Source: Paenibacillus sp. FSL R7-0273 (GTDB lineage: Bacteria; Bacillota; Bacilli; Paenibacillales; Paenibacillaceae). From it: DNA of 64,000 bases. The DNA lies in assembly GCF_000758625.1 (NCBI RefSeq), contig NZ_CP009283.1, forward strand, positions 3,483,501 to 3,547,500, given 5' to 3'. A program made the translations under genes and the position numbers. This document shows, in pieces, positions 1 to 64,000 of the stretch; the stretch's first letter is position 1, and every line of letters starts with the position of its first letter. The notes beneath the pieces are model-generated. The model did not search any database, was not told the DNA's origin, and worked only from the letters and a program-made list of their open reading frames with translations.

Positions 1-22
1 AAAAAAATAGGCGGCACTGAGT

Positions 23-619
23 TCATCCAGGCTCATTCCCGTAGATAAACTGCTCTACTTTGCCCACAGTCACTTCCAGCTCAGGACTCGAATTGTCAAT
101 GACCGTTACACTTGCTTCCGGCAGCGGCCAGGCGACTGTACGGGGGCTGAAGGCGGTGCGGAACTGCTCCCAGTTCCGGAATTTCCAGCCGTCCAGCGGG
201 GAGTTCCGGCCGGTAATCCGCTCGCGGAACAGCGCTTCGTCCGCCAGTGTGACTAGCACTACTTTTACATCAACCTCCTGCAGTGTTCTGCCGATCCGGC
301 GCAGCTCAGCTCCGATCCATTCCGGGTCGGCGGCTTCCTTGGTAAAGGGACCAACCACATAAATATCAGCGGACAGGCCGATGTTATCAAGCGCGGCATC
401 CATCGTAATCCGGTAGCCCAAATCGCGGCATAAGCGTTTATACTCATCAGAATCGCGGTCATCCGGGTCAAGTCCGTGCATGGTCAGGATGGCGGTAGCC
501 GCAGGCCTTAATAGTATATCCATATCCATAACTGCTGCTTTGCGGCGGGCAGCTACTGCCTTAGCTAAGGTCGTTTTGCCTGCGCCGCCCGGTCCGAGGA
601 AAAACACAAGTTTGTTCAA
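23..619 (-). CDS. P-loop ATPase/kinase-like protein
   Basis: Predicted soluble protein of 198 residues. A Walker A loop (GPGGAGKTT) lies about 8 residues from the N-terminus, followed by a DMDILL segment that fits a Walker B or substrate-binding acidic pair, as in small AAA_33/shikimate-kinase-like nucleotide-binding proteins. I prefer the TTG at 619, because AAAGGAG lies 8 bases upstream; a longer ATG reading from 664 would place this Shine-Dalgarno inside the gene. It is divergent from the acetyltransferase at 748. A T-run follows the stop at the window edge and may be part of a terminator. The substrate cannot be told; antibiotic, nucleoside or metabolite kinase are all possible. Confidence 0.75.
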   Translation of the reverse strand: MNKLVFFLGPGGAGKTTLAKAVAARRKAAVMDMDILLRPAATAILTMHGLDPDDRDSDEYKRLCRDLGYRITMDAALDNIGLSADIYVVGPFTKEAADPEWIGAELRRIGRTLQEVDVKVVLVTLADEALFRERITGRNSPLDGWKFRNWEQFRTAFSPRTVAWPLPEASVTVIDNSSPELEVTVGKVEQFIYGNEPG

Positions 620-747
620 GAAAGACACTCCTTTAAGTAAGTCAGACTGTATATATCCTAGCATTTTTTGCAGGTTAAGTTCACTATGCAGATTTCATGT
701 ATAATAGACAAAAGAAAATAGAGAATTACTTTGGAGGCAGTGTGCAG

Positions 748-1233
748 ATGAACATAAGACCTATTCAACCCTCAGACAACAGTGCGATCGAACAGGTCAT
801 CAGGGAATGCCTGATTGAATTCGGAGGCAACCGGGAGGGGCTGGCCTGGGCTGACGAGAGCATGCGGGATCTCTACAGCTACTACAACGAGGCGGATAAC
901 CGGGCATACTGGATCGTAGAAGAAAGCGGTACTGTTCTGGGAGGCTGCGGAATCGCTCCCTTTGCCGGGTCGGAGCAGGTCTGTGAGCTGCAAAAAATGT
1001 ATCTTATCAGCGCAACGAGAGGCACCGGAATCGCGGCTGAGCTATTGCAGACTGCGCTTGCTTTTGCCGGACAGCACTATAAGCAATGTTATCTGGAAAC
1101 CCTGCAGACGATGGGCGCAGCGAACCGCTTTTATAACAAGCACGGCTTCACAGCGCTGAAAGAGCCGTTTGGCGGCTCTGAGCATTTTGCCTGCGATGCC
1201 TGGTATATCAAGGATTTATTCTGCTTCTCTTAG
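748..1233 (+). CDS. GNAT family N-acetyltransferase
   Basis: 161-residue GNAT fold protein. The acetyl-CoA binding motif A is visible as RGTGIAAEL about residue 91, preceded by the beta4 segment ELQKMYL and followed by the C-terminal NRFYNKHGF segment typical of the family. The start is the ATG at 748, with GGAGG about 10 bases upstream; an in-frame ATG at 697 lacks a ribosome site and would add unrelated residues. It is likely co-transcribed with the PEP-utilising enzyme downstream (24-base gap). The acceptor is unknown; small amines or amino-acid-like molecules are usual for such short GNATs. Confidence 0.85.
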   Translation: MNIRPIQPSDNSAIEQVIRECLIEFGGNREGLAWADESMRDLYSYYNEADNRAYWIVEESGTVLGGCGIAPFAGSEQVCELQKMYLISATRGTGIAAELLQTALAFAGQHYKQCYLETLQTMGAANRFYNKHGFTALKEPFGGSEHFACDAWYIKDLFCFS

Positions 1234-1257
1234 AAATCATTATTAGGAGGATAATTG

Positions 1258-3378
1258 ATGATATTATTAAATGCTCAACTTCCTGATCCGCGCGAAGCAG
1301 GAATGAAGGCGTATAATCTTTCATTGTTAATTTCCAATACCTTTAATGTGCCGGCTGCTGTGGTTCTTCCGAAGGATTATTTTGCTTGTGATGAAGCTGA
1401 ATTAAATCGCAGGCTCACTGAGCTGACGCAGCAATTGATGCAGCTGTTGCCGTCTGCTGACGGCTGGGCGGTCCGCTCTTCGGCAGCCGATGAAGATGGA
1501 ATAACCGGAGCACAGGCCGGTAAATACCGGACCAGAAGGATTGCTCATCCTGACGAGCTTCCTGACGCTGCAGTTGAGGTTCATGAAGGTGGCGTTCCGG
1601 TCATCCTCCAACGGTTTATTGAGCCGGATTATGCCGGAATTTTGTTTACCTGCAATCCGCTGACAGGAGAAGAAAACTTACATATTGAGCTTGTCCAAGG
1701 CAGAGGCGAACAGCTTGCAGGCGGCTGCCTGAATCCGTTATATACTTATAGCAATGGAAGCTGGAGCAAGCCAACGGATGTACCGGAAAAGCTGCTTCAT
1801 CAGCTTAAGTCTGATGCTGCCACTGCGGCAGTATTATTCAAGCACCATGTAGACATGGAATTTTGCATCAAAGACGGTGTACTCTATTGGCTTCAGGTCA
1901 GGCCGGTAACTGCAATACCTGACTCCTGTGATGATTCTGCCGGACTGGATGAGGGCTGGTTTTTGCTGGATCAGTGCACGGAGCCGGTAACCCCGCTGGT
2001 GAGGGAGCTTGATCCCGGAGGATTTTTTCAGATGCCTTACTGGGATACCCGCTTTGTCCGTCACTATCCTTATGTCAGATTAAAGCAGGCTCCGGCTGCC
2101 GATACAGCTGCGTTGTCTTCACCTGATTGGCAGACACTCCGTAGCCGCTTTGAGCCTGAATTCGACCGGCAGCTGCAGGAGGATCTGACAGTCTATACTC
2201 TGCAGGAGCTGTGGGAGCTGGCAGCGGAACGGATTAAGCAGAACAGGGCTTATGTAGCTGCCTATCTGGATAGAGGCTGGCTTAAAGAGCGCCGGGTTAC
2301 CGGTGAGAAGCTGAAAGAAATAATCAGCCGGTATATCGGTGATAACGCTGATGTTCAGCTCGTTTTGTCATCCCTGACGGAAGGGTTAAATACATTAACC
2401 TATCAAAAAAATGCTGAGCTCCACCAGCTGATCTGTGCTGCCGGCAGCTATCCCGATTTTAATGAGCTGTCCGCTGCAGTGCTGACGGGAGCACCACATC
2501 CATGGGGAGAGAAATTTAATGCTTTTATACATAAATACGGTTATGAGCTACCGCATCCGCTGGCTTTACATCTGAATACATTGGCCGAAAGTGCCGGTGA
2601 TTTATTGGCAAGAATCCGTGCAGAATCTGTAAAGCTGAACGGCCGGGAAAAGGTACAGCGCCCTCTCAGCCGGGAATCTGCAGCAGCAGAGCTTGAACAG
2701 CAAATGGATACGGCAGAAAAGAGCGCATTCCGGCAGCTGCTGCAGGCGTACCGTTTATATATCCTGCGGACTGAGGACGATGATTACTTACTGCAAAAAG
2801 GCGCTGCTGCCGTTAGAAAAGCTCTGGTAGAAATGGAAAGGCGCTTTGTCGCTAATGGAGCTCTTAAAGAGGCAGGCAGTATCTTTTTCCTGAATGCCGC
2901 AGAAATTGCAAGTATGCTCTCCGGAGCAGCTTCCGGTACGTTACAATCAGACATTGCCATTAGAAGAGAGGCCTTTGAAGCAGCCAGACAGATCAGGCCG
3001 GAACTGAATTTTGCTTCAGCCAAAGCGGAAGAAGCGGAGGCGGGAAACTGTCTGCGGGGCGTGGGAGTTTCCCGGGGGCTGATTCAGGGAAAAGTGTATA
3101 AAGTAAGGAATCCGCTGGACCGTGAGGCTTATCAGCATATCCCGCACGATGCAATCATTGTAGCTCCCGTGTTAACGCCGAATCTTACTTATTCCATCAT
3201 CTCGTGTGCTGCGATAGTTACCGAGGTTGGCGGCTTTCTCTCTCATGGTGCGATATTTGCCAGGGAAACGGGAATTCCGGCGATTGTCCAGGCAGCAGGG
3301 GCATTAGATTGGCTCAATACCGGTGATGAGGTCATCGTCGATGCTGACCAGGGTGTAATCCATAAACTTAATAAATAG
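1258..3378 (+). CDS. PEP/pyruvate-binding and PEP-utilising phosphotransferase (PEP synthase-like)
   Basis: 706 residues. The N-terminal part (about 1-230) resembles the ATP-grasp PEP/pyruvate-binding domain: RSSAADEDG near residue 78, then GILFTCNPLTGEE and a final LQVRPV strand. The C-terminal part (about 610-706) is the swivelling phosphohistidine domain, with catalytic His663 in GGFLSHGAIFARETGIPAIV. The middle is helical and not recognised. The layout matches PEP synthase and rifampin phosphotransferase, but the protein is shorter than the roughly 790-870 residues usual for those because the N-terminal domain is compact. I choose ATG 1258 (AGGAGG 7 bases upstream) over TTG 1255. The acceptor is not known; a phosphorylated small molecule or antibiotic is an inference. 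Confidence 0.75.
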   Translation: MILLNAQLPDPREAGMKAYNLSLLISNTFNVPAAVVLPKDYFACDEAELNRRLTELTQQLMQLLPSADGWAVRSSAADEDGITGAQAGKYRTRRIAHPDELPDAAVEVHEGGVPVILQRFIEPDYAGILFTCNPLTGEENLHIELVQGRGEQLAGGCLNPLYTYSNGSWSKPTDVPEKLLHQLKSDAATAAVLFKHHVDMEFCIKDGVLYWLQVRPVTAIPDSCDDSAGLDEGWFLLDQCTEPVTPLVRELDPGGFFQMPYWDTRFVRHYPYVRLKQAPAADTAALSSPDWQTLRSRFEPEFDRQLQEDLTVYTLQELWELAAERIKQNRAYVAAYLDRGWLKERRVTGEKLKEIISRYIGDNADVQLVLSSLTEGLNTLTYQKNAELHQLICAAGSYPDFNELSAAVLTGAPHPWGEKFNAFIHKYGYELPHPLALHLNTLAESAGDLLARIRAESVKLNGREKVQRPLSRESAAAELEQQMDTAEKSAFRQLLQAYRLYILRTEDDDYLLQKGAAAVRKALVEMERRFVANGALKEAGSIFFLNAAEIASMLSGAASGTLQSDIAIRREAFEAARQIRPELNFASAKAEEAEAGNCLRGVGVSRGLIQGKVYKVRNPLDREAYQHIPHDAIIVAPVLTPNLTYSIISCAAIVTEVGGFLSHGAIFARETGIPAIVQAAGALDWLNTGDEVIVDADQGVIHKLNK

Positions 3379-3399
3379 AGAGCAGGATAGGAGACAACT

Positions 3400-3966
3400 A
3401 TGAAGAAACCGATCATCGCCGTTGATATGGACGATACCATCTGCCATCTCGTTAAACGGGCCATTTATCATAATAACAATGAATTTCCGACCCACCTCCT
3501 CCACTATGAGGATATGATCGACTGGAACACAGACCATCTGCGTCATCCGGACAGCACGCTGGATATCTTTTTCGGGCGGCCGGGGCTGTATGAGGAGCTT
3601 GAGCTGTTCGATGAGCATGTGGTGGAAGAGATGGAGAAGCTGCACAATGCTTACGATGTCATTATCGTTACTGCAGCTGTCCCCAAAACTGTGGCCGAAA
3701 AATGGAATTGGCTGCAAAAGCATATGCCGTACATCCCCGCCGAGAACTTCTTCACCTGCAAGCGGAAGCATCTGATCAACTTCGATCTGCTGATTGACGA
3801 CGGTCCGCATAATCTGCTGCCTGCTGTGCAGGAGGGCAAGAAGGTGCTGTGCATCCCGCATCCGTGGAATCTCAGAGCGCGTGAGGAATATGCGTTTCCG
3901 CTGATGACCTCCTGGAAGGGTGCGAAGGAGCGGATTGATGAGATCCTGCAGACTAATCAATCGTAA
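3400..3966 (+). CDS. HAD-family 5'(3')-deoxyribonucleotidase-like protein
   Basis: 188 residues. The HAD nucleophile motif is DMDDT at residues 9-13, and the last HAD motif is seen as LLIDDGPHNL. Length and motif spacing fit the NT5C (5'(3')-deoxyribonucleotidase) family, which dephosphorylates nucleoside monophosphates. The 21-base gap after the PEP-utilising gene and the shared terminator make it the last gene of the 748-3966 operon. ATG start with GGATAGGAG upstream. The true substrate may be another phosphate ester. Confidence 0.8.
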   Translation: MKKPIIAVDMDDTICHLVKRAIYHNNNEFPTHLLHYEDMIDWNTDHLRHPDSTLDIFFGRPGLYEELELFDEHVVEEMEKLHNAYDVIIVTAAVPKTVAEKWNWLQKHMPYIPAENFFTCKRKHLINFDLLIDDGPHNLLPAVQEGKKVLCIPHPWNLRAREEYAFPLMTSWKGAKERIDEILQTNQS

Positions 3967-3979
3967 TTAAGCTTTTGAA

Positions 3980-4040
3980 AAAAAGGACGCCTCCGGCACA
4001 CTGCCCGTCACTTGACGGCAGCTGTGCACGGAGGCGTTTT
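3980..4040. terminator. bidirectional terminator between convergent genes
   Basis: The arms ACGCCTCC (3987-3994) and GGAGGCGT (4030-4037) form a strong stem, extended inward by GCACA/TGTGC-type pairing. A TTTT run follows on the plus strand and a longer T run (read as AAAAAAA at 3978-3984) on the minus strand. It ends both the 748-3966 operon and the ABC transporter gene coming from the right. Confidence 0.8.
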
Positions 4041-4056
4041 GGTCATCGCCAGTAAA

Positions 4057-5778
4057 TTAGCCGTTCACCAGCTGCGGCTGTAAAACCGTTTCTGTCCTTT
4101 GAGCAAAACGGCGGAAGGCGCCTCCGCGTTCCTGTAATTCCCTGAAGCTTCCGGCTTCGGCAATCCTTCCATCCTCCATATACAGGATTTCATCATACTG
4201 CTCCAGCAGCTCCTCATTAATGTTATGAGTGATGGTGATCAGAGTAAGGTCAGGCATGGCTAACAGGCTGCTCTCAATCTCATGGGCGGCTCTATTGTCT
4301 ACAGCTGAGGTAGCTTCATCCAGAATCAGGACCGGCTTGCTGCGGATCAGCGCCCGGGCAACCGCCACCCGCTGGCGTTGTCCGCCTGAGAGCTGGGTGC
4401 CATTTTCCCCGACTGCGGTAGAGAGTCCTTCTCCCAGCTGCTGCACATAGGCGTACAGGCTGCTGCCGCGGAGCGCTGCTTCCAGCACGGGTTCCGGGAA
4501 ATCCTCGCCTAGACAGATGTTGTGCTTAATATCTGAATCAAACAGATATACATTCTGATGAATCATAGAGGTTAGCTGAAGTAAGGCTTCGTTATCCTGC
4601 GTGCGGACCTCCCTTCCATCCAGTGAAATGGAGCCTTCGTAATCATCATAATATCCGCTAAGCAGCTTGATGAATGTTGATTTTCCGCAGCCGCTGGGTC
4701 CGAGCAGGGCGTATTTTTTTCCTTTTCGAAAGGTGAAATGGATATCTCGGAGGACAGGCTGCTCCTGCTGATAAGCAAACTGAAGCCGGCACACCTCCAA
4801 TGCATGTTTGAATATTGTTGGCTCCTGCTGCCCGGCGTCTGATGGTACATTGTTCTCACCGGCCAGCGCCTCAAAGCGTTCAAGAATGGGCTTAACGCTA
4901 GTAATCCTTGGAATGTTCTGCATAATGACAAGCACAGGGCCGACCAGTCCGCCGCTCAGCTGAACCAGTGCAACCAGACTTCCCGCAGAGAGGTTCCCGG
5001 TAATGATCAGGTAAGCAGCTACAAACATTACCGAAAACTGGCTGAGCATAGCAAGTGCTTCAGAGATACTCTCGTTGGCGGCGAACAGCCGGTCTGCTGT
5101 AAACCTGACATTGGCGGCCGTACGGTTGGCCTGCTGAAAGCCCTGCTCGGTTTGCTTTTTAAGTCCAAAGGAACGGATCACTTCAAAGCCTGCCAAGAGA
5201 TCCTTAGCGTATGCGGTGAACCGGGACATCTGGACGGATACGGCATTTAGCCTGCTTTGCAGCAGCTTACCGAACAGGGAGGGCACCAGAAACATCAGAA
5301 TCATGCCTATGACCAGAACGAGCGTAATCAGCGGACTTATCGAGAGCAGAACAAGCAGGGAGGCAGTAAAAATAATGGCATTTTGGAACGTGCTGAGGAG
5401 TGGCTGAAGGGCATTTTCTTCAATCAATTTGACGTCATTGGTCAGCGCCGACAGGTAATCAGCGGAATTGGCCGCTTGGAAATCAGCTGTTCTTTTATGA
5501 AGTACACCGCGGAAAATCCTCTCCCTGACCGATATGGTAACATTGCGGATCAGAGCCTTGCTGCACAGGGAATATACGAAGCTGACCAGGCAGAGCCCCA
5601 GCAGATAGGCAGCCGACAGAAACAAAATCCGCTGGAAAAGCTGCATATCCCCCTGAAGCGCAGCATCTATTACCTTCTGCAGAATAAGAGCAATCAGTAC
5701 CCCGGCAGCGGCAGCAACAATACTGAATAACAGCGTGACAGAGAGAAGCAGCTTGTTCCGGGCTAAGGCATGTTTCAC
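4057..5778 (-). CDS. ABC half-transporter, fused permease and ATPase
   Basis: 573 residues. An N-terminal six-helix exporter domain (about 1-310) is followed by the nucleotide-binding domain: Walker A GPSGCGKST near residue 362, signature LSGGQRQR near 461, Walker B VLILDEATSA near 483 and the switch histidine in ITITHN. This is an ABCB-like exporter half that should work as a homodimer or with a partner not seen here. The GTG start has GGAGATGATG upstream. It lies downstream of an ArsR-type regulator on the same strand, separated by a terminator, so it probably has its own promoter in 5779-5884. The substrate is not predictable; drugs, lipids or peptides are usual. Confidence 0.88.
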   Translation of the reverse strand: MKHALARNKLLLSVTLLFSIVAAAAGVLIALILQKVIDAALQGDMQLFQRILFLSAAYLLGLCLVSFVYSLCSKALIRNVTISVRERIFRGVLHKRTADFQAANSADYLSALTNDVKLIEENALQPLLSTFQNAIIFTASLLVLLSISPLITLVLVIGMILMFLVPSLFGKLLQSRLNAVSVQMSRFTAYAKDLLAGFEVIRSFGLKKQTEQGFQQANRTAANVRFTADRLFAANESISEALAMLSQFSVMFVAAYLIITGNLSAGSLVALVQLSGGLVGPVLVIMQNIPRITSVKPILERFEALAGENNVPSDAGQQEPTIFKHALEVCRLQFAYQQEQPVLRDIHFTFRKGKKYALLGPSGCGKSTFIKLLSGYYDDYEGSISLDGREVRTQDNEALLQLTSMIHQNVYLFDSDIKHNICLGEDFPEPVLEAALRGSSLYAYVQQLGEGLSTAVGENGTQLSGGQRQRVAVARALIRSKPVLILDEATSAVDNRAAHEIESSLLAMPDLTLITITHNINEELLEQYDEILYMEDGRIAEAGSFRELQERGGAFRRFAQRTETVLQPQLVNG

Positions 5779-5884
5779 TTTTCATCATCTCCATAATTAG
5801 ATTGAGATATAATTTGTAAGATGAAGATAACATATAAATTCAATAAAAGTCAAACAAATAAGATGAACATCAAACTAAATGCTG

Positions 5885-5920
5885 TAAAAAAGCTCCCCAC
5901 AGTATTTTTTGCGGGAAGCT
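5885..5920 (-). terminator. intrinsic terminator of the ArsR-type gene
   Basis: On the minus strand AGCTTCCCGC pairs with the facing GTGGGGAGCT, followed by TTTTTT. It lies just after the stop of the regulator gene at 5930 and separates it from the ABC gene. Confidence 0.8.
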
Positions 5921-5929
5921 AAGAAAAAG

Positions 5930-6982
5930 TTATAAAAGAAATTCCTGCAGATCAGTGATCAGCTCCAGAAGATTATCTGAATCCAGATGGTAATAGACTC
6001 TGCCGTTATTCTTTTCCACGCGCACCATCTTGCACGCAAGCAGTACATTCATATGATGAGAAATGGTTGCCGCCGTAAGTCCCAGCTGATCGGCAATCTC
6101 CAGATTATACTTCGGGTTAACCTTAAGGGAAGCTAGGATCTGTAATTTACTGTTGTCGGCAAGCGCCTTCATGCGCAGCAGCATCAGCTCCCTGGAATCC
6201 TCCTGATTCTTACTGGCGTTAGGCATCAGATGCATTAACAAGCCGTAATAACATCTTCTAGACAGCAAAATCAGTGCCAGCGGCATAATAAGGGAGGGAT
6301 ACACGATGACTTCTTTTTCACTTAACAGCTTAACAACTTTAATATAATGTTCGTCCTGTTGTCTGCCAAAGGCTTGAGTGTAAGTGGCTAACAGCTTGCT
6401 TAATGGCTTTTCTACCGCTTGGCAGGCCTTTTCATATGCCGGAAGATTCGCCGATACTGCTTCTGTGAGAGTGAGCAGGTGCCGGTGCGGATGCTGCAGC
6501 AGAGTCATCAGCTTCCATTTAACGGCTTCCTTCAGCGGACTTTCGTTAAGAAAGCCAATAATCTCATCAAGTGAGTGGAAGGAGGCTGGTGCGGATTCAC
6601 TAAAAGAATGATTTTGCATCGTCTCCATCTCATTCACTGCCTTTAATATGGTATCCTGCAAAGCCTTCTCGGAGATCGTCTCCAGGGAAGTGAGCCACTC
6701 TTGATTTTGACTCAGCAGCTCATGCAGGAGTGAGAAGAACACACTGTCCTCGTCATTGAAAAAGAATTCTGCCTGCTTATTCATGATCCGGTGTCCTTTG
6801 AAGACACTGGTGTATTTTTCAATGATTTTCAGGTGCTTGTTGTAGAAGGCTTCTCCATCCAGCCCGAATGCATCGAGTTCCCCGATACTCTTTTGCCAAT
6901 AGGATTCGGGTTGAAAGCTTAAGTACAACAGTCCCATCGTTTCAAAAACCGGGTCAAGCTGTTCATGTATCTCCAGATTCAT
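5930..6982 (-). CDS. ArsR-type helix-turn-helix regulator with long N-terminal domain
   Basis: 350 residues. The last 80 form a winged helix of ArsR type: LADNSKLQILASL, then LEIADQLGLTAATISHHMNV as recognition helix, then a wing with NNGRVYYHLD. The first 260 residues are a helical region with no motif I recognise; such long ArsR-like proteins occur in Paenibacillus and other Bacilli. No metal-binding CxC pair is seen at the usual alpha3 site, so metal sensing is unlikely. It probably controls the downstream ABC exporter gene, itself, or both; this rests on position only. ATG start. Confidence 0.8.
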   Translation of the reverse strand: MNLEIHEQLDPVFETMGLLYLSFQPESYWQKSIGELDAFGLDGEAFYNKHLKIIEKYTSVFKGHRIMNKQAEFFFNDEDSVFFSLLHELLSQNQEWLTSLETISEKALQDTILKAVNEMETMQNHSFSESAPASFHSLDEIIGFLNESPLKEAVKWKLMTLLQHPHRHLLTLTEAVSANLPAYEKACQAVEKPLSKLLATYTQAFGRQQDEHYIKVVKLLSEKEVIVYPSLIMPLALILLSRRCYYGLLMHLMPNASKNQEDSRELMLLRMKALADNSKLQILASLKVNPKYNLEIADQLGLTAATISHHMNVLLACKMVRVEKNNGRVYYHLDSDNLLELITDLQEFLL

Positions 6983-7083
6983 AAGGCCTCCGTCAGCTAA
7001 AAAGTTTGGTGATCATCTAATTTATTATATTTTGGTAGAATTGTATTGGCAAGCCGGCGGCACTTTTACTCAGGGAAAGGCAA

Positions 7084-7135
7084 TTGACAGAGCTTCGGCG
7101 GAGACGATATACTTACATCACTTAAACGTATAAGT
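7084..7135 (+). promoter_or_regulatory. SigA-type promoter with LacI-like operator, upstream of the GH13 gene
   Basis: TTGACA at 7084-7089 and TATACT at 7108-7113 are 18 bases apart. ACTTAAACGTATAAGT (7120-7135) is a near-palindrome (14 of 16 positions) with a central CG, placed where transcription should start. This is the position and shape of a LacI-family operator. It differs from the palindrome at the mannosidase operon, so a different regulator, perhaps a maltose-type one outside the window, is likely. Confidence 0.5.
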
Positions 7136-7161
7136 TAATAAACCTTGAGGAGTGTGCTGCT

Positions 7162-9018
7162 GTGGATTTGGCCTGTTTTATACATGAACCCAAGAGCCCT
7201 TTATCCTATGCCTCTGATGCTGAAACCTTGCATATCCGCGTGAAAACAAAAAGAGATGATCTGAAGTCGATCACTGTGCTGGCGATGGACCCTTTTAACT
7301 GGAAGCCGGTATCGCGGGATTCGCATGTCTATGAATTTGCTGTTGACCAGATGCAGCGGGTAGAGATGAAAAAGGAATATGTCACCCGTTACCACGACTG
7401 CTGGTTTGCCGAGCTGACCGGCTTTAACTGGAGAAGAATCAAGTACGGCTTTGTGCTGGATGACGGGGAGGCCTGCTGCTTTGCCGGCTGTCAGCGGGTT
7501 ACTCCGCTTGCCCGGGACTGGGCACCGCCTAAGGATTACACGAACTATTATAATTATCCCTACATCCTTGAAGAGGATCTGTATGTGGCACCCGAATGGG
7601 TAAAGGATACCGTGTGGTATCAGATTTTCCCGGACCGGTTCAACCGCAGCAGCTCAGCCGGGCACTCGGACCATATTCTGGAATGGGGCAGCGATCAGCT
7701 TGACGGTAACGGTAAAATATTCGGCGGCAACCTGCAGGGTGTCACCGAAAAGCTGGATTATATCCAGGGGCTGGGCTGCACCGGGATTTATTTTACCCCT
7801 ATATTTGATTCGCCCAGCTCTCATAAATACGATACCAGGGATTATTTTAATATTGATCCTGTCTTTGGCGATAACGAAATCCTGGGCAAGCTGGTGGAGG
7901 AAGCGCACAATCGGGGGATCCGGGTCATGCTGGATGCGGTTTTTAATCATTGCGGCTATGAGCACCCGTTCTGGCAGGATGTGCTGAAGCATGGGCGTCA
8001 CTCGCCATACTATGACTATTTTTATATACTGGATGGGGACAAGGAGATTATACCGGACACGGAGCTGGCTGCGAGGGAAGGCTATTATTTCGGGGAGCAC
8101 CTGAATTACCGGACATTTGCCTACACCGAAATGATGCCCAAGTGGAACACGGGAAATCCCGCTGCGCGCGAATACCTGATTAGTGCGGCAGTCTACTGGA
8201 CGGAACGCTATAATATCGACGGCTGGCGGCTGGATGTAGCCAACGAGGTATCCCATGATTTCTGGCGGGTGTTCCGCAAAAGGCTGAAAAGCATCCGCAG
8301 TGACATCTACATTCTCGGGGAAAACTGGCTTTATTCGAATCCCTGGCTGCAGGGCGACCAGTTCGATGCGGTGATGAACTATGAGTTCACGTGGCCGGTT
8401 ACCCGCTTCTTCGGTACAAGAATGCTTCAGGAGGAAAAATACAGTGCCGAGGATTTCAGGTATGCCATCAACCAGCTGCTGGTCAGCTATCCCAAGCATG
8501 TGGCCCTGAACATGTTCAATCTGCTCGACAGCCACGATACGGCGCGGATTCTGCATCTTTGCGGAGATAACCCGGAGCTCGTCAAGCTGACTTATGTCTT
8601 CCTGCTCACTTACGGCGGCTCGCCGAGCATTTATTATGGCGGTGAGGTAGGCGTTGGCGGCGATGAGCATCATAACCGGCAGTGTATGCCGTGGAAGCCG
8701 GAGGAGCAGAATCAGAATCTGTATGAGACGGTCCGCAGGCTGATCTCGCTCCGGCGGGAGCATCCGCAGTTTAGAGAGATTGACCTGGAATGGCTGTCCG
8801 CAGAGGGGCATGAAGAAACATTGATTTATAAAAAAGCCGGCGCAGATAAAGCACTATACGTGCTGCTTCATAACGCTGCTAATGCTGCGGCTGTACCGCT
8901 GCCTGAGCAGCTGCGTAACCGGAAATTAATAGATTTGTATAATAATCAGGAGCTGGAAACGGGTATGGAGATTACGCTTCAGCCGTACTCCTTCCTGCTG
9001 CTGGCGGAGAGCTGCTAA
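7162..9018 (+). CDS. GH13 alpha-amylase family enzyme (neopullulanase/cyclomaltodextrinase type)
   Basis: 618 residues, no signal peptide, so cytoplasmic. An N-terminal beta domain (about 1-130) precedes the catalytic barrel, as in CBM34-type maltogenic amylases and cyclomaltodextrinases. The GH13 conserved regions are present: AVFNH, DGWRLDVANE with the nucleophile Asp near 358, ILGENW with the acid/base Glu near 387, and LLDSHDT near 458. It should hydrolyse alpha-1,4 bonds of imported maltodextrins or cyclodextrins. The GTG start has GAGGAG upstream. The next gene, a debranching-type glucosidase, follows after 37 bases and would complete intracellular dextrin breakdown. Confidence 0.9.
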   Translation: MDLACFIHEPKSPLSYASDAETLHIRVKTKRDDLKSITVLAMDPFNWKPVSRDSHVYEFAVDQMQRVEMKKEYVTRYHDCWFAELTGFNWRRIKYGFVLDDGEACCFAGCQRVTPLARDWAPPKDYTNYYNYPYILEEDLYVAPEWVKDTVWYQIFPDRFNRSSSAGHSDHILEWGSDQLDGNGKIFGGNLQGVTEKLDYIQGLGCTGIYFTPIFDSPSSHKYDTRDYFNIDPVFGDNEILGKLVEEAHNRGIRVMLDAVFNHCGYEHPFWQDVLKHGRHSPYYDYFYILDGDKEIIPDTELAAREGYYFGEHLNYRTFAYTEMMPKWNTGNPAAREYLISAAVYWTERYNIDGWRLDVANEVSHDFWRVFRKRLKSIRSDIYILGENWLYSNPWLQGDQFDAVMNYEFTWPVTRFFGTRMLQEEKYSAEDFRYAINQLLVSYPKHVALNMFNLLDSHDTARILHLCGDNPELVKLTYVFLLTYGGSPSIYYGGEVGVGGDEHHNRQCMPWKPEEQNQNLYETVRRLISLRREHPQFREIDLEWLSAEGHEETLIYKKAGADKALYVLLHNAANAAAVPLPEQLRNRKLIDLYNNQELETGMEITLQPYSFLLLAESC

Positions 9019-9055
9019 CGAACTGAAATTAATGGATCAGGAGGATTTTGAGAAA

Positions 9056-11320
9056 ATGACAGACGGGTATGTATCCGATTCTTTGGAGCAAATGAAGATT
9101 TCAGTAAGTCGTGAGGCCAACCGCGCGGTTTCCTTTACCAATAAAGAGGCCTGTTTTTATTACACGCAGACCCATGTGAATGATCATCCTGAGCATGCTT
9201 ATTTTGAAGGGATGAATGTGGCGAAGAACCGGATTTTTGGCGGATATACGCTTTATGCTAACTGTCAGGAGCTGGATAATGAGCTGGCTGAGGTCCAGGT
9301 CAGTCCTTATTCACTGGTTCGTAGCCACGGGAGCATTACGGAAGAGCTGTGGCTGTACGACTACCGGAATGTACTTGAGGTCGGACAGACAGGGGGTGGC
9401 GCCAGCATCGGCATTTCTTTAAAAGGCAAGGAACTGGAGTTCCTGGAGCTTACTAAAGATACGGCTTACTTCAAGGCGATGGAAGGGGACTGGATTATTG
9501 CTCTGCGTGCCATGGGCAACGGGCCGTTAATGATGGAGAAGGGAGTCTTCCAGACCAACGGTGCAGCAGGCGGATTCTTTATTTCTGCCGCCGCAACGGC
9601 TGAAGAAGCTGCGCGGCTGATTGAGGATACCGAGCGGCAGGCGGCTTCGCTGAAGGCTGATCGTATACGCCGGATGGACGATTTTCTGCAAAATAATGTG
9701 TATCTGGACAGCAGTAACGAGGAGCTGAAGCTTGCGCTGAACTGGATCAGCCTGACCATGGATCAGCTGGTAACGAGGCAGCAGGGGGAAGGCATCTATG
9801 CCGGACTGCCGTGGTTCAATGAATATTGGGGACGGGACCAGTTCATCGCGATGCCGGGAGCGGTGCTGGTCAGCGGCCAGTTTGAGACGGCGAAGCAGAT
9901 TCTGCTGTCTTTTGCGGAATACCAGAATACGGATGAATCGTCGAAATATTACGGCAGGGTTCCGAATATACTGGCTCCTGAAAATATCGATTATCACACC
10001 ACAGACGGTACGCCCAGGTTCATTATCCAGCTGCAGGATTATGTTAAATACTCCGGGGATACCGGCATCATCAGGCAGCTGTACCCGGCGGTATGCAGCA
10101 GTATCGAGGGCTCCATCCGTCATTGGGTGGATGACAAGGGTTACCTGACGCATGATGATAATGAGACCTGGATGGATGCGCGGGATGCAGAGCTTAAGTC
10201 GTATTCCCCGCGTGATACACGGGCCAATGATATACAGGCGTTATGGTATGGCCAGCTGCGGGCGGGTGTTTATTTTGCCGAGTATATGGGTGACCGGGAG
10301 AAGGCGGGGCGATGGTGCAGTCTGGCTGACGCTTTAAAAGAGCATTTTGACGCCGATTTCCGTGATCCGGCTTACCCCTATCTGGCAGACAGGCTTGCTG
10401 CGGACGGTGCTCCGGAGTTCTCGCTGCGTCCGAACCAGCTGTTTGCCTTTGACCTGTTCGATGACCGGGAATTCAAGAATAAAGCAGTCCGCGCAGCCTG
10501 GGAGGAGCTGGTTTATCCATGGGGCACTGCATCCCTGGACAGGCGGCATCCGTTCTTTCACCCGTTCCATCTGACGGAGCACTATCACAAGGACGAGGCT
10601 TACCATAACGGCACGGTATGGACCTGGCTGAACGGAATTGCCATGCAGCGGATGATCGAAGCCGGGCAGGAAGAGACGGCCTACGGGCTGTTCAGGAACA
10701 TGAACCGGCAGGCACTGGAGCTTGGCGTAGTGGGCGGACTGAGCGAAAATCTGGATGCATACCCGAATGAAGGAGCTGACCGGGCCAAGCTGACCGGCGC
10801 TTATCTGCAAGCCTGGTCGAATGCTGAGCAGCTGCGGGTCTGGTATCAGTATTTCCTGGGCATCCGCCCGGATATGATTACGGGTAAGATTGTGCTCGCC
10901 CCGCGTATGCCGCAGGAACTGACGGATGTGCGGTTCCGGGTAAAAACGGGAGAGGGACTGATAGAGGGCGATTATTCCTCCGCCGGCGGTGAGCAGCTGT
11001 ATGTTTACCGTTTTACAGGAGTAACGCTGTCGGCTATCGTTGATTTCCCGGCGTTTGAGCCGGTTGAAATTCCGGTCCCGGACAGTACTGAGCTGCGCAT
11101 CCGCATTAGCGGGGACCGGCTGACGGCTGAACTGCTGGAGAATGGAAGCGGTGAGCGGATGGGACACTGGGCAGCAGGCAAATCTGCTGACAGAGCTGAG
11201 CAGCAGCGGCAAAGTGACCAGATGATTGGCGGGGTACAGTTTGCCGAGCCGCTGGCGTTATCGGAGCATCCGGTGATGGAGCGGGAGACTGGTGCGGTGG
11301 ACGGAGAGTCAGAAGAGTAA
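9056..11320 (+). CDS. amylo-alpha-1,6-glucosidase-like (debranching type) glycosidase
   Basis: 754 residues with an (alpha/alpha)6-type catalytic part. The segment GLPWFNEYWGRDQFIAMPG near residue 250 and later NGTVWTWLNG are typical of glycogen-debranching/GDE_C proteins, in which acidic residues of these segments serve catalysis. No signal peptide. I set the start at ATG 9056, with AGGAGG 11 bases upstream; the ATG at 9032 lies before that ribosome site. Second gene of the operon that begins with the GH13 enzyme; it would remove alpha-1,6 branch glucose or trim oligosaccharides. Exact linkage is uncertain. Confidence 0.8.
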   Translation: MTDGYVSDSLEQMKISVSREANRAVSFTNKEACFYYTQTHVNDHPEHAYFEGMNVAKNRIFGGYTLYANCQELDNELAEVQVSPYSLVRSHGSITEELWLYDYRNVLEVGQTGGGASIGISLKGKELEFLELTKDTAYFKAMEGDWIIALRAMGNGPLMMEKGVFQTNGAAGGFFISAAATAEEAARLIEDTERQAASLKADRIRRMDDFLQNNVYLDSSNEELKLALNWISLTMDQLVTRQQGEGIYAGLPWFNEYWGRDQFIAMPGAVLVSGQFETAKQILLSFAEYQNTDESSKYYGRVPNILAPENIDYHTTDGTPRFIIQLQDYVKYSGDTGIIRQLYPAVCSSIEGSIRHWVDDKGYLTHDDNETWMDARDAELKSYSPRDTRANDIQALWYGQLRAGVYFAEYMGDREKAGRWCSLADALKEHFDADFRDPAYPYLADRLAADGAPEFSLRPNQLFAFDLFDDREFKNKAVRAAWEELVYPWGTASLDRRHPFFHPFHLTEHYHKDEAYHNGTVWTWLNGIAMQRMIEAGQEETAYGLFRNMNRQALELGVVGGLSENLDAYPNEGADRAKLTGAYLQAWSNAEQLRVWYQYFLGIRPDMITGKIVLAPRMPQELTDVRFRVKTGEGLIEGDYSSAGGEQLYVYRFTGVTLSAIVDFPAFEPVEIPVPDSTELRIRISGDRLTAELLENGSGERMGHWAAGKSADRAEQQRQSDQMIGGVQFAEPLALSEHPVMERETGAVDGESEE

Positions 11321-11417
11321 AATGGTATTAGCTTTAGCACGCCTGCTGGTGCGGCGGGATTAGAGCTGGTAACCGTGTGGTGCGCCGACGAAGCAGGATG
11401 TTAGCACCTTGAGGTGA

Positions 11418-11506
11418 TAGGGCTCCATCAAAGGGAAAAATCCCTTTGGTGGAGCCCTTTTTGGGGCGAGAGAGTGGAATGAAAGGGAAAAATCCCTTCC
11501 ATTCCA
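11418..11506 (+). terminator. terminator plus second hairpin after the glucosidase gene
   Basis: AGGGCTCCA with an inner AAAGGG pairs with CCCTTT and TGGAGCCCT, followed by TTTTT (11418-11463): an intrinsic terminator. A second hairpin, GGAATG and AAGGG against CCCTT and CATTCC (11475-11506), has no T tail. Both carry the core GGGAAAAATCCC, which resembles the GGCAAAAATGCC core of the 51-bp repeats found elsewhere in the window. The rest of the 11,321-11,619 gap holds the operator listed next. Confidence 0.65.
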
Positions 11507-11584
11507 TCTCCGCACCCGGCCAACAGGCGCCGCAGCCCGCCTTGAATATACCTGCAGCCTCCTAAAAAGGTCTTTGCACATTTA

Positions 11585-11598
11585 ATAACACGTGTTAT
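11585..11598 (+). promoter_or_regulatory. LacI-family operator upstream of the LacI-type gene
   Basis: ATAACACGTGTTAT is a perfect 14-bp palindrome with a central CG. The same palindrome, two bases longer, sits at 13071-13086 before the mannosidase operon. It lies 22 bases before the regulator's start codon, so the regulator very probably represses itself. Confidence 0.75.
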
Positions 11599-11619
11599 AC
11601 TTTTGCCGAGGTGCAGAAT

Positions 11620-12726
11620 ATGGGTAAAAAAAGAGTGACCAGCCATGACGTTGCCAGGCTAGCGGGCGTATCCCGCAGTGTGGTATCCGCTGTGCTGAAT
11701 GATACGCCGGGAATCGGGGTCAGTGCCCAGACCCGGGAGGCTGTGCTGCATGCCATAGCAGAGCTGAATTACCATGTGGATGCCCAGGCCCGCAGCATGA
11801 AAACCGGGCGCAGCATGACGCTCGCCGCCTTCGGGGACACCCGGCATCCGCTGTTCATGCGGCTGCTTGAAGGGATGCAGCGGGAATGCGAAGCGAGAGG
11901 CTATCACATCCTGCTCTGCTCGCCAGGGGAGAGGAAGTCGGGAGATGCCAGAAGGGCGCTGCTGGATCTGTACCATCAGCGGAAGATCGACGGCATTATT
12001 ACTCTGGATGAAACTAGTTACCGTAGTGAGAATTGGGCCGCCAAGGTGCAAGAAGCCGGCGTCCCTTACGTATCTGTAGAAGGGTATGCCGAAACGGAAG
12101 GCGTATACTCCATACTGGCAGATTACCGGGGGAGTGTACTGACCGCGCTGGACTATTTATGCCGTGATAACATGTCGGGGGAGAAAGTATCAGCTCCGGT
12201 ATATTTAGAGGTGTTTCACGGTGCTGCAAGTAAACGGAGCAACTGGGCGGAGCAGAACCGCCGCAATGCGTACAAGGAATGGTGTAGCTCGTACGGGCTG
12301 AAGCCGGTCGTTCACCGGCTGGATGAACAGGAAGGCACCGCGGGCTGGCTGAATTTGTTATCAGAGCTGGTGCAGCAGAGCTCAGGCGCTACGGGGCTGT
12401 GTACGGACAGGTCGAAAGAACAGACAGAAGGTGATCAGACCATACTGCCGCCGCTGCTGCTAAACTGGTCAAGCGCTGTACCGGACATCTACCGTGCAGC
12501 TCATGCACTGGGGCTGGCGATTGGAGACTCACTCCGGATAATGGCTGCTGATAATACGATTCAGGGAGACAGCCTGAGCGTACCAACCTTAAGCTGTGTG
12601 GAAATTCCTTATGTCGGCATGGGTCAGGAAGCGGTGCGCTGCCTCTTGAAGCAAATGGAACAGGAAGCCGGCGAACCGGCTAAGCTGTGGCTGCCGGCGG
12701 TTTTGAAGCCGGGTGAGAGCGCGTAG
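11620..12726 (+). CDS. LacI family transcriptional regulator
   Basis: 368 residues. The helix-turn-helix lies at the N-terminus: TSHDVARLAGVSRSVVSAVL, with a hinge helix ALNYHVDAQARSM-like segment near residue 50, then a periplasmic-binding-protein-like sensor domain. ATG 11620 has GAGGTG 5 bases upstream; the GTG at 11611 overlaps that site and is less likely. The palindromes before this gene and before the next operon make it the likely repressor of both, released by a manno-oligosaccharide or mannose derivative. The ligand is an inference from the neighbouring alpha-mannosidases. Confidence 0.88.
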   Translation: MGKKRVTSHDVARLAGVSRSVVSAVLNDTPGIGVSAQTREAVLHAIAELNYHVDAQARSMKTGRSMTLAAFGDTRHPLFMRLLEGMQRECEARGYHILLCSPGERKSGDARRALLDLYHQRKIDGIITLDETSYRSENWAAKVQEAGVPYVSVEGYAETEGVYSILADYRGSVLTALDYLCRDNMSGEKVSAPVYLEVFHGAASKRSNWAEQNRRNAYKEWCSSYGLKPVVHRLDEQEGTAGWLNLLSELVQQSSGATGLCTDRSKEQTEGDQTILPPLLLNWSSAVPDIYRAAHALGLAIGDSLRIMAADNTIQGDSLSVPTLSCVEIPYVGMGQEAVRCLLKQMEQEAGEPAKLWLPAVLKPGESA

Positions 12727-12840
12727 GTCATTAACCGCGCATGTGTAGGTCACTTACCTCGGCTTAAGTAACTAACGGAAAACGGAAAACGTGTCACAGT
12801 ACCCCTCCTTTAAGTGGCAGGGGGGAATAACAGGGATTTA

Positions 12841-12900
12841 GCTGCAACCATTACAGGAACTAAGCTGCATAAAGCGAAGCGGAGGTTCTAGCGTTGCAGC
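12841..12900. repeat. long inverted repeat in the gap before the mannosidase operon
   Basis: GCTGCAAC (12841-12848) and GTTGCAGC (12893-12900) are perfect arms of a roughly 60-nt hairpin, with inner GAAC/GTTC pairing. No gene is seen in 12,727-13,104. The gap also holds two imperfect direct copies of TAGGTCAYTWACC (from about 12,724 and 12,746) and a small C-rich/G-rich hairpin near 12,801-12,826. The element lies too far upstream to be the operator. Confidence 0.5.
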
Positions 12901-13040
12901 CTCTCTGTTTCAAGCATTGATGAAAGCGCATGCTGGATTGTAATTAAACGAATAGTGGCACTTATAGAAGGTTCTGTGCAAAAAGAAGGATAGGCGCAGT
13001 CCGGCCTCCCGGCCAGGACCGCTATAACAATGGCGTAACC

Positions 13041-13086
13041 TTAACAGGAACAGCCATCTCTTTTTTAACATATAACACGTGTTATA
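13041..13086 (+). promoter_or_regulatory. promoter and LacI-type operator of the alpha-mannosidase operon
   Basis: TATAACACGTGTTATA (13071-13086) is a perfect 16-bp palindrome containing the same 14-bp core as the site before the LacI-type gene. A weak -35 (TTAACA, 13041-13046) and a TAACAT -10-like hexamer (13066-13071) place the operator over the transcription start, the usual place for repression by steric hindrance. GGAGGAGG and the mannosidase start follow within 20 bases. Confidence 0.7.
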
Positions 13087-13104
13087 CCCTGGAGGAGGAT
13101 GAAT

Positions 13105-16100
13105 ATGTTTTGGACGGATGAGAAGCTGGGCGCACGTGTAGCCGAATTGGACCGTTACCGTTATCGGGACACTTTTGAACTTACGGAATGGCTGGGAATT
13201 GAAGATAAGGAAGGCGCCAACGGCGTGTATCCGCCTGAATTTGAACAAGGGGAAACTTACCGTGTAGGTGATTACTGGACAGGACGGGACATGTACCTGT
13301 GGCTGCACACAATAGTAGAGGTGCCTGCACATTGGCAGGGCCGGCGGATTGTTGGCCTGTTTGATTTTGGCCGCACGGGCAGCGGGAACAACAGCGGGTT
13401 TGAATCCCTGCTGTTCCTGAACGGTAAGCCGTATCAGGGTGTGGATTCCAATCACCAGGAGGTTTTTCTGGAGCCGGAAGCCGCAGGGACGGCGGTAAGC
13501 CTGTCCTTCCGGTTATGGTCGGGACTGGAAGGCGGAGGGTTTCCGGTGCCGCAGGAGCACCGGATCAGGAAGGCAGAGCTGGCCTGCCTGGATGAAGCCG
13601 CTGACAGCCTGTATTACACCGGCCGTGCAGTGCTGGCGGTCTATCAGTCGCTGGGCGGCAGCGATCCGCTGAAGCAGGAGCTGCAGATGGCGCTGAACCG
13701 GGCGTTCCGCGTGCTGGACTGGTCGAGACCGGGCAGTGATGCTTTTTATAACTCTGTCAGGGAGGCCGATGAGCAGCTGGCAGCATCGCTGGCAGCCATG
13801 AAACAAAAGCATCCCGTAACGGTAACCGCGATCGGTCATACCCATATCGACGTAGCCTGGCTGTGGCGGCTGACTCATACGCGGGAGAAGGCGGCGCGTT
13901 CCTTTTCAACTGTGCTGAGGCTGATGAAGCAGTTTCCGGAGTATGTTTTTCTGCAGACACAGCCCCAGCTGTATGCATACATCAAGCAGGACTACCCGGA
14001 GCTGTATACTGAAATTTCCAGCCGGGTGAAGGAAGGACGCTGGGAAGCCGGGGGAGCGATGTGGCTGGAGGCAGACTGCAATCTGACGAGCGGGGAGTCG
14101 CTGGTACGGCAGCTTTTGTACGGAACGGCCTTTTTCCGGGAAGAATTCGGCGTAGAATGCAAGTATCTATGGCTGCCGGATGTGTTCGGCTACAGCTGGG
14201 CGCTGCCGCAGATTTTGCGGAAGTCTGGTATAGATACTTTTATGACAACCAAAATCAGCTGGAGCCAGTTTAACCGTATGCCGCACGACACGTTCCAGTG
14301 GAGGGGCATCGACGGCAGCGAGGTGCTTGCCCACTTTATCACTACACCGGAAGGGCCTGAATCAAGCGCCTGGTACTATACCTATAACGGATTAATGGAA
14401 CCGTTCGCCGTCCAGGGCATTTGGGATTCATACCGGGACAAGAATCTGAACCGCGAGCTGCTGCTTGCCTATGGATATGGAGACGGCGGTGGGGGAGTGA
14501 ACCGTGAGCATCTGGAAATGCGGCGCCGTCTGGATGCCATACCGGGAGTGCCGAATGTGCAGCCTGGCCGGGCGGATGAATATTTTGAACGCCTGAACGA
14601 GACCATCCGCAGCAGTGACCAGTATGTCCATACGTGGGACGGGGAGCTATACCTTGAGTATCACAGGGGAACCTACACCAGTCAGGCTTATAATAAAAAA
14701 ATGAACCGCAGGCTGGAGCTGCTCTACCGGGAGGCCGAGTGGCTGCAGGTGCTGCTGGCTGCCGAATCCGGCAGCTTCAGCAGGTATCCGGCACAGGAGC
14801 TGTACAATGGCTGGATTATTATCCTGCGTAACCAGTTCCATGACATCATCCCTGGCTCATCGATCCGTGAGGTGTATGAGGACTCACGTGAGGAATATGC
14901 GGAAGCAGAGCGGATCGGACTGGAATCGGCGGTGAGGGCGGCGGGAGGCTTAACGGTTCCGGCTGCAGCAGGAGGAGAAGCGCACTATACTATCTTTAAC
15001 GGAGCATTTTTTGACCGTTCCGGCCTACTGACTGTTGATGCCCAGGATACAGAAATTAAAGAATGGCGGGATGAAAAGGGCTCCCTGCTTCGTACCCAGC
15101 GATTAGACGGGGAATGGCTGATTGAAGCCCCGGAGGTGCCGATGCTTGCAGCAGCCGTCATAAGTGCCCGCACTGCCGGGACAGCTGAAGCTGTTGAACA
15201 ACCGGAGCCTTTTGGCTGGGAAAACTCCAGGCTCACCACCCCGCATTACATTATGGAATGGAATGCTTACGGGCAGCTAAGCCGCTTGTTTGACCGCGAT
15301 GCGGACCGTGAGGTGCTTGCGCCAGGGGAGTGCGGAAATGTGCTGCAGGTATTTGAGGATAAGCCGAAGATGTACGATGCCTGGGACATTGATCTCTTTT
15401 ACCAGGAGAAGAAGCGTGAAATAACCGGACTTGTCTCGGCAGAGCTGCTAAGCTCCGGTCCGCTGGCTGCAGTGCTGCAATTCTCTTGGCGTTATATGGA
15501 TTCCACTGTCATCCAAAAGGTTAAGGTGTATGCCGGAAGCCGCCGGATTGATTTTGAGACGCTGGTTGACTGGCACGAGCAGCATCAGCTGCTTAAGGTT
15601 GCTTTTCCCGTTGCCGTCCGCTCGACTGAAGCCACCTACGATATCCAGTACGGTAACGTTAAGCGTCCTACCCACTGGAATACAAGCTGGGATTATGCCC
15701 GCTTTGAGAGTGTGGGACATCAGTGGGCCGATCTGTCGGAAACGGGCTACGGTGTGAGCCTGCTCAATGACTGTAAATACGGCTATGACATTAAGGATCA
15801 TGTTATGCGCCTGTCGCTGATCAAATCGGCAACGGCTCCGGACTGGCAGGCCGATCAGGGTGAGCACCGGTTCACCTACAGCCTGCTGCCGCATCAGGGA
15901 GACTGGATCAGCGGACACACGGCGGAGGAAGCCTGGATGCTTAATAATCCTTTGCGGGCTGTACAGGGAAGCTTCAACGGAGAAACCGGCAAGCCGCTGT
16001 TCCGCACGGACGCTGCAGGAATCGCCGTCGATGCCGTCAAATTGTCAGAGCAAGGGGACAGCTGTGTAATCCGGCTGCATGAATACTTCGGCGGACGGCG

Positions 16101-16251
16101 TAAAGTCAGATTGAGCAGTAGCTACTCCGTCTTATCCTGGCAGCTATGCGATCTCATGGAACGTCCTGCCGGTGAAGTGACTTCCGGCGGTGAAATAGAG
16201 CTGGAGTTCAAGCCTTATGAAATTCATACCCTGCTGGTTACCTTTTTTTGA
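13105..16251 (+). CDS. GH38 alpha-mannosidase
   Basis: 1,048 residues, the usual size for a bacterial class II alpha-mannosidase. Metal-binding HID is in GHTHIDVAWLW near residue 248, the nucleophile Asp in WLPDVFGYS near 359, and NQFHDIIPGSS lies near the end of the catalytic part; a large C-terminal beta domain follows. No signal peptide, so it should cleave imported manno-oligosaccharides in the cytoplasm. ATG 13105 lies 6 bases after GGAGGAGG; the ATG at 13099 is too close. First gene of the operon behind the operator at 13071. A second GH38 gene follows 36 bases later. Confidence 0.93.
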   Translation: MFWTDEKLGARVAELDRYRYRDTFELTEWLGIEDKEGANGVYPPEFEQGETYRVGDYWTGRDMYLWLHTIVEVPAHWQGRRIVGLFDFGRTGSGNNSGFESLLFLNGKPYQGVDSNHQEVFLEPEAAGTAVSLSFRLWSGLEGGGFPVPQEHRIRKAELACLDEAADSLYYTGRAVLAVYQSLGGSDPLKQELQMALNRAFRVLDWSRPGSDAFYNSVREADEQLAASLAAMKQKHPVTVTAIGHTHIDVAWLWRLTHTREKAARSFSTVLRLMKQFPEYVFLQTQPQLYAYIKQDYPELYTEISSRVKEGRWEAGGAMWLEADCNLTSGESLVRQLLYGTAFFREEFGVECKYLWLPDVFGYSWALPQILRKSGIDTFMTTKISWSQFNRMPHDTFQWRGIDGSEVLAHFITTPEGPESSAWYYTYNGLMEPFAVQGIWDSYRDKNLNRELLLAYGYGDGGGGVNREHLEMRRRLDAIPGVPNVQPGRADEYFERLNETIRSSDQYVHTWDGELYLEYHRGTYTSQAYNKKMNRRLELLYREAEWLQVLLAAESGSFSRYPAQELYNGWIIILRNQFHDIIPGSSIREVYEDSREEYAEAERIGLESAVRAAGGLTVPAAAGGEAHYTIFNGAFFDRSGLLTVDAQDTEIKEWRDEKGSLLRTQRLDGEWLIEAPEVPMLAAAVISARTAGTAEAVEQPEPFGWENSRLTTPHYIMEWNAYGQLSRLFDRDADREVLAPGECGNVLQVFEDKPKMYDAWDIDLFYQEKKREITGLVSAELLSSGPLAAVLQFSWRYMDSTVIQKVKVYAGSRRIDFETLVDWHEQHQLLKVAFPVAVRSTEATYDIQYGNVKRPTHWNTSWDYARFESVGHQWADLSETGYGVSLLNDCKYGYDIKDHVMRLSLIKSATAPDWQADQGEHRFTYSLLPHQGDWISGHTAEEAWMLNNPLRAVQGSFNGETGKPLFRTDAAGIAVDAVKLSEQGDSCVIRLHEYFGGRRKVRLSSSYSVLSWQLCDLMERPAGEVTSGGEIELEFKPYEIHTLLVTFF

Positions 16252-16287
16252 ATAGATCTGTCACATTCATATGGATGAAGGGGAGGG

Positions 16288-19200
16288 ATGGCTGTGCCGC
16301 TGGCAAGAAGGACGGAACGGCTGCTGAACGAGCTTCAGCTGCGCCGGTATAAGGAGAGCCTTGAAATCAGGGAGTGGTTGCTGCAAAGGGCCCGTTATGT
16401 TGAAGAAGGCGAGTATCAGTTTGACCAGACGAGGGAGACAGTATCACCGGGCCGCCTGCAGAGCGAAGTGAGGGAAACACTGTTTCTGGAGACAACGGTG
16501 ACTGTGCCTGCTGGCTGGGCTGAGGAAACGGTAGGTATCGTGTTTAAGGCCGGAGGGGAAGGGCTGCTGTCCATCCATGGTAAGCCTTACCACGGGCTCG
16601 ACAAAAACAGGAGCTTTGTTCCACTGTCCGGAACACTCGCCGCCAGTGGCGAGCTTAAGCTGAATATTGAGCTGTACCATGTCCCGCCGATACCGGCAGA
16701 TCCGTTAAACGGCCAGAAGGATAATGATGCCGCTCCGGTCCGTTTTGAAGAAGCCAGGCTGGTGACGGTCAGCAGAGCGGCAGAAGGGCTGTATTTTACT
16801 GTAACAGTGTGTTTTGATGCAATGAAACGCATGGCGGAGCGGTCAACCGAGCGGCTGGCTCTGGAGCGTGCGCTGGAAGAGGCTATTCTGAACATTGGAG
16901 CTACAGCGGCGGCAGATGAAGAATGTCTGGTCCAGGCAGAGAGACAGCTGCGGAAAAGACTGCAGGCTGCCGCCGGAAATAGGGAGCCCGAAACCGCTGG
17001 TATCATGCACATGGTCGGGCAGTCGCATATCGATCTCGCCTGGCTCTGGCCGCTGAAGGAGACGGTGCGCAAGACCGGCCGGACCTTCTCGACCGTGATC
17101 ACGCTAATGGAGCACTACGGGGAATACCGCTATTCGCAGAGCCAGCCGCAGCTGTATGCCTATGCCAAGCAGCATTTTCCGGACCTGTATGAGCAGATCA
17201 AAAAGCGTATAGCGGACGGGCGCTGGGAGCTGGTAGGCGGAATGTGGATCGAGCCGGATCTGAATATCCCTTCAGGAGAATCACTGGTCCGCCAGCTGCT
17301 GTACGGGCGCGCTTTTTATGAGCAGGAATTTGGCAAAAGCCCGCGGGTGGAGTGGCTGCCGGACACCTTCGGCTACTGTGCTTCACTGCCGCAGCTTCTC
17401 AGAAAATCCGGCGTGGATTATTTTATGACCAGTAAAATGAACTGGAACGACACTAACGTCTTCCCTCATGACCTGTTCTACTGGGAGGGGATTGACGGGA
17501 CGAAAATACTGTCGTTTCTGAATCACGGGCTTAATGAAAATACGCTGCCTGCCGATGTAGGCGAGCACTGGGACAGCTTCCGCCAGAAAAAAGCGCACTC
17601 CGGGCAGATGCTGCTCTACGGATACGGGGACGGCGGAGGCGGTGTGACCCGGGAGATGCTGGAGGTTATCGAGCGTTCCGCAGCATTGCCGGGCCTGCCG
17701 TCAAGCCGGTTCAGTACAGCACACGAGTTCTTTGACGGTGTCCGCGATGCCGCTCCCGGGCTGCCGGTCTGGTCAGGTGATATGTATCTGGAGCTGCACA
17801 GGGGAACGTACACGACGCACGGAAAGAACAAGCGCTGGAACCGTAAGGCGGAGGCGCTGTACCGTGAAGCTGAAATCTGGAATGCCCTGTCCTACCTGTC
17901 AGGAGCAGCGCAGCTTGAAGCATGTGCGGAGCTGCAGCACGGTGAGCTGAAGGAGGGCTGGGAGCTGCTGCTGCTGAACCAGTTCCATGATATTATTCCC
18001 GGCACTTCCATTCCGGAGGTGTATGTTAAATCCGAGGAGCATTACAGGGAGATTTTTGATCTTGGAGAATTAAGCCGGACCAAGGCGGTGGATACGCTGG
18101 CGGCTGCTATGGATACGCGGGGGCAGGGAACACCGCTGATTCTGTTCAACAGCCTGTCCTGGAGCCGCAAGGATACTGCTGTGCTGACCGGCAATGCGGA
18201 GCTTCTGAATAAACGCCCGTATGACGGCGGTGGCAATCCGCTGCCCTTTGATCTGCTGCAGACCGGTGATAAAGTGGAGCTTGTGATATCGGCAGGTGAG
18301 GTACCTGCGCTGGGATACACCACTGTTTGGCTTCGGGATATAGACGGTGCTGAGAAGAATCCTCCGGCAGTTATCCTGCCGCTGGCTGAATCAGTACCGG
18401 GGCACTCGCAAGGGAAAACATTGGACCACTGGGAAACGGAGTACTACCGTCTTGTATTTGATGCAGGAGGCCGGATTGTTTCGTGGTTCGACAAGGAAGC
18501 TGGCAGGGAGCTGGTTGCTCCGGGAGCTGCGGCCAATCATCTGCAGCTGTTCCACGATCGCCCGACAGTCTGGGATGCATGGGATATTGATCCGCATTTT
18601 GCCGGGCAGCCGGCAGGGGAAGCCGCTCTGCTCACCAGTGAAGTGCTGCATCAAGGGCAGACCCGGGATATTCTGCGCTTCTCCTGGCAGCTGAATGATT
18701 CGCTGATTGAGCAGCATATCATTTTTCACCGCCATTCCCGGCGTGTAGACTTCGAGACCAGGGTGGATTGGCGGGAGGAGCATAAGCTGCTGAAGGCTGC
18801 TTTTCCGGTGGATATCCGCAGTACCAAGGCAGTCTATGAAATCCCGTTTGGCAGTGTAGAGCGGCCGACCCATAACAATACAAGCTGGGAGCAGGCGCAA
18901 TTCGAGGTATGCGGACACCGCTGGGCGGATCTGTCTGAGGGCGGTTACGGGATCAGCCTGCTGAACGACTGCAAATACGGCTATGATATTAAAGGCAATG
19001 TAATGCGGCTGTCCTTGCTCCGTTCTCCGCGCTGGCCCGACACAACCGCAGACATCGGGGTGCACGAATTCACGTATTCCCTGTACCCGCATGCAGGCGG
19101 ATGGAGAGAAGCTGAGGTTGTAAAAGAAGGCCAGCTGCTGAATCAGCCAATCCATGCCGCTTGGGCATCTGCACATGGCGGAATTCTGCCTGCTGCAGCG

Positions 19201-19476
19201 TCACTGCTCAACGTAACCGGCCAACATACTGTAGTTGATGCCATTAAAATCTCAGAGGACGCAAGCGGAGCCATAATTCGTCTGTATGAATCCGGCGGCG
19301 GCCGCGGGCAGGCGGAATTAAGCCTGAGTTCACAGTTTAGCATTATGGAAACGGATTTAATGGAAAAAGAAGCAGGTGAGCCGCAGCCGGCGGTCAACAC
19401 CGGTACACTTTCACGTGCGGTTACCCCTTATGAGGTGGTTACGCTAAAGGTAACAGCCGGTAGACAGCATTTATAA
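16288..19476 (+). CDS. second GH38 alpha-mannosidase (tandem paralogue)
   Basis: 1,062 residues. It shows the same plan as its neighbour: GQSHIDLAWLWPL near residue 246, WLPDTFGYCASL with the nucleophile near 357, NQFHDIIPGTS and a C-terminal beta domain. The two proteins are clearly related over their whole length but far from identical, so the duplication is old or the genes were gained separately; different linkage specificity is likely. The start is ATG 16288 or GTG 16294; the purine-rich AAGGGGAGGG just before 16288 fits the GTG slightly better. A terminator follows, so the transporter downstream has its own promoter. Confidence 0.92.
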   Translation: MAVPLARRTERLLNELQLRRYKESLEIREWLLQRARYVEEGEYQFDQTRETVSPGRLQSEVRETLFLETTVTVPAGWAEETVGIVFKAGGEGLLSIHGKPYHGLDKNRSFVPLSGTLAASGELKLNIELYHVPPIPADPLNGQKDNDAAPVRFEEARLVTVSRAAEGLYFTVTVCFDAMKRMAERSTERLALERALEEAILNIGATAAADEECLVQAERQLRKRLQAAAGNREPETAGIMHMVGQSHIDLAWLWPLKETVRKTGRTFSTVITLMEHYGEYRYSQSQPQLYAYAKQHFPDLYEQIKKRIADGRWELVGGMWIEPDLNIPSGESLVRQLLYGRAFYEQEFGKSPRVEWLPDTFGYCASLPQLLRKSGVDYFMTSKMNWNDTNVFPHDLFYWEGIDGTKILSFLNHGLNENTLPADVGEHWDSFRQKKAHSGQMLLYGYGDGGGGVTREMLEVIERSAALPGLPSSRFSTAHEFFDGVRDAAPGLPVWSGDMYLELHRGTYTTHGKNKRWNRKAEALYREAEIWNALSYLSGAAQLEACAELQHGELKEGWELLLLNQFHDIIPGTSIPEVYVKSEEHYREIFDLGELSRTKAVDTLAAAMDTRGQGTPLILFNSLSWSRKDTAVLTGNAELLNKRPYDGGGNPLPFDLLQTGDKVELVISAGEVPALGYTTVWLRDIDGAEKNPPAVILPLAESVPGHSQGKTLDHWETEYYRLVFDAGGRIVSWFDKEAGRELVAPGAAANHLQLFHDRPTVWDAWDIDPHFAGQPAGEAALLTSEVLHQGQTRDILRFSWQLNDSLIEQHIIFHRHSRRVDFETRVDWREEHKLLKAAFPVDIRSTKAVYEIPFGSVERPTHNNTSWEQAQFEVCGHRWADLSEGGYGISLLNDCKYGYDIKGNVMRLSLLRSPRWPDTTADIGVHEFTYSLYPHAGGWREAEVVKEGQLLNQPIHAAWASAHGGILPAAASLLNVTGQHTVVDAIKISEDASGAIIRLYESGGGRGQAELSLSSQFSIMETDLMEKEAGEPQPAVNTGTLSRAVTPYEVVTLKVTAGRQHL

Positions 19477-19484
19477 CAGATAGA

Positions 19485-19525
19485 AGGCAGTATTTCCGTA
19501 AAAGGGGATACTGTCTTTTCTTTTG
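19485..19525 (+). terminator. intrinsic terminator after the second mannosidase
   Basis: GGCAGTATTTCC pairs with GGGGATACTGTC around a short loop, followed by TTTTCTTTT. It ends the mannosidase transcript before the transporter promoter. Confidence 0.7.
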
Positions 19526-19583
19526 CCGGAATAAAGCGGATAGATATTTCCACCCGGATCGTAGATGCATGGGATACGTTAAT

Positions 19584-19603
19584 TTGTGAGCGCTTGCTAC
19601 AAT
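19584..19603 (+). promoter_or_regulatory. cre-like site overlapping the -10 of the transporter operon
   Basis: TTGTGAGCGCTTGCT (19584-19598) fits the CcpA cre consensus WTGNAANCGNWNNCW with one mismatch. TACAAT (19598-19603) is a good -10 hexamer directly after it; the -35 is weak. A cre overlapping the promoter predicts glucose (catabolite) repression of the substrate-binding protein and permeases. Confidence 0.6.
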
Positions 19604-19669
19604 AACACTGTAAGCTAGAGGAACAGGTTCCAGCGATGATCGATCCTAAACAAAGGGGAGTGCATGCAA

Positions 19670-21190
19670 GTGACAAGAAAACGTTCACTGATCGGATCTC
19701 TGACTGCGGTGTTTGCCCTTACCGGAATTTTGGCCGGCTGCGGCGGCAATAACAATGCCGGAAGCGGCGATGCAACAACACCGCCTTCCGGTTCGGCGGC
19801 TACAACGGCGCCTGCGGCTACAGCCGCTGAAGTGCAGAAGGTGAATTTCTCGATTGTTTCGGCCAGACCGGGAGATGAAGCCTTTTACAAGGAACAAATG
19901 GACATTTTTATGAAAGCGAATCCAGAGGTCAAGGTGACGGTTATTGCCAATCCGACGGAGCAGTATAACAATGCGCTGCAGCTGTCTTTTGCGGCCAATG
20001 AAGGCCCGGATATCTTCTTCATTGAAGGCGGTCAGCCGCAGGCGAGAACGGTGTATGACAATAAATGGGTAGAGCCGCTGGACAGCTATATCGATGATGC
20101 GTTTGTGGCCCGCTTCCCGGAAGGGGCCTTCAGCCGGACCAGCCAGACCCGGGTGAACGGGGAGGTTGTCGGGATTCCGGTCCGCGACCCGCGCTTCGAC
20201 AAGGTAAGACCGCTGTATTACAACAAGACCATACTGGAGCAGTACGGCTACAGCGAGCCGCCTAAGACGCATAGCGAATTCGTCGCAGCAGCGACCAAGA
20301 TTACAAAAGAAGGAAAAGGCCAGGTATACGGCTTCGCCATGATGGGTAAAGCGCCGGCGGTGTTTGGACTTAGTGTGTCGGGCCTCGGCTCCGGGCTTGA
20401 AGGCGGAGTAATCGGGTACGAGGGCAACACGATCATCAACCTGAAAACCGGACAGTTCTCGTCGATATCGGCGACACCTGTTGTGGAAATCCTGCGGCAG
20501 CTGAACGCGCAGAAAATTGTAGCGCCGGGCTGGGAAAACTGGGATACCGCGCAGATGCACCAGCAGTTCGCAGCCGGACGCGTGGCGATGTTCATCGGGG
20601 CAGCGTGGCAGGCCGAGGAAATCCGGAAGCTGAATGAGGGCATGGACATGGGCATTGCAGCTGCACCTGTACCGGATGCCGGACGGAGCGGATACCGGGA
20701 TACGCCGACGATTGCCGAGCCTCGTTATGCGATGAGCTCACAGTCGAAGTCGAAGGAAGGTGCCTGGAAGGTGCTGGATTTCCTCGGGTCGGTAGAGTTT
20801 GAGCGGGCCAATTACGAATATGCAAAAGAACTCGTGCTGATGCCGGCAGCAATGGAAGGCATTGCGATGTCAGCGGATATGGAGCAGATAGTGAAGGTAA
20901 TGGATGAGACGATCCGGATGGCTCCGGCTGTCAATACGAATAACCAGAACTATGACCAGTTCTCGAAGAGCATCAGCGATGCTATGCCGAAGCCGAAGAT
21001 TCAGGAGGTATTCCTGAAGGCGGTGGTCAGCAATGAAGATCCGGTAGCGCTGGCAGAGGATTATGATGCGAAGGCCAATAAGGTCATCGATGAGCAGATC
21101 AAGATTGCGAACGATGGCGGCATTGATTTTAGCAGAGAAGACCTGAAATACCCGGATTGGAATCCGATGGAAAATTATATTATCGAGTAG
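19670..21190 (+). CDS. sugar ABC transporter substrate-binding lipoprotein (CUT1)
   Basis: About 506 residues. An N-terminal signal sequence ends in the lipobox LAGC, followed by a Gly/Ser/Thr/Ala-rich linker, so the protein is anchored outside the membrane. The remainder fits family 1 extracellular sugar-binding proteins (IVSARPGDEAFYKEQMDIF, FAANEGPDIFFIEGG). GTG 19670 has AGGGGAG 9 bases upstream; ATG 19664 with a spacing of 3 is the alternative. Two permease genes follow. The mannosidases upstream suggest manno-oligosaccharides as substrate. No ATPase gene is present; such CUT1 systems usually share an MsmX-type ATPase. Confidence 0.9.
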   Translation: MTRKRSLIGSLTAVFALTGILAGCGGNNNAGSGDATTPPSGSAATTAPAATAAEVQKVNFSIVSARPGDEAFYKEQMDIFMKANPEVKVTVIANPTEQYNNALQLSFAANEGPDIFFIEGGQPQARTVYDNKWVEPLDSYIDDAFVARFPEGAFSRTSQTRVNGEVVGIPVRDPRFDKVRPLYYNKTILEQYGYSEPPKTHSEFVAAATKITKEGKGQVYGFAMMGKAPAVFGLSVSGLGSGLEGGVIGYEGNTIINLKTGQFSSISATPVVEILRQLNAQKIVAPGWENWDTAQMHQQFAAGRVAMFIGAAWQAEEIRKLNEGMDMGIAAAPVPDAGRSGYRDTPTIAEPRYAMSSQSKSKEGAWKVLDFLGSVEFERANYEYAKELVLMPAAMEGIAMSADMEQIVKVMDETIRMAPAVNTNNQNYDQFSKSISDAMPKPKIQEVFLKAVVSNEDPVALAEDYDAKANKVIDEQIKIANDGGIDFSREDLKYPDWNPMENYIIE

Positions 21191-21244
21191 ACGCTAATCT
21201 GTATACCCGGAAACCATACAGAAACAGACAGGAGTGAATTCACG

Positions 21245-22228
21245 ATGGGTTACGGCACACCGCAGCAGAGTATTCCTGCTTCCGCCGGCAAGGCTCCGCT
21301 CTCCAAAAGAGCGGAGCTGTTCAAACAGATCAAGAAGCACCGCTACCATTACCTGTTCGTGCTGCCGATGCTGGTGTTCTTTGCCGCTTTTACCTTATGG
21401 CCGATGATTGCAAGCTGGTATTATTCGTTCTTTAACTGGGACGGCATCGGCTGGCCGACAGACTTTATCGGGCTCGGCAACTTCAGGGAGGTCGCATCCG
21501 ACCCGGGCTTCTGGAGCGCTTTTATGAACACGTTCCTGTTCGCCCTGACGCATGTGCTGATCCAGATGCCGCTGGCGCTGATCGTTGCGGTCATTCTCAA
21601 CAACCAGTTTCTTGCGGGGAGAAATGTATACAGGCTGCTGCTGTTCGTGCCGGTTATCTCTACTACAGCGGTTATCGGTGTTATTTTCTCGATTCTGCTG
21701 AACCCGCTGGGCGGTGCGATTAATGAAATGCTGCTGGGCATAGGGCTGGTCAAAGAGCCGATCAACTTCCTGGGATCTACTACACTTGCGCTGCCGACAC
21801 TGCTGGCCGTTTCTGTCTGGAAAAGCTTCGGTACGCCCATGATCTACTGGCTTGCGGGGCTGCAGACGATTCCGGGTGAGCTTTATGAGGCAGCCAAAAT
21901 CGACGGGGCAAGCAAAGTGCAGAGCTTTTTCCGGATTACCATTCCGATGCTGGCGCCGATTGGCCTTGTCATAACACTGCTCACTTTTATCAACAACCTT
22001 GATCCGTTTGATCTGGTCCGAACAATGACTGAAGGCGGGCCGGTAAAAGCGACCGATGTGGTACAGACTTACATTTTCCGTTATGCATTCGAGCCCGAAA
22101 GCGGCTCATCCCGTTACGGCTTCGCCTCGGCAGCAGGCATCCTGTTCAGTCTGGCCGTTCTAGTTGTCGTCGTCATTCAGGCGCTGACCGGTAAAGCTGC
22201 CCGCAAATCCGGCACGAAAGGAGCCTAA
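21245..22228 (+). CDS. sugar ABC transporter permease (MalF/UgpA type)
   Basis: 327 residues with six predicted membrane helices. The cytoplasmic EAA loop reads ELYEAAKIDGASKVQSFFRI, which docks the ATPase. An N-terminal basic stretch precedes the first helix. ATG start with AGGAG about 10 bases upstream. It lies 54 bases after the binding-protein gene and 4 bases before the second permease gene, so the three are one transcript. Confidence 0.92.
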   Translation: MGYGTPQQSIPASAGKAPLSKRAELFKQIKKHRYHYLFVLPMLVFFAAFTLWPMIASWYYSFFNWDGIGWPTDFIGLGNFREVASDPGFWSAFMNTFLFALTHVLIQMPLALIVAVILNNQFLAGRNVYRLLLFVPVISTTAVIGVIFSILLNPLGGAINEMLLGIGLVKEPINFLGSTTLALPTLLAVSVWKSFGTPMIYWLAGLQTIPGELYEAAKIDGASKVQSFFRITIPMLAPIGLVITLLTFINNLDPFDLVRTMTEGGPVKATDVVQTYIFRYAFEPESGSSRYGFASAAGILFSLAVLVVVVIQALTGKAARKSGTKGA

Positions 22229-22232
22229 GCAC

Positions 22233-23069
22233 ATGTACCGCCTAAACCGATTTCTGAGACAGCTGCCGGCCCAGGTCCTGCTGCTTGCCTTCACGCTAAT
22301 CTGGAGTTATCCGTTCATCTGGATTATCTCCTCTTCCTTCAAATCGCAGAGTGAAATGTTCCTGGGCGGCATTAACATCATCCCCAAGGAGCCGACGCTC
22401 GACAATTTTGTAAGGGCGTGGGATCTGGCTAACTTTTACCAATACTTCTTCAATTCGGTCATTGTTACCGCTTCGGTTGTCCTGCTCGTGCTTGTAATTA
22501 CCTCAATGGCGGGTTATGCACTGGGAAGAGGCAGCATGCCCGGTAAAAAGCTGATCATGACCATGCTGGTCATCTCGATGTTCCTGCCCAAAGGCTTCAC
22601 CATTCTTCCGTTGTTCGAGCTGATCGTCGGACTGGGCTTCAATAATACGCTGATGGGGGTGATCCTGGCTGAATCGGGTCCGTCCAAAATCGTATCCATC
22701 CTGCTGTTCGTCGGCTATTTTGCCTCGCTGCCCAAAGAGATGGAGGAGTCCGCAACGATTGACGGGGCTGGTTATTTCCGGATGTTCTTCAGCATTATGC
22801 TTCCGCTGTCCAAGCCAATTCTCGGCACGGTAACGATCTTCAGCTTTATCGGAGCGTGGAATGCGTTTTTTGTTCCGCTGACGTTCACTTTGAGCAAGCC
22901 GTCACTGCGGACGCTGGGAGTCGGGATGTACAACTTCTTTGGAACGAACAGTGTGGACTGGACCGGGCTGGCGGCGGGGGCGGTTATGTCGGTGGTGCCG
23001 ATCATCATCGTATTCCTGTTCCTGCAGCGGTATTTCATCGAAGGTCTGGCCGGTTCCATTAAAGGCTAA
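22233..23069 (+). CDS. sugar ABC transporter permease (MalG/UgpE type)
   Basis: 278 residues, six predicted membrane helices. The EAA loop reads EMEESATIDGAGYFRMFF. ATG 22233 with AAAGGAG upstream, the ribosome site lying inside the end of the preceding permease gene. With the first permease it should form the membrane channel of the CUT1 importer. Confidence 0.92.
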   Translation: MYRLNRFLRQLPAQVLLLAFTLIWSYPFIWIISSSFKSQSEMFLGGINIIPKEPTLDNFVRAWDLANFYQYFFNSVIVTASVVLLVLVITSMAGYALGRGSMPGKKLIMTMLVISMFLPKGFTILPLFELIVGLGFNNTLMGVILAESGPSKIVSILLFVGYFASLPKEMEESATIDGAGYFRMFFSIMLPLSKPILGTVTIFSFIGAWNAFFVPLTFTLSKPSLRTLGVGMYNFFGTNSVDWTGLAAGAVMSVVPIIIVFLFLQRYFIEGLAGSIKG

Positions 23070-23088
23070 TCAGACAGGAGGTGTAAGC

Positions 23089-25821
23089 ATGGGCCAGTCA
23101 AAATCCGTCCGGACGGAGGTTCTTATTGTAGGAGGCGGAACAGCAGGCTGTGTGGCAGCTATTGCGGCCGCAGAGGAAGGCGCGAAGGTCATCCTGGTTG
23201 AAAATGATACTGCACTGGGCGGAGTGGCTACCCGCGGCGGTATCCACCGATACTATTATGGTTCTCCGGGAGGGCTGCAGGAGGAGATAGACCGCCGGAC
23301 CGCTGAAGCTGCTGCAAAATTCGGAGGTAAAACCAAGGGCTTTCATCCAGATGCCAAGCGGGTGGTGCTTGCCGCCCTTTGCCGGGAAAAGGGAATTATG
23401 TTCTATTTGGACTCTGTGGTGTATGAGGTCATTAAAGAGGGGGAAAAAGTAGCGGGTGTCCGGGCTCTGACTCCGGCAGGCCGATTGGAAATTAGTGCCG
23501 GGGTGACTATCGACAGCACCGGGAATGCCCATCTCGTCCGTATGGCCGGCGGCAGGCTGAGGTATGGCCGCGGGCTGGACGGCGTGTATCACAATTATTC
23601 CTTCATTCCGCGCAGAGTGCTGGACGGTGAGATCGGGTATGACAATCTGGATGCCGGATGGGTAGATCCGTACGATCCATGGGATGTGTCGCGGGCTTTT
23701 ATCCGCGGCCGTGAATGGGTTAGGGAAGGGTATGCAGAGGGTGCGCATTATTTTGCGGTCTCGTCCATGCTCGGGGTCCGGGAAGGCGGCCTGATTGAGG
23801 GAGACGTAACAATAACCCTGGAGGATTATATTGAAGACCGGCCTTCACCGGAGGTGATCTGCCGCAGCTATTCCCATTTGGATAATCACGGCTTTGATAC
23901 AGGGAATGAAAGTGAATTCAGCCAGCTGTGGATTGCGGTCATGGGCTTGTTCGTCAAAGGCCTGTGGTGCGACATTCCATACGGGGCACTTTTGCCTGCC
24001 GGCATCGGAAATCTGCTGGTGGCCGGGCGCGCCCTGTCTGTAGACCGGGATGTTGGAATGGGTGTGCGGATGCAAAAGGATATGCACAAGGTAGGCGAGG
24101 CAGCCGGCGTTGCTGCTGCTATGAGTATCCGTACCGGCTCTGCACCGCGTGAGCTGGACCGTTCCGGGTTGCAGAAACGGCTGGTGGAACGGAGTGTGCT
24201 GGAGGGGGAGGAGCTGCAGCGGACCCATGGCCGGAATCTTCGCTTCAAGCGCGGTGGGCTGGCAGGTGTAGAGTTGGGGAAAGAGAACGCCGCTTCGCAT
24301 GCCGAACAGCTTGCCCATTATTTCGGGACGGACGAGCGGTGGAAGGCAGTCTGGCTGCTGGGCAGTTCAGCTGAAGCTGAACAGGAACGCCAGGTCGCTG
24401 TTTTGCTGGAAAGCAAGCTTTATGAAGGCACACCGGAGGCTAGATTCTGTGCTGCTATCACACTGGCTATGCTGGAAAGAGAAGAAGCCGTTCCATACCT
24501 AATGGAACGCATTGCTACCAGGGATAAGAATAAACTCAGCAATCATCCCAAATGCGTACCGTTCTGGATTGCCTCATTTGTACTGCTGCGTATGCTGAAA
24601 AGCACCGCTGGAGTGAGTCAGGCCGCGGCTGCACTTAAAGAGCAGCCGGGTGCGGTTCACAGCACCTTTCTGCTGGATTACTTGTCTGCTGTTTGTCCGG
24701 TGCTGAGCGCCGGGGAACGTGCTGAAGCTGCCGGTGCTGTTCAGATGTGGTTATCATCCGGTGAACTTGGAATGGATTACCGGATGCACGGGGACCGGCC
24801 GGAGTCGCTCGGCTGGAGCCTGGAACTCAGAGCGGCAGCGCTATTGGCAAGTTTGACCGGGGAGCAAGGAGGGGTCACTGGGTGGGCGGCTTCTGCGGCG
24901 GCTGATCCGCGGGGGTATGTCCGCAATGCGGCTGCCCGGCTTCTTCCCTGGAGCGAGGTGGGTATGCCGGATAAAGAAGAGGCTGCTCCATTTCTTGGTG
25001 AGTTTGATATAGCGGTGATTGGTGCCGGGACCGCAGAGGTTATCTGTGCGGCAGCGTTGGGCCGTCAAGGCAGGAGAGTGGTGCTGATCGCTGACGGAAG
25101 TGCTTTGATGACTGAGGTTACGAGGTCTAGAGTGACCTATTTTAAAGGGCTTGACGAGTCTGCTGGCGGAGGCGCATACGAGCTGATTGATCTGCTGCGA
25201 CAAGAAGGAGCGTGGAACGGAGAGCAGCTGGAGCCTGTATTGGTGCAGCTGGCGGCAGACCGGCTTTTGCAGAATGCCGGGGTAAGCGTTCTGTATGAGG
25301 CACGTTGTCTGGAGGAGCAGAATGCAGAAGGGCGGAGTCTAGTTGAGATTGCCTATAAGAACGGCAGAGGACTGGTCGCCGCTGGCAGAATTATTGGGCA
25401 GGCTGATCGGGCGGGAGTTATGGGGCAGGCCGTTCCAGGTACACTGACTGCGGTTTTGATAGGCTCCGGGTCATTGGGAGAAACGGCAGACTGCAGGTGG
25501 ATGGAGTGGAGTCATAACGGTAACGTGTTGGCCTTGCGGATACGGCCTAGTTATTATCCGGACGAGGTTTATCTGGATATCCGCTGGCCCCTTGAAGCTG
25601 CTGAAGAGGGAGACACCGGGGAACTGCTTGTGCTGCCTGCAGTAGAGAAGCTTCGGAATCTTGGAGTGATACCTGATAGTGCTGCGCTCGCCTATATTGC
25701 GGATGAGCCGTGGCCGGAAGGATTGTGTGCTGCTCCGGGAACTTCTGGCACAGAACCGGAAGAGAATTTCTGGATTGCCAGGCAGATTTCTGCGGGTCTT
25801 GACGATGCTGTAATTGGATAG
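23089..25821 (+). CDS. FAD-dependent oxidoreductase with two nucleotide-binding modules
   Basis: 910 residues, longer than most FAD_oxidored (PF12831-like) proteins. Module one (about 1-430) has a clear dinucleotide fold: VLIVGGGTAGCVAAIAAAEEG and VILVEND. Residues about 430-630 are Ala/Leu-rich helices reminiscent of HEAT-like repeats. Module two (about 640-910) begins with IAVIGAGTAEVICAAALGRQ and VVLIAD, a second, weaker FAD motif. ATG 23089 has AGGAGG upstream, 19 bases after the permease gene, so it belongs to the transport operon. A role in oxidising or modifying the imported sugar is an inference from context. Confidence 0.8.
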   Translation: MGQSKSVRTEVLIVGGGTAGCVAAIAAAEEGAKVILVENDTALGGVATRGGIHRYYYGSPGGLQEEIDRRTAEAAAKFGGKTKGFHPDAKRVVLAALCREKGIMFYLDSVVYEVIKEGEKVAGVRALTPAGRLEISAGVTIDSTGNAHLVRMAGGRLRYGRGLDGVYHNYSFIPRRVLDGEIGYDNLDAGWVDPYDPWDVSRAFIRGREWVREGYAEGAHYFAVSSMLGVREGGLIEGDVTITLEDYIEDRPSPEVICRSYSHLDNHGFDTGNESEFSQLWIAVMGLFVKGLWCDIPYGALLPAGIGNLLVAGRALSVDRDVGMGVRMQKDMHKVGEAAGVAAAMSIRTGSAPRELDRSGLQKRLVERSVLEGEELQRTHGRNLRFKRGGLAGVELGKENAASHAEQLAHYFGTDERWKAVWLLGSSAEAEQERQVAVLLESKLYEGTPEARFCAAITLAMLEREEAVPYLMERIATRDKNKLSNHPKCVPFWIASFVLLRMLKSTAGVSQAAAALKEQPGAVHSTFLLDYLSAVCPVLSAGERAEAAGAVQMWLSSGELGMDYRMHGDRPESLGWSLELRAAALLASLTGEQGGVTGWAASAAADPRGYVRNAAARLLPWSEVGMPDKEEAAPFLGEFDIAVIGAGTAEVICAAALGRQGRRVVLIADGSALMTEVTRSRVTYFKGLDESAGGGAYELIDLLRQEGAWNGEQLEPVLVQLAADRLLQNAGVSVLYEARCLEEQNAEGRSLVEIAYKNGRGLVAAGRIIGQADRAGVMGQAVPGTLTAVLIGSGSLGETADCRWMEWSHNGNVLALRIRPSYYPDEVYLDIRWPLEAAEEGDTGELLVLPAVEKLRNLGVIPDSAALAYIADEPWPEGLCAAPGTSGTEPEENFWIARQISAGLDDAVIG

Positions 25822-25899
25822 GCCGGATTTTCTGGATTACTAGATTATTAGGCTTAAGTTCATAGAATATCTAATTCATATCTAAAGGAGCGATTATTT

Positions 25900-27453
25900 A
25901 TGAGTATTCTATCCTCACTGCCGCTTACACGCATTGCCGAAATCCAGGTGGAAGGTACACCGGGAACCGATATTACGTTCAGCTCTCTGTCCGCTCTTGT
26001 GCCTGCCGGCACACGTCATCTGATTGTTGAGGTTAACGCTGCTCAGACATACACCGAGCGCAGATTCTGCGAGGTCATTCTAAATGGGGATACTGCTGCT
26101 CACTATAACCGCAGAGAGTTTGCGGCCACAGGTTCTGCGGTTACCACAACCAGTACAACGAATACGAATGTTGCGCAAGGTGTGGATATTCCCCCTTCAG
26201 CGGCAGGGTTTGGCGGCGGTTATCTGCTGTTTCCGTTTGCTTTCCGTACAGACAATCTGAAGCTGTGGCAGAGTATGGGTTCTTCTCTGGAGACCAGACT
26301 GCAGCGTCATGCCGGAGCCTGGGAGAATACGGCAGCAATAGACTCTATCACTCTGCGTCCATGGCAAAATGTGCCCGGCGGGGTTAACCAGTGGGCTGCA
26401 GGCTCAATCATCACCCTGTATGCAGTCAATGAAGCACTTCTGGCGGCAGACCGTCTGCCGGATGCGCAGACCCGGAAATTTACCTTTGGCACTTTGCCAA
26501 CGGATGCCAATCATCTGATCCTGCTGATGTATCTGCGGTCCAGCCATGATCTGTCTACCCGTCAAGGCGACCGGGTCTATCAGGAGCTCAATAATGATAC
26601 TACGGCTGCCAATTACCCGCTCCATCGTTTAGGGGGGGAAGGGATTGCGAATCCGAAGGTTATTGATGAGTACTTTGAAGAGAAACGGGTCGGCTGGTCT
26701 ACGGCAGCTGCGGCTCCGGCGGATTCTTTTGGCAATCTGGTGGTGATGTATCCGGAATACCGCAGCACGGATTTTCATAAGCCGTGGATGAGCCAGCATG
26801 CTGCGTATGAGGATATTTTTTATCCGGTCAGCCAGGAAAACGGGCGGAGAAGGAATACGGCTGCATTAACCCGGCTCCACTACTTTCCGGGAATGGGCGG
26901 ACATTATTATTTGCCCGGCTCTATCATCAGCGCCTATAAAGCAGAGTCACCGGCAGCCCGGCATGTAGTCTCTGCATCGGGAGAAGCTTCGGTCACTCTT
27001 CAGGTTCCTGCAGGAGCTGTCGGGCTGCGTGCGGTTGTTGTGGCGAGAAGTAATTCCGGAGCGAAGGAAGACGGCCTCCTGGTTGAGCTGAACGGTGATA
27101 CGTCGGCCGCCAATTATGCGATCCGCCGGGCATCCGCTTATGGAGAAGTTAAAGACGAGGGTGATAATGAGACCGCTCTGCTGACAGACAATGAGATCGG
27201 CGTCATTACAGGCGCAGGAGCAGAGGCCGGCCAATACGGCTTCGGAACACTTTCCATTATCCGGCATGCGGAGACTGACCGGCATAAGCATATCCTGTCG
27301 CTCGCCGGCACATGCGGCAGCCGTATTGCCTTGTATGGCGGCCGCTGGAAGAGCAGCGCAGCCGTAACTTCGGTGACCTTCAAGCCAAAGGCCGGCACGC
27401 TGTTCGCCGCCGGCTCTGTCTTCGAGCTGATTGTTGCGGCTGATGCACTTTAG
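25900..27453 (+). CDS. uncharacterised protein with three phage-tail-like repeats
   Basis: 517 residues, no signal peptide or membrane helix. I see three units of about 170 residues, each with a shared asparagine/aspartate segment (LNGDTAAHYNRREF, NNDTTAANYPLHRL, LNGDTSAANYAIRR) and each ending in a hydrophobic G-S motif (AAGSIITLYAV, PGSIISAYKA, AAGSVFELIV) that follows an ITLRP or VTFKP strand. This ending resembles the last strands of phage tail and virion beta domains. No other phage gene is nearby. The start ATG has AAAGGAG upstream. It lies 78 bases after the FAD oxidoreductase gene and may be its co-transcribed partner. Function unknown; a beta-sandwich glycan-binding role is possible. 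Confidence 0.7.
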   Translation: MSILSSLPLTRIAEIQVEGTPGTDITFSSLSALVPAGTRHLIVEVNAAQTYTERRFCEVILNGDTAAHYNRREFAATGSAVTTTSTTNTNVAQGVDIPPSAAGFGGGYLLFPFAFRTDNLKLWQSMGSSLETRLQRHAGAWENTAAIDSITLRPWQNVPGGVNQWAAGSIITLYAVNEALLAADRLPDAQTRKFTFGTLPTDANHLILLMYLRSSHDLSTRQGDRVYQELNNDTTAANYPLHRLGGEGIANPKVIDEYFEEKRVGWSTAAAAPADSFGNLVVMYPEYRSTDFHKPWMSQHAAYEDIFYPVSQENGRRRNTAALTRLHYFPGMGGHYYLPGSIISAYKAESPAARHVVSASGEASVTLQVPAGAVGLRAVVVARSNSGAKEDGLLVELNGDTSAANYAIRRASAYGEVKDEGDNETALLTDNEIGVITGAGAEAGQYGFGTLSIIRHAETDRHKHILSLAGTCGSRIALYGGRWKSSAAVTSVTFKPKAGTLFAAGSVFELIVAADAL

Positions 27454-27477
27454 GCGAATATAGGGGCGAAGTGCGGG

Positions 27478-28019
27478 CATATGAAGGGCAAAAATGCCTT
27501 TGATTTGGCCGGATGTGGCGTCCACGCTCAAATGAAAGGTAAAAATGCCTCTGATTCGGCCCAATGTGGCTGACGCGGGCAAATGAAAGGCAAAAATGCC
27601 CTTGATTTGGCCGGATGGGGCTGACGCGGTCAAATGAAAGGCAAAAATGCCAGATGTGGATGATGCGAGCAAATGAAGGGGAAAAATGCCCTTGATTTGT
27701 CCGGATGAGGCTGATGCGAGCAAAAAGAAGGGCAAAAATGCCTTTGATTTGGCCAGATGTGGCGTCCACGCTCAAATGAAAGGCAAAAATGCCTCTGATT
27801 CGGCCCAATGTGGCTGACGCGGGCAAATGAAAGGCAAAAATGCCCTTGATTTGGCCGGATGGGGCTGACGCGGTCAAATGAAAGGCAAAAATGCCAGATG
27901 TGGATGATGCGAGCAAATGAAGGGGAAAAATGCCCTTGATTTGTCCGGATGAGGCTGATGCGAGCAAAAAGAAGGGCAAAAATGCCTTTGATTCGGCCCA
28001 ATGAGCCGCTACGGGCAAA
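27478..28019. repeat. 51-bp tandem repeat array with 244-bp higher-order period
   Basis: Eleven monomers begin (at the GGCAAAAATGCC core or its variants) at 27487, 27538, 27589, 27640, 27679, 27731, 27782, 27833, 27884, 27923 and 27975. The spacings are 51, 51, 51, 39, 52, then 51, 51, 51, 39, 52 again, so 27487-27730 and 27731-27974 are two near-identical 244-bp blocks. Each monomer holds the mini-hairpin GGCA-AAAA-TGCC and a second GCC...GGC pairing. No unique spacers are present, so it is not CRISPR. All three minus-strand frames stay largely open because the period is mostly a multiple of three. The same family recurs near 49,175. Confidence 0.9.
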
Positions 28020-28034
28020 TACCTTAGCAACGTC

Positions 28035-28076
28035 AAAAAGGAGTACTCCCGAACACACAGCGGAGTACTCCTTTTT
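28035..28076. terminator. bidirectional terminator after the YesN-type gene
   Basis: AAAAAGGAGTACTCC and GGAGTACTCCTTTTT are perfect arms around an 11-14-base loop. T runs follow in both directions. It ends the minus-strand response regulator transcript and would also stop any transcript from the repeat array. Confidence 0.85.
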
Positions 28077-28086
28077 ATCTGTACCC

Positions 28087-29937
28087 CTAGGCTTTACCCG
28101 TGCGGAAGCCTTCTTCCTCCCGGTATTGGCTGGGGGTTTTGCCGGCCAGCCTGCGGAAGATCCGGGCGAAGTATTTGTAGTCGGGAATGCCGACCTGTTC
28201 GGCGATTTCGCCAACCTGCTTATCCGTCTCGCGCAGCAATTGTTTGGACTTCTCAATCCGGAAGCGGGTCACGTAATCGGAGAAGTTGATGCCGGTCTGG
28301 GCTTTGAACAGGTGGCTGAAATAGTTAGGGCTGATGGCGGTGTAATCGCTGATATCGGCTACACTGACAGGCTCCCGGTAATGTCTGGCGACGTAGTCCA
28401 GCGCTTTCTGGATCTCACTGCGCTGCACCGGCTGATCGAAGGACAGGCGGCTGGAATTCTGCTTCCACATGAACAGGCGGACGAGAAACTCTTCAGTGTC
28501 AAAGACAGTTTCGACATCGCCAAGCTCCGAGTGAAAACGGCTGCGTGAATACGCGTCCGCCATAGTCCAGCGTTCAGCCAGCTCCTCAATCCAGCCAAGC
28601 AGCTCATTAGGCCGGACTTTCATCCGCACAACCGGCCGGATGTATACATCATGCACCAGCCGCTGAAGCTGAGACGGATCACTCCAGCCGGCAAGCTGCT
28701 CTACAGGGTCGGGAAGCTCAGGCAAAGCGGAGCCGTGAGTATGTCCTTCAGCAGTTTGTGCATCCCCCGGCAAAGTCTGCTGACCCGTTTCTTCTCCATC
28801 TCCAGCCCCGTTCCCAGCACCACCACCTGATCCTACGCCTGCTCTTGCATCAGTCCCGGTTCTAGCGCCACCACCTGATTCAACTCCATGTCCAACGCCA
28901 GCCCCAGTTCCAGCCCCACCACCCAATCCAACGCCAGCCCCACCCCCAGCACCCGCACCATAAACATGCAACCCGCCATGCCCGTGATAGAACAACTCAG
29001 CCTTCAGCTCCTCTAGCTCGCCAAAGGCTGAACCGAACGATGCCGGCCAGGCCTGCGGACCGGCAGCCATACGGTGCTCAGAGCTTATGCGCACGGAAAC
29101 AGTGAACGGCAAATATTTTCTCGCGTGATGCAAAATATGTTCATAGAATAACAGAAGCTCCTCCTGATCAGAGCAGGCCTCAGACAGCTGAATCCACAGC
29201 CCGATGCTCTGCCGGTCCCAGTCAAAAACATTGCAGCAGAGCTTACTGTCTGCCAGCTCCTCAATAATTCGCATCATCACGTACTTGAACAGGGAGAGGT
29301 CCTTGGGATGAAACGTCTGTGACAATGCGCTATAACGGTCGATGCTGACCATCCCCAACATGAATACCGCCTCCGGCCGGTGCCAATTCACAAAATCACA
29401 GGTGCTGTTCAGCTTGGAGGGGGACTGCACGGCGCCGGAGCGGATATCGAGAATAAGCTGCTTGCGCAGCAGCGGCTGGCTGTCCTGCAGATGCTTGCGC
29501 TCCTCAATGGAGAGCAGCATTTTCTCCCGGTCGGCTTCAATTTCATTGCGGGCCTGGCCGAGAATCTCCAGCAGCTCCTGGTAACCCGAGGTTACCTTCA
29601 GCAAATAGCCCAGCGCCCCAAGCATAACCGCCTTACGGGCGAATTCAAATTCCTGGAAGCTCGACAAAATAATCACCTTAACCCGCGGCATCAGCCGCTT
29701 CAGCTCCTCCGTCAGCTCCAGCCCGTTCATCCGGGGCATCACGACATCCGTAATAACAATGTCAGGACTAAGCTGTCTGCACAGCTCCAGCGCTTCCTCA
29801 CCATCCTCAGCCTCGCCAACGATCTCAAACCCATGCTCCTCCAGCGGAAAAGCATAACGGAACCGTTCGCGGATCAGCGCTTCGTCATCCACAACGATAC
29901 AGCGTATTTTATCCAGTACCACCGAATTAGTGCCCAT
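28087..29937 (-). CDS. YesN-type response regulator (receiver plus AraC DNA-binding domain)
   Basis: 616 residues. The receiver domain (about 5-125) has VVDDE and the phosphorylated Asp in ITDVVMPRMNG. The C-terminal 100 residues are an AraC/XylS double helix-turn-helix (VADISDYTAISPNYFSHLF, VGEIAEQVGIPDYKYFARIF). Residues about 317-382 are an unusual low-complexity Gly/Ala insert made of G-A-G-, G-V-G- and G-G-G-type runs. The ATG has AAAGGAG upstream and overlaps the last 11 bases of the histidine kinase gene. It should be phosphorylated by that kinase and control a nearby or distant transporter. Confidence 0.92.
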   Translation of the reverse strand: MGTNSVVLDKIRCIVVDDEALIRERFRYAFPLEEHGFEIVGEAEDGEEALELCRQLSPDIVITDVVMPRMNGLELTEELKRLMPRVKVIILSSFQEFEFARKAVMLGALGYLLKVTSGYQELLEILGQARNEIEADREKMLLSIEERKHLQDSQPLLRKQLILDIRSGAVQSPSKLNSTCDFVNWHRPEAVFMLGMVSIDRYSALSQTFHPKDLSLFKYVMMRIIEELADSKLCCNVFDWDRQSIGLWIQLSEACSDQEELLLFYEHILHHARKYLPFTVSVRISSEHRMAAGPQAWPASFGSAFGELEELKAELFYHGHGGLHVYGAGAGGGAGVGLGGGAGTGAGVGHGVESGGGARTGTDARAGVGSGGGAGNGAGDGEETGQQTLPGDAQTAEGHTHGSALPELPDPVEQLAGWSDPSQLQRLVHDVYIRPVVRMKVRPNELLGWIEELAERWTMADAYSRSRFHSELGDVETVFDTEEFLVRLFMWKQNSSRLSFDQPVQRSEIQKALDYVARHYREPVSVADISDYTAISPNYFSHLFKAQTGINFSDYVTRFRIEKSKQLLRETDKQVGEIAEQVGIPDYKYFARIFRRLAGKTPSQYREEEGFRTGKA

Positions 29938-31696
29938 CTGCGGGTGCTCCTTTCACTGCCGGGAATGAAATGATGATTGTCGTGCCGGCTCCCTCCGTGC
30001 TTTCAATCTTAAGGCCGTAAGCATCGCCGAACTGCAGCTGCAGACGTTCATGGACATTGCGCAGTCCCATCGATGAATAGCGGGGAAGCCCTGCGTCAGC
30101 ATCGGAATCGGAATCAGAATCAGAGTTGGAAGGATCCAGCAGGCCGGCAAGACGGTCCGGAGCGATACCGGTACCATTATCCGCTACATACAGCTGCACG
30201 AGCCGGGAGTTTATCTGCTTTCCGCCGACAATGATTTGCCCGTCACCGCGCCGTTTCTCTTTTATTCCGTGAAAAATCGCGTTTTCCACTATCGGCTGCA
30301 GCGTCAGCTTTAATAGGCTATAGTCCAGAAGCTCATCATCAACGTTAAAATGAACCTCAAACTTGTTCTGATAGCGGATTTGCTGCAAAAACACATAATG
30401 CCTCAGTCCCTGCAGCTCATTGCGCAGACTGGTCAGCGCCTCACCTTTGCCCATCGAATAATCCAGCAGATTAACGAGCGCATGCAGCACCTTGGCGATT
30501 TCATCCGTCCGCTTCAGGTCGACCAGGGCATTGATGGAATTGAGCGTATTGTAGAGAAAATGCGGGTTAATCTGGGCCTGCAGCGCACGGAACTCGTATT
30601 GCTTTTTCATCTTTTCAATCCTCAGCTTGTCGTCGATCAGCTCTCCGATATGGTCCAGCATCACATTAAAGGAATCGGCGAGGGTACGGAATTCATCCTT
30701 GCGCTTTAACTGGACACGCAGCCCCAGATTGCCCTTCTGGATGCGGCGCATCTGCAGAATCAGGCCTGAGATCGGACCGTCGATATATCGGGCAAGAAAG
30801 AAGGAGATAACTAGCGACAGCAGGATAAAAAATAATACAAGATAGATAGCATAAGCCCTCAGCTGAGTGACCGGTGCGAGAATATCCTGCTTGCCGACAA
30901 AGCTGGCCAGACGCCAATCCTGCGAGTTGGGGCTGCCGAACAGAGCCACGAATTCTCCGCCGTTCTCCGCATAAAGCGGGTGGAAGCCCCCGGCATCCTG
31001 CTGTAGGTAATTTTGAATCTGGGGAAAAAGCCCGCTGTATTCATCCTGCCGTACCTTAACAGAGCTGAGAATTGGCTGGATTTCCGGATTGAACAGTAAA
31101 ATAGAGGTAGTAGGGGAGGGATTCATGCCGGCAATCAGCTCATTAAGGGCCAACAGATCAATATCCGCCGCCAGGATACCCTGAATATCCATCCCCCTGT
31201 AAACGGTTACGGCCATGGTTAGGACAAGGCCTTTATTCTCCGACTGGTAAGGTCCGGCGGTCTGCAGAGAGGTCCAGCTGGTCCGGGCGCCGTTAAACAG
31301 CTTTTCCATAAAGGGTTCCGGCAGCACGGTGGTCTGCACCGTTTCATAAATCGAATGATCGGGGGCAATGAAATACATGCCTCTTGAAAAAGGATACACG
31401 GAATACTGATACATGCGCAGAACACGGGTTACGCCTTCACGCGACTGGTCTGTTTCCGACAGCTTACCGGCCAGCTGGCCGAGCGGAGCTTTGATGTCCG
31501 AAAGAATCCGTTCCAGCTGCTCAGATTGACGGTCAGAATAGGATTTCATCTGGCTCATCTGTTTTTCGGTCAGCAGGTCTGTAATATACCGGTAGGCGAT
31601 CAGGCTGATCGACAGCGCAACCGTCAGCATGCAGGCGAGGATGATCACGAACATTTTGAAGCGGATTTTGTGCATAAAAAGCAGCAGCTTTCTCAT
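29927..31696 (-). CDS. YesM-type sensor histidine kinase
   Basis: 589 residues. An N-terminal membrane helix, an extracellular Cache-like sensor region (about 35-280), a second helix near 290, a HAMP linker, then the His_kinase domain with QINPHFLYNTLNS (phosphorylated His near 378) and an HATPase domain (VENAIFHG, DNGTGI, GLRNVHERL). A short Asp/Ser run (SDSDSDSDAD) lies between the N and G boxes. It is the first gene of a two-gene operon with the YesN-type regulator, divergent from the peptide-binding protein at 31910. Confidence 0.92.
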   Translation of the reverse strand: MRKLLLFMHKIRFKMFVIILACMLTVALSISLIAYRYITDLLTEKQMSQMKSYSDRQSEQLERILSDIKAPLGQLAGKLSETDQSREGVTRVLRMYQYSVYPFSRGMYFIAPDHSIYETVQTTVLPEPFMEKLFNGARTSWTSLQTAGPYQSENKGLVLTMAVTVYRGMDIQGILAADIDLLALNELIAGMNPSPTTSILLFNPEIQPILSSVKVRQDEYSGLFPQIQNYLQQDAGGFHPLYAENGGEFVALFGSPNSQDWRLASFVGKQDILAPVTQLRAYAIYLVLFFILLSLVISFFLARYIDGPISGLILQMRRIQKGNLGLRVQLKRKDEFRTLADSFNVMLDHIGELIDDKLRIEKMKKQYEFRALQAQINPHFLYNTLNSINALVDLKRTDEIAKVLHALVNLLDYSMGKGEALTSLRNELQGLRHYVFLQQIRYQNKFEVHFNVDDELLDYSLLKLTLQPIVENAIFHGIKEKRRGDGQIIVGGKQINSRLVQLYVADNGTGIAPDRLAGLLDPSNSDSDSDSDADAGLPRYSSMGLRNVHERLQLQFGDAYGLKIESTEGAGTTIIISFPAVKGAPADGH

Positions 31697-31909
31697 AGCC
31701 GGCGTTCCTCCGCATTTTTGACCTGTAGGTCCAGTTTAACGACCCGTTTTCGCCGGTGTCAATGTGCGGTGGAAAGTGGATAGATTTCTCCACCTTTTTG
31801 TAGCTGTGTAGGATATGCTACCAGACTTAGACAAATTACGACATGCATCCGTTCTAGTTCATGGTATCATCTATTAGTCTATTAATATTGTAACGCTGGG
31901 GGAGCATGA

Positions 31910-33499
31910 ATGAAGAGGCTGATGAAGTTTATAATGGTGTTGGCTATACTTACCGGATTATCCGGTGCTGACGGGGGGATGGCATCCGCTGTTCAGGCGA
32001 AGCAGGTGCTGCGGGTAGGGCTTAGTGTCATACCGTTTTCGCTGGATCCGGCAACTACGATTGACGGGGGAACATCATCAATTGTTAGAGGCTTGTTTGA
32101 GGGGCTGGTCCGGCTGGATGAGAGAGGTCAGGCCGTTCCGGCTATGGCTAAGTCGTGGAAGATATCTGCAGACGGTAAAATCTATACCTTTACCCTGCGA
32201 TCCGGTGTGAAATGGAGCAACGGGCAGGCTGTAAAGGCAGCAGATTTTGAATATGCGTGGAAACGGGCACTGGCACCGGCCACCTTTAGCTCCCGGGCTT
32301 TCAGAATGTATTCCATTGCCGGAGCCCAGGCCTACCACGAAGGCAAGGTTAAGGACGCTTCAAAGGTGGGTATAAAAGCGCTGAATGACTCTACCCTGCA
32401 GGTGACGCTGTCGGAAAAAACTGCTTATTTTACCCAGCTGCTGGCTGACGATGTGTATATGCCTGTTCCTGCGCAGACTGTTAAAAAGGATAGCGAGTGG
32501 GGCCGGAGCATGAAAACAATGGTTACGAACGGACCGTTCAAGCTGAAGCAATGGACCGGCAGTGCCATAACGCTCAGCAAAAATACAGCATATTACCTGG
32601 CCAAAGACATCCGTCTTACCGAGGTGCAGCTGCTTACACCCAAGTCTGGAACCGAATCAACGACTGAGGCTTATCTGAATAATGAGGTGGACTGGGCAGG
32701 CGGAACGGAATCCATCCAATACAGTGCGCTTGATCAGGAATCGGCAAAAGCACTTAAGGCTTTTCCGCTGGGGGGCACCTTTTATTATCAGTTTAACCCC
32801 AATAAAGCCCCATTTCATAATCTGAAAATCCGTAAAGCACTTGCTATGGCGTTAGACCGTGAACTATTCGGCGGCATTCCCGCCTATGGTTTAATTCCAT
32901 ACGGTGTGCGGGGAGCGAAGCTGGATTACCGCTCGGAGATTAGTGATGAAGGCTACATCAGCGAGGATATTGCGCAGGCCAAAAGATTGCTGCAGGAAGG
33001 ACTTAAAGAAGAGGGGCTTACGAAGCTCCCAAGCTTCAAGATTAGCCTCAATGAAGGCTATGATCATACTCAGGTGGCTATGATTGTCATCAGCAGCTGG
33101 ATCAAGAATCTTGGTGTCGAAGCCGAAATCGAGCTGCTGACCTGGGAGGACCAGCTGGCGAACCGTTATAGCGGTAATTATACGGTGGCCCGGGGCGGAT
33201 GGAGTGCTGATTTTAACGATCCGGCTAATTTCATGGAGTTCCTTACATCGGCAAGTCCGGAAAATAATACAAGCTGGCACAATAAACAATACGACGCTTA
33301 CGTGCAGCAGGCCCGGCATACGGATAAAGTGCAGGAACGGATGGCACTGTACGGCAAGGCAGAAAAGCTCCTAATGGATGAAATGGTTTTGCTCCCGCTA
33401 TTTTATAATTTCACGCATGTTCTGCATAAACCTAATCTTAACGGTGTGTACGTTAACTTTGATAGAACAATAAATTTCACCAGGGGATACTTTAATTAG
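31910..33499 (+). CDS. peptide ABC transporter substrate-binding protein (family 5, OppA/DppE type)
   Basis: 529 residues. The family 5 features are LRVGLSVIPFSLDPATTIDG at the mature N-terminus, then GLFEGLVRLDERG and the signature segment of an oligopeptide binder. The signal sequence ends in ASAVQA without any lipobox cysteine, which is odd for a Gram-positive binder: it should be cleaved by signal peptidase I and released, unless it binds a membrane partner. The ATG has GGGGGAG upstream. No permease or ATPase gene follows, so it is an orphan. The divergent YesMN pair may regulate it, but such pairs more often serve sugar transporters. Confidence 0.85.
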   Translation: MKRLMKFIMVLAILTGLSGADGGMASAVQAKQVLRVGLSVIPFSLDPATTIDGGTSSIVRGLFEGLVRLDERGQAVPAMAKSWKISADGKIYTFTLRSGVKWSNGQAVKAADFEYAWKRALAPATFSSRAFRMYSIAGAQAYHEGKVKDASKVGIKALNDSTLQVTLSEKTAYFTQLLADDVYMPVPAQTVKKDSEWGRSMKTMVTNGPFKLKQWTGSAITLSKNTAYYLAKDIRLTEVQLLTPKSGTESTTEAYLNNEVDWAGGTESIQYSALDQESAKALKAFPLGGTFYYQFNPNKAPFHNLKIRKALAMALDRELFGGIPAYGLIPYGVRGAKLDYRSEISDEGYISEDIAQAKRLLQEGLKEEGLTKLPSFKISLNEGYDHTQVAMIVISSWIKNLGVEAEIELLTWEDQLANRYSGNYTVARGGWSADFNDPANFMEFLTSASPENNTSWHNKQYDAYVQQARHTDKVQERMALYGKAEKLLMDEMVLLPLFYNFTHVLHKPNLNGVYVNFDRTINFTRGYFN

Positions 33500-33572
33500 A
33501 CCTGCCGTCCAAATAGTGATGCTATGCTGATAGAATTAAGAGTATTCGACTACTAAAAAAGGAGAGATTACG

Positions 33573-34472
33573 ATGAAGCTGCTTAATTACGTACGGAACG
33601 GCGGTTACCGGCTGGGGATACATACGGATGCAGGGATTATAGACGTTGCCGGTGCAGCTGCAGCCAGCGGTCAGACGGAATTAGCGGACCTGGATATCCA
33701 CCAGGCCATTTCAGGAGGAGACACAGTTCTCGATAAGCTGCTTACTCTTACAGATTTCGTTACCGGAAAACCGGACAACAGCCATTTGCTGCTTGATGAA
33801 AATGGGCTTACTTTCGGACCGGCAGTGAACCGTCCGGGCAAAATCCTCTGCGTCGGCCTCAACTACCGCAAGCATGCAGAAGAGACGGGTTCGGCGATCC
33901 CGCAGACTCCGATTTTGTTCAGCAAATTCAGCAATGCATTGGCCGGGCATCTGGAGGATGTTCCTTTACCCGCAGTGTCGCAGCAAGTAGATTATGAGGC
34001 AGAGCTGGCCATTGTTATCGGCCGTACAGCCAGCAACATCAGCAAAGAGGAGGCTCTGGATTACGTCTTTGGCTATTGCTGTGCGAATGATCTGTCAGCG
34101 CGTGATTTGCAGTTCCGGACCCAGCAATGGCTGCTTGGCAAAACCTGTGACAAGTTTGCTCCTGTGGGGCCGTATCTGGTCACAGCGGATGAGGTGCGTG
34201 AGCCCAATGCGCTGAGCATTTCCTGCTACGTTAACGGTGAGGTGCGGCAAGCGTCCAACACATCGGATATGATTTTCCATTGTGATGAAATCATCAGCTT
34301 CGCTTCACAGCATATGACGCTGGAGCCGGGGGACATTATATTAACCGGCACACCGGAAGGAGTAGTCCTCGGTTATCCGACGGAGAAGCAGGTGTATCTG
34401 CAGGCTGGTGATGTTGTGACGGTTGAGATTGAGAAGCTGGGCAGGCTGACCAATACAATGACGGCACTTTAG
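33573..34472 (+). CDS. fumarylacetoacetate hydrolase family protein
   Basis: 299 residues. The C-terminal FAH fold (about 85-299) has KILCVGLNYRKHAEE, the metal-binding E-x-E in DYEAELAIVIG and the later D in NDLSARDLQ, plus TGTPEGV. An N-terminal cap of about 80 residues precedes it. Relatives include acylpyruvases, oxaloacetate decarboxylases and 2-keto-3-deoxy-sugar-acid enzymes. ATG start with AAAGGAG upstream; single gene ended by its own terminator. The substrate cannot be chosen between these. Confidence 0.9.
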   Translation: MKLLNYVRNGGYRLGIHTDAGIIDVAGAAAASGQTELADLDIHQAISGGDTVLDKLLTLTDFVTGKPDNSHLLLDENGLTFGPAVNRPGKILCVGLNYRKHAEETGSAIPQTPILFSKFSNALAGHLEDVPLPAVSQQVDYEAELAIVIGRTASNISKEEALDYVFGYCCANDLSARDLQFRTQQWLLGKTCDKFAPVGPYLVTADEVREPNALSISCYVNGEVRQASNTSDMIFHCDEIISFASQHMTLEPGDIILTGTPEGVVLGYPTEKQVYLQAGDVVTVEIEKLGRLTNTMTAL

Positions 34473-34485
34473 GTTTATAACAAAC

Positions 34486-34528
34486 AAGACCGTGATCTCT
34501 GTGTTACAGCAGAGGCTACGGTCTTTTT
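34486..34528 (+). terminator. intrinsic terminator of the FAH-family gene
   Basis: AAGACCGT (34486-34493) pairs with ACGGTCTT (34518-34525) and the inner CTCTG with CAGAG. TTTTT follows. Confidence 0.85.
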
Positions 34529-34740
34529 CCATTTGATTATTGGAGGATGCTTACATTTAAGTAGAAGAAACAGGATTTGATTCTCAATTGGACTGAGAAT
34601 GACACTTCTCCGACAAACCCTGTCGGCATACCCGATATGCATAAACTTTTCAACAATTCCCAAAAAGCTCATAAGCGGCAGCCAAAACCCGGCATTTAAA
34701 ATTCAGGTGCGGCATAGTCTAAAGTATTCTTACCGAAGTA

Positions 34741-34816
34741 AACTTTTTTAGCAAATGTTGAGGCGCAGAGAACGCTAGGGATTTAGCCTGCCGCAAGGGA
34801 CGGTGGCCACCGAACT
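34741..34816 (+). promoter_or_regulatory. structured leader directly before hydE (possible riboswitch, class unassigned)
   Basis: No Shine-Dalgarno lies at a normal distance before the hydE ATG; the closest purine run (AAGGGA, 34795-34800) is some 16 bases away. Instead the 75 bases before the ATG fold well: GCTA/TAGC around GGGATT, TGCC-GCAA-GGGA, and the palindrome GGTGGCCACC ending 6 bases before the ATG. Order and short motifs (GGCGCAGAG, then AGGGATTTA, then CACCGAAC) loosely recall the class I c-di-GMP (GEMM) aptamer, but its conserved P2 hairpin with GAAA loop is not visible, so I do not assign it. The rest of the 34,529-34,740 gap holds ATTCTCA-N7-TGAGAAT (about 34,580-34,600) and no gene. 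Confidence 0.3.
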
Positions 34817-35866
34817 ATGGAAGTTTTGCTTAACAAATTATCAGAGCAGCATGAGCTGACTGAAGAAGAAATCGTCTGGTTTCTCGGGAATCTTACTCCT
34901 GAATGGAAACAGCAGCTGTACTGCCGGGCATCAGAGGTCCGTAAGCAGCAATATGGTGTAAGCGTTTACTCGCGTGGATTGATTGAGTTCTCCAGCTTTT
35001 GCAGGCAGGATTGCCTGTATTGCGGACTGCGCAGGTCCAATTCCAGTGCAGAGCGTTACCGGCTCACGGAGGAAGAAATTATCGAGTGTGCTGCGGAAGG
35101 CTATGAGCTTGGTTACCGTTCTTTTGTCCTGCAGAGCGGGGAGGATATCCATTATTCTGAGCAGATAATGACCTCCATTGTCGGAAGGCTGAAGCGGCGT
35201 TTCCCGGATGCTGCTATCACCCTGTCAGTCGGTGAACAGAGTGAAACCTTTTACCGCGCATTATATAATGCCGGAGCGGACCGCTATCTGCTGCGCCACG
35301 AGACTGCATCGCGCACCCTGTACGAATCCCTGCATCCGGGCATGTCGTTCGATAACCGCATGGACTGCCTGCACATCCTCCGGGAGATCGGCTATCAGGT
35401 GGGGGCGGGCTTCATGGTCGGTCTTCCCGGCCAGACACACCGGCATCTTGCTGAGGATCTGTTGTTTCTAAAAGCATTCCAGCCCGAGATGATCGGCATA
35501 GGCCCGTTTATCCCGCATAGTGCTACACCGCTAAACGGAGCGGCAGGCGGGACGGTGGAAGATACGCTGGTGATGATCGCGATGGCTAGACTTATGGTGC
35601 CGGATGCCCTAATGCCTGCAACTACTGCAATGGGAACACTGGACCCGTCCGGCCGGGAAAAAGCGCTCCAGGCAGGGGCAAATGTCGTCATGCCTATCCT
35701 GTCACCGCTGCAGATCCGCAGCAAATACGCCCTGTATGAGCAAAAAATCTGCATGGGCGATGAACCGGAGCATTGCCGCAGCTGCCTTGAAATGCGGATC
35801 GCCGTCTCCGGCTACCGGATGGAGTTTAGCCGGGGGGATCATTGCAGCTATAAGGCACAACTATAA
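34817..35866 (+). CDS. hydE: [FeFe]-hydrogenase maturase HydE, radical SAM
   Basis: 349 residues. The radical SAM cluster motif is FCRQDCLYCGLR (CX3CX2C) near residue 63. A second, C-terminal cysteine set CMGDEPEHCRSC (CX7CX2C) corresponds to the auxiliary cluster site known from some HydE proteins. HydE works with HydG and HydF to build the diiron subcluster of the H-cluster. It lies 313 bases before the pyruvate oxidoreductase genes, with a promoter-like region between them, so hydE may be a separate transcript. ATG 34817 is the only reasonable start although no ribosome site precedes it. Confidence 0.92.
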   Translation: MEVLLNKLSEQHELTEEEIVWFLGNLTPEWKQQLYCRASEVRKQQYGVSVYSRGLIEFSSFCRQDCLYCGLRRSNSSAERYRLTEEEIIECAAEGYELGYRSFVLQSGEDIHYSEQIMTSIVGRLKRRFPDAAITLSVGEQSETFYRALYNAGADRYLLRHETASRTLYESLHPGMSFDNRMDCLHILREIGYQVGAGFMVGLPGQTHRHLAEDLLFLKAFQPEMIGIGPFIPHSATPLNGAAGGTVEDTLVMIAMARLMVPDALMPATTAMGTLDPSGREKALQAGANVVMPILSPLQIRSKYALYEQKICMGDEPEHCRSCLEMRIAVSGYRMEFSRGDHCSYKAQL

Positions 35867-35873
35867 AACAGTA

Positions 35874-35917
35874 AGTGAATATTTTCACTATATAGAATGA
35901 ATTTGAAAACTTATATT
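35874..35917 (+). promoter_or_regulatory. Fnr-like site and -10 box before the oxidoreductase-hydrogenase operon
   Basis: AGTGAATATTTTCACT (35874-35889) is a perfect inverted repeat of form AGTGA-N6-TCACT, 8 of 10 matches to the Bacillus Fnr consensus TGTGA-N6-TCACA. TATATT (35912-35917) would place the start near 35924, putting the palindrome centre at about -42, the classical class II activator position. No good -35 is seen, as expected for an activated promoter. It predicts induction without oxygen. Confidence 0.55.
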
Positions 35918-36144
35918 AAGGGAAGAGTGGCGGAGGGGAATTTTGGAACTGGAGGAGCGGGAGCGACCGTCTGAAAGCTTTTCGCAGAAAAGCTCGCTAC
36001 GGAAGCATATGCTGTCTGCGGATTTCTACCGCGTAAAGCGGTTCTAATCAAGAAATCTGCAGACAACAGCGGCTGGAAGTCCAAACATTCTCTGGAGTCA
36101 CGGTCAATCCCAAAATATATGACCATTTCATTCTAAATTTGAAA
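35900..36144. repeat. candidate small mobile or interspersed element with hairpin
   Basis: AATTTGAAA occurs in direct orientation at 35900-35908 and 36136-36144, like a 9-bp target duplication, and TAGAATGAA/TTCATTCTA (35893-35901, 36127-36135) are inverted. Between them lies a strong hairpin: TCTGCGGATTTCT (36015-36027) against AGAAATCTGCAGA (36051-36063), with an inner ACCGC/GCGGT stem. No reading frame here looks real. The element fills most of the gap between hydE and the oxidoreductase genes. It reminds me of intergenic repeats seen in Paenibacillus genomes, but this is from memory and unproven. Confidence 0.45.
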
Positions 36145-36179
36145 TATGAGCTTACCGTCACACTGAAGGAGGAAACCCG

Positions 36180-37172
36180 TTGTCTACCCTGACCAAGAAA
36201 AATGCACTCGGCTTCTATGAAATCCGCCTGGAGTCCATCGGCGGGCTTGGCGCCAACCTGGCCGGCAAAATGCTGGCCGAGACCGGAGCGCTGGAGCTGG
36301 GCTTCAATGCCGCGAACTTTTCGTCCTACGGCTCGGAGAAAAAAGGCTCACCCGTCAAAACCTTTGTCCGGTTCTGTGATCCGGAAATGGAGATCAGGGA
36401 TCATAGTCCGATTGAGCAGCCGCATCTGATCGCCGTTTTTCATGAAGCGCTGTACAAGATTGTGAATGTCGCCAGCGGACTGCAGCCGGATGGGGTCATT
36501 CTGGTCAATACCACCCGCGGCTTCGATGAGGTGCGGGCCAGTCTTGGCGTTGAATCCGGTACCGTGGCGCTGATTGATGCGATGGGCATTGCCGTAGAGG
36601 AGAAGACCAAGATTAACACAGCGATGCTAGGTGCGATGTTCCGCATCTGTGATTTTCTTGATCCTGAAGCGATGCGCACCGTTATCCGGCGGACGTTTGA
36701 GAAGAAGTATCCGCTGCTCGTGGAGCCCAACCTCCGCACGTTCGACCGGGGCTACAATGAGGTACAGTTCATGACCTATGACGTACCGGAGGGCTCACAG
36801 ATCAAGCCCTTTAAGCGGGTGCAATCGCTGCTTGGATATAAAACACAGGTGCCCGGCGGCGTAATTACGGCACAAGGCAACAGCATATTAAAGGATCTGA
36901 GCGGCTCACGTGCCGGACTTTTGCCGGAGTTCCATGCAGATACATGCATCAGCTGCGCAGCCTGCGATAATGTCTGCCCGGATTACTGCTTCGTGTGGGA
37001 AGCGGAAGCCGATAAACGCGGGCGGATGCAGCAGGTATTGAAGGGCATCGACTACCAGTACTGCAAGGGCTGCCTGAAATGTATAGAAGCCTGCCCGACC
37101 GATGCGCTGACCAGCCTGCGTGAAGAGCCGGGATATGCCGAGCAGCACCGTGTTGCCCAAGTGTTCTGTTAA
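36180..37172 (+). CDS. 2-oxoacid:ferredoxin oxidoreductase, fused gamma and delta subunits
   Basis: 330 residues. Residues about 10-190 are the gamma (catalytic, CoA-handling) domain: EIRLESIGGLGANLAGKML and FSSYGSEKKGSPVKTFVRF. The end (about 255-315) is a delta-type ferredoxin with two [4Fe-4S] motifs, CISCAACDNVCPDYC and CKGCLKCIEACP. The start is TTG 36180, with AAGGAGG 7 bases upstream. With the alpha-beta fusion 22 bases downstream it makes a full enzyme that oxidises a 2-oxoacid, most likely pyruvate, to acyl-CoA and CO2, reducing ferredoxin. Pyruvate is inferred from the hydrogenase context. Confidence 0.88.
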   Translation: MSTLTKKNALGFYEIRLESIGGLGANLAGKMLAETGALELGFNAANFSSYGSEKKGSPVKTFVRFCDPEMEIRDHSPIEQPHLIAVFHEALYKIVNVASGLQPDGVILVNTTRGFDEVRASLGVESGTVALIDAMGIAVEEKTKINTAMLGAMFRICDFLDPEAMRTVIRRTFEKKYPLLVEPNLRTFDRGYNEVQFMTYDVPEGSQIKPFKRVQSLLGYKTQVPGGVITAQGNSILKDLSGSRAGLLPEFHADTCISCAACDNVCPDYCFVWEAEADKRGRMQQVLKGIDYQYCKGCLKCIEACPTDALTSLREEPGYAEQHRVAQVFC

Positions 37173-37194
37173 TTGAAGAGGGAGGAACTCACCA

Positions 37195-39495
37195 ATGGCT
37201 GTTAGTGAAAATCAATTATCCGGAGCATTGCCGGCTGAGCAGGTCACCTGCTTCGAATCCGGCAATGAAATGGCGGCAACCGCTGCTGCGCAAATTAACT
37301 ATCATATAATGGGCTACTTTCCGATTACCCCCTCGACCGAGGTTGCCCAATATCTTGACCAGATGAAAGCACGCGGCCAGCATGATATTCAGCTCGTTGC
37401 CGCAGACGGTGAGCATGGCTCGGCGGGAATCTGCTATGGGGCTGCAATGGCAGGCGCGCGGGTGATAAACGCAACCAGCTCCCAAGGCTTCCTGTACATG
37501 CTGGAGCAGCTGCCCACCCAGTCGGGAACCCGGTTTCCGATGGTGCTGAACCTTGTAACCCGTGCGGTTAGCGGTCCGCTGGATATCCGCGGCGATCACT
37601 CAGACCTCTATTACGGCTTGAACACAGGCTGGGTTATTCTGACGGCAAGCACACCGCAGGCGGTCTATGACATGAACATTATGGCGCTGAAAATAGCGGA
37701 GCATTCAGAGGTGAGGCTGCCGGTAATGGTCGCGTATGACGGATTTTTCACCTCGCATCAGAAGCGCAAGGTCAAATATTTTAAGAACAATAGTGTCGTT
37801 CAGGGCTTTGTCGGGCCGAACCCGAATCATAGGAATCATAGCTATCCGAATGTGTCTGACCCGGCCCGTCCAGTCACTATAGGTGCCCATATGGGCGGGG
37901 ATGATCTGCTGAACAACCACTATCAGCTGTCTGAAGCCCTGGAGAAAGCGGGCGGGGTGTACAGTGAGGTTGCCAGAGACTATGCGTTGCTCTCCGGCCG
38001 GGAATATAAGGTGCTCGATCTGTACCGGATGGAGGATGCTGAATACGCTTTATTTCTGCTTAACTCCGCCGGTGAGACAGCCAAAGATACCGTGGACCAG
38101 CTGCGTGCCCAAGGCATTAAGGCCGGGCTGATCCGGCCGAACATCATCCGCCCGTTCCCGGCAGAACAGCTGCGCGGCGCACTTAAGAACGTCAAAGCGC
38201 TGCTTGTGGGTGAACGTGCCGATTCCTACGGCGCCCAAGGCGGAAATCTCACCCATGAAATCCGTTCGGCGCTGCAGGCTGATCCCGATAACAGCACGAT
38301 TGTCCTCTCCCGGATCTTTGGTCTGGGCGGCAAGGATTTTTATGCCGATGATGCAGCAGCCTTTTTCGGGCTGGCAATCGATGCGGCCGCAAAGGGCTAT
38401 GCAGAGAAGCCTTTTGACTACTACGGCTACTATCCGGGCGAAGAAAAGGATGCTCTCACCCCCGTAATGGAGCCGCTTCACGGCAATGCTTACAAAACAG
38501 GTCTGATTCAGGTCACACAGAATGAAGCAACCGGACTGCTCAAGGTGAAGCTGCCGCCACTCCGGCAATTGACCGTGAAGCCGCACCGGCTCGCTCCCGG
38601 ACATGGCGCTTGTCCCGGCTGTGGTGCGCTGTCGGCGCTGGAGCTCTTTTTTAAAGGCATCGAAGGGGATATGGTTGTGCTCTTCCAGACCGGCTGCGCT
38701 TATGTGGTGACTGCAAGCTACCCGTATTCCTCGCATAAGCAGACCTTCGTGCACAATCTGTTCCAGAACGGGGCAGCAACGCTGGCCGGTATGGTGGATG
38801 CGTTCTATGAACTGAAACGGCGCGGAGAGATCCAGGTTGCGGATGATGTCACCTTTGTCATGGTCTCCGGGGACGGCGGCATGGATATCGGGATGGGGGC
38901 AACCGTAGGTGCAGCGCTGCGTAATCATAAAATGATCATTCTGGAATATGACAACGAAGGCTATATGAATACCGGCTCGCAGCTGTCCTACAGCACCCCT
39001 GTGGGGCACATGACCAGTACGTCAGGCGTCGGCGTAGCCCAAAAAGGCAAAAAAGGCCATCACAAGGATACCGCCCAAATTCTCGCCGCCTGCAACATTC
39101 CTTATGTGTTCACCGGAGCGGAGAGCAATCCCCAGGATCTGCTGCAAAAAGCGGCCAAGGCCCAGTGGTACGCCAACAACACCGGAACCGCATACGGAAA
39201 AATACTCTGCGCCTGTCCGCTCAACTGGAAAACGCCGGATGATCAGGGCAATGAGCTGGTGAGGGCGGCGGTGGATTCCTGCTTTTTCCCGCTGTATGAG
39301 ATTGAACAGGGCATCACCCGCATCACCTATAATCCGGAGGACAAAGGCAAACGTATTCCTGCGGTAGACTGGCTGAAGCGTATGGGCAAAACGAAGCATC
39401 TGGTGAAGGACGCGGAGCTGCTGCAGGATTTTGAGAAGGAAATTGAACGCCGCTGGAGCCGCCTGAAGCTTAGACATGAGCATGAGCTGCTCTAA
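37195..39495 (+). CDS. 2-oxoacid:ferredoxin oxidoreductase, fused alpha and beta subunits (probably pyruvate)
   Basis: 766 residues. The alpha part (about 15-400) opens with ESGNEMAATAAAQINYHIM and GYFPITPSTEVAQYL, typical of PorA-type domain I. The beta part (from about 455) has the cluster-ligand start PGHGACPGCG and the thiamine diphosphate motif SGDGGMDIGMG near residue 558. Together with the gamma-delta gene upstream this equals a single-chain PFOR in total size but is split between delta and alpha. ATG with GGAGG upstream. It is the source of reduced ferredoxin for the hydrogenase encoded next. Confidence 0.9.
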   Translation: MAVSENQLSGALPAEQVTCFESGNEMAATAAAQINYHIMGYFPITPSTEVAQYLDQMKARGQHDIQLVAADGEHGSAGICYGAAMAGARVINATSSQGFLYMLEQLPTQSGTRFPMVLNLVTRAVSGPLDIRGDHSDLYYGLNTGWVILTASTPQAVYDMNIMALKIAEHSEVRLPVMVAYDGFFTSHQKRKVKYFKNNSVVQGFVGPNPNHRNHSYPNVSDPARPVTIGAHMGGDDLLNNHYQLSEALEKAGGVYSEVARDYALLSGREYKVLDLYRMEDAEYALFLLNSAGETAKDTVDQLRAQGIKAGLIRPNIIRPFPAEQLRGALKNVKALLVGERADSYGAQGGNLTHEIRSALQADPDNSTIVLSRIFGLGGKDFYADDAAAFFGLAIDAAAKGYAEKPFDYYGYYPGEEKDALTPVMEPLHGNAYKTGLIQVTQNEATGLLKVKLPPLRQLTVKPHRLAPGHGACPGCGALSALELFFKGIEGDMVVLFQTGCAYVVTASYPYSSHKQTFVHNLFQNGAATLAGMVDAFYELKRRGEIQVADDVTFVMVSGDGGMDIGMGATVGAALRNHKMIILEYDNEGYMNTGSQLSYSTPVGHMTSTSGVGVAQKGKKGHHKDTAQILAACNIPYVFTGAESNPQDLLQKAAKAQWYANNTGTAYGKILCACPLNWKTPDDQGNELVRAAVDSCFFPLYEIEQGITRITYNPEDKGKRIPAVDWLKRMGKTKHLVKDAELLQDFEKEIERRWSRLKLRHEHELL

Positions 39496-39520
39496 ATCGG
39501 GATGGAAGGGAGCCGTCTGA

Positions 39521-40021
39521 GTGGAACAACATCAACCTTGCAGCAACAGTACGATTGCCGAAGCCGACCGGAAGCTGGAGCAGATCAAGCTGGCCATTGA
39601 CCAGTTTAAGCAAATGAAAGGCGCATTGATCCCTGTATTGCATGAGGTTCAGGATGTATACGGGTTTTTGCCTGAGCCTGTGCTACAGGTGGTGTCGGCA
39701 GAGCTTGATTTGCCCATGAGCGAAATTTACGGTGTTGCGTCGTTCTATCATTTCTTTTCGCTTACCCCAAAGGGGGAGCATGTTATCCATGTCTGCATGG
39801 GCACCGCCTGCTACATTAAGGGGGCTCAGGGCATTCTGGACCGGCTCAGCACAGAGCTGAAGGTTCCGGTTCAGGGAACGACAGAGGACGATAAATTTAC
39901 GCTGGAAGCGACGCGCTGCCTGGGAGCCTGCGGGCTGGCCCCTGTACTGACCATCGGGGAAAAGGTGCATGGACGCCTTACGCCGAACGCCGTGCCTAAA
40001 ATGCTTAAGGAATATAACTAG
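39521..40021 (+). CDS. hydC: NuoE-like [2Fe-2S] subunit of trimeric [FeFe] hydrogenase (HydC)
   Basis: 166 residues. A thioredoxin-like fold with the four ligands as CMGTAC and, about 35 residues later, CLGAC. GTG start with AAGGGAG upstream, 26 bases after the oxidoreductase gene. In HydABC-type bifurcating hydrogenases this subunit passes electrons between NADH-linked flavin and the other clusters. The name follows that system, based on neighbours. Confidence 0.9.
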   Translation: MEQHQPCSNSTIAEADRKLEQIKLAIDQFKQMKGALIPVLHEVQDVYGFLPEPVLQVVSAELDLPMSEIYGVASFYHFFSLTPKGEHVIHVCMGTACYIKGAQGILDRLSTELKVPVQGTTEDDKFTLEATRCLGACGLAPVLTIGEKVHGRLTPNAVPKMLKEYN

Positions 40022-40061
40022 TTCCCGCAGTACACGCAAATAGTTAACGGGAGGTATCGGC

Positions 40062-41939
40062 ATGAAGCTGTTAACGGATCTTGATGCCATCCGCACGCTT
40101 ACCCAGGGACGGCTGGATAACCGGAGGATTAGCGGGGCATCAGGAGAATCGGTTTCGTTCAGGTCAGTGATGGTATGCGGGGGCACAGGCTGCACATCGT
40201 CGGATTCCAATAAAATCATCGCTGCACTGGAGCATGAAGTCGCCGGCCGCGGCATCCAGACTCAGGTAGAGATCGTACGCACCGGCTGCTTTGGGCTGTG
40301 TGAGCTGGGTCCGGTTGTAATTGTCTATCCTGAGGGGATTTTTTACAGCAGGGTGGAGATCAAGGATATTCCGGCGCTGGTCGAGCAGCATCTGGTCAAC
40401 GGCAAGCCGTATGACAAGAAGATTTATGAGAAGACCCGCCAGGGCGATGAGCTGCTGAATTTTGAAGAAACGGATTTCTACAAAAAACAGGTACGGATCG
40501 CGCTGCACAACTGCGGTGTGATCGACCCTGAAGTGATAGATGAGTATATTGCCAGTGACGGGTACCGTGCGCTTGCCCAAGTGCTTACAACGATGAGCGC
40601 TGAGCAGGTCATTGACACCGTAAAAAGATCCGGCCTTCGCGGCCGGGGCGGCGGCGGCTTCCTGACCGGACTAAAGTGGGAGTTCGCAGCCCGGCAGAAC
40701 AAGCCGCAGAAATATGTCATCTGCAATGCCGATGAGGGCGATCCGGGGGCGTTCATGGACCGTTCGATTCTGGAAGGCAATCCGCATTCCGTTATTGAGG
40801 CGATGGCGATAGCCGGATATGCCATAGGGGCGAACCAGGGATTCATCTATGTGCGGGCAGAATATCCGATTGCTGTTCAGCGGTTCTCGAAAGCACTGGA
40901 TCAGGCCAGGGAATATGGACTGCTGGGCGATGATATTTTCGGGACGGGGTTTGCTTTTAACATTGAGGTGCGTCTGGGTGCAGGCGCATTTGTCTGCGGG
41001 GAAGAAACCGCGCTGATTCACTCGATTGAAGGACACCGGGGGATGCCGACGCCCAAGCCGCCGTTTCCGGCTGTTGAAGGGCTGTGGGGCCAGCCGACCA
41101 TTATCAACAATGTGGAGACGCTGGCCAACATCGGCCAAATTATTCTGAACGGGGCAGAGTGGTACGCCGCAATCGGAACAGAGAAGTCCAAAGGCACGAA
41201 AGTGTTCGCGCTTGGAGGCAAGGTGGTGAATACCGGTCTGGTTGAGGTCCCGATGGGTATTACGCTGCGGGAGGTTATCTTTGAGATTGGCGGCGGCATT
41301 CCCGGCGGCAAAAAATTCAAGGCTGTCCAGACCGGCGGCCCGTCCGGCGGGTGTCTGACTGAGGAGCATCTGGACTGCACGATTGATTTTGATACGCTGA
41401 CCAGCCTTGGCTCGATGATGGGCTCAGGCGGGATGATCATCATGGATGAGGATACCTGCATGGTCGATGTTGCAAGGTTCTACCTGGATTTCACCAGAGA
41501 TGAATCGTGCGGCAAATGTACCCCGTGCCGGATCGGAACGAAGCGGCTGCTGGAGATGCTGGATAAGGTCACTTCCGGCAAAGGCACGCTGGAGGATCTA
41601 GAACATATGGAGCAGCTGTCCCTGCAGATCAAGAATGCATCCCTGTGTGCACTCGGGCAGACGGCTCCGAACCCGGTTCTGTCGACTTTAAAATATTTCC
41701 GTGAGGAATATCTCGCTCATATAACGGACAGCAAATGCCCGGCAGGTGTTTGCAAAGCGCTGATCTCCTATGAGATTGATGCCGGGCTGTGCCGCGGCTG
41801 CAGCCTATGTGCCCGGAAATGCCCGAGCGACGCGATTTCCGGCAAGATGAAGGAGCCGTATGTGATCGATAAGGCGGCCTGCATTAAGTGCGGCGTCTGC
41901 TTCGATGTATGCAAGTTCAAGGCGGTAGCGATAGTCTGA
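40062..41939 (+). CDS. hydB: NuoF-like flavoprotein subunit of trimeric [FeFe] hydrogenase (HydB)
   Basis: 625 residues. Domains in order: N-terminal thioredoxin-like [2Fe-2S] (GGTGCTSS, RTGCFGLCELG), the FMN and NADH-binding NuoF core (GRGGGGFLTGLKWEFA, then CNADEGDPGAFMD), an SLBB domain, the N3-type cluster site ESCGKCTPCRIG near residue 480, and two C-terminal ferredoxin motifs (CRGCSLCARKCP, CIKCGVCFDVCK). This plan is that of the bifurcating HydB subunit, where NAD(H) meets the ferredoxin path. ATG with GGGAGG upstream. The catalytic subunit gene follows. Confidence 0.93.
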   Translation: MKLLTDLDAIRTLTQGRLDNRRISGASGESVSFRSVMVCGGTGCTSSDSNKIIAALEHEVAGRGIQTQVEIVRTGCFGLCELGPVVIVYPEGIFYSRVEIKDIPALVEQHLVNGKPYDKKIYEKTRQGDELLNFEETDFYKKQVRIALHNCGVIDPEVIDEYIASDGYRALAQVLTTMSAEQVIDTVKRSGLRGRGGGGFLTGLKWEFAARQNKPQKYVICNADEGDPGAFMDRSILEGNPHSVIEAMAIAGYAIGANQGFIYVRAEYPIAVQRFSKALDQAREYGLLGDDIFGTGFAFNIEVRLGAGAFVCGEETALIHSIEGHRGMPTPKPPFPAVEGLWGQPTIINNVETLANIGQIILNGAEWYAAIGTEKSKGTKVFALGGKVVNTGLVEVPMGITLREVIFEIGGGIPGGKKFKAVQTGGPSGGCLTEEHLDCTIDFDTLTSLGSMMGSGGMIIMDEDTCMVDVARFYLDFTRDESCGKCTPCRIGTKRLLEMLDKVTSGKGTLEDLEHMEQLSLQIKNASLCALGQTAPNPVLSTLKYFREEYLAHITDSKCPAGVCKALISYEIDAGLCRGCSLCARKCPSDAISGKMKEPYVIDKAACIKCGVCFDVCKFKAVAIV

Positions 41940-41956
41940 CGATAGGAGTGATCAGC

Positions 41957-43693
41957 TTGAACACGGTCAAAATCATGATCGACGGGATCGAGACGGAAAT
42001 CGTCAAAGGCACCACAGTGCTGGAAGCCGCCCGGGATCAAGGTATAAATATCCCTTCCCTTTGTTACCTGCAGGGAGTTAATCATTCCTCCAGCTGCCGT
42101 GTCTGTGTGGTCGAGGTCGGCCCGCGGCTTATCGCCTCCTGTACGCTGATCGCCGAGGAAGGCATGAAGATCCAGACGAATACGAAAAAGGTCCGCGATG
42201 CCAGGAGAACCTCGGTAGAGCTGCTGCTCTCCGATCATGACCGGGAATGTCTGAGCTGCTCACGGGGCGGCAATTGCGAGCTGCAGAGTGTATCAAATTC
42301 GCTTAACATCCGCAAAGTGACATATACCGGTGAGCATTCGAGCAGGGAAAAGGATTATTCGTCTCCGGCAATTGTACGGGATGCCTCCAAATGCATCCTC
42401 TGCGGGCGTTGTGTCGGCGCCTGCGGTACTGTGCAGACCGTTGGCGCTATCGGTTTTGCCAAGCGGGGCTTTGACACCGTAATCTCTACAGCCTTCGGCC
42501 GTCCGCTGGCAGAGTCAACCTGTGTCAACTGCGGCCAGTGTATTATGGCCTGTCCGGTCGGTGCTTTGACCGAGCATGAGAGTATCCGCGATGTATGGGA
42601 TGCCATCGCTGACCCGGACCAGTATGTCGTTGTGCAGACGGCCCCGGCTGTCAGGGTAGCCCTTGGCGAAGAGTTCGGCCTGCCGGTCGGTACCCGCACA
42701 ACCGGCAAGATGGTTGCCGCGCTGCGCCGGCTCGGCTTCGATAAGGTATTTGACACCGTTTTCGGGGCGGATCTGACCATTATGGAGGAGGGCACCGAAC
42801 TGCTTTCCCGACTGTCTAGCGGACAGAATCTCCCTTTGATGACCTCCTGTTGTCCTGGCTGGGTGAAGTTCATGGAGCATAACTTCCCTGATATGCTGGA
42901 TAACCTGTCCACCTGCAAGTCGCCGCATGAGATGGAAGGGGCAATGGTTAAATCTTATTTTGCCGGCAAGCTTGGAATAAATCCGCAGAAGATCACCGTT
43001 GTATCGATCATGCCCTGTACGGCCAAGAAGTTCGAAGGTGCACGTGAGGAGCTGTCTAATCATGAAATGCAGGATGTGGACTGGGTGCTCACGACCCGTG
43101 AGCTGGCTGCGATGATTAAGGAGGCTGGGCTTGACTTTGTAAATCTGAAGGATGAGGAGTTTGATAACCCGCTCGGTGTAGGCTCTGGAGCCGGTACCAT
43201 CTTCGGGGCGACAGGAGGAGTATCCGAAGCGGCATTGCGTACCGTCTTTGAGCTGGTCTCCGGACAGACGCTCGACTCTATTGAGTACATCGCTGTACGC
43301 GGGATGGATGGCATTAAGGAGAATACGGTCGAGCTGCCGGACGGCCGCAAGATTAGGACAGCTGTTGTCCACGGGCTCGGCAATGCCCGCAAGTTAATGG
43401 AAGCTATGCAGCGCGGAGAAAAGAGTTATGACTTCATGGAAGTCATGGCCTGCGCCGGCGGCTGTATTACAGGCGGAGGCCAGCCGATTCTAAACGCGGC
43501 GGACAGCAGCCGGCTGGATGTCAAAGCGCTGCGCGCCAAAGCGATTTATTCCGAGGATGAAGCCCAGACTGTCCGCAAATCCCATCACAATCCGTTCATC
43601 AAGCAGCTGTACGCTGAGTTCCTCGGCGAGCCGAACAGCCATCTGGCCCATGAGCTGCTGCACACGCATTATACGGTGCGGACGAAATACTGA
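41957..43693 (+). CDS. hydA: [FeFe] hydrogenase catalytic subunit (HydA of a HydABC type)
   Basis: 578 residues from TTG 41957 (TAGGAGTG upstream). The N-terminus carries a [2Fe-2S] domain (CYLQGVNHSSSCRVC), the His-Cys3 site (HDRECLSCSRGGNC) and two [4Fe-4S] motifs (CILCGRCVGAC, CVNCGQCIMACP). The H-cluster signatures are complete: MTSCCPGWVKF near 297, MPCTAKKFE near 352, and ACAGGCITGGGQP near 498. It reduces protons (or oxidises H2) at the diiron site made by HydE, HydF and HydG. All cluster ligands I could check are present, so the enzyme should be active. Confidence 0.95.
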   Translation: MNTVKIMIDGIETEIVKGTTVLEAARDQGINIPSLCYLQGVNHSSSCRVCVVEVGPRLIASCTLIAEEGMKIQTNTKKVRDARRTSVELLLSDHDRECLSCSRGGNCELQSVSNSLNIRKVTYTGEHSSREKDYSSPAIVRDASKCILCGRCVGACGTVQTVGAIGFAKRGFDTVISTAFGRPLAESTCVNCGQCIMACPVGALTEHESIRDVWDAIADPDQYVVVQTAPAVRVALGEEFGLPVGTRTTGKMVAALRRLGFDKVFDTVFGADLTIMEEGTELLSRLSSGQNLPLMTSCCPGWVKFMEHNFPDMLDNLSTCKSPHEMEGAMVKSYFAGKLGINPQKITVVSIMPCTAKKFEGAREELSNHEMQDVDWVLTTRELAAMIKEAGLDFVNLKDEEFDNPLGVGSGAGTIFGATGGVSEAALRTVFELVSGQTLDSIEYIAVRGMDGIKENTVELPDGRKIRTAVVHGLGNARKLMEAMQRGEKSYDFMEVMACAGGCITGGGQPILNAADSSRLDVKALRAKAIYSEDEAQTVRKSHHNPFIKQLYAEFLGEPNSHLAHELLHTHYTVRTKY

Positions 43694-43722
43694 GCAATTA
43701 TATGCTAAGGAGGATGGCTCAT

Positions 43723-45147
43723 TTGCGCAAGGATTGGGAACCGGCGGACTTCATCGACGACGCGGAGATTACAGCCAGCCTGCAGGAAGCGGTGCGGACG
43801 GCCGGGAACAGGAGCGTAGTCCAGTCTATTTTGGATAAAGCAAGAGCCTGCAAGGGGTTAAGCCACCGGGAAGCGGCAGTGCTGCTGGAGGTCAGGGATG
43901 AGGAAATTTTGCAGGACATTTACAAGTCAGCGAAGGTCATTAAGGAGAAAATCTACGGCAACCGCATCGTCCTGTTTGCGCCGCTGTATATTAGCAACTA
44001 CTGTGTCAATAACTGCGAATACTGCGGGTATAAGCACTCCAACCAGGATTTTGTACGCCGGAAGCTGAACAGGGATGAGCTTGCAGCTGAGGTGCGTGTG
44101 CTGCAGGAGCTGGGGCATAAGCGTCTGGTCATTGAAGCGGGTGAAGATCCCGTCCATTGTGATATTGATTATGTAACCGATTCCATTAAAACGGTGTATT
44201 CCGTCAAGGTCAACAACGGCAGTATCCGCCGGGTTAATATCAATATTGCGGCAACTACAGTCGAGGATTACCAGAAGCTGCGGGATGCGGAGATTGGGAC
44301 TTATATTCTTTTTCAGGAGACCTATCACAGGCCGACTTATGCTGCGCTGCACAAGAACGGGCCGAAGCATGACTATGACTGGCACACAACAGCGATGGAC
44401 CGGGCACAGCTCGGCGGTATTGATGATGTTGGTGTAGGCGTATTGTACGGACTGTATGACTACAAATACGATACGGTCGCTATGCTGATGCATGCCGAGC
44501 ACCTGGAAGAACGGTTCGGCGTAGGGCCGCATACCGTTTCAGTACCGCGTCTGAGGGAAGCAGCCAATGTAAGTCTGGAAATGTATCCTTATCTGGTTAA
44601 GGATGAGGAGTTCAAGCAGCTGGTTGCCGTTCTGCGGCTGGCGGTGCCCTATGCGGGCATGATTTTATCTACCAGGGAGGAGCCGTCGTTCCGGGATGAG
44701 GTTATCCAGCTCGGAATTTCCCAGGTCAGTGCCGGATCGAGCACCGGGGTCGGCGGATATATGGAGGCGAAGCAGGGTACAGCGGGGGCGTCAAAAGAAA
44801 AGCCGCAATTCGAGGTGGGCGACCACCGTTCACCGGAGGAGATTATCCGCGGGCTGTGCAGGGACGGCTATGTTCCCAGCTATTGTACAGCCTGCTACCG
44901 GGAGGGGCGGACGGGCGACCGGTTTATGCGGCTGGCCAAATCGGGGCAGATCCATAATGTCTGCCAGCCGAACTCGCTTTTGACCTTTAAGGAATATTTG
45001 CTTGATTATGCCGATGCAGAGACACGGGCGCTGGGAGAAGAAATTATCCGCAAGGGGCTTGATGACATTCCGAAGGAAGCAGCACGGAAAATCACCCGTG
45101 AACGGCTGCAGCGGCTGGAGAACGGTGAACGGGATCTGCGCTTTTAA
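43723..45147 (+). CDS. hydG: [FeFe]-hydrogenase maturase HydG, radical SAM tyrosine lyase
   Basis: 474 residues. The radical SAM motif is CVNNCEYCGY, and the C-terminal auxiliary cluster set is CTACYREG...C (CX2C and a Cys 22 residues on), the site where tyrosine-derived CO and CN are assembled on iron. I choose TTG 43723, because AAGGAGG ends 9 bases before it; ATG 43714 abuts this ribosome site and ATG 43702 precedes it. It lies 29 bases after hydA in the same operon. Confidence 0.95.
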   Translation: MRKDWEPADFIDDAEITASLQEAVRTAGNRSVVQSILDKARACKGLSHREAAVLLEVRDEEILQDIYKSAKVIKEKIYGNRIVLFAPLYISNYCVNNCEYCGYKHSNQDFVRRKLNRDELAAEVRVLQELGHKRLVIEAGEDPVHCDIDYVTDSIKTVYSVKVNNGSIRRVNINIAATTVEDYQKLRDAEIGTYILFQETYHRPTYAALHKNGPKHDYDWHTTAMDRAQLGGIDDVGVGVLYGLYDYKYDTVAMLMHAEHLEERFGVGPHTVSVPRLREAANVSLEMYPYLVKDEEFKQLVAVLRLAVPYAGMILSTREEPSFRDEVIQLGISQVSAGSSTGVGGYMEAKQGTAGASKEKPQFEVGDHRSPEEIIRGLCRDGYVPSYCTACYREGRTGDRFMRLAKSGQIHNVCQPNSLLTFKEYLLDYADAETRALGEEIIRKGLDDIPKEAARKITRERLQRLENGERDLRF

Positions 45148-45171
45148 TAGAAGCATAAGGAGAGATTGGCC

Positions 45172-46371
45172 ATGCAAACCACACCGCAGCCGGGCAAGAT
45201 GCACATCGCAGTCTTCGGCCGGCGCAACTCCGGGAAGTCCAGTCTGATCAATGCGCTGACCGGCATCCCCTATCAGGTTGTCGGCGATCAGCCGGGTACA
45301 ACGTCAGAGCCGGTGTTTCAGGCTTATGAGCTGCCCAAAATCGGCTCCGTCATCATTATCGATACGGCAGGCATCGATGGGGATAAGGATACAGGCCCCT
45401 TCCGGGTTCAGAAGACCCGCGAGGTTATGGATCTGACCGACCTCAGTCTCCTGATTTTCTCCGGTGAAGAGGATGATTACAAGCTGGAGAAGGAATGGTA
45501 CCGGGAGCTTGCCAAGCGCAACATTCCGGTGATCGGCGTTATAGCCAAGGTGGATGATCATTATGTGGATCTAGATCAGTTGAAAAGCGAGCTGAACATC
45601 CCCTTCGTCAAAGTAAGCTCGCGCAGAAACATCAACTTTGGCAGTCTGCGTCATGCGATCCGTGAATATGCCCCTGCCGAATTTGAACGTCCCACCATTC
45701 TTGGTGATCTGGTCCATCCGGGGGAAGTGGTCGTAATGGTCATGCCGGATACGATTCCGGCACCCAAATACAGGCTGGTTGCTTCCCAGCAGCAGATTTT
45801 GCGGGATTTGCTCGATCATCATGTGATGGCCCTGTCGGTTACAGAGGTTGAGCTGCCTACGTTGCTAATGAATCTGAAGGGAATGCCGGATCTGGTCATT
45901 ACCGACTCCCAGGTATATGACAGTGTGAACGAGGTACTGCCTGCCAATGTGCCGCTGACCACCTTCGCGATCCTGATGGCCCGGTTTAAGGGTGATCTCA
46001 CCACCTTCGTAAAAGGGGCAGAGGCTATTGCAACACTGCAGCCAGGAGATAAGGTACTGCTGTCCGAAGCCTGCATCCATCATCCGCATAACGGTGAAAT
46101 TGACCGTGAGCTGGTAAAAAGAAAGCTGCAGGAGATTGCCGGCGGCGGTCTTGAGATCACAGCAAGCGTTGGTCCTGATTTCCCGGCAAATCTGTCAGGC
46201 TATAAGCTGGTCGTACATTGCGGCGGCTGTATTTTCAACCGCAAGCAGCTGATGAACCGGCTGACGGACTCCGGGGCCCAGGGGGTGCCGATCACGAATT
46301 ACGGCATTGCCTTTGCTTACTTCAAAGGTATCCTGCCGCGTGTGCTGGAGATTATGCACGTTAATTCATAA
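45172..46371 (+). CDS. hydF: [FeFe]-hydrogenase maturation GTPase HydF (first copy)
   Basis: 399 residues. The G1 loop is GRRNSGKSS near residue 16 and G3 is DTAGIDGD. The iron-sulfur ligands of HydF are kept: CIHH near residue 300 and HCGGC near 348. The G4 motif, normally NKxD, reads AKVD near residue 125, so guanine recognition may be weakened. ATG 45172 has AAGGAG 8 bases upstream. HydF is the scaffold that carries the diiron precursor to the hydrogenase. A second HydF gene lies downstream of aspA. Confidence 0.93.
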   Translation: MQTTPQPGKMHIAVFGRRNSGKSSLINALTGIPYQVVGDQPGTTSEPVFQAYELPKIGSVIIIDTAGIDGDKDTGPFRVQKTREVMDLTDLSLLIFSGEEDDYKLEKEWYRELAKRNIPVIGVIAKVDDHYVDLDQLKSELNIPFVKVSSRRNINFGSLRHAIREYAPAEFERPTILGDLVHPGEVVVMVMPDTIPAPKYRLVASQQQILRDLLDHHVMALSVTEVELPTLLMNLKGMPDLVITDSQVYDSVNEVLPANVPLTTFAILMARFKGDLTTFVKGAEAIATLQPGDKVLLSEACIHHPHNGEIDRELVKRKLQEIAGGGLEITASVGPDFPANLSGYKLVVHCGGCIFNRKQLMNRLTDSGAQGVPITNYGIAFAYFKGILPRVLEIMHVNS

Positions 46372-46384
46372 GGGGAGATCTGGT

Positions 46385-47803
46385 GTGGATACAGGCAGCG
46401 GATTCCGCCTTGAACAGGATGCGCTTGGAACAATGGAGGTACCGGTGTCTGCCTATTACGGGATCCATACAGCCCGGGCTCTGGAGAATTTTGCGGTGAG
46501 CGGCCGGAAGGTTAACCCTCAACTAATCAAAGCACTGGTAACGGTAAAAAAAGCGGCAGCATTAACGCACCTGAAGCTGAGCAGCTATCCGCCTGAGATC
46601 GCTATAGCGATTGTGCAGGCTTGTGATGAGATTCACGCAGGGGGACTTGCCGGCCAATTCATAGTGGATGCACTGCAGGGCGGAGCGGGGACATCCACCA
46701 ATATGAATGTTAATGAAGTATTGGCGAACCGGGCGATTGAGCTGCTGGGCGGGAGTCGCGGTGATTATGGCAGGGTTCACCCGCTTGACCATGTCAACCG
46801 CAGCCAGTCCACCAATGATGTGTATCCGACAGCGCTGCGGATTGCCGCGGTCGGTCTGGTCCGCAGGGTAAGTGAAGCTTTCGCTCTTTTACAGGAAGCC
46901 TTGCAGGGCAAGGAGCTGGAGTTTGCCGGAGTGCTGAAGCTGGGCCGGACGGAGCTGATGGATGCCGTTCCGATGACTGCGGGACTGAGCTTCGGTGCAT
47001 ATGCCAAAGCGATCCAGCGCGACCGCTGGCGGCTGTACAAGGCTGAGGAAAGGCTCAGGGAGATTAATATAGGCGGAACGGCAATCGGCACCGGGATCAA
47101 TGCGCCGCTCCGGTATACCTTTTATATCACGGGACAACTGCAGGAGCTGACCGGATACGGGCTGGCCCGCAGCGAATATCCGATGGACCCAACACAGAAT
47201 ATGGATGTGTTCGTGGAGGTATCCGGGCTGCTCAAGGCAGCTGCAGTGAATCTGCTCAAAATCTCAGGCGATCTGCGCCTGCTGGCAAGCGGACCGGCAG
47301 GCGGCTTCGGTGAGCTGATGCTGCCGGCGGTGCAAGCCGGATCCTCCATTATGCCCGGCAAAGTCAACCCGGTGATGGCTGAAATGCTGGGTACAACGGC
47401 GATGCGGGTGATTGCTAACGATTCAGCGGTTACACTGGCTGCCGGGAGCGGGCAGCTGGAGCTTAATGCTTTCATGCCGCTGATCGCAGATGCGCTGCTG
47501 GATTCCCTGGAGCTGCTGGATCAGGCAGTCCGCTTGTTTACCGAGCGCTGTGTAACCGGAATCCGTGTCTGTGCTGATCGCTGCGGGGAACTGCTGGAGC
47601 ATTCCACTGCACTTGCCGCTGCTTTTGTGGGTCATATCGGCTATGAACGGAGTGCAGAGATTGCCATGCAGGCCAGGGAGGGAGGGAAGTCCATCCGTCA
47701 GGCAATGCTGGACAGCGGGTTGCTCTCCGGGGAACAGATTGATCGAATATTACATCCGGATCAGCTCACCATGCCCGGTGTGCCAGGGAGAAGGAGTGAA
47801 TGA
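46385..47803 (+). CDS. aspA: aspartate ammonia-lyase
   Basis: 472 residues. The fumarase/aspartase superfamily signature GSSIMPGKVNPVMAE is present, as are the upstream segments GTSTNMNVNEV and QSTNDVYPTA that form the active site. The N-terminus (DALGTMEVPVSAYYGIHTARA) favours aspartase over fumarase. GTG 46385 has AGGGGAG 7 bases upstream. It sits between two hydF genes with gaps of 13 and 1 bases, so it is part of the hydrogenase operon. It may supply ammonium for the dithiomethylamine bridge of the H-cluster; that link is an inference. Confidence 0.92.
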   Translation: MDTGSGFRLEQDALGTMEVPVSAYYGIHTARALENFAVSGRKVNPQLIKALVTVKKAAALTHLKLSSYPPEIAIAIVQACDEIHAGGLAGQFIVDALQGGAGTSTNMNVNEVLANRAIELLGGSRGDYGRVHPLDHVNRSQSTNDVYPTALRIAAVGLVRRVSEAFALLQEALQGKELEFAGVLKLGRTELMDAVPMTAGLSFGAYAKAIQRDRWRLYKAEERLREINIGGTAIGTGINAPLRYTFYITGQLQELTGYGLARSEYPMDPTQNMDVFVEVSGLLKAAAVNLLKISGDLRLLASGPAGGFGELMLPAVQAGSSIMPGKVNPVMAEMLGTTAMRVIANDSAVTLAAGSGQLELNAFMPLIADALLDSLELLDQAVRLFTERCVTGIRVCADRCGELLEHSTALAAAFVGHIGYERSAEIAMQAREGGKSIRQAMLDSGLLSGEQIDRILHPDQLTMPGVPGRRSE

Positions 47804-47804
47804 A

Positions 47805-49088
47805 GTGAGCCTGAACGAATCTCCGCGGGCAAGCCGGCTGCATATTGCCGTATTCGGCAGGCGCAACGCCGGCAAATCCAGCCTCATCAACGTGCTGGCC
47901 AGGCAGGAGGTCTCTGTTGTATCGCCGGTCCAAGGCACCACAACCGATCCGGTCTACAAATCGATGGAGCTGCTTCCGCTCGGACCGGTGGTGCTGATTG
48001 ATACCGCCGGGCTGGACGATGAAGGTGAGCTGGGCGAGCAGCGGATGAAGAAAACGATGGAAGTGCTGTACAAAACCGATGTGGCTCTGCTTGTGATTGA
48101 CGCACTTGAAGGAGCAACAGAGTATGATGAGCGGATCGCCGGCTTGCTTAAGAGCCGGAATATTCCGGTCATCGGGGTGATAAATAAAACGGATTTGCTT
48201 GTGGTTGAAAATGCAGACCGGGATACTGCTGTGCAGGCTGATCTATACCGGGAGCAGTTCGGATTCCGGTTCATGCCTGTATCGGCTGCTGCACAGAAGG
48301 GAATAAATCCGCTTAGACAGGTACTGTCTGCAGCCGTGCCTGCTGAGGAGGACAAATTCCGCATCATTGGCGACCTGCTCTCGCCGGGAGATTTGGTTGT
48401 CCTGGTTACACCCATTGATAAGGCAGCACCAAAGGGCCGGCTGATCCTGCCCCAGCAGCAGACCATCCGCGACATTCTGGAGAGCGATGCCATAGCTGTT
48501 GTTACTAAAGAGCATGAGCTGAAGCTCACACTGGAAAGCCTCGGGCGTAAGCCGCGGATGGTTGTGACCGATTCCCAGGTGTTTCTGAAGGCAGCCGCTG
48601 ATACGCCGCCCGATGTTCCTCTTACCTCATTCTCGATCCTGTTTGCCCGTCATAAGGGCAATCTGGAGGAGCTGGTCCGGGGCGCCAGGGCCATTGACCG
48701 GCTACGGGACGGTGACAAGGTGCTGATTGCCGAGCCGTGCACCCACCATACCCAGCCGGATGACATCGGCAGCGTCAAGCTGCCCCGCTGGATCAGGCAG
48801 GCGACCGGCCGGACGCTTGAGTTCCATCATGCGAATGGAATGAGCTTTCCCGACAATGTGCAGGACTATGCACTCATTGTCCATTGCGGCGGCTGTATGA
48901 TCAACCGCCGGCAGATGCTGTGGCGGATGGAGCAGGCAGCAGCGGGCGGAGTGCCGATTGTCAATTATGGAGTAGCCATTGCCCATGTCCAGGGGATACT
49001 GGAACGGGCGATCTCCCCGTTTCCGCTGGCCCGGCTTGCCTGGGAGGAGGAGAGCGCGGCGGCCAGAACACTTACCGCTGAAAAGTGA
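47805..49088 (+). CDS. hydF: second HydF-like maturation GTPase
   Basis: 427 residues, a full-length HydF paralogue. G1 is GRRNAGKSS, G3 DTAGLDDEGELGEQ, and G4 the canonical INKTD near residue 126. Cluster ligands CTHH near residue 311 and HCGGC near 358 are intact. GTG 47805 lies 1 base after the aspA stop with AAGGAG 8 bases upstream. It differs from the first HydF at many positions, so it is not a recent duplicate. It is unclear which copy is the main scaffold. Confidence 0.9.
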   Translation: MSLNESPRASRLHIAVFGRRNAGKSSLINVLARQEVSVVSPVQGTTTDPVYKSMELLPLGPVVLIDTAGLDDEGELGEQRMKKTMEVLYKTDVALLVIDALEGATEYDERIAGLLKSRNIPVIGVINKTDLLVVENADRDTAVQADLYREQFGFRFMPVSAAAQKGINPLRQVLSAAVPAEEDKFRIIGDLLSPGDLVVLVTPIDKAAPKGRLILPQQQTIRDILESDAIAVVTKEHELKLTLESLGRKPRMVVTDSQVFLKAAADTPPDVPLTSFSILFARHKGNLEELVRGARAIDRLRDGDKVLIAEPCTHHTQPDDIGSVKLPRWIRQATGRTLEFHHANGMSFPDNVQDYALIVHCGGCMINRRQMLWRMEQAAAGGVPIVNYGVAIAHVQGILERAISPFPLARLAWEEESAAARTLTAEK

Positions 49089-49119
49089 TCGCTACCCCGC
49101 CGCTCATTATCTAAACAGT

Positions 49120-49156
49120 AAGACCAGCCTCCTAATCCGGGGCTGGTCTTGTTTGT
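49120..49156 (+). terminator. terminator of the hydrogenase operon
   Basis: AAGACCAGCC pairs with GGCTGGTCTT around a short loop, followed by GTTTGTT. It lies 32 bases after the second hydF stop. Confidence 0.75.
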
Positions 49157-49174
49157 TGAGGCTCAAGGTGGGGC

Positions 49175-49373
49175 GACCACGGCAAAAGTGCCTTGATTTC
49201 GGCCGAAGCGGCTTGATGCGCGAAATGAGAGGCAAAAGTGCCTTTGATTTCGCCGAAAACGGCTCAATGCGCGAAATGAGAGTCAAAAATGCCTTTGATT
49301 TCGCCGAAAACGGCTCAATGCGCGAAATGAGAGTCAAAAGTGCCTTTGATTTCGGCCGGAGCGGCTTGATGCC
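49175..49373. repeat. second array of the 51-bp repeat family (four monomers)
   Basis: Cores GGCAAAAGTGCC or GTCAAAAATGCC begin at 49181, 49231, 49282 and 49333 (spacing 50, 51, 51). They share AAATGA, the GGCAAAA-TGCC core and TTTGATTT with the array at 27,478, but the second half differs and forms GCCG-AAAA-CGGC mini-hairpins. The array directly follows an operon terminator, as the first array follows a gene end. No coding function is seen in 49,089-49,428. Confidence 0.88.
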
Positions 49374-49428
49374 CCACCCAAACCTGCCTATATCCGGGCA
49401 CTCTTTTTAACGACGCCCGCTATCTAAC

Positions 49429-49950
49429 TCACCTGACTCCAGCATCATCCAGCCGGATTTCCGCCACCTCGCCGCTGCTGCTCACACACCAGAACTCCAG
49501 GGTCAGCTGATGCTCGCGGTCAAGGTAGCCGATGATATCTGCGCCTTGCTCACCCGATTTGTAGTATGTTTCCCCGTAGAGCGCCAGCACTTTTTCTTTG
49601 GAGTCACCGATATGTATGCCTTTGGCAGTCTGCAGAGGGTTATCTGGCCCGGAGATGATTAGCCGCAGGATGGTCCCCTTTTGTGAACCGTTATTAATAG
49701 AAGCTGTCCTTAATCCGCCTGCCCACTCATAGTAGTCGTACAATTCATTATTTTGTTTGTCCAGCGGCTGCTGATACTTGTCTGAAAAAGAACTGCTATT
49801 GATGTTATCCCTCACCTTTACGCCCCCGACAGACTCCGATGAGAGATCAGTAGAACGGGCCAGCACTTGCGGCCTGATCAGGAAACAGCTAATAACAATC
49901 ACTGCAATCAGTAAGGTGGCCGTAATCCATAGCATCTTTTTAGTACGCAT
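49429..49950 (-). CDS. uncharacterised membrane-anchored protein
   Basis: 173 residues from ATG 49950, with GGAGGG just upstream. A basic start (MRTKKM) and one hydrophobic helix (about 7-25) anchor it, the rest facing outward. The C-terminal half has GIHIGDSKEKVLALYGETYY, which resembles the SmpA/PepSY-like small beta folds in which GxSxxxVxxxxG repeats occur. I do not recognise the family. It stands alone between the repeat array and the sigma factor gene, divergent from the latter. Confidence 0.65.
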   Translation of the reverse strand: MRTKKMLWITATLLIAVIVISCFLIRPQVLARSTDLSSESVGGVKVRDNINSSSFSDKYQQPLDKQNNELYDYYEWAGGLRTASINNGSQKGTILRLIISGPDNPLQTAKGIHIGDSKEKVLALYGETYYKSGEQGADIIGYLDREHQLTLEFWCVSSSGEVAEIRLDDAGVR

Positions 49951-50090
49951 AATCCCTCCGTCTACAGAAAAGAACTTGTATTTAAATAGCTTATAACGCC
50001 AATGTAAGCTTATCATAGATAAATATGCTGAAAAAGTTTACTGAAATCAATCGTTTTGTACGCGCACGGCGTCTTACATATAGATACACA

Positions 50091-50107
50091 ATATAGGGGC
50101 CCTATAT
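50091..50107. promoter_or_regulatory. perfect 17-bp palindrome before the sigma factor gene
   Basis: ATATAGGG-G-CCCTATAT has perfect 8-base arms. It lies 37 bases before the ATG of the ECF sigma gene, in its presumed promoter or 5' leader. No clear ECF-type -35/-10 pair was found next to it, so it is an unassigned operator or RNA hairpin. Confidence 0.4.
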
Positions 50108-50143
50108 AGAAGCTTTATTCCTGGAAGAGAGGGGGAGAAAAAT

Positions 50144-50659
50144 ATGATGGAGCATACCATGCATGAGATCCGTCCGGCGGATATTGCCTTATTAGATGAA
50201 GAGGCTTTTTTTAAAAGGCTGTATGTCGAGCACCGCAAATTGTATGCCATTGCCTACAGTTATATGCGGAATGAAGCGGACGCGCTGGAAGTGGTGCAGG
50301 AGGCATCGTGCCGTGCATGGATCAAGCGGAAAAAACTAAAGGACGGGCAGTCCTTCACACCCTGGCTGATCCGGATTACCATCAACTGCTGTATGGACGA
50401 GCTGAGGCGCAAAAAGCGGGTTGTTCCGGCAGAGAAGCCTGAGGAGCAGGCGGCACAGGAGATGCAGAGCAACGAGCGGATTGACCTGGAACGGGCAATA
50501 CACCGGCTCAAGCCGAAATACCGGCATGCCATCGTACTTAAGTATTACCAGGACATGACAGTAGCGCAAATCGCAGAGGTGCTGAAGAAGCCCGAGGGCA
50601 CGGTCAAAACCTGGCTCCGCGACGGACTGAAGCACATGCGTGCCTATCTGCAGAAATAA
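50144..50659 (+). CDS. ECF-type RNA polymerase sigma factor
   Basis: 171 residues. Region 2 (about 23-90) has YSYMRNEADALEVVQEASCRAW and region 4 (about 115-170) has YRHAIVLKYYQDMTVAQIAE with the helix-turn-helix VLKKPEGTVKTWLRDGL. ATG start behind a purine-rich GAGGGGGAG. The partner gene at 50673 follows 13 bases after the stop, the common sigma/anti-sigma layout. The signal is probably cell-envelope stress. Confidence 0.92.
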   Translation: MMEHTMHEIRPADIALLDEEAFFKRLYVEHRKLYAIAYSYMRNEADALEVVQEASCRAWIKRKKLKDGQSFTPWLIRITINCCMDELRRKKRVVPAEKPEEQAAQEMQSNERIDLERAIHRLKPKYRHAIVLKYYQDMTVAQIAEVLKKPEGTVKTWLRDGLKHMRAYLQK

Positions 50660-50672
50660 AGGAGGCGAAACA

Positions 50673-52136
50673 ATGAAAGAATTAGAAGATCAGCTTCTGC
50701 AGCAGAATGCGGGTGAAGTGAAGCAGCAGACGGAGGCTATGCCGGAGATGAAGATTTATCAGGCGATGCAGACCGGCATTCGTAAAGGTAAGCAGCATTC
50801 CCGGAGAAAACGGTTGATGTCAGGTCTAAAGGTCACGATGGCCGCTACCGCTGTTGTTGTGCTATTGTTTACTTTTTTGAAGACACCTGATGAAGCTGTG
50901 GAGTATACGGTCCACACTGCAAGTCCGGCTAACCCCGGGACAGCTTCTTATCCGTTCGATGCTTCAATGATCAGAGATAAGACCCTACTGAATGCACTGA
51001 ATCAAAATCTGCTGCAGCCGGTCAATAAAGGAGTGGAAAAAGCTGGATTCAAGGTGGAAATCAAGAACACTGTAAGTGACGGGCGGCAGGTATTTATTAT
51101 TTACAGTGTGCAGAATAACACAGATCAGACTGTAATCCATGCTGATTTTGGGCTGGAGTTCGGAACCATTGAAGCGGCAGACATCGGTGCCAAGCTGGAG
51201 ATGCTGGGTACAAACAGCCAGATTCAAGCCGGACAGACCCTGTACTTTGTCTATTTCAATAATCTTTCACCTGATATGGAGTATGCGGAAGAGGTAAAAT
51301 ATAATATCGTCCTGACCCAAACTTCGGATATAGCTTTAAGCTCCAGCAGCAACAAATACCGCACAAGCCTGGAGGTCCCCTTTAAACTGGATACGGATAT
51401 GCTTAAGGACCGCAACCAGACCTGGACGGCCAAGCAGGATCTGAGCGTAGCCGGACAAAAGCTTAAAGTGAACGAGGTGCTGTTTACTCCTCTAAGCACT
51501 TATGTGGATTTGGAGGCGGATGAGCGTAATGCTAAACAGGTTAATGGACTAATTAATCCAGTATTGATCGGCAAAAGCGGAGATAAGATCATAAAATCCT
51601 ATTATCCAACTGTTATCACAGCTGACAATTCAGAGCTCTGGAAGGACCCGTCCCATTTTACACTTGTATACACCAGTAAAGATTATAAAGCTCTGGACAG
51701 CCTGTCTCTGAAAACCTTCGGGATTGCGGCGGTTGAAAGAGATCAGATGAAGCTTGTTGTTGATCTGAAAAAGCAGCAGATTGTAGAAGCGCCAGACGGA
51801 TTTTCGATAAAAAATGCGGGTGAATCAGCAAAACCGGGTGTGATTGTTTTCCGGAATAAGCGGGAAAACATTGAGACACAGGACAGCTTTATGATGCGGC
51901 TGGCAGAAAATTATACAGATGCAGACGGGAAAGTGTATACGAGGCCGGGAGGCGAAGGGGTCTTTACACAATCGGTAGCACGGGGAGCTACTGAATTTGA
52001 TGAGGAATATGATTACAACTTCGGCTTGCAGGCTAGCGATTATCCGCAGCCGATAACTGTAGAAATAGAGCGCTACTGGAATCCGGTGTTGGATACGCAG
52101 TCGGTGGAGCTTACTCCCGTACAAAAGGGAACTTGA
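50673..52136 (+). CDS. DUF4179-type membrane protein, likely anti-sigma factor
   Basis: 487 residues. A cytoplasmic N-terminus of about 45 basic and polar residues is followed by one membrane helix (MAATAVVVLLFTFL) and a large outer region rich in beta strands (LNQNLLQPVNKGVEKAGFKVEIKN, then FIIYSVQNN), as in DUF4179 proteins that pair with ECF sigma factors. ATG with AAAGGAGG upstream, co-transcribed with the sigma gene. The N-terminus should bind the sigma factor. Confidence 0.8.
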   Translation: MKELEDQLLQQNAGEVKQQTEAMPEMKIYQAMQTGIRKGKQHSRRKRLMSGLKVTMAATAVVVLLFTFLKTPDEAVEYTVHTASPANPGTASYPFDASMIRDKTLLNALNQNLLQPVNKGVEKAGFKVEIKNTVSDGRQVFIIYSVQNNTDQTVIHADFGLEFGTIEAADIGAKLEMLGTNSQIQAGQTLYFVYFNNLSPDMEYAEEVKYNIVLTQTSDIALSSSSNKYRTSLEVPFKLDTDMLKDRNQTWTAKQDLSVAGQKLKVNEVLFTPLSTYVDLEADERNAKQVNGLINPVLIGKSGDKIIKSYYPTVITADNSELWKDPSHFTLVYTSKDYKALDSLSLKTFGIAAVERDQMKLVVDLKKQQIVEAPDGFSIKNAGESAKPGVIVFRNKRENIETQDSFMMRLAENYTDADGKVYTRPGGEGVFTQSVARGATEFDEEYDYNFGLQASDYPQPITVEIERYWNPVLDTQSVELTPVQKGT

Positions 52137-52148
52137 TAAAAGCAAACC

Positions 52149-52189
52149 CAAAACAAGCCGATCTGCTAAAAACAGAATCGGCTTGTTTA
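52149..52189. terminator. bidirectional terminator between convergent genes
   Basis: AAACAAGCCGAT and ATCGGCTTGTTT are perfect 12-base arms around a 14-base loop, with flanking A and T runs for both directions. Confidence 0.8.
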
Positions 52190-52218
52190 CATTAACATAA
52201 ATAGTCAAGCCAGACGGC

Positions 52219-52923
52219 TTAACGGAAGTTGCTGAACCAGCTCCAGTCAAAGCCTGACGTCTGGTCCTGCGAAGAATCGCCGGAAGAAGCTGAATCTGAT
52301 GAGGTGTCTGCTGCAGTGTCAGATGCCGTATCTGCAGCAGATCCGCTGTCAGTGCTGTCCGTTGAGCCGGACCCGGTTTTACCGGAGTCTTGTCCATCAG
52401 CAGGCAGTACACGGCGCGCACTAGTATAATGCTCATCCCACCAGCCGCTATCCAGATCAGTCACGGTTACACCGCCTTCTCCATAGGTGTGCAGGATTTT
52501 GCCGTCACCGATATAAACGGCAACATGATGAATCGGCGAGTAGAAGAAAACTAAATCCCCCGGCTGCAGCTGGCTTCTGGATATAGAAGTCCCGTCTGTT
52601 GATTGCTGCTTGGAGGAGCGGGACAGGGTAACGCCGTGCTGTCCAAAGATATACTGGGTGAACGAGGAACAGTCAAAGCTGCTCGTATTCCCTGCCTCTG
52701 CACCGTATTCATAGCGGACGCCTTTATATTTCATGCCGGTAGCAATAATCTGTTCAGCAAGGCTGGAACTCGAATTTGTTGTACTTACATTGCTATTAGC
52801 GGTAGCGGCGTAAGCCTTGTTATTAGTATCAATGAAGCCTGTTCCGGCAGTAAGCAGGGCAGTACCTAGACTTACACCAATGACCAGGCTGCGGATACGT
52901 TTAGTACGGTTAGTTGTATTCAT
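52219..52923 (-). CDS. secreted NlpC/P60 (C40) peptidoglycan hydrolase
   Basis: 234 residues. Signal peptide ending near AYA-ATA (residue about 40). The NlpC/P60 domain (about 55-165) has the catalytic Cys in FDCSSFTQYIF, GDLVFFYSPIHHVAVYIG with the His, and ILHTYGEGG. The tail (about 175-234) is a Ser/Asp/Thr-rich low-complexity stretch ending in WSWFSNFR. ATG start with AGGAGGT upstream. It should cut stem peptides in the cell wall (gamma-D-Glu-diaminopimelate bonds). Confidence 0.9.
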   Translation of the reverse strand: MNTTNRTKRIRSLVIGVSLGTALLTAGTGFIDTNNKAYAATANSNVSTTNSSSSLAEQIIATGMKYKGVRYEYGAEAGNTSSFDCSSFTQYIFGQHGVTLSRSSKQQSTDGTSISRSQLQPGDLVFFYSPIHHVAVYIGDGKILHTYGEGGVTVTDLDSGWWDEHYTSARRVLPADGQDSGKTGSGSTDSTDSGSAADTASDTAADTSSDSASSGDSSQDQTSGFDWSWFSNFR

Positions 52924-53079
52924 AAGTTACCTCCTGTGTATTTTGACTGGTAATCTTCTGAACCCACTCTAACACATCTAAAAATAACAGCATTTACTAG
53001 CAAATGTGCTTTTCCAGTGTCCGCAAGGCTTTACAGGACTTTATTAAGAAATGATGACAAAATTTTAAACTAATTGTTC

Positions 53080-53108
53080 TTGACATAAGAATTAGTGTGT
53101 GTTAATAA
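53080..53108 (+). promoter_or_regulatory. SigA-type promoter before the deacetylase gene
   Basis: TTGACA (53080-53085) and TAATAA (53103-53108) are 17 bases apart. An unused ribosome-site-like GAGGAGGGGG at 53136-53145 has no start codon after it; the real gene starts at 53210 behind its own AAAGGAG. The change to AT-rich sequence around here may mark a junction. Confidence 0.5.
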
Positions 53109-53209
53109 CGAGAGGCGAATGACAACAAGTGTACTGAGGAGGGGGCAAAGCGAATTTAAGCAAGTATTTCTGTAAATGATAAATAATATGAGTTTTGAAA
53201 GGAGCTAAA

Positions 53210-54889
53210 ATGTTTAAAAAAATGTTCGTCTCATTCCTAATACTGCTTATTTTTTATCTGAATTTGTTTTCATTCCAAGCTTTAGCTCAAGTAAATACTA
53301 CTACAAGTAATGGGAAATTGACTGTCGATAGTATCAACACTACAAAAAGCTATTTTGAAGTATCAGCTAGTGACCTTTGGTATATGGGTTGGCATAAAGC
53401 AGATAGTTCTAATGACAACGGTCCTTATTTTGCTGTTTATAAAACATCAGAGGGACCCGCATCGGCAAAATGGTACACGATGCAAAAGGATCTTAATAAT
53501 ATTAATCGTTGGTCTGCTAAAGTATATTTTAATGATTTTAATAATGAAATCGGGGAATACAACATCACTGTTTACCAAAATGGGATCACAAATTATCAAG
53601 GGCAGACTAGTACTAGGTCAGAGCATTTTCTTGGTGAACTAAAGGTTAACTATTTAGATGTTACAACAAGTGAAACCAATATAGCGAATTCTAACTTTAA
53701 CTTGTATGCACGAAATACAAATGATTTTAAAGGAATGTTTTATGCTGTTTGGAGAAGTGAAGATGGTATTAACACAGCAAAATGGTATGCAATGACACAT
53801 GATTCAAACGAACAGTACGTGAGTAATATCGATATTCAAAACTTTGATTATGAAGTAGGTGAGTATCAAATAAATGTATTCAAAACTAATGCAGATGATT
53901 CAAGCACGTTGGTTTCAAACGTTAAAGTCAACGTAAATCCTGTAACCACTAGCAGTGAAACTAGTGAAAAATCATTTCCTGTTTATACGTATAAACTAAA
54001 TCCAGATTTAACAAGTGCTTATTTGGCTGTTTGGAAAGAGGAGGATGGGGTTGGCGCTGCTAAATGGTTTGGAATGAGATTCGATGAGTTACATAACAGA
54101 TGGGATGCCGAAATCAATTTATCAGATTTTAATAACCGTGATGGAGTCTATTATGTAAATGTTTACGGTAAAATAAAAAATGAATCTGATCTATTTTTAG
54201 GTCAAACTAAAATTAATGTACATTCAAAAAAAGTACCAGTTCTAATGTACCATGAAATTGCTGATCCCCAGACAGGTGCTGTTTCAAAGGAAGACTTTCA
54301 ACAACAAATGAAGTATCTTAAAGATAACGGATTTACAATGTTATCTTTTGATCAATTAGCTTCATATGAAAACTATGAAAAACCAATCGTTGTAACATTT
54401 GATGATGGATATTCGAACAATATACAAGCATATCAAGTACTTCAGGAACTCCAAACAAGCTCGTTCACCCCAAAAGCAACTATTTTTATGATCGGTTCAT
54501 ATATTGATAATCCGCACCCCAACTATTTAACTGTTAGTCAAATGAAAAATATGAGTGATAGTGGGATTATTTCTTTCCAAAATCATACGTATAATCATGT
54601 TGATTTACGGAGAACAGATATTGATCAAAATGTTGAATACATTACGTCAGCACAAAAAATCTATTCTATAACGAATAAACCTGTTAATGTAATGGCGTTT
54701 CCGGTAGGGGGTTATAATTCAAATGTAATTAGTATCATTAAGAATAGTGGGCATCAATATCAATATGCGGTTACTACTGATGATGGTAAATATATAAATA
54801 CTGATGATTCTGATGATAATTACCAAATTAAACGAATAGGTATTTATGGAAAAATATCGATTAGCGAATTTGCTAAAAAGATTGAGTGA
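53210..54889 (+). CDS. secreted polysaccharide deacetylase with three GBS-Bsp-like repeats
   Basis: 559 residues. Signal peptide (about 1-30), then three repeats of about 95-100 residues, each with a AVY/AVW...AKWY/F core (FAVYKTSEGPASAKWY, FYAVWRSEDGINTAKWY, YLAVWKEEDGVGAAKWF) as in GBS Bsp-like repeats. The NodB domain (about 345-559) has VTFDDGYSNN (metal Asp pair), the HTYNH metal motif and AFPVGGYN. It should deacetylate peptidoglycan or a surface glycan. Codon use is far more AT-rich than in the neighbours, which suggests transfer from a low-GC Firmicute. Confidence 0.88.
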   Translation: MFKKMFVSFLILLIFYLNLFSFQALAQVNTTTSNGKLTVDSINTTKSYFEVSASDLWYMGWHKADSSNDNGPYFAVYKTSEGPASAKWYTMQKDLNNINRWSAKVYFNDFNNEIGEYNITVYQNGITNYQGQTSTRSEHFLGELKVNYLDVTTSETNIANSNFNLYARNTNDFKGMFYAVWRSEDGINTAKWYAMTHDSNEQYVSNIDIQNFDYEVGEYQINVFKTNADDSSTLVSNVKVNVNPVTTSSETSEKSFPVYTYKLNPDLTSAYLAVWKEEDGVGAAKWFGMRFDELHNRWDAEINLSDFNNRDGVYYVNVYGKIKNESDLFLGQTKINVHSKKVPVLMYHEIADPQTGAVSKEDFQQQMKYLKDNGFTMLSFDQLASYENYEKPIVVTFDDGYSNNIQAYQVLQELQTSSFTPKATIFMIGSYIDNPHPNYLTVSQMKNMSDSGIISFQNHTYNHVDLRRTDIDQNVEYITSAQKIYSITNKPVNVMAFPVGGYNSNVISIIKNSGHQYQYAVTTDDGKYINTDDSDDNYQIKRIGIYGKISISEFAKKIE

Positions 54890-54917
54890 AATATTACCTT
54901 TTAAATAGCTAATTTAA

Positions 54918-54952
54918 AGAAAGTCCGGATAAATTATAATCCGGACTTTTTA
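54918..54952 (+). terminator. intrinsic terminator of the deacetylase gene
   Basis: AAAGTCCGGAT and ATCCGGACTTT are perfect arms around 8 bases, followed by TTTTTA. Confidence 0.85.
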
Positions 54953-55027
54953 ACTTGCGCCTAAGCAATCATAGTTTTGAAGAATTAAATGTAAATCATA
55001 ACATAATAAAGCAGCTGCAAACTTCCA

Positions 55028-55885
55028 TCAGTCCTCAAACCTATCCCGCTGATTGCTTTCCCGGAACTTACGGGGAGAGATGCCGATGACCCGGGTGAAC
55101 AGGATGGAGAAGTAGTTGGCATTGTCGTATCCGACCATTTTGGCGATTTCCCAGATCTTTTTGTCGGTCACAGCCATCAGACGCATAGCTTCGCCCATTC
55201 TGCGCTGAATTAAATAGCTGATGGGAGAGATGCCGAAATTATTTTTGTACATATGTACCAGGTAATAGGAGTCGATGTGAAAAAGCTGAGCCAGCTCGGT
55301 AAGAGTCAGCTTGCGCCGGTAATGGGTGTCCAGATAAACCTTGATTTGATTGGCGAGCGAAGCCTTCTCTTCCTTGGCAGTACGGTTCTGCAAAAGAATC
55401 ATCCGTTCCAGCAACAGCAGAATGGTCTCAAGCAAATGCTGGGAGATCCGCTCATAGCCTTTGTTACGCAGTGAAAATTCACTGTAGAGAACCTGAATCA
55501 GCATAGCCAGCTGCCCTGTATAATGATTGGCGCGGATTACCGGCTCCCAGCCGGGCGGAACTACCCAATCCCGCAGCCCGTCTACCGGGTGAAGAAACCG
55601 GAAATTGAAGTAGTAGGTAGACAGCGGCTGATCAGGATGGGACTGCTCTTGGTGCAGCGTACCCCGGTTATAGATGAGCACATCGCCTTTTTGCGCTGTA
55701 TAGGCTTTACCGTCAATTACATAGGAGCCGGCACCGTCCTCGATATATATCACCTCATGCAAATCCTCATGCTTGTGCAGCGCAAACTTCCATTCCGGAT
55801 TGGCACTCATCCTCCCTGCATAGATCAGCTCGCTGTTAAAAGCTCCGGTGTTCATGTTCATCAGCAAGCCAGCGTTATCGTCCAT
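55028..55885 (-). CDS. AraC family regulator with cupin-like sensor domain
   Basis: About 285 residues. The N-terminal half is a cupin-like sugar-sensing fold (HKHEDLHEVIYIEDGAGSYVIDG, GDVLIYNRGTLHQEQSH). The last 100 residues are the AraC double helix-turn-helix (LTELAQLFHIDSYYLVHMYK, IWEIAKMVGYDNANYFSILF). The start is uncertain: ATG 55885 has a weak AGGA site 6-8 bases before it, ATG 55903 and TTG 55921 have none. It diverges from the MFS gene at 56147, its possible target. Confidence 0.85.
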   Translation of the reverse strand: MDDNAGLLMNMNTGAFNSELIYAGRMSANPEWKFALHKHEDLHEVIYIEDGAGSYVIDGKAYTAQKGDVLIYNRGTLHQEQSHPDQPLSTYYFNFRFLHPVDGLRDWVVPPGWEPVIRANHYTGQLAMLIQVLYSEFSLRNKGYERISQHLLETILLLLERMILLQNRTAKEEKASLANQIKVYLDTHYRRKLTLTELAQLFHIDSYYLVHMYKNNFGISPISYLIQRRMGEAMRLMAVTDKKIWEIAKMVGYDNANYFSILFTRVIGISPRKFRESNQRDRFED

Positions 55886-56146
55886 ACCGTATCCTGCTTT
55901 CATTAGTATTTGTAATGACAAGATATATCATCTTTTGGGGAAAGACAACAATAACGTTTATTGTTCCGGCAACGGTTCGTTTGTACAATAAAGCTCGGGA
56001 TAAAAAAGCGCTGGTAGCTCTAGGATCATCCATATACCGTGAAAGCGGAAACAAATGGGACGGAGTCTGCGTTGAAAGCGTGGAGCAATATATATAACAT
56101 TTTTGCGTGAGGATTAAATGAATCTGAACAGCATCCGGGGGGCACT

Positions 56147-57346
56147 ATGAAAAAAGTAAATGAACGCGGCCTGGTATTCTCTTTTACCTTTATGGCCTTT
56201 CTGCTTGGAACTACAGAATACATCATCGTCGGCCTGCTGTCTGAAATTGCCGCTTCGCTGCAGATTACCTTAGCGGTTGCCGGGAGCCTGGTATCCGGCT
56301 TTGCTATCGCCTATGCCCTGGGGACACCCGTATTAATGACACTGGTCAGCCGGCTGCCGAAGAAGCAGACTATTCTGGCCGCAATAGCCCTGATTGTTAT
56401 GTTTAACCTGTTCAGTGCCGCATCCGGCACCTATGGACTGATGTTATTTACAAGGATAGCAACTGCGGTGCTGTGCGGTCTGGCGATATCATTGTCCCTC
56501 TCGGCGGTCAGTGAAGTCGTTACTCCGGCCAAGCAGGGGAAATCTGTCTCTTATATTCTGGGCGGGTTTGGTATAGCGAATGTGCTGGGCGTGCCGATCG
56601 GCACCTTTGTAGGCCAGCATTTTGAGTGGCAGGCGGCATTTATTCTGACGGCGGTGATGGGCGTTGCCGCTTTCGTCCTTAACCTTATTGTTATTCCGTC
56701 GAATCTGACTAACACCAAGGCCTCGCTGAAGGATCAGCTCAGTCTGCTGGCTAACAGACGTATCATTCTGGCCTTTCTGATTCCGGTATTCGGGACCGGA
56801 GCTGTCTTCAGCATCTACACTTATATCAGACCGCTTATGGATCAGGTAATGAAAATATCTGCAGCATCGGTAAGCTGGGTGCTGCTCGCTTACGGGCTTG
56901 CTACCATTTTCAGCACATGGCTGGGAGGGCTTGTCGCTTCCGGTAATGCACTCGGCAGACTAAGAATTGTGTTTCTGGTGCAGGCAGCGATCTATGTGCT
57001 CTTTTTCTTCGCGGCGCCTGTTCCGGTTCTCGGACTTGTCTTTCTGATTCTAAGTGCATGTGTATCCAATATCCTGAATGTTACGGCACAGCTGTATCTG
57101 ATCGAGCTGGCTGTTGAGCATTCTCCAGGCTCGCGGGACTTCGCTGCTTCGCTGAATCCGGTCGCGGCCAACACCGGCATCGCCGGCGGATCAGCCCTTG
57201 GCGGGGTGGTGGTGGGTACGAGCGGTCTGGCTGCCTTGTCCTGGACGGCTGCAGGCATTGCGCTTGCCGCTTTTGCGGTAACTGCAGTAAGCTACCGCCT
57301 GAAGCAAAGGTCAGCCGAGCGTAAAGCTCATGCTGCGGCAGCGTAG
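56147..57346 (+). CDS. MFS transporter of the AraJ/sugar efflux type
   Basis: 399 residues with 12 predicted membrane helices. The N-terminus FMAFLLGTTEYIIVGLLSEIA and the loop-2 segment SRLPKKQ fit drug:H+ and sugar efflux MFS proteins. ATG with CGGGGGG upstream. It lies divergent from an AraC-type regulator. The substrate is not known. Confidence 0.88.
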   Translation: MKKVNERGLVFSFTFMAFLLGTTEYIIVGLLSEIAASLQITLAVAGSLVSGFAIAYALGTPVLMTLVSRLPKKQTILAAIALIVMFNLFSAASGTYGLMLFTRIATAVLCGLAISLSLSAVSEVVTPAKQGKSVSYILGGFGIANVLGVPIGTFVGQHFEWQAAFILTAVMGVAAFVLNLIVIPSNLTNTKASLKDQLSLLANRRIILAFLIPVFGTGAVFSIYTYIRPLMDQVMKISAASVSWVLLAYGLATIFSTWLGGLVASGNALGRLRIVFLVQAAIYVLFFFAAPVPVLGLVFLILSACVSNILNVTAQLYLIELAVEHSPGSRDFAASLNPVAANTGIAGGSALGGVVVGTSGLAALSWTAAGIALAAFAVTAVSYRLKQRSAERKAHAAAA

Positions 57347-57449
57347 AGACAATGGTTCACAAGTTTACAGGGTGTTCTCTTGAAAATACCCTCCTAAGTG
57401 TCGATAACATAATAGGTAGACACAGAATATACACTTTTAGGAGCGAACC

Positions 57450-58271
57450 ATGGATAACCTTACCGCACTTGTATTAGCAGCACCGATGTTCAAACAGATT
57501 CATGCCCAGGATATTATGATTGGCATTACAGACAGAGAGATTTTTCATTACTATGCACCGAGCAAGGTGCTGGACTTTGGCCTGACGAAGGGCAGCCCTG
57601 TTCCGCCGGATGATCCGTCACTCGGCAATGCGCTTGCAGGCCGTGCTACGACTAACCGCTTATCCCCAGAGCTCTATGGTGCAACGGTTATCTCCTCCGC
57701 TATTCCGGTCTATGGTGCGGAAGGTGAGATCATCGGCGCCTTTGCAATTGCCTATACCTTGGAAAATGAGGACAAAATGGAGCAGCTGACCGAGAATATC
57801 AATCTGATCAGCGGCCAGCTGATGGACATGGTGCAGAATGTGGCCGCCCAGTCAGAAGAATTATCGGCAACAACAGCCCAGATCCTCGACAATTCACGGC
57901 AAACGGTTGAAGAGTCCAAGCAGGTCAACAAGGTAGCCGGTTTCATCAGGGAAATCTCTGAGCAGACCAATCTGCTGGGGCTGAATGCAGCGATTGAAGC
58001 GGCCAGGGTAGGAGAGCAGGGCGCAGGCTTTGGAGTCGTTGCTTCGGAAGTCCGCAAGCTGTCGGTCAATACCAAGGAAGCCACCAAGACGATCGAGGAT
58101 TCATTGGCATTAGTTCAGCGCTCTATCCGCCAGATGGAGCAGGAGATTGAAGCGATTGCCGCATCGTCGGCAGCACAGGCTGAGCTGGTCACCCAGTTCA
58201 GTGAGGTCATCGAACGGCTGAATGAAACCAGTGGAGAAATGACGCAGTTCATCTCCTCGATTATTCAATAA
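57450..58271 (+). CDS. soluble methyl-accepting chemotaxis-like signalling protein
   Basis: 273 residues without membrane helices. Residues about 10-110 form a PAS- or Cache-like sensor ([18 protein letters not shown]...[19 protein letters not shown]). The rest is a short MCP coiled coil containing the hairpin tip [42 protein letters not shown] signature that contacts CheA and CheW. ATG with AGGAG upstream. A cytoplasmic receptor; the ligand is unknown. A terminator follows. Confidence 0.88.
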
Positions 58272-58281
58272 GAAGAATACT

Positions 58282-58328
58282 AAAGATGTTCCAGGGCTGT
58301 AAGCAGCTGTTGTGGAGCATCTTTTTTT
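58282..58328 (+). terminator. intrinsic terminator after the MCP-like gene
   Basis: AAAGATGTTCCA pairs with TGGAGCATCTTT through an imperfect stem with an inner GCTG/CAGC hairpin, followed by seven T. Confidence 0.8.
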
Positions 58329-58336
58329 GTGCGTAT

Positions 58337-58358
58337 AATCTTAATGCAATCTTAATGC
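58337..58358 (+). promoter_or_regulatory. 11-bp direct repeat, candidate KdpE box
   Basis: AATCTTAATGC occurs twice without a gap (58337-58347 and 58348-58358). An 11-bp tandem repeat is the normal binding pattern of dimeric OmpR/PhoB-family regulators. It lies 84 bases before kdpD; TATACT at about 58,400 may be the -10. A related TTAATGCAATC is seen near 61,912 before the small gene at 62019. This suggests KdpE controls its own operon. Confidence 0.5.
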
Positions 58359-58441
58359 GGGGACCGAAGTTGTAATACTATGCTGATTTTGCACATGCTA
58401 TACTAGCTAACAGCAACCATATTTGCGGAAAGGGACGTAAC

Positions 58442-61123
58442 ATGGCACATCATAGCGTGCAATCCAAAAAACGCGGCAAATTGAAAATTTTCTTCGGATA
58501 TGCCGAAGGCGTCGGCAAAACCAGCGCCATGCTGAATGCCGCGCATGACGAGCAAAGGGATGGCGCTGACGTCGTTGCCGGATTCATTGAGACGCACGGA
58601 CGTCCGGAAACGGCAGTCCTGTTGAACGGGCTTGAACAGCTGCCAGTGCTGGAGCTCCGCTCCAATGCACCTAGTCACCGTGACCGTGAGTTCAATCTGG
58701 ATCAGGCGCTCCGCAGGCAGCCTCAGCTGATTCTGGTGGATGAGCTTGCACATCTTAACGCTGCAGGCTGCCGTCACAAAAAACGGTACCAGGATATCGA
58801 GGAGCTTCTGCGCGCCGGAATAAATGTATATACAACTATCAATGTGCAGCATATCGAAAGCCTGCACGATGTGGTTACTGCCATTACCGGTATATCCGTT
58901 CATGAGCGGATTCCGGACAGTGTGTTTGACGGAGCGGACCAGATTGAGCTTGTCGACATTCCGCCTGACGATCTGCTGGAACGGCTGAGCAAGGGGAAGC
59001 TGGCTGCAGAAGGGCTGCAGGAGCCGGGTGAACCTTCGGGTTATCCTCCGGTTTTTGTCAGAACAAAGCTGATTGCCCTGCGGGAAATCGCCCTGCGTTA
59101 TACTGCAGACCAGCAGGGGCGGATTACCCGTGAGTCCGGCAGCAGATCAGGCGAAGATACGTATCCGACAGCAGATCACATTCTTGTCTGCCTGTCCTCT
59201 GCCGCCTCCAGCAAAAAGGTTATCCGCACGGCGGCCAGAATGGCAGAGGCATTCCGCGGGCCCTTTACGGCATTATATGTTGAGACACCTAAGAGCAAGG
59301 AACTGACGGCCAAAAGCAAGGCGGAGCTCCGTGACAATCTGCGGCTTGCCGAGCAGCTCGGGGCCCAGCCGGCTACTGTATACGGAGATGATGTTCCGGG
59401 ACAAATCGCAGAGTACGCGGTTTCCAGCCGGGTAACCAAGATTGTAATCGGCCGCTCCCGCAGCGGCAAAAAAAGATGGATCACCAAAGGCAATCTCATA
59501 GACAAGCTGACAGAGCTGGCCCCGAACATCGACATACATATCATTCCGGACAACCAGCCTGCGCGCTACAACCGTTCATCCTTCTATGTCAGGCCGCAGC
59601 GCTTTTCGCTGCCGGATGCGCTCAAGACGCTTGGGATATTGGCAGTATGTACGCTGATCGGATTATGGTTTCAATATTTAGGGTTTCGTGAAGCGAATAT
59701 GATTATTGTGTACATACTTGGCGTTCTGCTTAATGCCATCGTTACCAGCGGAAGGCTGTACAGCGCAGTAAACTCAGTTCTCAGTGTTCTTGTCTTTAAT
59801 TATCTTTTTACGGAGCCCTACTACTCCTTGGTGGCGGCTGACTCCGGTTATCCGGTAACGTTTCTTGTCATGCTGACAGCCTCTTTCATCAGCAGTACGC
59901 TGACAACGCGTATTAAGGAACAGGCCCGCCAGAATGCGCAAAAGGCTTACCGGACCGAGGTGCTGCTGGAAACGAGCCGGATTTTACAGCAGGCTGAGGA
60001 CGCAGAGGCCATTATTAATGAAACGGCAGTCCAGATGGTCAAGCTGGTGGACCGGACTGTGATTTTTTATCCTGCCGGGACGGAGGGGCTGGCCGGGCCT
60101 CTGGTTTACCCAAAGCCGGAAGCTGTTGTAGACCCGTCCAGGTATACAGGTACGAACGAATGGGCGGTTGCCGACTGGGTATACAAAAATAATAAGCGCG
60201 CCGGTGCGACAACGGATACTTTTTCTGCTGCCAGCTGCCTGTATCATGCGGTACGGGCCGGTGAGACCGTGTTCGCTGTAGCTGCCGTCGTTATGGATCA
60301 GGAAGAGCCGCTCGGGATTTTTGAGAAAAGCCTGATGATTGCGATGCTTGGTGAATGTGCACTTGCCCTCGAAAAAGAGCAGCTAAGTAACACGCAAAAG
60401 GAAATTTCCATCCAGATCAGACAGGAGCAGCTTCGAGCCAATCTCCTGCGGGGGATCTCGCATGATCTGCGCACTCCGCTGACCAGCATCTCCGGAAATG
60501 CCGGGATACTGATGGCTAACTCCAATGTGCTGAGTGAGGCGCAGCTAAAGGGGCTGTACACTGACATTTATGATGATTCAATGTGGCTGATCAACCTGGT
60601 CGAGAATCTGCTCTCGATCACCCGGATCGACAACGGCAGTCTGAACCTTAATTTTCAGGCAGAGCTGCTGGACGAGGTGATCACCGAAGCGCTGCTTCAT
60701 GTGAACCGCAGCAGTGTGGAGCATAACATTCAGGTAAGGCTAGAGGATGAGCTGCTGATGGCCCGGATGGATTCACGGCTAATCATACAGGTGCTGATTA
60801 ATCTGGTGGATAATGCAATCAAATATACCCAGACCGGCTCAAGGATCATCCTATCTGCGCGCCGGGAGCAGCAGGCGGTAAGGGTTAGCGTAGCCGACGA
60901 CGGTCCGGGCATTTCAGAAGAGGCGAAGGCCAAGCTGTTCGAAATGTTCTATACAGCGGATAATCTGCGGGGGGACGGCCGCCGCGGGTTAGGGCTGGGA
61001 CTCTCCCTGTGCAAATCCATTGTGCATGCCCACGGAGGAACGATAGAGGTTATGGATAATAATCCGCAGGGGGCGGTATTTACCTTCACCCTGCAGGCTG
61101 AAGAGGTGAACGTACTTGAATAA
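58442..61123 (+). CDS. kdpD: osmosensitive K+ channel sensor histidine kinase KdpD
   Basis: 893 residues, full length. KdpD N-terminal domain with a Walker-type loop GYAEGVGKTSAML (about 19-31) and VDELAHLNAAG; a UspA-like domain (about 235-375, VLVCLSSAASSKKVIR and IGRSRSGKK); four membrane helices of DUF4118 (about 395-495); a GAF-like region; then HisKA (phosphorylated His near 675 in GISHDLRTPLTS) and HATPase (NLVDNAIKYT, DDGPGIS, GLGLSLCKSI). It senses potassium or turgor and acts on KdpE, whose gene overlaps it by 8 bases. No kdpFABC pump genes are in the window. Confidence 0.95.
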   Translation: MAHHSVQSKKRGKLKIFFGYAEGVGKTSAMLNAAHDEQRDGADVVAGFIETHGRPETAVLLNGLEQLPVLELRSNAPSHRDREFNLDQALRRQPQLILVDELAHLNAAGCRHKKRYQDIEELLRAGINVYTTINVQHIESLHDVVTAITGISVHERIPDSVFDGADQIELVDIPPDDLLERLSKGKLAAEGLQEPGEPSGYPPVFVRTKLIALREIALRYTADQQGRITRESGSRSGEDTYPTADHILVCLSSAASSKKVIRTAARMAEAFRGPFTALYVETPKSKELTAKSKAELRDNLRLAEQLGAQPATVYGDDVPGQIAEYAVSSRVTKIVIGRSRSGKKRWITKGNLIDKLTELAPNIDIHIIPDNQPARYNRSSFYVRPQRFSLPDALKTLGILAVCTLIGLWFQYLGFREANMIIVYILGVLLNAIVTSGRLYSAVNSVLSVLVFNYLFTEPYYSLVAADSGYPVTFLVMLTASFISSTLTTRIKEQARQNAQKAYRTEVLLETSRILQQAEDAEAIINETAVQMVKLVDRTVIFYPAGTEGLAGPLVYPKPEAVVDPSRYTGTNEWAVADWVYKNNKRAGATTDTFSAASCLYHAVRAGETVFAVAAVVMDQEEPLGIFEKSLMIAMLGECALALEKEQLSNTQKEISIQIRQEQLRANLLRGISHDLRTPLTSISGNAGILMANSNVLSEAQLKGLYTDIYDDSMWLINLVENLLSITRIDNGSLNLNFQAELLDEVITEALLHVNRSSVEHNIQVRLEDELLMARMDSRLIIQVLINLVDNAIKYTQTGSRIILSARREQQAVRVSVADDGPGISEEAKAKLFEMFYTADNLRGDGRRGLGLGLSLCKSIVHAHGGTIEVMDNNPQGAVFTFTLQAEEVNVLE

Positions 61124-61835
61124 ACCTTTGATTCTGGTTGTAGAGGATGATAAGCCGATCCGCAAGCTGATCACAACGACCCTTGAGACACAGGGCTATA
61201 AATACCACACGGCGGAGACCGGAGAAGCGTCGATTCTGGAGGCGGTATCCAGCCAGCCGGACCTGATGATTCTGGATTTAGGACTGCCTGATATGGATGG
61301 AGTGGAGATTATCCGCAAGGTACGGGCCTGGTCGAATCTCCCGATTATTGTGGTCAGCGCCCGCAGCGAGGACCGGGATAAGATTGATGCGCTGGATGCC
61401 GGGGCAGATGATTATCTCACGAAGCCGTTCAGTGTGGAGGAGCTGCTGGCCCGGCTGCGGGTCAGCCTGCGCCGTATCCGCTATGACAGTGAGAAGCTGC
61501 AGAAGGATTCGTCCGTTTTCATCAACGGGAATCTCCGGATTGACTATGCTGCCGGCTGCGTGTATATGGGCGAGGAAGAAATCCACCTGACCCCGATCGA
61601 ATACAAGCTGCTCTGTCTGCTTGCCAAAAACGCGGGGAAGGTACTGACCCATAATTATATTTTACGGGAAATCTGGGGCAGTCTGACGTACGATGTGCCT
61701 GCACTGCGCGTATTTATGGCTACCCTGCGCAAAAAAATTGAAAAGCCTCCCGTGCAGTCCAAGATCATTCAGACCCATATCGGGGTCGGCTACCGGATGC
61801 TGCAGAGCGGGGAAGAGAGCAAGCTAACGCAATAA
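61116..61835 (+). CDS. kdpE: KdpE response regulator
   Basis: 239 residues. The receiver domain has VVEDD, the phosphorylated Asp in LILDLGLPDMDG, and the Lys in YLTKPF. The DNA-binding winged helix (about 140-235) has LTPIEYKLLCLLAKNAGKV and the recognition part LRVFMATLRKKIE. TTG start inside the end of kdpD with GAGGTG upstream. Partner of KdpD. Confidence 0.95.
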   Translation: MNKPLILVVEDDKPIRKLITTTLETQGYKYHTAETGEASILEAVSSQPDLMILDLGLPDMDGVEIIRKVRAWSNLPIIVVSARSEDRDKIDALDAGADDYLTKPFSVEELLARLRVSLRRIRYDSEKLQKDSSVFINGNLRIDYAAGCVYMGEEEIHLTPIEYKLLCLLAKNAGKVLTHNYILREIWGSLTYDVPALRVFMATLRKKIEKPPVQSKIIQTHIGVGYRMLQSGEESKLTQ

Positions 61836-61860
61836 CAGGACTAACAGCGGATCAACCAGG

Positions 61861-61886
61861 CCATACTCTTTTGAGTATGGTTTTTT
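61861..61886 (+). terminator. intrinsic terminator of kdpDE
   Basis: CCATACTC and GAGTATGG around TTTT, followed by TTTTTT. Confidence 0.85.
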
Positions 61887-62018
61887 GCTGTATGCTTTCG
61901 CAGGCATTTTTTAATGCAATCCAAATTGTTCTGCGCAAACTCTAATCCGGAACTAACGGCTGAAGTAGTACGCTGAGAGTATGAAATTCACCGAACAAAC
62001 ACTGAAGGGGAGCTTAAG

Positions 62019-62186
62019 ATGATTGATGTGTTGCAAACAGCCGGGGGAGCCGCGATGGTTCTGGTTCTGCTGACTTCCGCAAAGAAATACTATGATTTCC
62101 GTGAACTGCAAAGGCCGGTTATAGCAGAGGATGATGAGGCAGTCCGTAAAGCTGAGGAAGTGGTAAGGGCTTTTAAGCGGAATTAG
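62019..62186 (+). CDS. small single-helix membrane protein (55 residues)
   Basis: 55 residues: one hydrophobic helix (about 8-21, with AAMVLVLL) followed by a basic and then acidic/basic tail ending AFKRN. The ATG has AAGGGGAG 7-8 bases upstream. It follows kdpDE and a terminator, with a TTAATGCAATC motif like the presumed KdpE repeats about 100 bases upstream. Being short, it could be a regulatory or accessory subunit; KdpF is a small one-helix protein too, but the sequence is not clearly KdpF. Confidence 0.55.
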   Translation: MIDVLQTAGGAAMVLVLLTSAKKYYDFRELQRPVIAEDDEAVRKAEEVVRAFKRN

Positions 62187-62331
62187 ATTTTTGTTCTATG
62201 GAATTAAGACATATATCAAACCTTCTCTCTTTCCTATTGTATGGTATTATAAGGGAAAACAAACTGAACTGGTTGATCTCATCAAGCAACTTAAAGAGAT
62301 TAATGCAAAGATTGGAGCCCTGTTAAATTAA
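62167..62331 (+). pseudogene. open stretch resembling the C-terminal end of a lost gene
   Basis: The frame is open for about 54 codons and ends one base before the lipoprotein start codon. From TTG 62191 it reads as a plausible C-terminus (KPSLFPIVWYYKG, then ELVDLIKQLKEINAKIG). No ribosome site precedes it and it overlaps the small gene's end. It may be the 3' remnant of a gene truncated by deletion, or a chance frame in AT-rich sequence. Confidence 0.25.
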
Positions 62332-62332
62332 A

Positions 62333-62926
62333 ATGCTCAAAAAAATGCTATGTATAATGGTTATTATTGCTGGATTAACCGCTTGTACGCCTACCAATGA
62401 GAACAATACAGAGCCACAACCCACTAAATCACCGGAAGAAGTTGAAAAGGCACTGTCTGGTTTAATCGAAGAACGGGACGAAGTAGAAGGTATTTCGTTC
62501 TATTATGCACAGACAACGATTGAAAACAAGAACAAGAATAATAATGATGTCTTCGTATATTTCTCTAATCGGAATGGCGACGTAAGAAATCTGCGGTTTG
62601 TAATTAATTATACGGGTACTGTACCGTTAAACCCCAAATGGCTTAAGATAAGGGCTGATGATGAGTTATTCGAGAGCCGTGTTGATCTTGTAATTCAAAG
62701 CAGCAGCAATCTTTATTATGCACAAGAATTCTATGATACATCTGTTTTTTTTGATGATTATAAAATGATAATGGCAATGGCAAAAGCTGAAAAAGCAATT
62801 GTAAGATTAAGTGGCTTAAGCTACAGCGGAGACATCGAATTAAGTAAACGACAGAAACAGGCCATGTTGAATGTAATTAACGCTTATTTAAATGCCGGTG
62901 GAGACACCAGTAATTTTATTAATTAA
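62333..62926 (+). CDS. uncharacterised lipoprotein
   Basis: 197 residues. Signal sequence with the lipobox LTAC (Cys18), then a Thr/Pro/Asn-rich linker. The rest (about 45-190) is an alpha/beta region with no motif I know. No good ribosome site: the ATG lies 1 base after the preceding open frame, so translation may be coupled. AT-rich with many Asn and Lys codons, unlike the neighbours, which suggests transfer. Confidence 0.65.
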   Translation: MLKKMLCIMVIIAGLTACTPTNENNTEPQPTKSPEEVEKALSGLIEERDEVEGISFYYAQTTIENKNKNNNDVFVYFSNRNGDVRNLRFVINYTGTVPLNPKWLKIRADDELFESRVDLVIQSSSNLYYAQEFYDTSVFFDDYKMIMAMAKAEKAIVRLSGLSYSGDIELSKRQKQAMLNVINAYLNAGGDTSNFIN

Positions 62927-62954
62927 GATTCACACCTGTTTTTAAACCCAAATA

Positions 62955-63226
62955 ATGTGTATAATAATGAAGACTCTACTTATGACAGGAGCTGACAGGA
63001 TAATGTAGGATTTTCTTGCGCTTATATAAAACGATAAAACAGTGTTCCGCGGGGCGTCTTTTGCTTTGCGTGTTTTATGCTTTATATGCAGGAAGGTCCT
63101 TTATCCTCTCACTCATAATAATAGCCTGAGCCGCCTTTTTCCTTGAGGACGGGTTAGCTGTATTTATTTGAGCTGTGAGAAGCTGGCCTTCTTGCAGCTC
63201 ATTTTATTTGTACAGGAGGTTATTAT
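62955..63226 (+). promoter_or_regulatory. long attenuator-like leader of the ABC-F gene
   Basis: TATAAT-like -10 (in GTGTATAATAATG, about 62,958) starts a leader of about 250 bases. It holds an outer pairing TAAAACA/TGTTTTA (about 63,040-63,076), a short possible leader frame of 13 codons (ATG 63077, stop after CACTCA) and, just before the ribosome site, the terminator hairpin at 63170-63210 (GAGCTG and AGAAG against CTTCT and CAGCTC, then ATTTTATTT). Such leaders control Lsa/Vga/VmlR-type ABC-F genes by ribosome stalling. No other gene is seen in 62,927-63,226. Confidence 0.55.
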
Positions 63227-64000
63227 ATGTCTTTGATTAATGTGACTAATCTGACTTTTGCCTATGACGGCAGCTACGATAATATTTTTGAGCAGGTGAG
63301 CTTTCAGCTGGATACGGACTGGAAGCTTGGCTTCACCGGCCGAAACGGAAGAGGGAAGACGACCTTTTTGAATCTGCTGCTCGGCAAATACGAATACAGC
63401 GGAACCATTTCCGCTAAGGTTGGCTTTGACTACTTCCCGTTTCCTGTAGAGCACCCGGAGTATTTGACGATGGATATATTCGATGAGATCTGTCCGGATG
63501 CGGAGCAGTGGCAGTTTGCCCGGGAGCTTTCTTTACTGCAGCTGGAAGCAGACGATGTGCTGTACCGCCCATTTGAAACACTCTCTAACGGGGAGCAGAC
63601 CAAAGTGCTGCTGGCCGCGCTTTTTCTGAAGGAAGACCGGTTTCTGCTGATTGATGAGCCTACCAACCATCTCGATATGGAGGCAAGACAGCTGGTAAGC
63701 CATTATCTCAAAAGTAAAAAAGGCTTTATCCTCGTATCCCATGACCGCGCTTTTCTGGATAACTGTGTGGATCATATTCTGTCCATCAACAAAACCGGAA
63801 TTGAGATTCAAAAGGGCAGCTTCTCCGACTGGTGGGACAATAAACAGCGTCAGGATGCCTATGAGCTGGCGGAGAACGACAAGCTGAAATCAGATATCAG
63901 GCGATTATCCGATGCGGCGAGACGAACCAGCGGCTGGTCGGATGAGGTGGAAAAAAGCAAAAACGGCACCCGTAACTCCGGCTCCAAGCTGGATAAGGGC
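63227..64000 (+). CDS. ABC-F ribosomal protection ATPase, Lsa-like (cut by window end)
   Basis: The first 258 residues are present with no stop before the window end. The first ATPase domain has Walker A GFTGRNGRGKTT near residue 40, signature LSNGEQTKV, Walker B LLIDEPTNHLD and the switch VSHDRAFLDN; the inter-domain linker begins at about 200 (DWWDNKQRQDAYELAEND). No membrane helices. The start MSLINVTNLTFAYDG closely resembles Lsa-family proteins, which remove lincosamides, pleuromutilins and streptogramin A from ribosomes. AGGAGG 6-7 bases before ATG 63227. Confidence 0.85.
   Translation, partial: MSLINVTNLTFAYDGSYDNIFEQVSFQLDTDWKLGFTGRNGRGKTTFLNLLLGKYEYSGTISAKVGFDYFPFPVEHPEYLTMDIFDEICPDAEQWQFARELSLLQLEADDVLYRPFETLSNGEQTKVLLAALFLKEDRFLLIDEPTNHLDMEARQLVSHYLKSKKGFILVSHDRAFLDNCVDHILSINKTGIEIQKGSFSDWWDNKQRQDAYELAENDKLKSDIRRLSDAARRTSGWSDEVEKSKNGTRNSGSKLDKG

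Follow-up and report, generated by a model that had tools for sequence, protein, structure and literature searches.

Gene content of the locus

Ten genes, all on the + strand, occupy positions 34817–49088 of the window (the whole 64-kb stretch of DNA that was analysed), in the order hydE, porGD, porAB, hydC, hydB, hydA, hydG, hydF1, aspA and hydF2. The starts of hydA, aspA and hydF2 in the list of open reading frames are too early and were revised to approximately 41957, 46385 and 47805 using ribosome-binding sites and relatives. With the revised starts the spacers are 1–40 bases, except for the 313 bases that follow hydE. Open reading frames and family matches bore out the description given in the first-pass annotation of a ten-gene, same-strand run with short gaps and one long one.

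The maturation genes include those for the radical SAM proteins HydE (34817–35866; TIGR03956, 481 bits against a cut-off of 254.6) and HydG (43702–45147; TIGR03955, 693 bits, cut-off 312). Two genes encode members of the HydF family TIGR03918 (cut-off 325.6), namely hydF1 (45172–46371; 439 bits) and hydF2 (47805–49088, start from relatives; 564 bits). Between them lies aspA (46385–47803, start from the ribosome-binding site), encoding an aspartate ammonia-lyase that passes the subfamily model NF008909 (625 bits, cut-off 510) and scores under the cut-off of the aspA equivalog TIGR00839. No RNA family scored above threshold in the 64-kb window, and the counts from a promoter/terminator consensus scan were close to the shuffled expectation.

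The hydrogenase and the oxidoreductase

The hydrogenase is encoded by hydC (39521–40021), specifying a NuoE-like [2Fe-2S] subunit with a PF01257 match and a Cys motif, hydB (40062–41939), specifying a NuoF-like FMN subunit, and hydA (41957–43693, start from the ribosome-binding site and relatives), specifying the [FeFe]-hydrogenase H-cluster subunit. HydA (NF040763, 895 bits, cut-off 765) falls in the NCBI class of NADH-dependent group A6 enzymes, is the sole Fe_hyd_lg_C match in the genome and has complete H-cluster motifs (L1 TSCCPGW, L2 MPCTAKKFE, L3 EVMACAGGCITGGGQP). HydB (625 aa) has an N-terminal [2Fe-2S] motif at C39/44/76/80 and two C-terminal [4Fe-4S] motifs at C577–587 and C607–617. 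A His is found six residues ahead of Cys559, with Cys564 following (segment HITDSKCPAGVC), the same spacing as H525, C531 and C536 in PMC9304861, where the passage on HydB has a His near the B2 cluster cysteines as absent from non-bifurcating HydB. By the iron-sulphur criteria for confurcating HydB set out in sections of PMC5626996 and PMC9304861, HydABC bears the sequence marks of the ferredoxin/NADH-confurcating (Bfu Type 1) enzymes, and the HydB architecture fits the confurcating type proposed at first pass. The Bfu Type 1 HydABC of Thermotoga maritima, Moorella thermoacetica and Acetobacterium woodii have the same three subunits and HydB cluster layout. The present enzyme, whose confurcating activity is predicted from sequence, differs from those in being encoded in an operon of Paenibacillus that also contains a 2-oxoacid oxidoreductase and two HydFs.

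The 2-oxoacid:ferredoxin oxidoreductase is complete, the alpha, beta, gamma and delta domains all being present in two fusion proteins. The gamma-delta fusion is encoded by porGD (36180–37172; PF01558, Fer4, two [4Fe-4S] Cys motifs) and the alpha-beta fusion, with a thiamine diphosphate domain, by porAB (37195–39495; PF01855, PF17147, PF02775). The score exceeds the cut-off of the pyruvate/2-ketoisovalerate subfamily model TIGR02175 and reaches that of no pyruvate-specific equivalog. The order and split of these genes, first considered unusual, proved to be common in relatives: porAB was found in 50 of the 60 genomes searched, this one included, porGD adjoins porAB in all nine non-cassette loci fetched, and a second porGD-porAB copy is present in the same genome (locus L074) with no hyd genes within the 17 kb fetched. 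The ten genes include none for a separate ferredoxin, and the one gene found for a glycine-cleavage H-protein is outside the operon, which does not agree with the earlier view of the locus as self-contained.

Conservation and co-occurrence

A comparison of gene order, which the first-pass annotation had proposed, found the ten-gene order in 24 of the 24 genomes examined of the lineage that includes this one (clade A). Because it was kept in all 23 others (22 whole and one cut by a contig end), the order is not due to chance. The por and hydrogenase genes adjoin in three related lineages (clades A, B and C), confirming the placement of the oxidoreductase beside the hydrogenase. The same por-HydABC operon is found in 9 of 9 clade B genomes examined, where the only HydF is a canonical one and HydF1 is absent, so that HydABC can in general do without HydF1. 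There, aspA-hydF2 is on the opposite strand. In clade C, a two-genome sister line, aspA-hydF2 is unlinked, hydE was not found in the stretches fetched, and a second HydF with a canonical pocket is present in both genomes. A canonical HydF was also found in all 26 examined genomes carrying the HydF1 lineage.

Of 392 genomes in the order, at least two HydFs are present in 23, each of which is also one of the 32 that have this HydA. A single HydF is present in each of the 33 HydF-bearing genomes that lack this HydA. The HydF search used a threshold of 1e-70, at which a strongly diverged second copy would escape detection. The Fisher value for this co-occurrence (1.2e-10) ignores relatedness, and the counts are not independent because the genomes are related.

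The two HydF proteins differ in the [2Fe] pocket

The presence of a second HydF had been noted at first pass; the difference between the two pockets had gone unnoticed. In Thermosipho numbering, HydF2 is canonical, with the NKxD motif, Ser243, Ser263, Asp306 and the three cluster cysteines at the sites counted in 17 of 17 cassette rows, P-loop strings conserved in 6 of 6 and canonical pocket residues in all 31 distinct sequences. HydF1 has Ala in place of Ser263 and Glu in place of Asp306 in each of 22 distinct sequences, whereas both residues are kept in all 172 canonical HydFs examined (31 HydF2, 5 HDCR, 51 from a phylum sample and 85 nearest Clostridia-type). Residue 197 in the gate loop is Tyr or His in HydF1 (Tyr in the window copy) versus Gly in canonical HydF. 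The mutagenesis of Ser263 and Asp306 reportedly goes back to Haas et al. 2024, known to us through a later paper. According to passages in PMC13360658, Ser263 acts in [2Fe] binding and Asp306 in bridge synthesis.

In a held-out test, which used 91 columns that are conserved across 56 reference rows, HydF1 deviated at 17–22 columns and HydF2 at no more than 2, with the Clostridia-type sister lineage at no more than 4 and Thermosipho at 9. Twenty-three residues that are rare in canonical HydFs are invariant in HydF1. Like HydF2, HydF1 passes the family cut-off, and it keeps the P-loop Asn and the three [4Fe-4S] cluster cysteines in 17 of 17 rows. As the 29 HydF1 rows and the 26 palindrome loci described below contain repeats of the same genomes, counting was done on 22 distinct sequences for the former and on 19 distinct genomes for the latter. 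Two other candidate marks of HydF1 fared less well. The G4 motif is AKVD in the window copy and its first residue is Ala in 13, Thr in 11 and Asn in 5 of the 29 rows; this mark was weakened because Thr is accepted in the motif as given in part of PMC9431212 ([N/T]KxD), which 16 of the 29 rows fit. Gly305 was dropped because the same Gly is found in 72 of the 85 Clostridia-type HydFs. A structure model of HydF1 (mean pLDDT 81.5, pTM 0.63) had three HydF structures as its best structural matches, at low TM-scores of 0.51–0.55. No pocket geometry is claimed, since gate loop residues 198–202 are under pLDDT 50.

No stop codon was found in any of 15 hydF1 sequences, and the median dN/dS was 0.10 (from the 35 of 105 pairs with dS <1.5) versus 0.12 for hydF2. 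Besides the window, the sample took in 14 of the 16 named loci, all represented by their best tblastn pieces; L057 supplied partial pieces for hydA and hydG, as did L053 for aspA, and hydE (3 rows) was left out. By these codon comparisons HydF1 is under purifying selection, and the ratio together with the open frames makes a pseudogene unlikely.

The pocket changes might be tolerated drift in a fully working HydF brought in from the hydrogenase donor, the two HydFs then being redundant or providing extra maturation capacity. A score well over the family cut-off, the retained cluster cysteines and P-loop, and the conservative nature of the Asp to Glu change are consistent with this, as is the HydF1 of one of the two clade C genomes (L138), which retains Ser243, Ser263 and Asp306, though other pocket residues are changed in clade C. 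We nevertheless consider it doubtful: Ser263 and Asp306 are invariant in canonical HydFs, including the 85 of the sister lineage, and replaced in every distinct HydF1 sequence, and drift under redundancy does not predict the 23 residues fixed in HydF1. We give somewhat under even odds to a HydF1 that would not handle the [2Fe] unit but would have kept the [4Fe-4S] cluster, dimerisation and the nucleotide domain, forming a two-component scaffold with HydF2, either as a mixed dimer or as a relay between HydG/HydE and HydF2.

Ancestry of the operon

In all three clades, A, B and C, porGD-porAB adjoins hydCBA, and the run described here has no separate ferredoxin gene. Both would be expected if PorGD-PorAB docked on HydABC and fed it directly, besides supplying free ferredoxin. 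Direct docking has been proposed in the literature for the Por-Bfu enzymes of Chloroflexi, and Por-Bfu clusters are named in PMC9304861. However, HydA has its own H-cluster and the enzyme is of Type 1 in the scheme given there, PorGD itself carries two [4Fe-4S] motifs, and porGD-porAB pairs are widespread without a hydrogenase, leaving docking unlikely.

The trees place HydA and HydF1 with Caloramator-type proteins, and HydF2 with the Paenibacillus formate-hydrogenase (HDCR) lineage. The HydF trees were built on subsets (27 of the 51 phylum-sample rows in one, 20 in the other), and those of HydA and PorAB are quick trees with no bootstrap, their database rows picked among the nearest hits. A tandem duplication of hydF was ruled out as the copies are on opposite sides of deep supported branches. 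By its trees the operon is a composite, with a maturation set assembled from two sources. The HDCR formate dehydrogenase-[FeFe]-hydrogenase cluster of Paenibacillus (PMC6288185; locus L042) contains a HydF of the same lineage as HydF2 and has aspA and hydF as neighbours, as here, but differs in its molybdopterin formate dehydrogenase, another HydA, a single HydF, and hydG-hydE on the other strand. The aspA-hydF pairing, with AspA supplying ammonium for the bridging ligand, is described in sections of PMC11736057; in the hyd operon shown there aspA is likewise beside hydF, whereas here it stands between two HydFs of different ancestry.

The first-pass annotation took the locus to be one transferable cassette, moved as a unit. 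The genes porGD-porAB-hydCBA-hydG do occur together in three lineages and, in the stretches fetched, flanking genes are common only to nearer relatives; as a test of transfer, the flanking genes were uninformative on origin. Such a transfer now appears improbable, given the different ancestry of HydF1 and HydF2, the unlinked or inverted aspA-hydF2 of the sister lineages, the missing hydE in the clade C stretches, and the porAB copies of P. peoriae, P. maysiensis and URB8-2, which are mixed into the hydrogenase-linked clade of the porAB tree. It is already contradicted for aspA-hydF2 and may still hold for the por-hydCBA-hydG core. Least probable of all, HydF1 could be a decaying relic kept merely for its place inside the operon, as its pocket changes and its absence from clade B might suggest, but its presence in all 24 clade A genomes examined, its open frames and low dN/dS, and its own set of 23 invariant residues make this very unlikely.

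A candidate operator upstream of porGD

A palindrome, GTGAATATTTTCAC, is located at positions 35875–35888 and is conserved upstream of porGD. It was observed once in the window versus 0.06 expected. It lies ahead of porGD in 18 of 19 distinct clade A genomes (25 of 26 loci), in 7 of 9 loci of clade B and in both clade C loci; none of nine non-hydrogenase por loci has it in core form. A dispersed repeat copy (35888–36115) lies between the palindrome and porGD, within the 313-base gap, and pushes the palindrome to -305. A 273-base query (window positions 35869–36141) had 62 matches in this genome, itself included, and the best of the other copies match its bases 20–247.

The Fnr site has the core GTGA-N6-TCAC, which the palindrome also fits, making it a candidate for an operator of either the Rex or the Fnr type. 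The published Rex operator is TTGTGAAW4TTCACAA in the part of PMC2883068 that gives it; its core, GTGAA-W4-TTCAC, is matched in the window, but the outer TT/AA is not kept in the clade A palindromes, those of clade B being nearer. Such sites precede adhE-pfl and genes for a formate/nitrite transporter, a NirB-like reductase and an NADH:flavin oxidoreductase in this genome. Of the 14 other sites in the genome, 10 have no shown anaerobic link, four of these being inside open reading frames.

Proposed function and significance

Most of the operon is known biology, namely HydABC, the oxidoreductase, the maturases and the aspA-hydF pairing. We propose that it is a fermentation operon under Rex/Fnr control in which HydF2 serves as scaffold and HydF1 as auxiliary, and give this explanation as a whole a probability of about 0.55. 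It draws on gene content, conservation, distinct ancestry, pocket changes, purifying selection, co-occurrence and the palindrome, all of them read from sequence. PorGD-PorAB would oxidise a 2-oxoacid, most likely pyruvate, to yield reduced ferredoxin, which HydABC would use together with NADH to form H2. The H-cluster would be built by HydG, HydE and HydF, with AspA providing ammonium for its bridging ligand, and a regulator of the Rex or Fnr type, sensing NADH or oxygen, would act at the porGD palindrome. The [2Fe] unit would be bound by HydF2, which as the working scaffold would also build the dithiomethylamine bridge. HydF1 may be the original HydF of the hydrogenase lineage; once aspA-hydF2 had arrived, it would have lost its [2Fe] chemistry and been retained for a different step, probably docking to HydG/HydE or to HydABC, and perhaps as the partner of HydF2 in a mixed dimer.

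The new point is the presence, judged from the residues, of a HydF with an altered [2Fe] pocket beside a canonical one. No description of HydFs that are paired or altered in the pocket was found in the open PubMed Central papers searched; the "hydF1" of PMC5003875 is, where it is named, a PCR primer. The need for the cluster, the site of the [2Fe] unit and the purpose of the GTPase in HydF are all in dispute in passages of PMC13360658, PMC12752695 and PMC7450098. A conserved natural pair, one canonical and one pocket-altered, would allow the roles of HydF to be tested apart without artificial mutants, and the operon clearly illustrates how the maturation set of an [FeFe]-hydrogenase can be drawn from two sources. 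If the two-component scaffold is correct, the docking and assembly roles of HydF, joined in one protein elsewhere, would here have been separated in nature.

Organization of the probable pyruvate-to-hydrogen operon

ORF calling placed ten genes on the + strand at positions 34817–49088 of the window, in the order hydE, porGD, porAB, hydC, hydB, hydA, hydG, hydF1, aspA and hydF2. Pfam and NCBIfam scans (NCBIfam only for hydF2) confirmed the identity of each, bearing out the ten-gene run described in the first-pass annotation. With the starts as given here the genes are separated by 1–40 bases, except for 313 bases after hydE, and the range becomes 8–40 when later starts are taken for three of them. 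A 51-base tandem repeat (3.4 copies, 49183–49354) lies just 3′ of hydF2. HydA is the only match in the genome to the hydrogenase large-subunit family and its L1–L3 motifs are all complete. As a pyruvate-to-hydrogen operon the locus is ordinary; its one real novelty is a conserved second HydF (HydF1) with an altered [2Fe] pocket.

HydB (625 aa) has an N-terminal [2Fe-2S] motif, an FMN domain, an NADH [4Fe-4S] motif and two C-terminal [4Fe-4S] motifs. It differs in this from the 407 aa HydB of Syntrophomonas, which is described as working without ferredoxin and as lacking the N-terminal [2Fe-2S] and a C-terminal [4Fe-4S] cluster (PMC5626996). A histidine that nearly all bifurcating BfuB proteins are reported to have, and that non-bifurcating homologues lack (PMC9304861), is present at the expected spacing. 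NCBI names this HydA class NADH-dependent; despite that name, the iron-sulphur architecture of HydB and the BfuB histidine make confurcation the better reading.

The oxidoreductase passed the NCBIfam subfamily model for pyruvate/2-ketoisovalerate enzymes and, in that scan, no pyruvate-specific equivalog. Its split into gamma-delta and alpha-beta fusions had been thought unusual, but it is ordinary in relatives, because porAB matches were found in 50 of 60 genomes including this one (11 of the 50 carry the cassette) and a second copy, 63% identical, lies at 4209440–4211731 of the same contig. The neighbours of that copy encode a glycoside hydrolase family 8 enzyme and a DUF1349 protein, and no hyd genes were found in the 17 kb fetched around it.

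A candidate operator upstream of porGD

A pattern scan found the palindrome GTGAA-N4-TTCAC, a candidate Rex/Fnr-type site, before porGD at 35875–35888, the only occurrence in the window against 0.06 expected. The published Rex site is given as TTGTGAAW4TTCACAA (PMC2883068), and Fnr may be the regulator at this palindrome. The stretch 35888–36115, which lies between the palindrome and porGD within the 313-base gap, belongs to a dispersed repeat about 230 bases long; a genome search gave 62 matches, counting this one. The repeat begins at the end of the palindrome, pushing it to −305.

Of 26 clade A loci, 25 carry the palindrome within the 420 bases that precede porGD. Counted by distinct genome this is 18 of 19, Gorillibacterium being the exception. 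It is there as well in 7/9 clade B loci and 2/2 clade C loci. At nine por loci not linked to a hydrogenase the core palindrome was never found, and the looser GTGA-N6-TCAC was present at four. Clade B has another palindrome before hydE in eight of nine cases. The genome under study contains 15 sites; the reversed pattern occurs 3 times in it. Four of the 14 further sites precede an adhE-like gene followed by pyruvate formate-lyase (by 78 bases), a formate/nitrite transporter (105 bases), a NirB-like reductase that runs to the end of the stretch (106 bases) and an NADH:flavin oxidoreductase (87 bases). Of the other ten, four are inside ORFs and six elsewhere, one of them near a gene for a ROK-family protein.

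Gene order and distribution of two HydFs

Gene order was compared across relatives, as the first-pass annotation had proposed. Clade A comprises this genome, 22 others of its genus with the same HydA, and G041, a genome from another family. The ten-gene order was kept in 24/24 of these, 23 with all ten genes; in the remaining one (G025) the cassette ends at a contig end inside hydA. Gorillibacterium was sampled by a single locus. The 16 named loci (15 Paenibacillus and one Gorillibacterium) come mostly from the same genomes as the clade A set. At two loci from Paenibacillus ihuae (L035 and L057), the matches to porGD, hydA and hydG are each split in two, which looks like a frameshift or an assembly error.

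Clade B (nine genomes, one genus) has the order hydE-porGD-porAB-hydC-hydB-hydA-hydG; next comes hydF2 on the other strand, and in eight of the nine genomes it adjoins aspA. No hydF1 was found in these nine genomes, each of which has one, canonical HydF. Two clade B porAB rows are identical to proteins of Fontibacillus phaseoli and Paenibacillus segetis. Clade C (two genomes) has the order porGD-porAB-hydC-hydB-hydA-hydG-hydF1, with a separate aspA-hydF2 pair elsewhere. One clade C genome (G527) also has, at L139, a second hydCBA set with a HydA of another type, 53–54% identical, and without hyd maturases in the stretch.

HydF1 and HydF2 are 41% identical. Among 392 genomes of the order, this one included, a HydF occurs in 65 and the HydA type of this operon in 32. 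At least two HydFs were found in 23 of the 392, all of them among the 32; the remaining nine are the clade B genomes, with one HydF each, as have the 33 genomes with HydF but without this HydA. The association gives p 1.2e-10 when genome counts are treated as independent and kinship is ignored. Among 398 genomes sampled from the phylum, taken to be Bacillota, a HydF was found in 226 at a threshold of 1e-70, with two copies in four genomes. This cassette accounts for two of the four; the other two, G331 (L077, L078) and G386 (L079, L080), have their copies at distant places, with Ser263 and Asp306 in both. One tree placed the two G331 HydFs on different HydF branches; in the other, a careful tree built from 63 HydFs, both lie on one side.

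The [2Fe] pocket of HydF1

Pocket positions were mapped onto Thermosipho HydF (5kh0) by phmmer and by alignment. Ten residues have been named around the docked [2Fe] unit, of which Ser243 and Ser263 are said to matter for its binding and Asp306 for bridge synthesis (PMC13360658, citing Haas et al. 2024 for both). HydF1 keeps Ser243 and has Ala at 263 and Glu at 306 in 22/22 distinct sequences; the latter two recur in 29/29 rows from HydF1 loci outside the window and in 34/34 database proteins. Canonical HydFs keep Ser263 and Asp306 in 172/172 sequences. Ser243 is not invariant, being Ala in 3 of 51 phylum-sample rows. At gate-loop position 197, 27 of the 29 HydF1 rows have Tyr and two have His, where nearly all canonical rows have Gly. 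In a held-out comparison of 91 columns, picked on 56 rows, HydF1 deviated at 17–22 and the two clade C HydF1 proteins at 20 and 28, against at most two for HydF2, at most four for 85 sister-lineage proteins and nine for Thermosipho.

HydF1 keeps DTxG, the three cluster cysteines, Tyr376 and the P-loop with its Asn, which we take to have a cation role. The first residue of the GTPase G4 motif is Ala in 13, Thr in 11 and Asn in five of the 29 rows, and Ala in the window protein. As the motif is published as [N/T]KxD (PMC9431212), only the Ala rows depart from it.

Both clade C HydF1 relatives keep Ser263. One (L137) carries Ser243Pro, Gln244Glu, His300Ala and Asp306Glu; the other (L138) keeps Ser243 and Asp306 but carries Asp242Glu, Gln244Asp and His300Asn. 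Both genomes have another HydF with a canonical pocket. In two sister lines, then, a HydF pocket has changed while a canonical HydF is also present, and neither the changes nor their extent are alike. With the G4 argument weakened and clade C more mixed, the main argument on HydF1 is carried by Ser263, Asp306 and the held-out comparison.

Ancestry and selection

The first-pass annotation took the cassette for a single transferable unit and proposed trees of its subunits. Trees were built for HydF, HydA and PorAB. The hydrogenase-linked porAB of clades A, B and C form one clade (98) in a quick tree, which also takes in porAB copies from P. peoriae, P. maysiensis and strain URB8-2, and HydA of the three clades falls with Caloramator, Thermobrachium and Fervidicella (100), also in a quick tree. 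The two HydFs belong to different groups. In the 63-HydF tree, the HydF1 proteins of clades A and C form one branch (99/94) nested within a Caloramator/Clostridium-type group (100/99). HydF2 falls with HydFs of the Paenibacillus formate-hydrogenase (HDCR) lineage and with those from clades B and C (100/99). A second tree gives the same groupings. The origin of the operon is mixed, not unitary. On the simplest reading of these trees, HydF1 would have been this hydrogenase's partner from the start, and the aspA-hydF2 pair would derive from an HDCR-type lineage.

The HDCR label is based on PMC6288185 and on formate dehydrogenase-type, ferredoxin-type and hydrogenase genes at locus L042; the remaining loci of this kind are so labelled from having the same order of hyd genes. 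An HDCR-type cluster, whole or in part, is the sole source of HydF in nine genomes of the first set of relatives, and one cassette genome (G036) has both.

Median dN/dS, from pairs with dS <1.5 only, was 0.10 for hydF1 (35 of 105 pairs), 0.12 for hydF2, 0.11 for aspA, 0.07 for hydA and 0.04 for porAB. No internal stops were found in 15 rows of each gene (best tblastn pieces, full-length for hydF1).

A possible role for HydF1 in maturation

The best matches of a HydF1 structure model were three HydF structures, with poor domain superposition, so the model adds little. An AspA adjoining HydF is reported to be able to supply ammonium for the bridge (PMC11736057). The GTPase of HydF is described as important at an upstream stage that involves HydE and HydG, dimerisation is suggested to be important upstream too, and the cluster domain holds the [2Fe] unit (PMC7450098). 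A HydF that retained GTPase and dimerisation but no longer held the [2Fe] unit would suit a docking or partner role, and HydF1 may be such a protein.
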